Under the pieces are notes generated by a model. The model ran no database searches, had not been told where the DNA came from, and saw only the letters and a program-made list of their open reading frames with translations. Positions 1 to 35,077 of a stretch of 35,077 bases of DNA are shown here, piece by piece. Both the position numbers and the translations under genes were made by a program. This stretch comes from an uncultured Lachnospiraceae bacterium (GTDB lineage: Bacteria > Bacillota > Clostridia > Lachnospirales > Lachnospiraceae). Location of the stretch: positions 1 to 35,077 of the forward strand of contig CANQHZ010000034.1 of the NCBI GenBank assembly GCA_947623805.1. The letters run 5' to 3'. Every line of letters starts with the position of its first letter. Position 1 is the first letter of the stretch.

Positions 1-16
1 ATTTTTTTATAATATT

Positions 17-1783
17 TTACTGTCCAATCCCCGCAAGGAAATCAAACACGCCCGCGATGTTTAGACGCCCGTATCCCCACTCGCGGTTTGGGTATTCGAG
101 GAAATCGTCTCTCTCGGCGCCGCGTATCAAATAGTTTTTTATGTTTATCGAATTGACAAGAAAATCATTGCCCTCCACTACCGCCCACTGCATTAGCTGG
201 GCGCACCCGCCCGCCGTTATTGCCGCCGAGATGCTTGAGCCTGCGCGCTCGCCGAATGGTGTGGACACGTTTACACCCGGGGCCGCGATATCGGGCACTA
301 TTAAATTATCCCGCGCATAGCCCCTGCCTGATGAGGAAGAAATACTGTTGTTTGACGTTCGGTAATTTGCCACGGTGACGACGCCGTACACATAGCCCGG
401 CTCCGTGATTGTGACATACGGGCTGGGTTCCAGGAAATACGTTTCCGAGGACAAAAACTGCGTAATCGGCAGCCATATGTCAAAAGCGCCGCCGACAGCC
501 ATTCCCTCGGAATTTACGCGTATATTCCACACTCCCGCCGTGGGGTTGGTAAAGCTCAGGCGGATAAGCTCCGCCCCCGAAGTCTGCTCGACGAGTAGAT
601 ATTCTATAAGTATCCTCGTTTTTTCATACACAAAATTAAATTCCTGCGGAGCGTTTCCGCGCGGATTGTTCCATCTTATACTTTCGCCGCCGGGGGTGCG
701 TATCGTGGCATTGTATAAATAAGGCGCGTTCCCCCACACGTCCATCACAAAGCCATTTTCATTTTCGCCCACTCTAAGCTCTACGTCCTGATATGTCTCG
801 CGCATGCTTATCTCGCCGTGAAAGTGGTGCGCCGCGTTGCCCTCGTTGCCCACTGCCACTACAAATACGCGGCTTTTCTGCCTGCTCAAATAATCCATAT
901 AGTTGCCGAGCATTCCAAGCCCCATATGGTCGCCCGTGCTTGTGCCTATGCCAAGGCAGACTACGAGCGGGCGGCTCAAAACCTCGACATATCGCTGCAG
1001 ATACTGCACTGCCTGGATTATGTCCGTCTCGCTGTAACACGGCACGCCCATCGGTATTTTATAGTAGTCGCGCAGGTACGGCTTTGCCTCCTTGAGTTTT
1101 ACCACAACTATATCGCTGTCCGGCGCGGCGCCCACAAATCTTCCGCCATCTATAGAACTCCCCGCCGCCACGCTTGCCATTGCGCTGCCGTGACCGTTTA
1201 CGTCTGTACTCGGCACTATCGAAAACGGGTTGCTATCTTCAAGCGCCTCGTTAATCATCTCGTTTGTGTACTCGCTGCCGTATGCAAAGCCCTCCGGCGG
1301 AGTTCCCGTCTGAATAGTCTGGTCCCATATGCTCAAAATACGGCTTTTCCCCGCAAAGTTTCTAAATACAGGCTCCTGATAGCGTATTCCCGTATCTATA
1401 AAACCCACGACTACATTTTTTCCCGTAAGACTAAGCGGCGGCCTTTGAATTTCCAAAATCCCCGATGCCGAAAGACTAAGCGTGTTTAAGTTTGTGCCTT
1501 GACCTGGAAAGCTTGGCGGACTTTCCATAAGCCCGTAGCATTTTGGCAGAAATGAATAGAAAGACCTCCTAAAATCCGCGTTGCTGTTTATTGCCGCTGT
1601 TTTGTTTATGTAAGCCACTACAAGATTATTATTCACTACATGAAGACAATAGTCATCGCCTATCTGCCGCAAACTGTCCTCTTTTAAGGTAAAGTCTATA
1701 ATCCAGTCACTGTAATCATTTGACAAAATACGTTCTTTGCAGGTCAAGCTTATACCTCGCGTAAAATAGTCGTTGTTACCCAT
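17..1783 (-). CDS. S8-family subtilisin-like serine protease, Csp-like
   Basis: 588-residue subtilase without a signal peptide or membrane segment. The catalytic triad is visible: Asp130 in a DTG motif, His198 in NGHGS, and Ser517 in a GSS-I-S-A-A-I-T-A-G context. The substitution of the usual GTSMAAPH signature by this one, and the large insertion of beta-rich sequence between His and Ser, are typical of the clostridial Csp germination proteases and their many Lachnospiraceae paralogues. The family processes cortex-lytic enzymes in some spore formers, but paralogues of unknown substrate are common, so the role here is inferred only at the level of a cytoplasmic or forespore protease. All three triad residues are present, so it is not an obvious pseudoprotease. 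It lies 56 bp downstream of the ThrE-like pair on the same strand and has no clear Shine-Dalgarno sequence of its own. Confidence 0.85.
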   Translation of the reverse strand: MGNNDYFTRGISLTCKERILSNDYSDWIIDFTLKEDSLRQIGDDYCLHVVNNNLVVAYINKTAAINSNADFRRSFYSFLPKCYGLMESPPSFPGQGTNLNTLSLSASGILEIQRPPLSLTGKNVVVGFIDTGIRYQEPVFRNFAGKSRILSIWDQTIQTGTPPEGFAYGSEYTNEMINEALEDSNPFSIVPSTDVNGHGSAMASVAAGSSIDGGRFVGAAPDSDIVVVKLKEAKPYLRDYYKIPMGVPCYSETDIIQAVQYLQRYVEVLSRPLVVCLGIGTSTGDHMGLGMLGNYMDYLSRQKSRVFVVAVGNEGNAAHHFHGEISMRETYQDVELRVGENENGFVMDVWGNAPYLYNATIRTPGGESIRWNNPRGNAPQEFNFVYEKTRILIEYLLVEQTSGAELIRLSFTNPTAGVWNIRVNSEGMAVGGAFDIWLPITQFLSSETYFLEPSPYVTITEPGYVYGVVTVANYRTSNNSISSSSGRGYARDNLIVPDIAAPGVNVSTPFGERAGSSISAAITAGGCAQLMQWAVVEGNDFLVNSINIKNYLIRGAERDDFLEYPNREWGYGRLNIAGVFDFLAGIGQ

Positions 1784-1839
1784 TATATGCGACGGCGCGC
1801 CTTGTGTTTCGCGTTTTGCCTACTTTTTTACCGCCTGCC

Positions 1840-2331
1840 TTAATTCTTTCCGCTGCGTTCAAACCTTATATTGTAGCGTGGGCGGCTTGCAATCTGATAA
1901 AAGCACACGGAGACAAGCACTACGCCTACGGCAAGGCCGATTGCAATCAGAACAGTCTGGCCGCCAAGCACATCCGTTTTCAGCTTATCCCCGTCTACCA
2001 TCGCGCTCATCGTATAATAAAGGCGTCCGCCCGGCACAAGCGGTATTATAGACGGTATGAGAAAAACCGTGGCAGGCGCTTTTACAATTCTTGCCATAAT
2101 CTCTGCGTAAAACGTCGCTATCGCCGCGGGTATCATATTCTGTATAAGAAGTGAGAGACCGCTTTCCGCGCAGATGAAATATATAAGCGTCGTCAGCGTA
2201 CCGCCTATGCAGCAGTAGATTATGCGGCTTTTCTTTACATTGAATAAAAGGCTGTAGCCAAGCGTGCCGATAAGAGATGACACGAGTATCACAAAGTAAT
2301 CATTCATAAATTTCGTTATTTCCGCTGTCAC
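1840..2331 (-). CDS. ThrE-type threonine/serine exporter, small (YjjB-like) subunit
   Basis: 163-residue, strongly hydrophobic protein with about five predicted membrane segments, matching the C-terminal half of ThrE exporters (YjjB/DUF3815 group). The family exports threonine and serine or, in YjjPB, succinate; substrate cannot be decided from sequence. The start is a GTG preceded by AGGAGG at about 9 nt. It follows the large subunit with only 30 bp between the genes, the usual arrangement of the split two-subunit form, in which both proteins are needed for transport. Confidence 0.85.
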   Translation of the reverse strand: MTAEITKFMNDYFVILVSSLIGTLGYSLLFNVKKSRIIYCCIGGTLTTLIYFICAESGLSLLIQNMIPAAIATFYAEIMARIVKAPATVFLIPSIIPLVPGGRLYYTMSAMVDGDKLKTDVLGGQTVLIAIGLAVGVVLVSVCFYQIASRPRYNIRFERSGKN

Positions 2332-2361
2332 TTTCGCTAACCTCCTGATTTTTAACGATGC

Positions 2362-3213
2362 TTAGATAAGCACAAGCGCAATACCAAAGCCGACGGCTAT
2401 CGCTATAGCCATCATAAGCGCCTCTGCAAGTCGCAGTATTCCCGTAATAATATCTCCGCGCATCATATCTCTCAGCGAATTTACTATGCCTATTCCCGGA
2501 ATTAAAATCATTATGCTGCCTATCATAACGCTGTCAATGTTTACTCCGATATGCGCATTGACGGTAAATATACACGCCATGCCCGCAACAATCGAACTTA
2601 TCAGACTGTAAACCACTCTGTTTTTGCTATGTGACGCAAAAACAAAATCCCATGCGTAAAGTATGATACCGACAAGCCCCGCCGCTACACCGTCTCTAAC
2701 ATTTCCGCCGAAAAATACCGCAAATGCGGCGGCTGTAAGCACATAGCCCGCAAGCTTAAAATATTTTCTATTTTTGTCCTCGCCGCACATTATCGCGTTT
2801 ACGCGCTCCTCTATTTCATCGGTCGGCGGCTTGTTCGCACATATATATCTTGAAAGCGCGTTCAGCTCCTCCAAGCGCTCTAAATCCGTGGAATATGAAT
2901 AGATGCGCCGCGTCTGCGTGATGCTCCTGCCGTCGGGAGTTTTCCAGCTCACTATTATGAGCGAAAGTATCGTGAAAACGTCGACAATGCCGTCACCGTA
3001 GGCATTGCATATGCGGATTATCGTGTCCTCAATGCGAAGTATCTCCGCGCCCGAGCGCAGCATTGCCTCGCCTATGTCAAGCGCGCGTTCCAATATTTTG
3101 TCTGCGTTCTGTCCTGATGGCTCTGTTGCTTTATTCACATTCTGTTTTGCCATTTCTGTTATTTTGCCTGTATCCTGCCTTGATAATTGTGCTGATGTTT
3201 CTGATGTTTCCAT
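2362..3213 (-). CDS. ThrE-type threonine/serine exporter, large (YjjP-like) subunit
   Basis: 283-residue protein. After a polar N-terminal stretch (about residues 1-38, rich in Gln, Lys, Ser) it carries the conserved cytoplasmic helical region of the ThrE/YjjP family (ALDIGEAMLRSGAE at about residues 45-58) and then about five membrane helices from residue 150 onward. The start is supported by GGAGG 7 nt upstream. A later ATG at about residue 22 would remove most of the polar extension, but it has no comparable ribosome binding site. It forms an operon with the small subunit and probably the downstream protease, from a promoter at about 3294-3321. Confidence 0.87.
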   Translation of the reverse strand: METSETSAQLSRQDTGKITEMAKQNVNKATEPSGQNADKILERALDIGEAMLRSGAEILRIEDTIIRICNAYGDGIVDVFTILSLIIVSWKTPDGRSITQTRRIYSYSTDLERLEELNALSRYICANKPPTDEIEERVNAIMCGEDKNRKYFKLAGYVLTAAAFAVFFGGNVRDGVAAGLVGIILYAWDFVFASHSKNRVVYSLISSIVAGMACIFTVNAHIGVNIDSVMIGSIMILIPGIGIVNSLRDMMRGDIITGILRLAEALMMAIAIAVGFGIALVLI

Positions 3214-3293
3214 TTATGCCTCCGTTTAATCCAAATACCGCTTTAGCATTTCGAGGTATTCTTTCGACATCTTAGAAGTATTTTTCAAATATA

Positions 3294-3321
3294 ATTATAA
3301 CCGACAAGCAAAAAATAGCAA
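3294..3321 (-). promoter_or_regulatory. Promoter of the ThrE-like operon
   Basis: On the minus strand TTGCTA (3316-3321) and TATAAT (3294-3299) are separated by 16 bp. The predicted transcript starts near 3287, about 75 nt before the large-subunit start codon. The leader contains a 14-codon reading frame (3270 down to 3226) that stops just before the GGAGG. Confidence 0.6.
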
Positions 3322-3391
3322 GCCCCCATACCGCTTTAGCTGCTTAATATAAATATAGCATTTTATTATTCTTAATTTCGCATAATTTCCA

Positions 3392-3420
3392 TTGATTTTT
3401 CAACGTAAATCGCATATTAT
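3392..3420 (+). promoter_or_regulatory. Promoter of the toxin-antitoxin operon
   Basis: TTGATT (3392-3397) and TATTAT (3415-3420) with an exact 17-bp spacer, about 36 bp upstream of the antitoxin ATG. Antitoxins of this family normally repress their own promoter, so this is the expected operator region. Confidence 0.65.
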
Positions 3421-3456
3421 AAAATTGACCATACAAGAAAAAGAGGAGGATTATTT

Positions 3457-3684
3457 ATGATTGTCACTGCTACAGAATTTAAAACAAATTTTGGAAAATA
3501 CCTTGAATTGATTGCCAAGGAAGATATATTCATTACCCGTAATGGTAAAACAGTTGCAAAGGTAATAAATCCCCAAATTTCTGCTGTAGAATCCCTCCGC
3601 GGAATGCTTAAAGATATTCCCTCGGATATTGACCTTGATTCTATACGAGAGGAGCGACTGTCCAAATATGAAAATAATGTGTGA
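3457..3684 (+). CDS. Type II antitoxin, Phd/YefM family
   Basis: 75-residue protein with the typical N-terminal Phd/YefM DNA-binding fold: the start reads V-T-A-T-E-F-K-T-N-F-G-K-Y-L and is followed by ITRNGKTVAKV, the strand-turn-strand motif of the family. The C-terminal 30 residues (from about Glu45) are charged and probably form the toxin-binding tail. An AGGAGGA lies 7 nt before the ATG. It overlaps the PIN-domain gene and is translated with it. Known behaviour of the family is binding of the toxin active site and autorepression of the operon by the antitoxin-toxin complex. Confidence 0.88.
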   Translation: MIVTATEFKTNFGKYLELIAKEDIFITRNGKTVAKVINPQISAVESLRGMLKDIPSDIDLDSIREERLSKYENNV

Positions 3685-4081
3685 TACTAACATCGTCATC
3701 GACATGCTTTTAGAACGTGAACCCTTTGTTGATGCTTCCTGTAAAGTTCTAACCCTCTGTGAAGAACACAGAATTGACGGATTTGTTTCCGCTTCTTCCA
3801 TTACTGACATCTATTACCTTGTAAAAAAATACACTCACAGCACAGACCTTGCATACAAAGCAATCGGAAAACTATTAGAAATCGTAAAAGTATGCAGCGT
3901 CACCAATAATGATGTTCTCGTCGCTTTCCAGAAAAAATCAAAGGATTTTGAAGATTGTCTCGTCGCTACATGTGCAAAATCTATTCATTGCGACTGCATT
4001 GTTACACGCAACAAAAAAGATTTTGAAGAATTTGACATTCAAGTCGTGACACCATCAGAGCTTTTACAGCAACTTTCCTGA
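3668..4081 (+). CDS. Type II toxin, PIN-domain ribonuclease
   Basis: 137 residues from the ATG that overlaps the antitoxin gene by 17 bp. A longer frame exists upstream, but the first 13 residues of it are antitoxin sequence read in another frame. PIN-domain acidic residues are visible: Asp6 (CDTN), Asp47 in the central position, Asp96 (FEDCLVA) and Asp118 (TRNKKDF). These coordinate Mg2+ or Mn2+ in VapC-type RNases, whose known targets are tRNA or rRNA. An internal ATG three codons later is also possible. An AGAGGAG lies about 13 nt upstream. Pairing of a Phd-type antitoxin with a PIN toxin is common in Clostridia. Confidence 0.87.
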   Translation: MKIMCDTNIVIDMLLEREPFVDASCKVLTLCEEHRIDGFVSASSITDIYYLVKKYTHSTDLAYKAIGKLLEIVKVCSVTNNDVLVAFQKKSKDFEDCLVATCAKSIHCDCIVTRNKKDFEEFDIQVVTPSELLQQLS

Positions 4082-4174
4082 CAAATACCTCCATAACAGT
4101 CACATTATATTTTTATCGCCAAATATTCATCATCACATACCCTCTACATTATTCCGTCCCCGCCAAAAACCAAA

Positions 4175-4402
4175 GAAGTCAGCCGACTATGTCCGCGCAA
4201 GTGCCTTGGCGCGAATGGCGTATTTTCTTATGTAATGCTCAACACCCCAGAGGACAATTTGCCCGGACGGCAAATTGAGGCGCATGGAGCCACGGATGGC
4301 GACTTGCGCCGTGCCTCGCCGCCCGAAAACACCTCCAAGCATTACATTAGAAAATCCGCCATTCGCGCCACAGCACTTGCGCGGACATAGCCGGCTGACT
4401 TC
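4175..4402. repeat. Long imperfect inverted repeat element with 65-bp arms
   Basis: Left arm 4175-4239 and right arm 4338-4402 are reverse complements at 60 of 65 positions, with no gaps. The 98-bp centre holds a further perfect 9-bp stem (CAATTTGCC at 4255-4263 with GGCAAATTG at 4269-4277, loop CGGAC) and a weaker GAGGCGC/GCGCC-containing stem. No credible reading frame occupies it. It fills the interval between the PIN toxin and the 3' end of the MATE gene, which converge on it. The arms are far longer than an intrinsic terminator and there is no T-run. It looks like a MITE-like or structured-RNA element. I see no second copy in the window and no clear target-site duplication. Confidence 0.85.
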
Positions 4403-4427
4403 GCCGCTTACCAACACACTACTGCCT

Positions 4428-5846
4428 TTATGCTGCCAAACTCTCCCGTCTACTCTCCCCGTCTATGGAAAGCTCTCTATATGTGCACCATATAAGCGCT
4501 GACGCGATTACAAATGTCAGCATATCCGACACTGGCATAGAGTACAAAACCCCGTCAAGCCCAAAATTTACAGGCAGCAGCAGCGCAAATCCCACTCCAA
4601 ACACAATCTCCCTCACCATGGAAAGCAGCGTTGACGCAGCCGCCTTTCCCATAGCCTGCAAAAATATAAAGCACGCCTTGTTGACGCACGCAAAAATTAT
4701 CATACACAAATAAATGCGAAACGCCCTAACTGCAAAATCAGTATAGTACACACTCTCATTCGCCGCGCCAAAAATCGCAATAAGCTGCCTCGGGAAAAAT
4801 TCAACAGTTACCAGCGCCACAGCGCCAACGCACGCCTCGGCGACAAGCAGCCTTGTAAACAGTTCTTTTACACGCTGCTTTAATCCCGCACCCATATTAT
4901 AGCCCACAATGGGAATACAGCCCGCTGCCATGCCTACCACTATGGAAATGACAATCTGGAAAAACTTCATTACAATTCCAACTACCGCCATCGGTATCTG
5001 CGCAAACTGCTCCTGCCCGAAAACCGCGTCAAGCGCGCCGTATTTACGTATCATATTGTTGATAGCCGCCATCGCCGCGACAAGCGAAATCTGCGACAAA
5101 AAGCTGCATATGCCAAGCGTCAGTGTCTTCTTTGAAATGCTCAAATTTATAAGATAATCCGACTTCACAGGCTTTACCGTCTTCATATTCAACAGATACC
5201 ACACTGCCAAAACCGCCGTGACAATCTGCCCCGCTACAGTAGCGACCGCCGCGCCCATCATTCCCCACTTGAACAAAAATATAAATATCGGGTCAAGAAT
5301 GATGTTTAAAACCGCGCCCGCAAGCGTAGAAATCATCGCAAACTTCGGATTTCCGTCTGCCCTGATAATAGGGTTCATCGCCTGACCGAACATATAAAAA
5401 GGAATGCCAAGTGAAATATAGAAAAAATATTCCTTTGAATATTTAAAGGTTTCCGCGTTTACCGTGCCGCCGAACATTGCGATGATACCGTCACTAAACA
5501 CTAAATATACAGCGGACAAAATCAGACTTGCCGCAATTATGAACACTACGGCGTTCCCCACGCTCTTTCTCGCTTTTTCAGGCTCGCCTTTGCCAAGGCT
5601 AAGACTTACAAACGCGCAGCACCCGTCACCCGCCATCACAGCTATGGCAAGCGCAATTACCGTCAGCGGAAATACCACAGTGTTTGCGGCATTTCCGTAC
5701 GAGCCGAGATATGCGGCATTTGCAATAAATATCTGGTCTACGATATTGTAGAGCGCCCCCACTAAAAGCGAGATAATACAGGGCACAGCATATTTTCCCA
5801 TAAGCCGCCCTATGCGCTCCGTTCCTAAAAATTGATTTGTCTCCAT
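4428..5846 (-). CDS. MATE family multidrug/metabolite efflux transporter
   Basis: 472-residue integral membrane protein with twelve predicted helices in two homologous halves, of the length normal for MATE transporters. The N-terminal part contains P-C-I-I-S-L-L-V-G-A-L-Y-N-I-V-D-Q-I-F, the typical first-helix motif with an acidic residue, and NPIIRADGNPK in the loop after helix 4. MATE proteins exchange Na+ or H+ for cationic compounds; the substrate is not predictable. The start has GGGAGGA 7 nt upstream. The gene has its own promoter and a terminator-like hairpin in the leader, suggesting conditional expression. Confidence 0.92.
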   Translation of the reverse strand: METNQFLGTERIGRLMGKYAVPCIISLLVGALYNIVDQIFIANAAYLGSYGNAANTVVFPLTVIALAIAVMAGDGCCAFVSLSLGKGEPEKARKSVGNAVVFIIAASLILSAVYLVFSDGIIAMFGGTVNAETFKYSKEYFFYISLGIPFYMFGQAMNPIIRADGNPKFAMISTLAGAVLNIILDPIFIFLFKWGMMGAAVATVAGQIVTAVLAVWYLLNMKTVKPVKSDYLINLSISKKTLTLGICSFLSQISLVAAMAAINNMIRKYGALDAVFGQEQFAQIPMAVVGIVMKFFQIVISIVVGMAAGCIPIVGYNMGAGLKQRVKELFTRLLVAEACVGAVALVTVEFFPRQLIAIFGAANESVYYTDFAVRAFRIYLCMIIFACVNKACFIFLQAMGKAAASTLLSMVREIVFGVGFALLLPVNFGLDGVLYSMPVSDMLTFVIASALIWCTYRELSIDGESRRESLAA

Positions 5847-5867
5847 CTTAATCCTCCCTTTTTTTAC

Positions 5868-5921
5868 AAAAAAATAAACGTGCGGCAGATAACTGGATTT
5901 ACGCAGTCCTGCTACACGTTT
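5868..5921 (-). terminator. Leader hairpin with U-tract before the MATE gene (possible attenuator)
   Basis: Read on the minus strand, AAACGTG (from 5921) pairs with CACGTTT (ending at 5876). Inside it GCAG pairs with CTGC and ACTG with CAGT, giving about 15 pairs around an 8-nt loop. The stem is followed at once by ATTTTTTT (5875-5868). It begins at the predicted transcription start, so almost every transcript would meet a terminator before the MATE ribosome binding site. It could be a riboswitch-like or protein-controlled attenuator, or the DNA dyad could be an operator at +1. I do not recognise a known riboswitch class. Confidence 0.6.
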
Positions 5922-5927
5922 ACTATT

Positions 5928-5956
5928 ATTTTATTTGTAACATTCCCAAAAGTCAA
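5928..5956 (-). promoter_or_regulatory. Promoter of the MATE gene
   Basis: On the minus strand TTGACT (5951-5956), a 17-bp spacer and TAAAAT (5928-5933). Predicted +1 is near 5921, the outer edge of the leader hairpin. Confidence 0.65.
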
Positions 5957-6036
5957 AGGCACTTTTGCACAAAATCATATGTCGTTCCTATTAGGCAAAT
6001 CGCATAAAAGTAAAAATACATTTACTTACTTTCTGC

Positions 6037-7212
6037 TTATTTAATTATAAATTTCCGCGCCGCATTGATGCCAAGCTTATACGGCAGCGGTCTAAGCTCC
6101 TTGTCGGCTTCCTTTAATTTCTCACGGATATTTATATGCTGCGGACAGTGCTTTTCGCATTTGCCACAGCCGACACACTGCGACGCAAAGCCCGGCTCCT
6201 TGCGCATTCCCATGTTCTGCGCAAATTCAAAGCGGGCAGACGACTTTTTTTCCATATACATCAGATTGTAATAATAAAAATTGCCCGGGATGTCGACACC
6301 CTTGGGACATGGCATGCAATAGCGGCAGCCCGTACAGCCTACCTTTTCGCGCTCACGGATAATTTTCTTTATCTGCTCTACTATCTCCATGTCCTCCTTT
6401 GTGAAATCCCCCGCCTCCGCCTCGGACGCAATGCGAATATTTTCCTTTACCATATCCTCGGAGTTCATTCCCGAAAGCACACAGCTTACCTCCGGCTGGT
6501 TCCACAGCCAGCGAAGTCCAAGCTCTGCAGGCGTATAGCTTTTGCTGTCAGAGGCCAGCACCTGCTTTGCCTTATCGGGTAGATTGACAAGCTTGCCACC
6601 GCGCAACGGTTCCATAATAATCACAGGTATGCCCTTGGCTGCCGCCGCCTGCAGACCTTTTCTCCCTGCCTGCGTGTGCTCATCCAAATAATTATACTGA
6701 ATTTGGCAAAAATCCCAGTCATATGTGTCCAGAATTTTCAAAAACATATCCGTATCGCCATGGTATGAAAATCCGATATTGCGGATACGTCCCGCCGCCT
6801 TATTTTTCTCAATCCAATCCTCAATGCCTAATGTCTTTAGATGCTCCCATTCCGCATAATCCGTAAACATGTGCATCAGATAATAATCGATATAGTCAGT
6901 GCGCAGACGTGAAAGCTCCTCGTTAAAAGTTTTATCGATTGCCGCAGACGAGCGCATGATATACTGCGGAAGTTTTGTCGCGATATATACTTTATCACGG
7001 CACTTATTTTCATCCAAAATGCGCCCCAGACATTCCTCGCTACCCGGATAAATGTACGCGGTATCAAAATAATTTACACCGCTCTCAATGGCAAGCATCA
7101 CCTCTCTCTTTGCTTTTTCGTAGTCGATGGCATTTCCCTTTTTGGTAAATCGCATGCAGCCATAGCCAAGTTGTGAAATTTGATTGCCGTGTCTGTCAAG
7201 TCTGTATTTCAT
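6037..7212 (-). CDS. Aldo/keto reductase with C-terminal 4Fe-4S domain
   Basis: 391-residue protein. Residues 1-285 are an aldo/keto reductase barrel with the catalytic tetrad at Asp50, Tyr55, Lys80 and His114. Residues 290-360 form a dicluster ferredoxin-like tail: Cys293-x2-Cys296-x2-Cys299-x2-Cys302 followed by Pro, and Cys346-x2-Cys349-x2-Cys352-x3-Cys356 followed by Pro. This architecture is common in anaerobic Firmicutes, where the reductase may take electrons from an iron-sulfur donor; the physiological substrate is unknown. The start is preceded by AAAGGA. That ribosome binding site and start region are duplicated 135 bp upstream, around an insertion-sequence remnant. Confidence 0.9.
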   Translation of the reverse strand: MKYRLDRHGNQISQLGYGCMRFTKKGNAIDYEKAKREVMLAIESGVNYFDTAYIYPGSEECLGRILDENKCRDKVYIATKLPQYIMRSSAAIDKTFNEELSRLRTDYIDYYLMHMFTDYAEWEHLKTLGIEDWIEKNKAAGRIRNIGFSYHGDTDMFLKILDTYDWDFCQIQYNYLDEHTQAGRKGLQAAAAKGIPVIIMEPLRGGKLVNLPDKAKQVLASDSKSYTPAELGLRWLWNQPEVSCVLSGMNSEDMVKENIRIASEAEAGDFTKEDMEIVEQIKKIIREREKVGCTGCRYCMPCPKGVDIPGNFYYYNLMYMEKKSSARFEFAQNMGMRKEPGFASQCVGCGKCEKHCPQHINIREKLKEADKELRPLPYKLGINAARKFIIK

Positions 7213-7227
7213 TTATTCATATCCTTT

Positions 7228-7345
7228 ATATTTTGTCAATAGTTTTGCGACAACTTTTTTAAAAAATTTTTTATGCCAATTTCCGTATTTCCTCTTCAAA
7301 CAACTCCGCTGATGTTTTATACTCAAAAATCCCTCTTGGATAATT
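7228..7345 (-). mobile_element. Remnant of an IS30-family element (3' end)
   Basis: On the minus strand one frame reads N-Y-P-R-G-I-F-E-Y-K-T-S-A-E-L-F-E-E-E-I and ends R-K-L-A-stop, which I recognise as the C-terminal end of IS30-type transposases (the YPR...FxYKT...LFEEE pattern). It is followed by AAAAAAGTTGTCGCA and TTGACAAA, which resembles the terminal inverted repeat of these elements. The remnant is bounded by two perfect 16-bp direct repeats (TTTATTCATATCCTTT on the plus strand, about 7212-7227 and 7346-7361). The rest of the transposase is missing. The assignment rests on motif memory and needs a database comparison. Confidence 0.5.
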
Positions 7346-7407
7346 TTATTCATATCCTTTCCTATCCGTATTCATATCTCAGTATCTTCATTCTAACACA
7401 CAACGCT

Positions 7408-9480
7408 TTACTTTACAACAAACAGCTCATGCAAAGCCCTAGTCACAGCGACATACATCAGTTTTGCCGCTTTCGGGTCTGTCCTGCACTCCTCGAAATC
7501 TGCTTTCCACAGCACCACGCAGTCAAATTCCAGTCCTTTAGTTTCAGGCACGGTCAGCACAGTCACACCCTTTCCAAAGCTGTCATTATCTGCCACTGAA
7601 AACTTTATATTTGTTTTTTTGCCGTCTGAGAGCAGCCTGCTAATTCTTTTTTCAGCCTCCGCTTTCTGTATATCATCAAAACAAATCACAGCGATGGTTT
7701 CATATCCTTTTTGCAGCATATCTTCTATCGTTTCAACACAAAGACCTGCTGTCTCCTCCGGCGATATGCTGTTGATAAAATGCACGGGCTCACCATGACG
7801 TATGACAGGTTCGATTTTATACGCTCCTTTTGATGCGCTTTCCAACACTTTGCCCGCAAACTTTGAAATCTCAATCGTATTTCTGTAACTCTTTGCAAGC
7901 AGCTTAAAGCAATCCCTTTCGCCGCAAAAAACTTTCTCCCGCATGTCGCCCCAGTCATTCATGCCGCACTCATAATTCACATTCTGCGAGACATCACCCA
8001 TGATTGTAAAAAAGCATTCAGGCAGCACAGTCCTCAGCGCATAATATACTGCCGCCCCAAAATCCTGCGCCTCATCTATGAACATCTGCCCAAACTCCTC
8101 ATCGGGCTTTTTCTGCAGCACTCTGTAATATATAATCAGCATCGCCGACACATCATATATATCAAAACAGCCGCCGAGAATATTTTCTGACACTCGTGTC
8201 ACATCTATATCATAAGCCACGCCATAGCTTTGCAGGAATTTGATATATATACTCACAACGTTGCCTTTATAGCAATGTGCCTTGAAATAATTCCTATACT
8301 GCACAAGTTTCTTTTTATAAATGTCAATCTCCTCGCGCCCAACACATTGGAGCTTTATCCTGTTTTTTAGCCTTTCATCGAGGACAGTAAGCAGCCTGTT
8401 TATTGAATAATCGGGATTATTTGCAATAAACGTTTCGTTGTTATTCCGTGAAAGCAGTATTCCAAGCTCATCATCCGCGACCTCGCAGCCGCCCAAGAGC
8501 TTATGCCTCATACGCCGCAGATAATTTTCAAGATCCTCCACAAACAGCATCTTGCTTTTCCATGCAAAATCAGGCTGCGGCGGCACAAGCTTATATTTCT
8601 TCTTCCACTCCTTTTTCAGAAGATATGTAAGCAGCTCGTCCATGCGCATATGTTTCACGTCGTAAACCTCAAGCTCAGGAAGTCCTCCCGTAATATAATC
8701 AATCAAAAGGTCGCTGCCGCCCACAATGCAAAACTCATTTGAAGTAAAGCGCTCTTTGTAATTGTACATAATATACGAAATTCTATGCATAGCCACTGTC
8801 GTCTTACCGCTGCCCGCCACGCCCTGCACTATGATATTGCAAAACGGGCTTTCGCGTATGATTTCATTCTGCTCTTTCTGTATGGTGGCTATTATATCCC
8901 CAAGCACAGCGTCACGGTTTTTGCTCAGATATTTCACAAGCAGCTCATCGTTCGCCGCCACGTCACTGTCATAATACCCTTGCAGAGCGCCGTCTTCAAT
9001 ATCAAAAGTGCGTTTCAATTTCAAATCAATGTCATAGCTACCGTCAGGCGTACTGTAGCTGCATGCCCCAAGCTCGTTTTCATAATACACCGTCGAAACA
9101 GGCGCGCGCCAATCCACAATCTCAACATTCACCTTGTCCCTCATTACGCCATGCTTTCCAATATAAACTGTCTCAAAAAGCTTTTCGCTTAAATTCCTAT
9201 AATCAATCCTCCCAAAAAACGGCTTATCATACGCCGCCCTATTATTTTTCAACCGGTTAAGACTATGCTCCTCCAAGCTTCTCGATGTAAGCAATTGGTC
9301 ATAAAGCTCCACATTACCGCCCTGCACTTCATTAAACAGCGCTTTAGTCTCATTACGCATCTTTTCATACTGCCGCTCATACTCTTTGATATTTGAGGAT
9401 ATAAGCTTTCTACACTCATCCAAATGCTTCTTTTCTGTCTGCCACTCGCCGTCTCTTTTGATTTGCTTGTTCTCCGCCAT
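7408..9480 (-). CDS. HelD-like superfamily 1 helicase / RNA polymerase recycling ATPase
   Basis: 690 residues from the chosen ATG at 9480. An open frame continues 36 codons further upstream, but that part looks non-coding, and MAENKQ followed by a long charged coiled coil is the normal N-terminus of the family. The N-terminal arm includes FGRIDY and VDWRAPVST (about 124-130), which are HelD hallmarks. Walker A is GVAGSGKTT (220-228), Walker B FIDEAQDF, motif V GLEFDCVVLW and motif VI YVAVTRALHELF at the C-terminus. HelD proteins displace stalled RNA polymerase from nucleic acid; a UvrD-like DNA repair role is the alternative. AGAAAGG lies about 12 nt upstream of the start. Confidence 0.88.
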   Translation of the reverse strand: MAENKQIKRDGEWQTEKKHLDECRKLISSNIKEYERQYEKMRNETKALFNEVQGGNVELYDQLLTSRSLEEHSLNRLKNNRAAYDKPFFGRIDYRNLSEKLFETVYIGKHGVMRDKVNVEIVDWRAPVSTVYYENELGACSYSTPDGSYDIDLKLKRTFDIEDGALQGYYDSDVAANDELLVKYLSKNRDAVLGDIIATIQKEQNEIIRESPFCNIIVQGVAGSGKTTVAMHRISYIMYNYKERFTSNEFCIVGGSDLLIDYITGGLPELEVYDVKHMRMDELLTYLLKKEWKKKYKLVPPQPDFAWKSKMLFVEDLENYLRRMRHKLLGGCEVADDELGILLSRNNNETFIANNPDYSINRLLTVLDERLKNRIKLQCVGREEIDIYKKKLVQYRNYFKAHCYKGNVVSIYIKFLQSYGVAYDIDVTRVSENILGGCFDIYDVSAMLIIYYRVLQKKPDEEFGQMFIDEAQDFGAAVYYALRTVLPECFFTIMGDVSQNVNYECGMNDWGDMREKVFCGERDCFKLLAKSYRNTIEISKFAGKVLESASKGAYKIEPVIRHGEPVHFINSISPEETAGLCVETIEDMLQKGYETIAVICFDDIQKAEAEKRISRLLSDGKKTNIKFSVADNDSFGKGVTVLTVPETKGLEFDCVVLWKADFEECRTDPKAAKLMYVAVTRALHELFVVK

Positions 9481-9623
9481 AATTATACCATACCTTTCTT
9501 TACCAAATGCAAGCTCGCGCCGCACTTGATTTGCATATGCACTTCCCGCCGCCGGCTTGACAGGGTTGCATATTGTGAATAGTTGCATTACATATATAGT
9601 ATAAACTTTTTGGGAAATAATAC

Positions 9624-9711
9624 TAGACTTGTATTTTTGTTTGTGATATACTGATATCGTTAAGTTCGAGTAAGGGACACTTTAGTGAAGTAAAGTATCC
9701 TCTTATTTTTT
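9624..9711 (+). ncRNA. Candidate small RNA with its own promoter and terminator
   Basis: On the plus strand TAGACT (9624-9629), a 17-bp spacer and TATACT (9647-9652) with an extended TG two bases ahead form a plausible promoter. About 10 bp after its predicted start near 9659 a 16-bp imperfect stem (about 9669-9705, GGGACACTTTA paired with TAAAGTATCC around GTGAAG) runs into TTATTTTTTA. The implied transcript is about 50 nt, and it is oriented against both flanking genes. No reading frame fits. The hairpin alone could instead be a stray terminator. Confidence 0.35.
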
Positions 9712-9724
9712 ATATTGCCGCACT

Positions 9725-10423
9725 CTATCTCCCCGCAATCTCCATCCTGTCAAGCACTCCCTGCACGTCAATTCCCTGATGGGTAAAATAAATCTGGCAT
9801 ACCTGCTCTGCCAGCGCACGGTCAAGCCTGCGTGTTTTTACGATATTTTCAACAGACTTTCCTCTCTTTAAATCGCCGACTACCGCCGCGACAGTTTCCT
9901 GTAAATCTCCGTCGCCAAACCTTGGACTGGCATTTTCTGACTGCTTGCCACACTGCCCTTTTGGTGATAAATCTATCCTCTTTACCACAAAATCCCCATT
10001 CTCCGTATCAAACTCCAGCACAGCCATAGTCAGCGGCATCCCAAAACGCCTCGCCCCGCAGCTTCCCGGATTAAGCCAAAGTCTACCGTCTACTGTCTTT
10101 TCTTCATATTTGTGCGAATGTCCATAAATTATGATATCGGCATCCTCCGCCTTATCCGACGCTTTCTTTTTATTGTGAACCATATAAATCTTTCTGCCAC
10201 ACACTTCAAAAAACGCTTCATTCGGAATACCCTGCGCCCATTCGCCGTCGCAATTTCCTCTCACAGCAATTACCTTAGCAATTTCATTAAGCCTGTCATA
10301 CGTCTTTTTGTCGGCAATGTCCCCTCCATGCAGCACCAAATCCGCCGTATCGATGATTTCAAGAACTTCAGGTTTTAAAATGCCATGCGTGTCCGATATC
10401 ACAACCGCCTTGTATACACCCAT
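9725..10423 (-). CDS. YfcE/MJ0936-type metallophosphoesterase with C-terminal extension
   Basis: 232-residue protein. Residues 1-150 are a calcineurin-like phosphoesterase: Asp11 and His13 (SDTHG), Asp35 (GGDIAD), Asn57 (GNCD), His83 and the GHSH pair at 102-104, the complete two-metal site. The family (YfcE, MJ0936) hydrolyses phosphodiesters in vitro. Residues about 165-232 are an extra, probably helical, domain rich in Lys, Arg and Glu that typical 155-165-residue members lack. The ATG is preceded by AGGGGGA. It lies upstream of the helicase gene on the same strand, separated by 244 bp that contain the candidate small RNA. Confidence 0.87.
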   Translation of the reverse strand: MGVYKAVVISDTHGILKPEVLEIIDTADLVLHGGDIADKKTYDRLNEIAKVIAVRGNCDGEWAQGIPNEAFFEVCGRKIYMVHNKKKASDKAEDADIIIYGHSHKYEEKTVDGRLWLNPGSCGARRFGMPLTMAVLEFDTENGDFVVKRIDLSPKGQCGKQSENASPRFGDGDLQETVAAVVGDLKRGKSVENIVKTRRLDRALAEQVCQIYFTHQGIDVQGVLDRMEIAGR

Positions 10424-10469
10424 AATTTAATCCCCCTTTTTCAGCCGCCAACGAGCTGTATTAATTTTG

Positions 10470-11777
10470 TCACACCATAATCATGTCTGGATAATGCCCT
10501 GACAAAAATTCCCGTATTCCCACATAGCAAATTCCGTTTTCATCAGTCCAAGGCACAATCGCATCCTTTACAACAACGATTTTTTTAAACGAGTTGCCGA
10601 TTTTTATAAGAGAAGCCGTTTCCTGCTCTCTTTTTTCAACCGAATCTATGTTCAACGCTGACTGCACATATATCCTGCCATCACCTGACTTTGCGATAAA
10701 ATCGACTTCAAGCCATTTACGGATGTCTTTTCCTTCGCTGTTTCGGAAGCGGTGTTCCACCGCGCCGACATCAACACTATATCCTCTTAAAACAAGCTCA
10801 TTATACAGGATATTCTCCATAATATGATTTTCTTCCTGCTGCCTAAATTCAAGAAGGGCATTCCTAAGCCCTACATCCGTAAAATAATATTTGAGCGGTG
10901 TTCCGATATACTTGCGCCCTTTTACATCATAGCGGAATGCCTTGCTTATTATAAATGATTCAATAAAATAATCAAGATAAGTGTCTACCGTTGCCTGGCT
11001 GATTTTAATATTCAATTTGGATTCAAATGTATCCGCAATCTTTTTTGGATTAGTCAATGCCCCGATAGACGATGCCGTAATTCGGATAATATTATCAAGC
11101 ACGCTTTTATCATTTTTGATGTCATGCCTCTCAAGCACGTCCGACATATAGGTTTTATCGAAAAGATTTTCAAGATACTCTATTTTAGCTTTTCTGTCTG
11201 GCAAAGACAATATACGCGGCAGCCCTCCGTATGTCAGATATTCCTGCCAGACTTTTTCAGACTCCTCCCCATATGCCCTCACAAGCTCTGAATAACAAAA
11301 CGGATATAGATTTATCACATCGCCTTTATCGCGGAACTGCGTCACAATATCAGAGGACAACATTTTAGAATTGCTTCCCGTAATATAGATATCCGCATTT
11401 TTTATCTTCATAAGTCCGAGGACGACATCAACAAAACCTATCGTATCGCCTGTCCCCTGCAGCCAAGGATTTTCGATTTCTTTTACAAACTGGATTTCAT
11501 CAATAAAAACATAATATCTTTGGCTTGTATTTTTGACAAATCCGCGGACACAGGCATCAAGTTCTATCGGATTTCTATATCTTGCATTTACCGCATCGTC
11601 CAAAGGCAAAAGCAATATATTTTCCTCTTTTATTCCGTTTTCAGTCAAATAATTTTTATATAACTCAAACAGCAGATAAGACTTCCCGCATCTGCGAAGC
11701 CCTGTGACAATTTTTATAAGTCCATTGTCTTTTCGTGAGATTAACTGGTTCAGATAATAATTTCTTTTTACTTCCAT
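10470..11777 (-). CDS. AAA family ATPase with DUF4143 domain
   Basis: 435-residue protein of the AAA_14-DUF4143 family. Walker A is GLRRCGKS (26-33), Walker B YYVFIDEIQ (Asp93, Glu94), and a sensor-like ITGSNSKML follows near residue 135. The C-terminal half carries the DUF4143 region, which ends in a nuclease-like strand pattern (LEVDFI...IYVQ). These archaeal and bacterial ATPases are numerous, and their job is unknown. An A/T-rich stem (GAAAAGTTTTTTG with CAAAAAACTTTC, about 11786-11820) lies directly before the CGGAGAG ribosome binding site. The protein is of normal length and seems intact. Confidence 0.87.
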   Translation of the reverse strand: MEVKRNYYLNQLISRKDNGLIKIVTGLRRCGKSYLLFELYKNYLTENGIKEENILLLPLDDAVNARYRNPIELDACVRGFVKNTSQRYYVFIDEIQFVKEIENPWLQGTGDTIGFVDVVLGLMKIKNADIYITGSNSKMLSSDIVTQFRDKGDVINLYPFCYSELVRAYGEESEKVWQEYLTYGGLPRILSLPDRKAKIEYLENLFDKTYMSDVLERHDIKNDKSVLDNIIRITASSIGALTNPKKIADTFESKLNIKISQATVDTYLDYFIESFIISKAFRYDVKGRKYIGTPLKYYFTDVGLRNALLEFRQQEENHIMENILYNELVLRGYSVDVGAVEHRFRNSEGKDIRKWLEVDFIAKSGDGRIYVQSALNIDSVEKREQETASLIKIGNSFKKIVVVKDAIVPWTDENGICYVGIREFLSGHYPDMIMV

Positions 11778-11951
11778 AATGCTCTCCGAAAGTTTTTTGC
11801 CGCATTCGTCAAAAAACTTTTCTATATTGCTTTTAATTTATGTCTATTATACTAAATTATACAGAAAACCGCCACATTTAAAACAATATTTACAACAACA
11901 TTTTTCCGCAGATATTTATCACAGGCATACGCCAGCAGCCCGACTTCCCCA

Positions 11952-12008
11952 AATGTAAGGATAATGTAAGGTTAATGTAAGGTTGCGCTAAGATTAACAT
12001 GATACAAT
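11952..12008 (+). promoter_or_regulatory. Promoter with three 11-bp tandem repeats upstream of the LanFEG-type exporter
   Basis: ATGTAAGG occurs three times, beginning at about 11953, 11964 and 11975, each one helical turn (11 bp) apart. A degenerate fourth copy (CGCTAAG) overlaps the -35 region. TACAAT at 12003-12008 is the likely -10; no good -35 is present, as expected of an activated promoter. Direct repeats in 11-bp register next to the -35 are typical of OmpR-family response-regulator sites at antimicrobial-peptide ABC transporter promoters. No OmpR-type regulator gene lies nearby. Confidence 0.65.
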
Positions 12009-12031
12009 GTCAGACATAGGAGGTTATTGAC

Positions 12032-12955
12032 ATGAACGATTATATTATTGAAACCAAAAATCTTACAAAGCAATACGGCTTGCAAAAAAGCGTTTCCAGC
12101 CTGAATATCCATGTAAAAAGAGGGCGCATCTATGGGCTGCTGGGCAGGAACGGGGCAGGAAAGACAACAACAATGAAAATGCTGCTTGGGCTTGCCGCGC
12201 CAACTTCTGGCGAAGTGATTATCTGGGGAAAGCCATTAAAAGGCAATGAAAAAAAGCTGCTCCCCCGCATCGGCAGCCTGATTGAAGCACCTGGCTTTTA
12301 CCCTAATCTGACAGCAACGGAAAATCTGCGTATCTTTGCCACGCTGCGCGGAATGGCGGATAAGCACGCAGTCAAGGACGCTTTGGATTTAGTAGGGCTG
12401 CCCTACCGTGACAAAAAACTCTTTTCCCAGTATTCGCTTGGCATGAAGCAGCGTCTTGCGATTGCCCTTGCAGTCATGCACGATCCCGAGCTTCTAATCC
12501 TTGACGAGCCAATCAACGGGCTTGATCCTATCGGAATTGCCGAAATACGCTCTTTCATCAGGCAGCTCTGCGACGAGAGCGGAAAGACTGTTCTGATATC
12601 AAGCCATATCCTGTCTGAAATTGCATTGCTTGCTGACGATATAGGCATTATAGACTGTGGCGCACTTTTGGAGGAGGAAAGCTTTGCGGAGCTTGAACAG
12701 AAAAGCAACAGGCATATCCGCTTTACCGTTTCCGATACGGCGCAGGCGGCGAAAATTTTGGAAAGCTGCTTTCGGGAAAAAGCGTTTTCCATACAGGACA
12801 GCCACAATCTGCTGCTGTACAGCCTTGATGCGCCGACAGGCAGAATTGTTACGGCTTTCGTGGAAAACGGGCTGGAGGTATCGCAGGTACATACCTGTGT
12901 GGAAAGCCTTGAGGACTACTTCAAGCGGGTAACAGGGGGTGAGGGAATTGCTTAA
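12032..12955 (+). CDS. ABC transporter ATP-binding protein, lantibiotic immunity (LanF/BcrA) type
   Basis: 307-residue ATPase. Walker A is GRNGAGKT (38-45), the signature SLGMKQR begins at 135, Walker B is LLILDEP with Asp158-Glu159, and the switch His is 192 (ISSHIL). The Q-loop position carries Glu85 in GSLIEAPGFYP; this E-loop is characteristic of LanF and BcrA ATPases that protect against lantibiotics and bacitracin-like peptides. The C-terminal 85 residues are the usual extension. AGGAGG lies 8 nt before the ATG. It heads a three-gene operon with two permeases. No lantibiotic precursor or modification gene is present, so resistance to foreign peptides is more likely than self-immunity. 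Confidence 0.93.
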   Translation: MNDYIIETKNLTKQYGLQKSVSSLNIHVKRGRIYGLLGRNGAGKTTTMKMLLGLAAPTSGEVIIWGKPLKGNEKKLLPRIGSLIEAPGFYPNLTATENLRIFATLRGMADKHAVKDALDLVGLPYRDKKLFSQYSLGMKQRLAIALAVMHDPELLILDEPINGLDPIGIAEIRSFIRQLCDESGKTVLISSHILSEIALLADDIGIIDCGALLEEESFAELEQKSNRHIRFTVSDTAQAAKILESCFREKAFSIQDSHNLLLYSLDAPTGRIVTAFVENGLEVSQVHTCVESLEDYFKRVTGGEGIA

Positions 12956-13736
12956 TATCATAAAATGTGAATTTGGGAAGCTAAAGCGCAGGAAATTTTT
13001 ACTGCTTGTCGTCCTCTCAGCCTTTTTGTTTCCCGTGCCGCTCACTGTGCTGATGACAAGGTCACTGACATCAGGGGAATATGACAGTAAGGCAGAGATT
13101 TTCAACGAATATTTTCAGTTTGTTATGGGATATGGGATAGAGCTGCTTTTGCCCTGCGTGATTGGAGTGTTTGCCGCTATGCTGTTTTTCATGGAACGCG
13201 ACAGCGGCACTTCAAAAAACCTGCGCGCCATTCCCGTGACAAGTACGCAGATGGTACTGACAAAAATAACCGTACTGTTCATCTGCGGAGCTGTTTTCAG
13301 TCTGACATCGGCGCTTGTATCAATACTGTGCGGAGAGATAACCGCGCAGGTAAGCGGCATTCCATACAGACTCCTTTTCGCCGTGGAAATGGGGATTTTC
13401 ATTACGGCAGGAACGCTCCCGCTAATTGTACTTGTGGTATTTTTCAGCAGAAATTATGTGTTCTCTGTCCTGATGTGCGTATTTTACAGCGTTTTAAGCA
13501 CAATCGCCGAATCATCTTTCGGTGCGCTTCCCAAGCTGCTGTGCTGGCTGATGCCGATTCCCCTTACGACACTGTGGGCAGCGGGGGATTTAACCGATCA
13601 TGGTTTTTTGAACGGAGCGAGTGCGCTGGAATACCTAATCCCCTCTACAGCCCAGACTGCCGCGATTTTAGCCGCGACTGCCTTAATTTCCACCATATTG
13701 ATTGATTATATGTATAAAAAGAGGAGGAATGAATGA
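12939..13736 (+). CDS. ABC transporter permease, lantibiotic immunity LanE type
   Basis: 265-residue membrane protein with about six helices. It begins with the MRELLNIIKCEFGKLKRRKF pattern, in which a short amphipathic, basic segment precedes the first helix, as in LanE/LanG (ABC2-type) permeases. It starts at a GTG and overlaps the ATPase gene by 17 bp, so the two are translationally coupled. It would form the membrane channel together with the next permease. Confidence 0.87.
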   Translation: MRELLNIIKCEFGKLKRRKFLLLVVLSAFLFPVPLTVLMTRSLTSGEYDSKAEIFNEYFQFVMGYGIELLLPCVIGVFAAMLFFMERDSGTSKNLRAIPVTSTQMVLTKITVLFICGAVFSLTSALVSILCGEITAQVSGIPYRLLFAVEMGIFITAGTLPLIVLVVFFSRNYVFSVLMCVFYSVLSTIAESSFGALPKLLCWLMPIPLTTLWAAGDLTDHGFLNGASALEYLIPSTAQTAAILAATALISTILIDYMYKKRRNE

Positions 13737-13737
13737 T

Positions 13738-14517
13738 ATGCTTCGCATGATTAAGACTGAAATATGGAAATTAAAACGTTACCGCATTATATGGGCGGGC
13801 GTGTTCCTGATGCTGCTTTCCGTGCTGCTGACGCTTTTTTCCACGACAGCATTGGACGGGACCGTCTGGACTTTTCCTTTCTTTGCGGAACAAGTAATCA
13901 AAAACAATGTCACAATGATTTTTCCGATGTGCATCGCCTTGATTGCGGGGTATATCATAGCGAGGGAGGAAAGGGACGACACGCTGAAAAGCATTATGAC
14001 TGTTCCTGTTTCCTTCCGCAGATTATTATGCGGAAAATTATTTGCCTGCGCTTTACTGTCCCTGTTTTTAGGCTTTGCAAGCGCCGTGTTTACGATTATC
14101 GCGTGTCTGGTAATGGATTTCCCTGGCTTTTCTGCGGCAGCGGTGTCTCAGGCATTTGTCCAGATTATTTTGAACTGCCTGTTTCTGTATATCGCCGTAA
14201 TGCCGATAATCGCAGCCGCAGCCCGAATACCCAGCGGGCATATGGCAGGCGCAATCATTGCGTTTGTCTATGGATATGGCGGAATGTTTGCCGCGGGGGA
14301 TATGACGCTTGCCAATGTCTACCCGATTATGGCAAGCATGGGGCTTATCCAATACAGAAGCTACGATGAAGCTGTTCACTGGAATGTCAGGCTGTGTCTG
14401 TTTAGCATGGCTGCGGCTCTGATGGTTTCCGCGGTTATTGTGGCGTCAGCCAAGAATGTTTTGCCTCCAAAAAGGGGTAAGATGCAGGAAAAAGCTGACA
14501 GGAAAAAGGGCTGGTAG
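13738..14517 (+). CDS. ABC transporter permease, lantibiotic immunity LanG type
   Basis: 259 residues from the ATG at 13738, chosen because AGGAGG (13722-13727) is 10 nt away. The upstream ATGs at 13702 and 13729 overlap the preceding gene or sit on top of the ribosome binding site. It opens with MLRMIKTEIWKLKRYR and has about six membrane helices, paralogous to the preceding permease. Its start lies directly after the LanE stop codon. The end is a basic cytoplasmic tail (RKKGW). Third gene of the operon. Confidence 0.85.
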   Translation: MLRMIKTEIWKLKRYRIIWAGVFLMLLSVLLTLFSTTALDGTVWTFPFFAEQVIKNNVTMIFPMCIALIAGYIIAREERDDTLKSIMTVPVSFRRLLCGKLFACALLSLFLGFASAVFTIIACLVMDFPGFSAAAVSQAFVQIILNCLFLYIAVMPIIAAAARIPSGHMAGAIIAFVYGYGGMFAAGDMTLANVYPIMASMGLIQYRSYDEAVHWNVRLCLFSMAAALMVSAVIVASAKNVLPPKRGKMQEKADRKKGW

Positions 14518-14650
14518 AAACAGGAGCCGCAAAAGCCATTTCCTATAAATATAGGAACGCAAAATCATCATAAATTTAAAAACTCTGCCAAAACAATGGG
14601 AATTTATCATAATACTGAAAAGCATATTAAAAAGCATTACATTTTCCTGC

Positions 14651-14701
14651 TTGACTTTTCTATGTTATTGCATTACAATGTACTTAGTAATACAAAGTAT
14701 A
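14651..14701 (+). promoter_or_regulatory. padR-type gene promoter and probable PadR operator
   Basis: TTGACT (14651-14656), a 17-bp spacer and TACAAT (14674-14679) form a strong promoter. Directly after the -10 comes TGTACTTAGTAATACA with a further AGTAT, a TACT/AGTA dyad (about 14679-14701) of the kind bound by PadR-family repressors. Autorepression of the padR-HAAS operon is inferred. Confidence 0.6.
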
Positions 14702-14738
14702 GAAAAAGCAAACACTTATCGCAAACGGGGGAATAATT

Positions 14739-15089
14739 ATTAAGGAAAAATATGAACGCGAGCTTAAAAAGGGAGTCCTTGACATGCTTGTCTTAAAGCT
14801 GCTTGAAAGCGAACCAAAATACGGATACCTCATCATTCAAGAGCTCAAAGCAAAAAGCGGAGGCACATTTTTACTAAAAGACGGCACGCTATACCCTATT
14901 TTGTACCGGCTAGAGGACGAAAAGCTTGTCGCATGCCGCTGGAGCGAAGCCGAGGGAAAACAAGTGCCGAGAAAATATTATGAGATCACTGAAGCGGGCA
15001 GACAGGCGCTTGCGGAAATGGAAAGCGTCTGGCAGAGCATGGCTGACGGCGTTTTAAAAATTATGAAGGAGGCAGGGCATGACGGCTGA
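14739..15089 (+). CDS. PadR family transcriptional regulator (probable ATT start)
   Basis: A winged-helix PadR regulator of about 116 residues. The conserved opening KEKYERELKKGVLDMLVLKLL begins upstream of the first in-frame ATG (14784), which falls inside helix 1. The only codons preceding the conserved segment and following the GGGGGA at 14727-14732 are ATA, ATT and ATT. ATT at 14739 is at ideal spacing (6 nt). The gene is therefore annotated with a rare ATT start; a point mutation from ATG is the alternative. The winged helix includes GYLIIQELK and the DGTLYPILYRLEDEKLV motif typical of the family. Its 3' end overlaps the HAAS gene by 11 bp. PadR-HAAS pairs are common in Firmicutes, with the regulator controlling the membrane protein operon. 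Confidence 0.85.
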   Translation: MKEKYERELKKGVLDMLVLKLLESEPKYGYLIIQELKAKSGGTFLLKDGTLYPILYRLEDEKLVACRWSEAEGKQVPRKYYEITEAGRQALAEMESVWQSMADGVLKIMKEAGHDG

Positions 15090-15726
15090 AAAGTATGTAA
15101 ACGCAATCGTTAAAAAAATCAAGTGCGGCAAAAAACGCAGAGAGGAAATCAGGCAGCAGCTTATATCAGATATCAGCGCACAGGTGTCACAGGGGCGCAA
15201 GCTTGACGATATCATGCGGCAGATGGGCGCTGCGCCTGAGATTGCCGAGGGCTTCAATGAAAATCTTTCCGACGACGAGCGCAAAAAATACAGGCGCGCA
15301 AGACGCATCAAAATATTTATCACAATTTTTGTCATTATCATAATACTAATTGCAGGCATTTATGTATATCTACCGAAATCATCCCCTATCGAGGACAGCG
15401 CCTATTTCCAGAGGGACATCGTAGAGGAATATATGAAAAATACAACAATTCAAGTCGGTAAAAACGATTACGCCGCTCTGCAGGAAAACGCCACAGAACA
15501 GATGAAGCCAATCTTTGACGAGAATTACCTGCCAAATGCAAAAAACCAGCTTTCAAGCGACTGGGGGCAGCTAAAGTCCTTTGGCAGCATTTACCTGACA
15601 GAAGTGTCACAATTGGGAAAACATTTTGCCGTGGGTGAAATCACGGTCGTTTATGAAAATATCACAGTCACATACCGCCTATCATTTGATAAAGATATGA
15701 AACTGTCTGGACTATATATGCGTTAA
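15079..15726 (+). CDS. HAAS-domain (DUF1700-type) membrane protein with DUF3887-like domain
   Basis: 215-residue protein. Residues 1-75 form the HAAS helical domain, a conserved partner of PadR regulators. A single membrane helix follows at about 77-100 (IFITIFVIIIILIAGIYVYL), then an extracytoplasmic domain of about 110 residues resembling DUF3887. GGAGG lies 7 nt before the ATG, inside the end of the padR gene. A decayed second copy of this gene occurs at 17172-17443. Function of the extracellular domain is unknown. Confidence 0.85.
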   Translation: MTAEKYVNAIVKKIKCGKKRREEIRQQLISDISAQVSQGRKLDDIMRQMGAAPEIAEGFNENLSDDERKKYRRARRIKIFITIFVIIIILIAGIYVYLPKSSPIEDSAYFQRDIVEEYMKNTTIQVGKNDYAALQENATEQMKPIFDENYLPNAKNQLSSDWGQLKSFGSIYLTEVSQLGKHFAVGEITVVYENITVTYRLSFDKDMKLSGLYMR

Positions 15727-15769
15727 GAGCAATCAACAGACGTTCGCAAAGCTCAATTCGACAACATAG

Positions 15770-15850
15770 AATTTAGGCAAAATATATAAAATAAGCGGCG
15801 TCTTGCAGCTTGCTGCACCTAGCCGCTTTTTTATATATTTTGACTAAATT
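15770..15850 (+). terminator. Large terminator hairpin after the HAAS gene
   Basis: AAGCGGC (15793-15799) pairs with GCCGCTT (15822-15828) and is followed by TTTTTTATA. The stem extends outward through AAAATATATAAAA to AATTTAG/CTAAATT, about 38 pairs in all, with inner GCAGC/GCTGC. An almost identical copy is at 17487-17567. Confidence 0.85.
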
Positions 15851-15915
15851 CGGACGGCTGAGAACACATTTCGCCCCCCTAAACGATAATCAATAACGAA
15901 AGGTATAAAATTCTT

Positions 15916-16251
15916 ATGGCTGAAACAATCATCACAATCACGATACTACTTATCAGTTCCCTACCCCTGATAATAATCGGCATCTCCCAATACAAAAGCA
16001 AAAAGCCTGTCGGCTTCTGGTCGGGGCAGAAACCGCCCGAAGCCGACAGAATACGCGATATTGCGGCATATAATAAAAAGCATGGCATAATGTGGATTTT
16101 ATTCGGGCTTGGCATACCTGTCTCATTTTTTGCCGGAATGCCTTTGGGGGAAGAATGGTCGTGTATTTTTATGATAATAGAGTGCGTCGGCGGCATTATC
16201 GGCATGATGATTTATCATGCACACTTGGATAAAGTATACCTGATTAAATAA
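15916..16251 (+). CDS. Small SdpI-like membrane protein
   Basis: 111-residue protein with three predicted membrane helices (about 5-24, 58-78, 83-102). Between the first two is SKKPVGFWSGQKPPEADRIRD, a motif of SdpI/DUF3784-like small membrane proteins often found beside PadR-HAAS genes. SdpI itself is the immunity protein against the SdpC toxin in Bacillus; that role is not shown here. GAAAGG lies about 12 nt before the ATG. It lies behind the large terminator and its promoter is not obvious. A fragment of its 3' end is repeated near 17587-17645. Confidence 0.75.
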   Translation: MAETIITITILLISSLPLIIIGISQYKSKKPVGFWSGQKPPEADRIRDIAAYNKKHGIMWILFGLGIPVSFFAGMPLGEEWSCIFMIIECVGGIIGMMIYHAHLDKVYLIK

Positions 16252-16317
16252 CAATGTCAATTCATAATATTTTTGCGGATATCCACAACATATAATTTTT
16301 TGTCAGCCTCCTCAAAT

Positions 16318-17004
16318 CTATGTATGTATTTGGGGCTGTATATCAACTACAATCCCTTTATGATCTGACAAACTCTTGTCATAATTCCACTCATTAATCA
16401 TTGCTACTGTCAGCCCGCTACCCTGCATAAAACCGTCTGAGATTGCTATGTGATCTATACACTCTAATCTATTGCGTGTAATAAGAAAAATATTGTTATC
16501 GCAAAAACACTTATTAACCATTTCCCTTCCAAATTTCGTATAATAATAATTGTCACTGAATGACATATTGTAATCACCTATCACGCAAATTCTATGCCCA
16601 GCGTCAGAAAATTTTTTTATATCTGCCATCTGCTTTTCCAAATCAGCCTTAAAAGACTTTTCCCTATTTCCAAAAATTCCCATAATAGTCGCATATATCA
16701 AAAGATTGCCATATTCTGTTTGAAGTTCCACGCAAATAGCCGTATACTTGTCATATGTTGCATATTCCTTCACGCAATTATATTTTGTATATATTGAAAC
16801 GCGATTTTCAGCAGCTTTATAATAATCAGGTTTCAGATATTTAAGTAAGGGAGTTTTATAACAATATGGATAATCAGGTTTTAAACGCTCATCTGTTTCT
16901 GTAAGCACTAAAATATCCGCTGCCACCTTCTCAATTTCCGCCAGCATCTTCTCCCTATCCTTATTATGCTTTAAGCGTTCTACATTCCATGTTGCTATTC
17001 GCAT
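16318..17004 (-). CDS. Endonuclease/exonuclease/phosphatase (EEP) fold hydrolase
   Basis: 228-residue protein with the complete EEP active site: Asn7 (TWNVE), Glu36 (LTETDE), Asp144-Asn146 (GDYN), Asp184-His185 (IDHIA) and Asp214-His215 (SDHKG). No signal peptide. Members of this fold cut DNA, RNA or phosphoesters; an exonuclease III-like or nuclease role is possible, but substrate cannot be assigned. The gene stands alone on the minus strand between the intact and decayed copies of the HAAS-SdpI segment. Confidence 0.87.
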   Translation of the reverse strand: MRIATWNVERLKHNKDREKMLAEIEKVAADILVLTETDERLKPDYPYCYKTPLLKYLKPDYYKAAENRVSIYTKYNCVKEYATYDKYTAICVELQTEYGNLLIYATIMGIFGNREKSFKADLEKQMADIKKFSDAGHRICVIGDYNMSFSDNYYYTKFGREMVNKCFCDNNIFLITRNRLECIDHIAISDGFMQGSGLTVAMINEWNYDKSLSDHKGIVVDIQPQIHT

Positions 17005-17171
17005 TTATTCTCCCTTACAGCATTTTCAATTGTATTTTTACATATAATATCAGTTTATCAAAACTTTATCAAGTTTATTTGCGGCTATTGTTGATTTGAT
17101 ACCGCATTTGCTGAATACAAAACATTAAAATACCCACTAAGCATCTTTATAATTTCTTTCGTTATTAAAGA

Positions 17172-17443
17172 AAAATCGGATATCAGCGCGCAGATGTCAT
17201 AGGGGCGCAAGCTTGACGATATTATGCGGCAGATGGGCGCCACTTCTGAGATTGCCGAAGGCTTCAATGAAAATCTTTCCGACGACGAGCGGAAAAAATA
17301 CAGACGCGCAAGACGCATCATAATATTTGTCCCGATTTTGCTATTATCATAATACTGATTTCGTCGTTTATGAAAATATCACAGTCACATACCACCTATC
17401 ATTTGATAAAGATATGAAACTGTCTGGACTATATATGCGTTAA
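17172..17443 (+). pseudogene. Decayed copy of the HAAS membrane protein gene
   Basis: 17172-17357 matches 15161-15350 of the intact HAAS gene at roughly 90 percent; 17362-17443 matches 15645-15726 with one or two differences. About 290 bp between them are deleted. The copy lacks the 5' end and has an in-frame TAG where the intact gene has CAG (near 17199). It cannot make the protein. Confidence 0.87.
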
Positions 17444-17486
17444 GAACAATCAACAGACGTTCGCAAAACTCAATTCGACAACATAG

Positions 17487-17567
17487 AATTTAGGCAAAAT
17501 ATATAAAATAAGCGGCGTCTTGCAGCTTGCTGCACCTAGCCGCTTTTTTATATATTTTGACTAAATT
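17487..17567 (+). terminator. Second copy of the large terminator hairpin
   Basis: Same sequence as the hairpin at 15770-15850, including the GCGGC stem and TTTTTTATA. It is part of the duplicated block; no intact gene precedes it. Confidence 0.8.
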
Positions 17568-17586
17568 CGGACGGCTGAGAACACAT

Positions 17587-17645
17587 TCGGCATGATGATT
17601 TATCATACATACACACCTAGACAAAATATATCTAATCAAATAAAT
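17587..17645 (+). pseudogene. 3' fragment of a duplicated SdpI-like gene
   Basis: CGGCATGATGATTTATCAT and the following approximately 40 bp correspond to the last 17 codons of the intact SdpI-like gene (about 16199-16251), with several substitutions. The rest of the gene copy is deleted. Confidence 0.75.
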
Positions 17646-17656
17646 AATATCCACCA

Positions 17657-18472
17657 CTACACACGCACTGAAACCGTTGCCTCACTCTCCTCCTCTACCG
17701 GCTTACCATCACTTGTATACATTTTAGGCATGGATTTTTCTGTCAATTTCTCTATCGCAATGTTTTCCTCGCTTTGTACACTCACATCATTCCCGTCTTC
17801 TTCACCTTTTGCATTCTTGCCATTCTTTGCGTCTTCCGTGCCCTTTGCATCTTCGTCTGTCCTTGCATCTGACGCCACCTCCGAGCTACTCTCTGCACCG
17901 TGATTATTCTTCAATTCCTCAATCGCTTTATTTGCCTCGCCCAAACTCTGCGCCTGCGCGTTCTCGGCATTTTGTGCGGTCTGCTCAAGCTCCGCGATTT
18001 CCTGCTGCTTGGCGGCAATCACTTTATCGCCCTTCGTCATCTTCAATTCCGACTTTAATATGTTAGCCTTGTTTGTGGCCTCCGTTGCCACATTGTCCTG
18101 TATTTTCGCCTGCTTAAGCGAACTGTCCGCCGCAAGCATTGCGCGCGTCGTCTGTTCTCCTGCTTTTGCCGCCGCCTGCTCATCACTTTGCTTTGGCTTT
18201 GCCGCCTCCGCCTTTTCCTGCTGCTTTTCTTTCCTAACCTCAAGCTGATGCTGCCTTAACTGATTATTCAAATCATTAATCTGCTGCTGAATTTCCTTGC
18301 GCTTTTCCATCTTCTGCTCCATCGGCATTTCCTTGTCTTGTGCCAGCGCCTGCAGCTGTTTTTGAGCACGCATTATCTGCTCTTTGATACTCTTGCTCAG
18401 CGCATCCTCCGCCGCTGCCGCTTTTACCGGACTTGACTGTACTCCCGAACTGTTTACTGCATTTACATTCAT
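17657..18472 (-). CDS. Coiled-coil FlxA-like protein, probable LytTR-regulated target
   Basis: 271 residues from the ATG at 18472, which has GGAGG 5 nt upstream; an open frame continues 26 codons further without a ribosome binding site. No signal peptide or membrane helix. Residues about 25-95 are a long Lys/Glu/Gln-rich heptad region with the FlxA-like pattern (KEQIMRAQKQLQ, QQINDLNNQL). More coiled coil follows to about 195, then an acidic, low-complexity tail rich in Asp, Glu, Asn and Lys. Function unknown; FlxA-like proteins in Clostridia have been annotated by domain only. A paired LytTR-type site and a matching -10 lie upstream, so it probably responds to the neighbouring two-component system. 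Confidence 0.8.
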   Translation of the reverse strand: MNVNAVNSSGVQSSPVKAAAAEDALSKSIKEQIMRAQKQLQALAQDKEMPMEQKMEKRKEIQQQINDLNNQLRQHQLEVRKEKQQEKAEAAKPKQSDEQAAAKAGEQTTRAMLAADSSLKQAKIQDNVATEATNKANILKSELKMTKGDKVIAAKQQEIAELEQTAQNAENAQAQSLGEANKAIEELKNNHGAESSSEVASDARTDEDAKGTEDAKNGKNAKGEEDGNDVSVQSEENIAIEKLTEKSMPKMYTSDGKPVEEESEATVSVRV

Positions 18473-18575
18473 TTTTACCTCCGTTCCGCGCCGCCTTATT
18501 TTACATAAATCCGTATAAATAAAACAAAACGCAACACAAATTTTAGGCAATATATTTTATTGATACCTGTCAATT

Positions 18576-18641
18576 TTTATATCGGATTTTTCCTACGCTA
18601 AATGAGTAAAATGTTGTGAACGAGCCATTTTTTGTTGTGAA
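18576..18641 (-). promoter_or_regulatory. Paired LytTR-type operator and promoter of the coiled-coil gene
   Basis: TTCACAACA (minus strand) occurs at 18633-18641 and 18612-18620, exactly 21 bp apart, i.e. on the same face of the helix. A CGATATAAA with TATAAA at 18576-18581 follows 27 bp after the inner repeat. The layout copies that before the response-regulator gene. Direct 9-bp repeats in 21-22-bp register are the known binding pattern of AgrA/ComE-type LytTR regulators. Confidence 0.75.
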
Positions 18642-18688
18642 GTGATTTCGCCCGCGCAATGATAACATGAATAACATGCCCCAAGCGA

Positions 18689-19687
18689 TTACCGCATCAT
18701 CAGCATGACACAAAGAGTAAACTCTCCGCTTTTTGCAGAAATGTCGATATCTCCGAAATATTTCTGCGCCGTCCGCCTTATATTCTCAAGCCCATAACCG
18801 TGACGGTTTTTGTCCGCCTTGATTGTCTTTGGAAGTCCTGTACATTCATCGTATGAAAGGCTCCCTTTAAAATTGTTTTTTATCTCAAGCATATATGCAT
18901 TTTCCCTGCAGCGCGAGCTGATTTCGATATACGGATTGGCGCAGACTGACGCCGCCTCCATAGCATTTGCCAGCGCGTTATTTAAGATTATGCTCAGGTC
19001 GAAAGCATCTATATTATCCGGATAATGAAAGTCGCACATAAATTCAATTCCTTTTTCCTTTGCCTGCTTTAAACCTTGTGTCAGTATCACGTCAGTGACA
19101 GGATTGCCGCTCTTGATTTCTGCAAACGAACTTTCAAAGCTGCGTTTTAGCCTTTCAAGATAGCTCTGCGCCTCATCATATTCCTTTCTTTCACAAAGGC
19201 ACTCCAATGTCATTATATGGTTGCCTATGTCGTGCCTCATTGCCCGCATATCACAATAAAGTCCCTCCACTTCACTTATGCGGCGTTTCATATTTTCCAT
19301 CTGCTCGGCATTGCGTTCATTTGCAAGCACTTTTTCCTGCGCACACTTAATCTGACGATACATCATAATTATAGCGGGTATTGCGGCAAACATAAGCACA
19401 TAGTATATGAAAAACGCAAAATTATGACCCGCATATAAGTCAAACACATCTTTAGTCACACTGTCTTCAATATACTTATGCTCATAAAACTTTTTTACAT
19501 TGTAGCTTAGCGCCATTGACACCAAAGGTATTGAAAGCATTGTAAATTCCGCCGCTGTAAGGTCTTCATCGCCGCAAACATACACCCGCCTTATAAGCCA
19601 CACGGTCAAAAACATAAATGCAAAATCTATAGGCAAATCCAAAATGACCTCACAAACAAAAATCCTAAAACTGTCATATTTGTGTCA
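18689..19687 (-). pseudogene. GHKL sensor histidine kinase, C-terminal portion (frameshifted from 19674-20084)
   Basis: This frame is open from about 19684 and carries the last membrane helices and the kinase core. Key parts are the phospho-acceptor H box RHDIGNHIMTLECL, the N box ILNNALANAMEAA and the G box GYGLENIRR, all typical of AgrC-like GHKL kinases that pair with LytTR regulators. Only a TTG at 19642 could serve as a start, and it has no ribosome binding site and would cut into a membrane helix. Reading back from it gives KYDSFRIFVCEVILDLPI, which joins smoothly to the end of the upstream frame. The gene is best read as one kinase of about 464 residues broken by a one-base shift, or a sequencing error. 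Confidence 0.85.
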
Positions 19688-20084
19688 TAACGCCGTTTCC
19701 TACTATCGTTTTCGTCAAAAGCCTGTCCATAAATTCCCACACGTTTAAAGGCACGGCAAGCGCCAGCCATCGCACGGAAAAAAATATACATGCAAGAAAC
19801 ATTTTTTGAAAAGGCTTGACCTTGCCGCTTTTAAAGTCAAGCAGCAGCATCACTGCAAATCCCGCCGCAACTCCGATAAAATACGCAATGAAATTGGAAA
19901 TATAATATGGTATATATTTAAGAAAAATCATTGTAATTGCATACGCCGCACCGACCGCCCAGAGCCGTCTTTTATTGTTCATATAAGGTTTTACAAGATA
20001 ACAATAGCAATACGCTACCACCAAATTCTGCAAAATAAGGTCTATCTTCAGCACTATTTCATAATATAAGTCAAGCTCGCCCAT
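19674..20084 (-). pseudogene. GHKL sensor histidine kinase, N-terminal membrane portion
   Basis: 136 residues with about four membrane helices, ending NGVMTQI at a TGA (19674-19676). AAGGAG lies about 8 nt before the ATG. It starts 52 bp after the response-regulator stop, in one operon with it. Alone it would be a sensor membrane domain without a kinase. The two open frames overlap only within about 19677-19687, which confines the shift to about a dozen bases. Confidence 0.85.
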
Positions 20085-20136
20085 AACATTCTCCTTCCCT
20101 TTGCAATTCCACTCCGCGAAAGCTCAAATGCAGTCT

Positions 20137-20883
20137 CTATCTCCCATTATATTTCTGATTGTATTTCAAATACGCCTTTACAAACAACGGATAATTCTTC
20201 TTTGCCATAATCACAATCTCTTTCCCAATCCATATGTTAGTGATATTATATTTCTTCACATATTTCAGATTTATCAAATATGCCCTATGCGGTCTGAAAA
20301 AATCACCGCACGCGATGTTGTCAAGCATTTTTTCAAGCTCCGACATTCTCCCGTAATACTCTACATCTCCGTCTGCTTTGTGTATAAGGATTTTCCTGTC
20401 AAAAATCTCGGCGTATATGATATCGTCCGTCTGTATTTTTATATGAGCATGACCTGACTTTACCGTTATATATTTTAGTGGCGATTTTTCTGACACTTCT
20501 GTCATTTTTGATGGCATGGCACTGCGCTCATTGCATTTCTCTACCGCACTTTGCAGCACTTGTATAAACCTATTCTCATCAAAAGGCTTTACCAGATAAT
20601 TAAACGCTGCTACGTCAAATGCCTCGAATACATATTCCTCCAAGGCTGTAATAAAGACTATGACAGCCCTGCTTTTGCGTCTTCTAAGCTCACGCGCCGT
20701 TTCCATGCCGTTTTTGCCGTCCATTTGTATGTCGAGAAATAAAATATCCATATGTCCATCAGCCAAAAGCAGCTCACTGCCCGACGCGTAAAGAATAACC
20801 TCTGCTGCGGGATACTCTTTTTGCACCAGCTCTGCAAGATGCTGCGCTGTTTTTCTTTCATCATCACATATCGCTATCCTCAT
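20137..20883 (-). CDS. LytTR-family response regulator (AgrA-like)
   Basis: 248 residues from the ATG at 20883, with GGAAGGA about 11 nt upstream; a TTG two codons earlier is less likely. Receiver domain 1-120 with Asp7-Asp8, phospho-acceptor Asp51 (LFLDIQMDG), Thr79 and Lys99 (YLVKPFD). The LytTR DNA-binding domain at about 140-245 includes ITVKSGHAHIKI, the IIYAEIFDRKI strand and FFRPHRAYLINLKYV. It probably activates its own operon and the coiled-coil gene through the paired TTCACAACA repeats. No AgrB or AgrD gene is nearby, so the signal is not an obvious autoinducing peptide. Confidence 0.92.
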   Translation of the reverse strand: MRIAICDDERKTAQHLAELVQKEYPAAEVILYASGSELLLADGHMDILFLDIQMDGKNGMETARELRRRKSRAVIVFITALEEYVFEAFDVAAFNYLVKPFDENRFIQVLQSAVEKCNERSAMPSKMTEVSEKSPLKYITVKSGHAHIKIQTDDIIYAEIFDRKILIHKADGDVEYYGRMSELEKMLDNIACGDFFRPHRAYLINLKYVKKYNITNIWIGKEIVIMAKKNYPLFVKAYLKYNQKYNGR

Positions 20884-20940
20884 TACCAACTTTCCTTCCG
20901 CTTTTGCATTGTTTCGTCAAGGCACCCATACATTTTTATA

Positions 20941-21007
20941 ATTATATCGTACTACTGCCATTTAAGCATTATCCAAATGTTGTGAAATGACATTTTTTTG
21001 TTGTGAA
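20941..21007 (-). promoter_or_regulatory. Paired LytTR-type operator and promoter of the response-regulator operon
   Basis: TTCACAACA (minus strand) at 20999-21007 and 20978-20986, 21 bp apart. CGATATAAT with TATAAT at 20941-20946 follows 28 bp after the inner repeat. There is no good -35, which fits a promoter that needs an activator. Both half-sites are identical to those at 18612-18641, and the T/A-rich spacer of this pair also resembles that one. The predicted leader is about 50 nt. Confidence 0.78.
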
Positions 21008-21115
21008 ATAATCAAAACCGTATTATTCCCATAGCCACCTGATAACCATCTTTTAATTTCTTCCTGTTTTGGGTTGAAATTAGGGGGCTAAAGTGTTATT
21101 ATTTTAACAAATGAT

Positions 21116-21121
21116 TATAAT
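21116..21121 (+). promoter_or_regulatory. Probable -10 box of the ptb-buk operon
   Basis: TATAAT 30 bp upstream of the ptb ATG; the -35 position (GTGTTA at 21093-21098) is weak. The GGAGG at 21135-21139 lies 6 nt before the start codon. Confidence 0.45.
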
Positions 21122-21145
21122 GTAAAATATATACGGAGGTTTTCT

Positions 21146-22057
21146 ATGAGCAAAGGATTTGATGATTTACTTAAAAGAGTTTCCGAGTGCAGCCGCAAAA
21201 AAGTAGCTGTCGCTGTCGCCGAGGACGAGCCTGTCCTTGAGGCTATAAAGGCGGCAAAAGAACAGGGTATCGCGGACGCTATTTTAGTCGGAGACGAGGC
21301 AAAAATTAAGGAAGTTGCCGACAAACTGAATATGGATTTGTCAGGTTACGAGGTTATCAATGAGCCTGACCACATTCAGGCGTCGCTCAAAGCGGTAAGC
21401 CTTGTACATAACGGACAGGCTGATATGTACATGAAAGGACTTATCGACACAAAGAGTTTCTTAAAGAGTGTACTTGACAAGGAGGTCGGACTTCGCACGG
21501 GCAAACCGCTCTCGCATGTCGCTGTTTTTGAGGTTAAGGGCGTTGACCATCTGCTGTTTTTGACAGACGTGGCATTTATGACTTACCCCACTCTCGAGGA
21601 CAAGAAAGCGATTATCGAAAATACTGTCTCTGTCTGCCACGCGTGCGGTATCCCTAATCCCAAGGTCGCACCTATCGCGGCTGTCGAGGTTGTCAATCCC
21701 AAGATGCCGTGCACTGTTGAAGCCGAAGCGCTCACCAAGATGAATGAGGACGGCGAAATTACAGGCTGTATAGTTGACGGACCGCTTTCTATGGATATGG
21801 CTATCGACAAAGAGGCTGCTGCGCACAAGGGCGGCACGGGAAGAAAAATCGCGGGCGATGCCGATGTACTTCTTTTCCCCGATATCCACGCGGGCAATCT
21901 TGTTTACAAGACACTCACACACCTTTGCGAAGTAAAGAACGGCTGCATATTGACCGGCACTGCCGCACCTGTCATTCTGACTTCGCGCTCGGATACATTT
22001 GAGACCAAAATGAACTCAATTGCGCTTGCCGCAGTTGTGGCCGAAGCAAAAAACTAA
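21146..22057 (+). CDS. ptb: Phosphate butyryltransferase
   Basis: 303-residue protein of the phosphate acetyl/butyryltransferase family, full length. It converts butyryl-CoA and phosphate to butyryl phosphate and CoA in the cytoplasm. Family features include VAVAEDEPVLEAIKAAKEQG near the start, the YMKGLIDTKSFLKSVLD segment and the C-terminal GPLSMDMAIDKEAAAHKG with LFPDIHAGN. The start has GGAGG 6 nt away. The butyrate kinase gene follows on the same strand, which distinguishes it from phosphate acetyltransferase by context. Confidence 0.95.
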   Translation: MSKGFDDLLKRVSECSRKKVAVAVAEDEPVLEAIKAAKEQGIADAILVGDEAKIKEVADKLNMDLSGYEVINEPDHIQASLKAVSLVHNGQADMYMKGLIDTKSFLKSVLDKEVGLRTGKPLSHVAVFEVKGVDHLLFLTDVAFMTYPTLEDKKAIIENTVSVCHACGIPNPKVAPIAAVEVVNPKMPCTVEAEALTKMNEDGEITGCIVDGPLSMDMAIDKEAAAHKGGTGRKIAGDADVLLFPDIHAGNLVYKTLTHLCEVKNGCILTGTAAPVILTSRSDTFETKMNSIALAAVVAEAKN

Positions 22058-22110
22058 GCAGCTATAAGGACACAAAAGACGTGTTCTAAGACCTGCTAAG
22101 TTTTTGAAAG

Positions 22111-22133
22111 AACGCCAAGGGGGCGGCGTTTTT
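22111..22133 (+). promoter_or_regulatory. Intergenic hairpin between ptb and buk
   Basis: AACGCC (22111-22116) pairs with GGCGTT (22125-22130), followed by only three or four T. It could weaken read-through or protect the ptb mRNA end; it is too weak to call a full terminator. Confidence 0.4.
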
Positions 22134-22181
22134 CCCATTTAATTTACTAATTTTAAAATAAAAAATAAATGGAGGATATTT

Positions 22182-23249
22182 ATGTCTGTTAAAAGTTTGA
22201 TTATTAATCCCGGTTCTACTTCTACCAAAATCGGTGTCTTTGAAGATGAGAACCTCTTGTTTGAGGAGACGCTCAGACATTCTACCGAGGAAATTTCACA
22301 ATTTGCCAATATCGTTGACCAGAAAGATTTCCGTAAAAAAATTATCACGGACCTGCTTGCGGAGAAAAATTTTGATATTAAATCGCTCAATGTTGTCGTA
22401 GGGCGCGGCGGCATGTTAAAGCCCATTTCAGGCGGCACATATCCTGTTACCGACGCGCTGCTTGAGGATTTAAAAGTCGGTGTTCAGGGACAGCATGCAT
22501 CTAATCTGGGTGGTATTCTTGCAAGGGAAATTGCAGACTCAATCGGCGTTCCGTCTTATATCGTTGACCCGGTCGTCGTTGACGAGCTTATGCCCATCGC
22601 AAGATATTCGGGCGTGCCCGAGCTTCCCCGCATCAGCGTTTTCCACGCGCTTAACCAGAAAGCTGTAGCAAAACGATACGCCAAAGAAATTGGCAAACGC
22701 TACGATGAGCTACGCCTGATAGTCGTTCACATGGGCGGCGGAGTTTCAGTCGGAGCGCATCTAAACGGCAAGGTTATAGATGTATTCAACGCGCTTGACG
22801 GCGATGGTGCTTTCTCTCCCGAGCGCGCCGGCGCTGTACCGAGCGGAGCACTCATCAAGATGTGCTTTTCAGGAAAATACACGGAAAAAGAAGTATACAG
22901 CAAGGTCGTAGGCAAGGGCGGATTTAACGCTTACCTCGGCACAAACGATATGCGCGAGGTAACAAAGCGCGCAAACGAGGGCGACGAAAAGGCAGCCGAG
23001 GTCAAGAAAGCGTTTCTTCTTCAGGTAGCAAAGGATATTGGCTCTATGGCATGTGTGCTTAACGGTAAAGTTGACCAAATCATCGTGACAGGCGGTATCG
23101 CTTACGGCGAAGATGTCGTTGCCGCTCTACGCGAATACGCAGAGTGGATTGCACCGTTTACCGTTTATCCTGGCGAAGATGAACTGCTTGCACTCGCCCA
23201 GGGAGCACTCAGAGTGCTTAACGGCGAAGAAAAGGCTATGGAATACTAA
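22182..23249 (+). CDS. buk: Butyrate kinase
   Basis: 355-residue protein, the usual length of butyrate kinases in the acetokinase/ASKHA family. It transfers phosphate from butyryl phosphate to ADP, giving butyrate and ATP. The N-terminal phosphate-binding strand is [15 protein letters not shown]; further motifs are [23 protein letters not shown] and, for adenosine, [18 protein letters not shown] lies before the ATG. It follows ptb by 124 bp containing a small hairpin and ends before a strong bidirectional terminator. Together with the etfA gene near the window end it supports butyrate fermentation. Confidence 0.96.
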
Positions 23250-23255
23250 TTTTCA

Positions 23256-23322
23256 AAAAATAAGCTATATCAATAGAAAGTCAGTGAACGTGTGTTCCTT
23301 TCTATCTGATATAGCTTATTTT
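23256..23322. terminator. Bidirectional terminator between buk and the CotH-family gene
   Basis: AAAATAAGCTATATC pairs with GATATAGCTTATTTT, with an inner AGAAAG/CTTTCT stem. T-rich runs follow on both strands, serving the convergent buk and CotH-family transcripts. Confidence 0.88.
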
Positions 23323-23368
23323 ATTTACTTATCCCTTTACTATCGTATTCACTTACAAATGTGTTCAA

Positions 23369-25336
23369 TTATTCGCCTGCTTCTTCATATATTGCCCTTA
23401 TTGTATTTCCATTTTCTGAAAGATATATTTTTATCGTTTCATCTTTTAGTATCTCTTTTTTCTGGGAATTTGAAATTTCCCATCCAACAAATTTATATCC
23501 ATCATTAGCCACTGCAGTTAAAGTAATCGGAAAATCCGTATAATACTCCCCTTTCCAATTACCATCTTCCCCCAGTGCAGGCTCTATTGTGTTGAGAGCA
23601 ATCTTCCCTGAGGATACATCGTTAATTTCCAGCTCAACCGTAGCTAGCTCACCCTCAAGTTCCAAATCTTTTTTTAAATACTCCACAATATATGGTCTAC
23701 GATTATCAAAGAAAATTTTTATGTCAGCTAAAGCCGCCATAATACTGCTGCTGTCCTCAGAACCAAAAAATCTTTTCCGATGCATCTGCATTGGCTCTAG
23801 CATCAAACTAATATACTGTCCTATAACAGCATCTGTATTTTCACTTAAAAAAGAAGTATTCGCTAAATCCATAAAAGTAGTTGCAAATGTCTTCTTAAAT
23901 TCTTCATTTTGACACAAGTTATAAAACATATCACTCCTATCCATAGTTGATTCAAATGTATCAGTTTCAGTCAAATCCGATGACAAACCACCTGAATTTA
24001 CATCATATAATATCCATCTCCACCTTCCATCACCATTTTGAGAATTTTCTACATTGCGTACACGCCATAATGCCTCATTTCCAACCGGCCAATCATTATA
24101 ACGACCAATATATATTTCAGCCGCATAATAGTCAATATAACTCTGCATATCAATCAGTTCACATGCATGTTTATAATTCATCTCCTCAGACAAATCTGTA
24201 TTTGACATAAAATCCATCATTTCCGTATATAAATTGTAATCGTCATCTGCACCTTCAGCCAAGTCCTCTGCCTTAATCATTATAACATTTTCCTTCGTGG
24301 TATCATAATAATAACTCAAAAAAGAATCGTTATATTTTTCGGTAATCCAATAAACACCCCAATATTCGCCATCCAAAAACAAAGCACAGGGAACATAATT
24401 CATTACTGCAAAATTTCTATTTTTAACCAAGTCGGACATAAACATATCCTTAACCTTTGCTGTTGAATCATCTCCTCCCGCAAATAAAGTAATTGTATCC
24501 GCCATATATCCTGTATTAAATAAATCAGAAAAAAATCTGCCTTCATTATCATATTCTTTTCTTGCATATATATTTAAGCTTTTAGGCGTCTTTCCACGCG
24601 AACCTCCGCCCTGTATGCGAATACCACAATTTTTATCTATACAAAGTTTTCTTTCCGTATCAAACAATTGTATATCTGCACTACGCTCCCATTCCTTCCC
24701 GCTTTGATGATAGTTAGCTTTCCACCACCACCAATATGGTGCATCCAAAAAATAATCAGGATTTTCATCAATACGTTCCTCAAATGTATCGCCAAGCACA
24801 TATATTCCTGATTCAGTATCAAATAAATTATTTGGGTCAGTTATAATAGAAGCAATATATAAATTATCGTACCCCTTTTTACCTTCATAATCTACAAAAT
24901 AACTCTTTGTCTTTATTTTACTAATATTCCCATCTTTATCTTTATAGATTCCCTTAACAACTGTACATTTATCAACATTATAATTTGGAACAACATAGCC
25001 GGGATCGCTTGTACTATAAGTTGCAATATAATCAGAAAGGAAGCCTGCCGATACATCTTTTCGTGTTGAATATATATTCTCTTTTTCTGTTGCATCAGTT
25101 ATCTTAATAGGTTTTGTATATTTTATCGCGTTTTCATCTGGATCGGAACCATCAAGAGTGTAAAAAATCTCTGTCCCTTCAGGTGCATATAATTCCAGTT
25201 CAAAAGGCTCCGGATAAAATCCGGAGTCTTTTGAAAATGTCAATTCCATTATATATGAATCATCATTCAATAGCAGTATCATAAACATTCCGCACAAAGC
25301 CGCTAGGCACACCAGAATTTTCTTTTGATTCATCAT
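23369..25336 (-). CDS. CotH-family extracytoplasmic protein with chitobiase-type and C-terminal repeat domains
   Basis: 655 residues. One hydrophobic N-terminal segment (about 6-24) acts as a signal peptide or anchor. Residues about 38-80 look like a chitobiase C-terminal domain (SGFYPEPFELELY, IFYTLDGSDP). About 160-560 is a CotH-type kinase fold, with GIRIQGGGSRGKTPKSLNIY, the C-ALFLDGEYWGVYWITEKY region and RWILYDVNSGG, where the Asp is the likely metal ligand. The last 80 residues resemble an InlB-B-type repeat (TLTAVANDGYKFVGWE). CotH of Bacillus phosphorylates spore coat proteins; here a cell-surface or spore target is inferred. Its ATG overlaps the DUF4956 stop (ATGA), so it is coupled to the VTC operon. 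Confidence 0.86.
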   Translation of the reverse strand: MMNQKKILVCLAALCGMFMILLLNDDSYIMELTFSKDSGFYPEPFELELYAPEGTEIFYTLDGSDPDENAIKYTKPIKITDATEKENIYSTRKDVSAGFLSDYIATYSTSDPGYVVPNYNVDKCTVVKGIYKDKDGNISKIKTKSYFVDYEGKKGYDNLYIASIITDPNNLFDTESGIYVLGDTFEERIDENPDYFLDAPYWWWWKANYHQSGKEWERSADIQLFDTERKLCIDKNCGIRIQGGGSRGKTPKSLNIYARKEYDNEGRFFSDLFNTGYMADTITLFAGGDDSTAKVKDMFMSDLVKNRNFAVMNYVPCALFLDGEYWGVYWITEKYNDSFLSYYYDTTKENVIMIKAEDLAEGADDDYNLYTEMMDFMSNTDLSEEMNYKHACELIDMQSYIDYYAAEIYIGRYNDWPVGNEALWRVRNVENSQNGDGRWRWILYDVNSGGLSSDLTETDTFESTMDRSDMFYNLCQNEEFKKTFATTFMDLANTSFLSENTDAVIGQYISLMLEPMQMHRKRFFGSEDSSSIMAALADIKIFFDNRRPYIVEYLKKDLELEGELATVELEINDVSSGKIALNTIEPALGEDGNWKGEYYTDFPITLTAVANDGYKFVGWEISNSQKKEILKDETIKIYLSENGNTIRAIYEEAGE

Positions 25337-26007
25337 CCTACTCTCTCTCCATTTTCGACAACACAGTTCACAGATTGTATTCCTTGAATAGCAGAAATCC
25401 CATCTAGCATGTCCATGTTCAATTCTCCGCGAGTCTTAATTTCTAAAATCATTTCCTGATGCCCACATGATTTATTAACAGACCTGGTTCTCCAGCTCAC
25501 AGAATATGCATCAAGCTTTTCTTTCAACATATTCTTGTCAACAGCACTTTCTCCTCCCACAATTACAAGCAAATACCTATTCCATATACCTGGCATTTTA
25601 CTTGAAATAATAAGAACTATGGCAATGAACAGCACAGTCGTAAACGTTAAACGATAATTTTGCGAGCTTACACACAAGCCCTCCGCCATTGCCCAAAATA
25701 TAAACATGGTATCACGACTGTCCTTTACCGCAGTTCTAAAACGGACTATTGACAGCGCTCCCACCATGCCAAGCGACATTGCAATACTGCTGCTTATCAT
25801 CAACATTACAATTATCGTTACCAAAAGCATTATGACCAGCGACCAATTAAACTTTCTGTTATATGCAATCTTCTCGGACGTAATATAATATGTAAAATAA
25901 ATAATCATTCCCGTAAGCAATCCGCATAGCAATATTACAAACGTTCTTTTAATCCCGTAGTTTGTGCTATTGGTGTAAAAATAGCTAAGTATTTCTTCTT
26001 TTGACAT
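25333..26007 (-). CDS. DUF4956 domain-containing membrane protein
   Basis: 224-residue protein. Three or four membrane helices occupy residues about 20-130. They contain the family core SLGMVGALSIVRFRTAVKDSRDTMFIFWAMAEGL, whose conserved Arg, Lys and Asp lie by the membrane. A soluble alpha/beta domain of about 80 residues follows. Function of DUF4956 is unknown, but it recurs next to VTC-type polymerases and CotH-like proteins. It follows the VTC gene by 17 bp and overlaps the CotH gene by 4 bp. Confidence 0.88.
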   Translation of the reverse strand: MSKEEILSYFYTNSTNYGIKRTFVILLCGLLTGMIIYFTYYITSEKIAYNRKFNWSLVIMLLVTIIVMLMISSSIAMSLGMVGALSIVRFRTAVKDSRDTMFIFWAMAEGLCVSSQNYRLTFTTVLFIAIVLIISSKMPGIWNRYLLVIVGGESAVDKNMLKEKLDAYSVSWRTRSVNKSCGHQEMILEIKTRGELNMDMLDGISAIQGIQSVNCVVENGERVG

Positions 26008-26024
26008 TTATCATTTTCCTCCAT

Positions 26025-26732
26025 TTAATACACAGAATCATAGTACACTTTACGTCCATAACAATATTTGCTGTATGATTCCTGCGTCAATCCAAACTGC
26101 CCAAGTACATCAGACAAAAAGCCTATAAGCTTTTTGTTAAATTTAACCTCCAGCACTATATTTTCAGGCATAATCGGAACAAAATTTATACTATGTGAAA
26201 ATATATCCATATTTGTTTCAGATGATCTGATGTTCATATCCAATGTGACACGTGTGTCATACATTGGATATTTATATGCCAACCTGTCATATTCAATCTG
26301 AACAGCCGGGCGGTAACATCCATGCATCATAATACTATACGCTTTTACACTTGTTTCCGCATTATTAAAATAATCTTTCAGAACACTGAAATTCCCCTGT
26401 AACAGTTCACAAGCATCAGCAGCATCTATCACCATGCTGTCCTTTTTCTGTATTTCTCCATATTTTTGTTTTATTTCCAATTTGCAGAGCGACTTATCAT
26501 TATTGTATATCCTAAGCCTTATCTTTTTTCTTATATTTACACCTGCAAGCTTATCAAAAAAATCACCGTCATCTGCTGCCTCAAAATATACGCTTCTCAC
26601 AGAATACGCACCATTCATGCAGTAATTATCACGCTGCATCATACCAGCTAAACGCTCATTAATATACACTGCTTTTTCTATCGGTACAACATATTTTATT
26701 TCACTTCTAAACGCGCTAAACTCTTTATTCAA
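26025..26732 (-). CDS. VTC-domain polyphosphate polymerase-like protein
   Basis: 235 residues from a TTG start with AGGAG about 10 nt upstream. The tunnel-fold residues of the VTC family are visible: Glu11-x-Lys13 (EIKYVV), Arg72 and Arg74 (IRLRIYN), Glu86 and Lys88 (LEIKQ), an Arg-Asp strand (TRVTLDMNIR) and Glu-Lys in VLEVKFNKKL. Yeast Vtc4 makes polyphosphate from ATP; related bacterial proteins are annotated as polyphosphate polymerases, but few are tested. No membrane segment of its own, so the DUF4956 partner may recruit it to the membrane. First gene of the operon. Confidence 0.88.
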   Translation of the reverse strand: MNKEFSAFRSEIKYVVPIEKAVYINERLAGMMQRDNYCMNGAYSVRSVYFEAADDGDFFDKLAGVNIRKKIRLRIYNNDKSLCKLEIKQKYGEIQKKDSMVIDAADACELLQGNFSVLKDYFNNAETSVKAYSIMMHGCYRPAVQIEYDRLAYKYPMYDTRVTLDMNIRSSETNMDIFSHSINFVPIMPENIVLEVKFNKKLIGFLSDVLGQFGLTQESYSKYCYGRKVYYDSVY

Positions 26733-26809
26733 TATGCAGCTTCTCCTTTCTTATGCATATATTTAACAACGTTTATACAAATCATTTGCAAATTTTTTTC
26801 TAAATAATG

Positions 26810-26893
26810 ATAACATATTTAAAATGTCTTTTCAACATATTAATCATTTTTAAATATACTATTATGAAATTATAGCATATTAAAATATGTTAT
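26810..26893. promoter_or_regulatory. AACATATT repeats between the divergent VTC operon and XRE gene
   Basis: ATAACATATTT (26810-26820) and its exact reverse complement AAATATGTTAT (26883-26893) flank a further CAACATATTA near 26833-26842. The region is very A/T-rich, and it contains the control region of two divergent transcripts. The sites could bind the XRE protein. Chance is not excluded in sequence of this composition. Confidence 0.4.
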
Positions 26894-26913
26894 AAAGAAA
26901 GGTGTGATTTTCA

Positions 26914-27240
26914 TTGGAAGAATTTGTAAGGAACCGCATTACTCAATTAAGATTGGGGAAAGGTGTATCAGAATATCAGATGAGCTATGACTTAGGACAT
27001 AGCCGAGGATATGTATATAATATTTCTTCTGGAAAAGCTTTACCATCCATGACTGAATTTTTTGCTATTTGTGACTATTTTGCTATAAGTCCTGCCAAAT
27101 TTTTTGACACGGAACAGAATAACCCTATTTTAATAACTAAAGTTATTGAAGAACTGAAAACTCTTTCTGATGACGACATAGTTTTATTACTAACACTAAT
27201 TTATCGCTTAAATAACAAACAAAAAAATAACAGAAAATAA
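26914..27240 (+). CDS. XRE-family helix-turn-helix regulator
   Basis: 108 residues from a TTG start; the upstream GTG is followed by a stop, and AAAGG lies about 11 nt before the TTG. The helix-turn-helix occupies about residues 8-62 (YQMSYDLGHSRGYVYNISSGKALPS contains the recognition part), followed by a helical C-terminal tail (VIEELKTLSDDDIVLLLTLIYRL) that may serve dimerisation. Divergent from the VTC-DUF4956-CotH operon and hence a candidate regulator of it. Confidence 0.82.
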   Translation: MEEFVRNRITQLRLGKGVSEYQMSYDLGHSRGYVYNISSGKALPSMTEFFAICDYFAISPAKFFDTEQNNPILITKVIEELKTLSDDDIVLLLTLIYRLNNKQKNNRK

Positions 27241-27242
27241 AA

Positions 27243-27266
27243 GAACTGCCAAATCTGGAGCAGTTC
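27243..27266 (-). terminator. Terminator of the HD-domain gene
   Basis: On the minus strand GAACTGC pairs with GCAGTTC around a 10-nt loop, then TTTTATTTTC follows. It overlaps the end of the convergent XRE gene. Confidence 0.7.
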
Positions 27267-27293
27267 AAAATCAAGTCTTCCACAGCCAGCGCC

Positions 27294-27881
27294 TCATGGT
27301 TTGTATGTATCTTTTTCCGTCAACTCATAAATGTTCCTGCCCGTCTTCTTTTCAAAGTATCCCTTCAACGCAATATTCGCATCCCACTTTTCCCGCGGAT
27401 ACGCGCCATATCTTCGCTTTACATCGCCCATACGCTCCTCTATATCCAACACACCCTCGCTGCCAGCCAGTGAATCACACAACTGAATAAGTCTGTCGTA
27501 ATCATCATACTCCACAGACGCCAAAGCCTCATTTATCAGCCTAAGCTCCTCATCAGACGTGTCAAAATTCCCGATATATTCATCTGTCGTATGATTATTA
27601 AAAGAGTGCGTAAGACAAATTTTCGCCGCCTCATCATATCCAAACGACATCATATATGTATACCCATCCGAAACATGCCCAAGATGCCTTGTGCCGAATT
27701 TTCTCCCAATATCATGCAAAAGTCCCAATATATACGCTTTCTCCGCGTCCATATCATCACACGCGCCAGCTATCCTCTCAGCGCAATGCGCCACGACGCG
27801 GCTGTGATTTCCCCACGATCCTGGATTGCATTTTTCAGCCTCACTCAGTAATCTCTCAGCCTCCGTTCTTGTTGGCAACAT
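27294..27881 (-). CDS. HD-domain phosphohydrolase
   Basis: 195 residues from the ATG at 27881, which has AAAGGAGA about 9 nt upstream; a longer frame of 29 more codons lacks a ribosome binding site. The HD-domain metal ligands are visible: His26 (WGNHSRVV), His56-Asp57 (LLHDIGRK), a following His in HLGHVSDG and Asp in LIQLCDSLAG. The family hydrolyses nucleotides or phosphate esters; the substrate is unknown. Alone on the minus strand, with its own terminator. Confidence 0.85.
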   Translation of the reverse strand: MLPTRTEAERLLSEAEKCNPGSWGNHSRVVAHCAERIAGACDDMDAEKAYILGLLHDIGRKFGTRHLGHVSDGYTYMMSFGYDEAAKICLTHSFNNHTTDEYIGNFDTSDEELRLINEALASVEYDDYDRLIQLCDSLAGSEGVLDIEERMGDVKRRYGAYPREKWDANIALKGYFEKKTGRNIYELTEKDTYKP

Positions 27882-27978
27882 AAATTTATCTCCTTTTGTT
27901 TCATTATTACTTACTGTCAGCATACAAATACTTCTACAGTAAGTTAGACAATTTCCCTTTTTTTCCACAAATATGTTT

Positions 27979-29844
27979 TTAGAAAATCATATTCTTTATA
28001 TAATTCACAGTACTATCAGGAAGATATTTTCCCAACTCCTCAAATCTGTTTTCATTTATGTATTTCCTTGCCAGCGATGCACTGATTACTTCATGTTCAT
28101 CATTTTTTAGTCGTGGTATCTCCTCGACTTTAACGCCGCCTTTGGGCAAAATCCTTTTCATTGTTTCATTATATTTTTTTGTGACTGCATCAAAGGGTTC
28201 CTCTCCGACGTACCTTATACTTATGTCAAATTCCCTCGCTATTACATCTGTAAATATGTGCAAATCATAATCCATATCCTGAACCTCTGTCACAGAATCC
28301 TTTCCAAAATACTGCTCAAAAGTTTCCTTGGAAATGATATACCTACCCGAAGGCAAAACGCATACATTTTTCAAATCAGCCGTTCCTGCCTTTACCATAT
28401 TAATTCTGTCTTCAAACCTAAACTGTGAAGCATCCTCCTCCACAACAAAAATATAAAGCAAATCAACCTGTGCGCTCGCATATTCTATCAAATACCTATG
28501 CCCCTTTGTAAAAGGATTGCAATTCATTACTATCGCACCAGTTATACCGCCATTATCAAGTCCTTGTATATTATGTTCATCCCTATACTCCCTGTAATAC
28601 AGCAAAATCTCTGAGGGAATATAATAATCACGCAATGGCTCTCGTCGTGCCCCCCCCCTATCGAACTTTTGTTCTAATTCGGGCTTTATATCATTAAAAA
28701 TAATATCTGCTAATCTTTTATTTATTTTGTAATTGCAATGAGCAAGCCCATCTAATATATTCCCAACAGGATTTTCAATGCTATTAAATGCTTCAGTCCA
28801 GTCACTACCGATTTTTATATTTGGATATATGTCTTTCATATCCTTCAATGCATTTTTATCCATTACTGCCCAATAAATAACTATATCATCATCTGACACA
28901 GACTCAGTAAGCAATTTTCCTGAAAGAGTAATTGCAGGTCCCAAAAGCCCCGCATTTAATATCTCATAACCACTTATGTTATTTTCCTTCATCAGTTGAT
29001 ACAAATAATATTCTATTGTTTGATTATCACTTACATAAGCGCCAAAAAACGTACATGGTCCTATAAAATATATTTTTCTTTCTCCCTGCTCTTTATATTC
29101 AGCTATTCTTCTGTAACCGTCAACTACATTAATATATTTGCTGTGCATATCGTTTATCATATTTATGCCATTTTTACAAGAACCACTCACTTCCCCAAGA
29201 TTATTGATAAACTCCCTTACATATTCTTCACTATAATACTCTCCAAAAAAATCGCGCTGTTCTTCTTCAGACATCTCCTCTAATCCTGCGATCCAATTTT
29301 TGTGCTTTAATTTATTATCGCACATTTCAAAATCATGTTCTGTCCATTTTAAATTTTTCTCATCAAACCCAAAATACACATACACACTTGGACTCACATA
29401 ATTAAATAGTTCCCTAAGCTGCTCCTTTTCCCACTCCGCAATTCTATATTTTATGTACCTGTTATCCTTCCTTATTCCATTCCACTCTTTTTCCGACTTA
29501 TGCTCTCCATTGACGACAACACCTATAAATTTTCCATTTTTAATTACAGGTACTTCATGAATTTTCTTAATTCTCAATATCAACCTTTCCGCATCAGCAA
29601 AATCAATATCTTTTAAATAGCTAAAGTGTGTATTTATGCAATTCTCTACATTGCCGCCTGCATAAGCCTTCTGCCAATCACTTACGGACACTACTCCAAC
29701 CAGCTTCTCTCTATCTGTCACATATATACACTCATCATCTTTTTCCAAAAAATGCCTGTATACACTCTCCAGAGTAAGCACATCATGATTTATGACACTG
29801 CTCATTTTCTCCTTTTCAATAAATCTGTAACCATCATATTTCAT
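27979..29844 (-). CDS. Three-domain fusion: CBS pair, SGNH-like domain and CitC-type nucleotidyltransferase
   Basis: 621 residues from the ATG at 29844, which has AGAGGA 10 nt upstream. Another ATG at 29853 overlaps that site too closely. Positions below count from 29853. Residues 18-115 form a CBS-domain pair (ECIYVTDREKLVGVVSVSDW, VPVIKNGKFIGVV). Residues 258-390 look like an SGNH/GDSL fold: FIGPCTFFGAYVSDNQT with Cys267 in the nucleophile position, ILNAGLLGPA and the closing Asp368-x3-His372 (DGLAHCN). Residues 436-624 resemble the adenylyltransferase/CitC part of citrate lyase ligase (NCNPFTKGHRYLIE, VVEEDASQFRFEDR, and ISASLARKYI near the end). No citrate lyase subunit gene is present, so the true substrate is unknown. 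A 9-bp G tract (coding strand) joins the last two domains. Confidence 0.8.
   Translation of the reverse strand: MKYDGYRFIEKEKMSSVINHDVLTLESVYRHFLEKDDECIYVTDREKLVGVVSVSDWQKAYAGGNVENCINTHFSYLKDIDFADAERLILRIKKIHEVPVIKNGKFIGVVVNGEHKSEKEWNGIRKDNRYIKYRIAEWEKEQLRELFNYVSPSVYVYFGFDEKNLKWTEHDFEMCDNKLKHKNWIAGLEEMSEEEQRDFFGEYYSEEYVREFINNLGEVSGSCKNGINMINDMHSKYINVVDGYRRIAEYKEQGERKIYFIGPCTFFGAYVSDNQTIEYYLYQLMKENNISGYEILNAGLLGPAITLSGKLLTESVSDDDIVIYWAVMDKNALKDMKDIYPNIKIGSDWTEAFNSIENPVGNILDGLAHCNYKINKRLADIIFNDIKPELEQKFDRGGARREPLRDYYIPSEILLYYREYRDEHNIQGLDNGGITGAIVMNCNPFTKGHRYLIEYASAQVDLLYIFVVEEDASQFRFEDRINMVKAGTADLKNVCVLPSGRYIISKETFEQYFGKDSVTEVQDMDYDLHIFTDVIAREFDISIRYVGEEPFDAVTKKYNETMKRILPKGGVKVEEIPRLKNDEHEVISASLARKYINENRFEELGKYLPDSTVNYIKNMIF
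28650..28658. repeat. 9-bp homopolymer (G on the coding strand) inside the fusion gene
   Basis: Nine consecutive C on the plus strand encode R-G-G-A at about residues 399-402, in the linker before the CitC-like domain, within an otherwise A/T-rich gene. The frame is open at this length. Gain or loss of one base would remove the C-terminal domain. Confidence 0.85.
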
Positions 29845-29958
29845 ACAAGCCATATCCTCTCATTTATCTAAACTTTTTACTGGAAATAATTTTTTAATCA
29901 TAAATAATTATATCATTAAAGCTCCATCTTTTCCATATCAGGGACTTATTATTACCTC

Positions 29959-30465
29959 CTATAACTCCAATCTATACTTTACCAGCCTATATTTATTCCC
30001 ATTCCTCCTGTCCGTCTTTTCCTCAATCCCCACAGCGGCAAACCCCATCGAAACAGCAAGCCTATTTGCCGCCACGTTTCCCTCTCTCGCCGAATAACCA
30101 AACTCCCTCGCGCCTTGTCCTTTGCAATACTCGACAAGACACAAAACAACCTGACTGCCATAACCTCGCCCAAAATAATCCGCTCCCAAACAAATCCCCG
30201 TTTCAGCATACACGTCAGGCGCTATCTTCTCCACGCCCGCAAATCCAATCGCACGCATACACGCTTTCTCATAAATCAAATATGTATCATGATCTTTCTG
30301 ATACTCTATCCCCTTTTTCATCCTCTCCATAGCTTCGCTTTCATTCTCCGCCACCTTCCATGCCATATAACGCGCACACTCCAAACGTGACCAGACATTA
30401 CAATACATATCCTTCCAATCAGACATATGCGCCTTGTCAAGCACTAAATCCTTCGTTTCAAGCAT
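29959..30465 (-). CDS. GNAT family N-acetyltransferase
   Basis: 168 residues of the RimJ/RimL-type GNAT group: the opening LETKDLVLDKAHMSDW, IGFAGVEKI, and the acetyl-CoA loop YFGRGYGSQVV (about 116-126), followed by NVAANRLAVSMGFAAVG. It transfers an acetyl group from acetyl-CoA to an amine; the substrate is unknown. A GGGAG lies about 11 nt before the ATG. It is the last gene of the minus-strand run 33134-29959. Confidence 0.87.
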   Translation of the reverse strand: MLETKDLVLDKAHMSDWKDMYCNVWSRLECARYMAWKVAENESEAMERMKKGIEYQKDHDTYLIYEKACMRAIGFAGVEKIAPDVYAETGICLGADYFGRGYGSQVVLCLVEYCKGQGAREFGYSAREGNVAANRLAVSMGFAAVGIEEKTDRRNGNKYRLVKYRLEL

Positions 30466-30500
30466 TTTGCAAACCGCTCCCTTCCCTGCACAAATACAAT

Positions 30501-31106
30501 TTATTTTTCATACATAACCCCCATCTTCTGCAAATACTCAACCGCCAACTCCGAAAACTCCTTCCCCACATCCCCAAAATAACCAATCCTCTTACTCCTG
30601 CACATTTCAACCACTTTTTCATACTCTTTATTATGAATAAGCACAATCACCTCAATAACCTCCCTCTGATATTCAATCCTCCCACACTCATCCAAAAAAT
30701 CCCTCTCTCCATAACTCCCCGCCATCTCAACCAATTCCCCAAAAGCACCATCCACAATCTCATCAACCCCCTCAAAATCCAGCCCCTCAATCTCATACTT
30801 CCTCTCCCGTACTTCAGCTCGCACAGTAAACGCCCCTACCCCACGCAGACTGACGGGTTCCTCCCTGTTACTCCCCATCTCCAAAATATCCCACAAAATA
30901 TCATCCACCCAAAAAGGCTTAGCACAAAAAGACACACTAATATCATCCTGATTCATAAACAGGCTCACAGAATAAAACATACCATCTCTCGAAATATAAA
31001 ACACGAAATCCTTCTTTTTCAAATGATATTTCTTAAATTCTTCCTTTGCCCTAGCCTCTAAATATCTTCCCAGTTCCTTACGCCTTTTTTGTTCCTCACG
31101 CGTCAT
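30501..31106 (-). CDS. Uncharacterised protein
   Basis: 201 residues that I do not recognise. The N-terminus is a basic helix (EEQKRRKELGRYLEARAKEEF), then mixed alpha/beta sequence with VFYISRDGMFYSVSLFM and CAKPFWVDDILWDIL. The C-terminal 70 residues are helical. No signal peptide or membrane segment. AAAGGG lies about 9 nt before the ATG. It sits 27 bp after the 31134 gene and 35 bp before the acetyltransferase in a compact same-strand run. Confidence 0.65.
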   Translation of the reverse strand: MTREEQKRRKELGRYLEARAKEEFKKYHLKKKDFVFYISRDGMFYSVSLFMNQDDISVSFCAKPFWVDDILWDILEMGSNREEPVSLRGVGAFTVRAEVRERKYEIEGLDFEGVDEIVDGAFGELVEMAGSYGERDFLDECGRIEYQREVIEVIVLIHNKEYEKVVEMCRSKRIGYFGDVGKEFSELAVEYLQKMGVMYEK

Positions 31107-31133
31107 ACCATATCCCTTTCCCGCACTAAGCTT

Positions 31134-31667
31134 TCACACATCCAACAATCCCAAAACCGCCTGCCCCATTGCGTCATCAGAAAATCCAGCAGAAAGCTCC
31201 ATACAACACATTTCATCCTTAGACGACACATACGCCCCATAAGAATCCCTCCGCATTTTCTCTACCCTCACTACCTTGCCGTACCTCGCCACCTCCACAC
31301 ACTGAAACCTTTTGCTGAAAGACTTAAAACCATCAATCCCCTTGATTCCCGTCATCTGCCAGAATTTAAAATCTTCAACATCTTTCCTGTCAACAAATCC
31401 GGCCTTTTTTGACTTTTGCAATCCCTCCCGAATTTTCGCGCCAAGCTCCCTTGCCGACACTTCCGCCGTCGCCATATCTAATGGCGGCACAGTAATCCAC
31501 GCCACAGAATCTTTCTGCACGGCACAAGCAACAATAAGATATCCCCATTCAAGACAATAATATACCTCGACACGCCCTATACTCAAGCGCCTGATTCTCC
31601 GTCTGATTTCTTTTTTAATATCCTGCAGCTTGGATTTGGTATTACTCACTTTCCCTGTCAATGTCAT
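31134..31667 (-). CDS. Uncharacterised basic protein
   Basis: 177 residues. Begins with a strongly basic segment (KKEIRRRIRRLSIGR, about 18-33), followed by beta-rich sequence (VEVYYCLEWGYLIVACAV). Cytoplasmic, no known motif. It overlaps the upstream 117-residue gene by 26 bp. AGAGG stands 6 nt before the ATG. Predicted only from frame length, ribosome binding site and tight packing. Confidence 0.65.
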   Translation of the reverse strand: MTLTGKVSNTKSKLQDIKKEIRRRIRRLSIGRVEVYYCLEWGYLIVACAVQKDSVAWITVPPLDMATAEVSARELGAKIREGLQKSKKAGFVDRKDVEDFKFWQMTGIKGIDGFKSFSKRFQCVEVARYGKVVRVEKMRRDSYGAYVSSKDEMCCMELSAGFSDDAMGQAVLGLLDV

Positions 31668-31995
31668 CTCCTACCTCTTGCACTATCTCATCAAAATTCC
31701 GCATCCAATCATCCAAACGCTTCACTGACGACAATTCGCCATTATGATAGACAGACACCTGCGCTCCCGCCATTTCAAGCTCTCCTATCATATCCCGAAA
31801 AACCCTTTTACGGTCAACACCCTGCAGTTCCTCCGCCACATCATAATAATCCAAATCAAACCCCACCACAAAATCACTACTCTCTATCCTGCCCTTAATC
31901 TCACTTAACGACAAAGAGCCGTCAAATTTTCTGATAATTTTGATATATTTCGCCAAAGAACCGTCCTTTTGTATCTTTAATTGAATCAAATTCAT
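31642..31995 (-). CDS. Uncharacterised small acidic protein
   Basis: 117 residues, acidic (tail GDDIDRESE), with alternating strands and helices. No family recognised. GGAGG lies 8 nt before the ATG. It starts 17 bp after the 32013 gene and overlaps the next gene, so translation is probably coupled. Confidence 0.65.
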   Translation of the reverse strand: MNLIQLKIQKDGSLAKYIKIIRKFDGSLSLSEIKGRIESSDFVVGFDLDYYDVAEELQGVDRKRVFRDMIGELEMAGAQVSVYHNGELSSVKRLDDWMRNFDEIVQEVGDDIDRESE

Positions 31996-32012
31996 ATAAT
32001 AACCTCCACGCC

Positions 32013-33134
32013 TTATTTCTTCTTCGATGAAAAAATCCGTCCTGCAAGCTTTCCAAATACGCCCGTCTTTTTTTCCTCCGCGGGCAATTCATTCGTACTT
32101 TTTTCGATATTCTGCGGCTTTTTAGGCTTATCCGCCGCAATCCCCTCCGCTTTATCGCCCTTATCATCACCTTGCTCCCGAAATGTACCCACCTCTACAC
32201 CAAGCAGCTCCTCCATCATTCTATCGCAATCCAAATACCACGCTTTCTTTTCAGCACTGGAAAGATATGCGCTATCCGAATCAAGGTACTTCTGATAAAT
32301 ACGCGTAACAGCCACAGGCTTTTTCAGTATCCCATTGACCTTTTCAATCGGCGCTTCATATGTAATACACAAATCATCAGGCAATTTCTCCTGTCCAAGC
32401 AGCCATTCCGAATAGCTCTTTGAGAAATTTTCCGCCTCTGGCATAACGACCGCCGCAAACTCCTCCTCTGTCCAAAAACGCCGCGCCAGCATTATCAATC
32501 CATAGGCATTCTGGCACTGAATTTTTTTGTATGGCGCGATATCCATCTTGCCATACCCTGCACACACATTCTGCAGCGCCTCCAAAAAACGCGGGACATC
32601 GGCAGTCAAAACCGCCAATAAGGCTGAAACCACTGCTCTTTCCCATATAGGCTTCTTTGACGTCACAAACTTCTCCGCTTTCGCCATCACCTTGTCCTGC
32701 GCGTACACAGTGCTGTCCCCCGTATTATACAGCAGACATAAAAGCACATTAGTGCCGTTCACATACATCGGATACCCATTCCCAGAAAGAGGCAGCCCCT
32801 CCGGAAATACCCTGTAAACATTCTCCACGTCCGCACACGCCAATAAATCAAGCAGCGACCATAAATGCCAGCAATGGTCATAACCGCTCGAAGACGGCAA
32901 AAAACCCACTTTCGCCTCATGATAAAAGACACTTCTCAATCCCTCAAAATCATTTTCTTTTACAAATTGTCCCAACAGTTCCTCATAGACCGCCTGCAGA
33001 TAACTGTTCCCGCCCTGAATACATTTCAAAACTTTCCTATAATACTCCGGACTGCCCATATTGTCTTTCTTTCCCGCGCTCTCCGCAAACCGCTTTAAAT
33101 CATCCATATACTTATCAATTTCCACACTTGCCAT
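32013..33134 (-). CDS. Uncharacterised helical protein with basic tail
   Basis: 373 residues from the ATG at 33134, which has GGAG 7 nt upstream; an ATG nine codons earlier (33161) has a weaker site. The body to about residue 310 is helical (YNTGDSTVYAQDKVMAKAEKF, QNAYGLIMLARRFWTEEEF). A Lys/Asp/Pro-rich linker follows, then a short basic tail (GVFGKLAGRIFSSKKK). Similar helical proteins are found among immunity genes of polymorphic toxins, but I cannot assign a family. First gene of the run. Confidence 0.7.
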   Translation of the reverse strand: MASVEIDKYMDDLKRFAESAGKKDNMGSPEYYRKVLKCIQGGNSYLQAVYEELLGQFVKENDFEGLRSVFYHEAKVGFLPSSSGYDHCWHLWSLLDLLACADVENVYRVFPEGLPLSGNGYPMYVNGTNVLLCLLYNTGDSTVYAQDKVMAKAEKFVTSKKPIWERAVVSALLAVLTADVPRFLEALQNVCAGYGKMDIAPYKKIQCQNAYGLIMLARRFWTEEEFAAVVMPEAENFSKSYSEWLLGQEKLPDDLCITYEAPIEKVNGILKKPVAVTRIYQKYLDSDSAYLSSAEKKAWYLDCDRMMEELLGVEVGTFREQGDDKGDKAEGIAADKPKKPQNIEKSTNELPAEEKKTGVFGKLAGRIFSSKKK

Positions 33135-33185
33135 ATCCGTTCTCCATACTTTTAAATTCATTACTTATATTTCCGTATAAAAATC

Positions 33186-33219
33186 AAGTGCGACAGAGTT
33201 ATCAGCTCTTATCGCACTT
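33186..33219 (-). terminator. Terminator of the Uma2-type gene
   Basis: On the minus strand AAGTGCGA pairs with TCGCACTT, with inner AGAG/CTCT, followed by GATTTTTAT. Confidence 0.75.
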
Positions 33220-33242
33220 AATTTTACCACCTTGACTTAAAT

Positions 33243-33788
33243 TTACAGTTCCAAATTTGAAATGCGTATCGTAAAATCATTAAACAAGCTTGCGGGAATA
33301 TCCTCTGTAAAACTGTACTCTTTCATCTCGTCAAGTGCAAAGTCATATACCATAACCCTGCATTTCTCCTCATCAACAATCCAATACTCACGCACACCCG
33401 CACTCCTGTATTTAAAGAGCTTTGTAGTGTAATCTATCTTCCTGCTTGCAGGCGAAACTACCTCAATTATCCAGTCAGGCGCGCCGTTGCAGCCCTTATC
33501 ATCGAGCTTATTTAAATCACATATCGTGCTTATATCGGGCTCCACATATGTCTTGTTGTCGCCGTCAAGAAACACAGCAAATGGCGCTATATCAACCTCG
33601 CATCTATTGTTGTTATTGCGCTTTATATATTCGCGTATAGTCGCAAAAAGCTCGCCCACAATGCGCTGATGCTTCCTCGTCGCTGGTGACATATAATAAA
33701 CCTTTCCGTCAATCAGCTCAGCCCGTTGTCCGTCAGGCAAATCAAATACGTCATTGATAGTGTAACTGTTTGTTTCAGTAAGTGCCAT
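33243..33788 (-). CDS. Uma2 family endonuclease-fold protein (DUF820)
   Basis: 181 residues. The PD-(D/E)XK core of the Uma2 family is visible: the helix ELIDGKVYYMSPATRKHQRI, then VEPDISTIC (Asp), DWIIEVVSPASRKIDYTTKLFKY (Glu and Lys) and REYWIVD. Members are widespread, especially in cyanobacteria, with a nuclease-like fold but no established function. AAGGAGA stands before the ATG. Single gene with its own terminator. Confidence 0.88.
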   Translation of the reverse strand: MALTETNSYTINDVFDLPDGQRAELIDGKVYYMSPATRKHQRIVGELFATIREYIKRNNNNRCEVDIAPFAVFLDGDNKTYVEPDISTICDLNKLDDKGCNGAPDWIIEVVSPASRKIDYTTKLFKYRSAGVREYWIVDEEKCRVMVYDFALDEMKEYSFTEDIPASLFNDFTIRISNLEL

Positions 33789-33840
33789 TTATTTATATCT
33801 CCTTATTCCCTTAAATATAATTAGGCATTGGCGAAACCCT

Positions 33841-33873
33841 ATTCGACAACGTAGAATTTAGAACACATTTCGC
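33841..33873. repeat. Third copy of a short interspersed repeat
   Basis: ATTCGACAACGTAGAATTTAG followed directly by AACACATTTCGC. The same two pieces flank the large terminator hairpin at 15756-15874 and 17473-17588, where about 85 bp of hairpin separate them. Outer GCGAAA (33831-33836) and TTTCGC form a short inverted pair. Confidence 0.6.
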
Positions 33874-33920
33874 AATTACCTATTAACCACAATCTCATTA
33901 TACATTATATTTATCGACAA

Positions 33921-33980
33921 AAAAACCCCCGAAAGGAAATATTTTTCAAAATATTATGAAAACATTCCTCGGAGGTTTTT
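33921..33980 (-). terminator. Terminator of the etf operon
   Basis: On the minus strand AAAACCTCCGAGGAA pairs with TTCCTTTCGGGGGTTTT around an A/T-rich inner stem (AATATTTT/AAAATATT), and ends in TTTTTTTG. It lies 16 bp after the etfA stop codon. Confidence 0.88.
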
Positions 33981-33996
33981 AATTTAATGCTGCCAA

Positions 33997-35043
33997 TTAG
34001 TTCTTTGCCGCCATCTCAGCCTTAATCTGCTCTGTCAGCATAGGAACAATCTTGTTCAAATCGCCTACAATGCCATAGTCAGCTACATCAAAGATAGGAG
34101 CTGTCTCGTCTTTGTTGATTGCGATTATGATATCAGACTCCTCCATTCCTGCCAAATGCTGGATAGCGCCTGAAATACCGATTGCAAAGTAAACATTTGG
34201 GCGGACTGTCTTGCCTGTCTGTCCTACCTGCAGCTCCTTGCTTTTCCAGCCTGCGTCAACTACCGCGCGCGAGCAGCTTACCGTACCTCCGATAGCAGCC
34301 GCAAGGTCGTCAAGAAGCTTGAAATTCTCGGGGCTTCCTACGCCGCGCCCGCCTGATACAAGGATTTTCGCATCCATAATATCAACTGTATCTGTAAGGT
34401 TTTTAACTACCTTTACTATCTCGACATACTTGTTGTCGGGTGTAAATCCAGGATTGAACTCCTCAATCTCCGCCTTTGCGCCCTCGTTCTTCGGAAGCTT
34501 TTGCATAACGCCGGGACGTACCGTCGCCATCTGGGGGCGGAAATCAGGGCATGCGATTGTGGCAATCGTGTTGCCGCCAAACGCGGGACGCGTCATAAGA
34601 AGCTGATTGTGCTTCTGCTCCTTGCCAGGTACAGGATTAATAGGGAAATCGCCTATCTCAAGTGAGGTACAGTCAGCCGTAAGACCTGTATGTACTCTCG
34701 CTGACACTCTCGGGCCAAGGTCACGTCCTATAGCCGTAGCGCCTACAAGCAGTATCTCGGGCTTATATTTCTGAATAACAGATGCCAAAGCGTGGGCATA
34801 AGGCTCTGTCCTGTACTCCTTTAACTCGGGATCGTCTACCACGATAACCTTATCCGCGCCGTATGCAGCAAGCTCGTCTGCAAGCCCCTTTACTTCGCTT
34901 CCGACCAAAATAGCCGTTACCTGTGTCTCTAATTTTTCTGCAAGTCTTTTGCCCTCGCCGATCAGTTCAAGCGCAATGCTGCTCACCTTGTTATCTACCT
35001 GCTGGGCAAAGACAAACACTCCTTTATATTCTTCTAAATTCAT
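33997..35043 (-). CDS. etfA: Electron transfer flavoprotein subunit alpha
   Basis: 348 residues, complete. The N-terminal ETF domain (VFVFAQQVDNKVSSIALELIGEG) is followed by the C-terminal FAD-binding domain with VSGGRGVGSPENF, SRAVVDAGW, VGQTGKTV, YFAIGISGAIQHLAGM and AINKDETAPIFDVADYGIVGD. It carries electrons for an acyl-CoA dehydrogenase; in butyrate formers, with EtfB and Bcd it reduces crotonyl-CoA and bifurcates to ferredoxin. etfB and bcd would lie beyond the window edge on this strand. GGAGG stands about 10 nt before the ATG; the gene is last in its operon before a strong terminator. Confidence 0.94.
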   Translation of the reverse strand: MNLEEYKGVFVFAQQVDNKVSSIALELIGEGKRLAEKLETQVTAILVGSEVKGLADELAAYGADKVIVVDDPELKEYRTEPYAHALASVIQKYKPEILLVGATAIGRDLGPRVSARVHTGLTADCTSLEIGDFPINPVPGKEQKHNQLLMTRPAFGGNTIATIACPDFRPQMATVRPGVMQKLPKNEGAKAEIEEFNPGFTPDNKYVEIVKVVKNLTDTVDIMDAKILVSGGRGVGSPENFKLLDDLAAAIGGTVSCSRAVVDAGWKSKELQVGQTGKTVRPNVYFAIGISGAIQHLAGMEESDIIIAINKDETAPIFDVADYGIVGDLNKIVPMLTEQIKAEMAAKN

Positions 35044-35077
35044 TATTTTAATCCTCCATTCTGCGGAACCTCAAAAT

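Follow-up and report, generated by a model that had tools for sequence, protein, structure and literature searches.

A GHKL/LytTR two-component system with a paired-repeat operator and its predicted control of FlxA-like and DUF6033 genes at sigma-28-like promoters in Lachnospiraceae

Introduction

Autoregulation of the LytTR type is found in ComE and AgrA, and LytTR regulators that combine 9-N12-9 repeats with autoactivation are well known. The LRS is one such case: in the available sections of its description, a LytTR protein goes together with 9-N12-9 direct repeats and autoactivation (PMC6193735). For sigma-28 transcription that depends on an activator, the precedent is Escherichia coli aer, whose sigma-28 promoter is activated by CRP from a non-classical upstream position (PMC2859248, in the part available). 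The E. coli flxA gene is FliA-dependent and has a FliA promoter, according to the accessible part of PMC4183435.

In the open-access literature we found no paper on DUF6033 or under the term 'FlxA-like'. There, by titles and abstracts, FlxA and LytTR occur together in Geobacter only, sigma28 and LytTR in Laribacter only, and LytTR, SigD and flagella in C. difficile papers.

Here we analyse a stretch of 35,077 nucleotides from an uncultured Lachnospiraceae bacterium (contig CANQHZ010000034.1 of assembly GCA_947623805.1), called the window below. Judging from sequence comparison, we consider it probable that its GHKL/LytTR pair is autoactivating and that it acts together with sigma-28 polymerase on a set of FlxA-like and DUF6033 genes.

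Results

The genes of the locus are the following:

20137..20883, minus strand: response regulator, receiver plus LytTR DNA-binding domain (Pfam PF00072, E 1.2e-17; PF04397, E 1.2e-13)
19674..20084, minus strand: GHKL sensor kinase, N-terminal part, separate ORF of 136 aa (alignment to the kinase of locus L080)
18689..19642, minus strand: GHKL sensor kinase, C-terminal part, 317 aa (Pfam HATPase_c_5, E 1.1e-23)
17657..18472, minus strand: FlxA-like coiled-coil protein, 271 aa, the neighbouring target (Pfam PF14282 FlxA, E 1.2e-11)

As in a LytTR two-component system, a regulator with receiver and LytTR domains shares its operon with a GHKL kinase, which is split in the window. Its two ORFs (18689-20084) lie in different frames; the downstream one matches residues 159-475 of the 475-aa L080 kinase with 67% identity, the upstream one residues 15-145 with 60% identity. 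Since both halves align to a single kinase, the sensor gene carries a frameshift in this assembly, real or technical.

The FlxA-like protein scores 45.1 bits against PF14282, for a cut-off of 26.3. Its AlphaFold model (mean pLDDT 73) consists of two confident helical hairpins, at 24-90 and 100-197, with low-confidence ends, and a profile search of the PDB with the FlxA-like alignment gave no match. In 23 of the 39 sequences aligned (alignment A3), a variable stretch is followed by the C-terminus VDVRL or VDIRL; the window copy ends VSVRV. The output proteins begin with MKINGxxG or MTINGxxG, N-termini which we take to resemble those of flagellar export substrates.

The window holds exactly four exact copies of the operator repeat, TTCACAACA. 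All of them lie on the minus strand, and they form two pairs:

20999..21007, minus strand: operator repeat 1, regulator operon (sequence match)
20978..20986, minus strand: operator repeat 2, promoter-proximal, regulator operon (sequence match)
20940..20950, minus strand: -10 element ACGATATAATT of the regulator promoter, CGA 28 bp past the repeat (sequence and offset)
18633..18641, minus strand: operator repeat 1, FlxA-like gene (sequence match)
18612..18620, minus strand: operator repeat 2, promoter-proximal, FlxA-like gene (sequence match)
18576..18585, minus strand: -10 element CCGATATAAA of the FlxA-like promoter, CGA 27 bp past the repeat (sequence and offset)

The operator is thus TTCACAACA-N12-TTCACAACA, and it stands upstream of the LytTR regulator and of the FlxA-like gene, with CGATATAA 27-28 bp beyond each copy. 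The positions of the repeats and their 21-bp register are as the original prediction had them, and so is the distance to the -10 element, CGATA starting 27 bp (FlxA-like gene) or 28 bp (regulator) past the promoter-proximal repeat. The spacer between the repeats consists of an A-tract, then GG and CG.

Such spacing had been held to exceed chance, and indeed it does. Allowing up to three mismatches, the pair pattern has three matches in the window, namely both pairs and a three-mismatch match at 16261; 100 shuffled versions average 0.04 matches and never have more than one. The single 9-mer with up to one mismatch occurs 16 times against 10 expected, a number reached by 4 of 100 shuffles. Single repeats being only mildly above background, it is the paired arrangement that constitutes the signal, and we used the paired site throughout.

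A divergent gene pair (21146-23249), by eye phosphate butyryltransferase and butyrate kinase, starts 139 bp from the regulator operator; we saw no sign that this operator serves it.

In the 3.96-Mb draft genome the pair pattern is rare and stands mostly before genes, as the search proposed with the prediction had anticipated. It has three exact, four one-mismatch, no two-mismatch and eight three-mismatch places, and of the reversed control pattern there are seven places within three mismatches, with no place within one. Two of the seven places with at most one mismatch are in the window and the other five are elsewhere:

contig C23: operator before a DUF6033-related gene (just below the Pfam cut-off), then the genome's only other FlxA gene
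contig C86: operator before a small protein, coiled-coil by eye, with no family above cut-off
contigs C129 and C157: operator before a DUF6033 gene, the contigs being near-identical
contig C180: operator before a second LytTR regulator

The idea of a local regulon was therefore too narrow, with five of the seven operators outside the window and other protein families included. CGAWA follows at +27 or +28 in six of the seven places; the C180 site lacks it. The genome's two FlxA genes are each preceded by an operator, in one case as second gene behind it, and so are three of its five DUF6033 matches (those on C129, C157 and C23; the two on C61 and C41 have none).

Several observations on this genome stand apart. 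The near-identical C129 and C157 (L011 1-8981 and L012 1-5965) carry the same DUF6033 operon, a duplication or a strain or assembly artefact. Two further LytTR/GHKL pairs, paralogous to that of the window, are found at L009 3295-5408 and L013 1-1979; the one on C180 has the operator and a plain TATAAT-like -10. Some 400 bp separate one operator-less DUF6033 gene (L190, C41:14169-14717) from a match to the sigma-70 family (C41:15118-15729). A motif, SDYAxIKNGSYGKL, recurs in regulon proteins of different genomes (L011 385-1344, L206 and L121), and the L011 protein has no Pfam match. A FliD-like identity was considered for the L011 and L210 proteins and is not claimed: Pfam and NCBIfam confirmed it for neither, nor did a PDB sequence search for L011, and BLASTP against the presumed FliD of our own genome, named by reading, gave E 0.003 over 23 residues only for L011 and E 0.15 for L210.

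The operator recurs among relatives. At no more than one mismatch it has 53 places in 26 of 144 genomes, our own included, and the reversed control has 6 matches in these genomes. Of the 53 places, those at L014, L015, L016 and L020 look like chance matches, having no -10 element and no regulon family behind them; the genome of L016 (G065) has neither a flagellin nor a FliA match.

When an alignment of 11 regulators was used to scan named genomes, 321 relatives emerged. We kept the best 80, by title mostly from Lachnospiraceae metagenome assemblies. Upstream of 70 of these best 80 we found the operator (up to six mismatches, within 450 bp or less at contig ends), followed in 61 of the 70 by CGAWA 26-29 bp past it. 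The remaining 10 have matches with seven or eight mismatches only, and CGAWA in none. The kinase lies downstream in 74 of the 80 loci and a FlxA-like gene in 59, on the same strand and 0.8-3.9 kb downstream of the regulator start, in a set where some contigs end too early; L110 has an additional FlxA-like match on the opposite strand. The prediction had been made to depend on conservation in relatives that keep the three genes, and this was found.

The FlxA-like genes of these loci carry the same promoter. Operator and CGAWA lie within 500 bp before the FlxA-like ORF in 40 of the 59 loci, and the operator also precedes the downstream FlxA-like gene in 6 of the 10 loci whose regulator has none of its own. 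Operator and CGAWA precede a DUF6033-like gene in 15 loci (assigned by Pfam in two and by likeness in the others, one gene being a shortened relative). As a control we took the remaining ORFs of these loci with a length of 200 aa or more, 522 in all, of which 37 have an operator and CGAWA promoter; by eye, these are 10 regulator genes or ORFs overlapping them, 15 DUF6033-like genes, 10 other small regulon-type proteins and 2 unrelated ORFs, whose operators both have six mismatches.

Starting from FlxA itself gave a similar picture. Of 52 FlxA matches 31 loci were scanned, and 22 have operator and CGAWA at up to five mismatches (an isolated match at L160 was counted as chance, outside the 22), the other nine lacking a full promoter. 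In 14 control genomes, including that of E. coli, the PF14282 model has no match. Across the family, sampled evenly, operator and CGAWA occur in 10 of 397 genomes (own included), from 10 genera, at 19 places; the 18 downstream genes that could be read are by eye seven regulators, three FlxA-like, five DUF6033-like and three other short proteins (L206, L210, L212). A GHKL-kinase/LytTR system with its own operator is thus present in several Lachnospiraceae genera. Autoactivation and direct control of the FlxA-like gene, the substance of the original prediction, fit these comparative data well and are supported by them, DNA binding and activation being themselves predicted.

The -10 element lies at a fixed place. 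Among 82 distinct sites with up to two mismatches (counted as distinct when more than 12 of their 90 bases differ, and with chance operator matches retained), CGAWA is found 27-29 bp past the operator in 69, that is 10 at +27, 58 at +28 and 1 at +29, and only 8 times elsewhere in the 50 bp scanned. When sites with up to three mismatches are aligned on CGA, two classes appear. Regulator promoters read TATC...CCGATATAAT, with CGAWA in 42 of 51 and none in the other 9; target promoters read TTTAGTTT...CCGA(A 74%, T 26%)A, with CGAWA in 58 of 73, both counts including chance operator matches. The base before CGAWA in these alignments is C in about 70%. The target -35 is often TTTAG, near the place of TAAA in sigma-28 promoters and 1 bp further from the -10 than in the genome's own flagellin and flgM-like promoters.

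The latter promoters (L073, flgM named by eye) read TAAAGT-N14-CCGATA, i.e. TAAA-N16-CCGATA. The published sigma-28 consensus is TAAAGTTT-n11-GCCGATAA in the available part of PMC2859248, and the FliA-dependent E. coli tsr promoter has CCGAAA, reading GCCGAAAA, in that of PMC4183435. Taking TAAA-N16-CCGATATA as yardstick for a canonical sigma-28 promoter, we found it in 4 of 18 flagellin-family loci (L073, L196, L197, L199). Some of the remaining ones have a CCGAWA with no TAAA at the required distance, or a TAAA-CGAWA match standing by itself, and the rest neither; some loci without a canonical promoter may be later genes of operons.

By sequence, the target promoters resemble those of sigma-28, except that their -35 is degenerate and one base further away; the regulator promoter looks like a hybrid. 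The -10 element expected after the operator is therefore there, at 27 or 28 bp, but is not a plain sigma-A element, as its most conserved part, CCGAWA, resembles sigma-28. The promoters of the window pair are less clear-cut, both being devoid of a -35 of the sigma-28 kind; that of the FlxA-like gene has neither TAAA nor TTTAG at this place, reads TATAAA (five of six to TATAAT) and is nearer the hybrid class. The non-canonical -35, and a TATAAT-like -10 alone in several promoters, that of C180 included, count against the sigma-28 reading.

The strongest alternative is ordinary LytTR autoregulation with sigma-A at all promoters, CCGA being a discriminator or an activator contact and the weak -10 of the targets being rescued by the regulator. 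We hold it to be rather unlikely. TATAAT does stand at a fixed place in the regulator promoters, where it is perfect (6/6) in 23 of 42, and at regulators L083, L140, L146, L147, L150 and L158 it occurs without CGAWA; moreover, in known LytTR promoters some 10 bp separate the 9-N12-9 repeats from the sigma-A -35 that follows (PMC6193735, available sections). However, none of the 58 CGAWA-aligned targets, which are mostly CCGAAA, has a perfect TATAAT, the -7 T of this hexamer is present in 41% of targets versus 74% of regulator promoters, and the target -35 is TTTAG-like, not TTGACA. We therefore retain sigma-28 as the more probable partner of the regulator at the target promoters.

Our own genome has one FliA above cut-off (TIGR02479, contig C12), by eye in a cluster of chemotaxis genes, and eight flagellin-family matches. 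FliA is present in 48 of the 49 regulator-bearing genomes, which come from 50 of the 80 regulator loci; the exception is G180, without a FliA match. This set is weighted towards the genus of the window and neighbouring genera, a group in which FliA is common anyway (within the genus, 34 of 38 genomes have it, own included). The association also holds for regulators without their own operator, FliA being found in 38 of 39 genomes with an own-operator regulator and in 10 of 10 with an operator-less one. In the family sample it was found in 10 of 10 operator genomes versus 46 of 86 others. These controls combine 23 of 38 and 23 of 48 family genomes, three operator genomes having been left out of the second set and G333 removed because its FliA lies at the same contig place as in G149, the genome of regulator locus L156; they lack the exact operator pattern only, so that weaker operators may be among them. 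Fisher's test gave p 0.005 for the 10 operator genomes and 4e-9 for the regulator genomes, both ignoring descent. Two genomes, G024 and G026, have flagellins and no FliA match.

CCGAWA could also be read by another alternative sigma factor (sporulation, ECF or SigI-like), the flagellar link then reflecting descent only. The genome does hold more sigma-70-family matches, below the FliA cut-off, and the FliA association takes no account of phylogeny. On the other hand, the element is shared with the genome's own flagellin and flgM-like promoters, which carry CCGATA, and every operator genome of the family sample has FliA, which makes this reading improbable. Finally, that another factor binds the repeats while the LytTR pair is a bystander seems very improbable indeed, given that 9-N12-9 direct repeats are a known LytTR arrangement (PMC6193735, as far as available), that the operator precedes most of the related regulators and that, where it does not, it still mostly precedes the FlxA-like gene.

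Discussion

What the sequences themselves show is the operator with its spacing, the two classes of -10 element, the linkage of the genes and the co-occurrence with FliA. We infer that the regulator binds and activates at these sites, that sigma-28 is used at the targets, that a signal sets the system going and that the outputs have a role associated with the flagellum or exported through it. The kinase would sense this signal and phosphorylate the LytTR regulator. Once phosphorylated, the regulator would occupy both 9-bp repeats, which are two helical turns apart and so face the same side of the DNA, and would activate from this constant distance. For the regulator gene itself, the hybrid -10 (CCGATATAAT) would be readable by the housekeeping sigma-A polymerase, leading to autoactivation. 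The promoters of the outputs, that is of FlxA-like, DUF6033 and similar small proteins, with their CCGAWA -10 and often weak TTTAG -35, would need sigma-28 (FliA/SigD) polymerase together with the regulator. Production of the outputs would then require both the signal and sigma-28 released by the flagellar programme.

A broader proposal is one that we put forward tentatively. The LytTR system may be a dedicated activator of sigma-28 promoters, working as an AND gate that combines an external signal with flagellar assembly. Its small helical outputs (FlxA-like, DUF6033 and others) may leave via flagellar export, and flagellated gut Lachnospiraceae may thereby employ their flagella for regulated secretion.

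In the gut, flagellin is a major immune signal. If the sigma-28 reading is true, the system would be a case of gut commensals in which a response regulator governs late flagellar promoters. FlxA, FliA-dependent in E. coli, has no role assigned; its family gains here a conserved partner system, an operator for which genomes can be scanned, and sister target families.

How does the system compare with those already described? The likeness to E. coli flxA lies in the PF14282 family, named after the E. coli gene, and in the sigma-28 promoter there; it rests on family rather than on direct protein comparison, and unlike in E. coli the gene is tied here to a two-component system. ComE, AgrA and the LRS share with our system a LytTR protein, a pair of 9-bp direct repeats with 12 bp between them, a -10 at fixed distance and positive autoregulation, the last presumed here from the operator before the regulator gene. 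Unlike in these systems, the repeat here is TTCACAACA and the targets have a CCGAWA -10, and the outputs are FlxA-like and DUF6033 proteins, whereas they are bacteriocin or competence genes there. The LRS moreover has an inhibitory membrane protein, where we find a GHKL kinase and a receiver domain. As for an agr-like quorum system, we recognised no autoinducer gene by eye in the ORF list of the window. As far as the open-access literature shows, the new features are FlxA and DUF6033 proteins as output, the breadth of this output, and a -10 resembling that of sigma-28. It is in this last respect that the system recalls E. coli aer, as a predicted sigma-28 promoter depending on an upstream activator; unlike at aer, the activator would be a LytTR protein on tandem repeats, acting at many promoters, in several genera and in another phylum.
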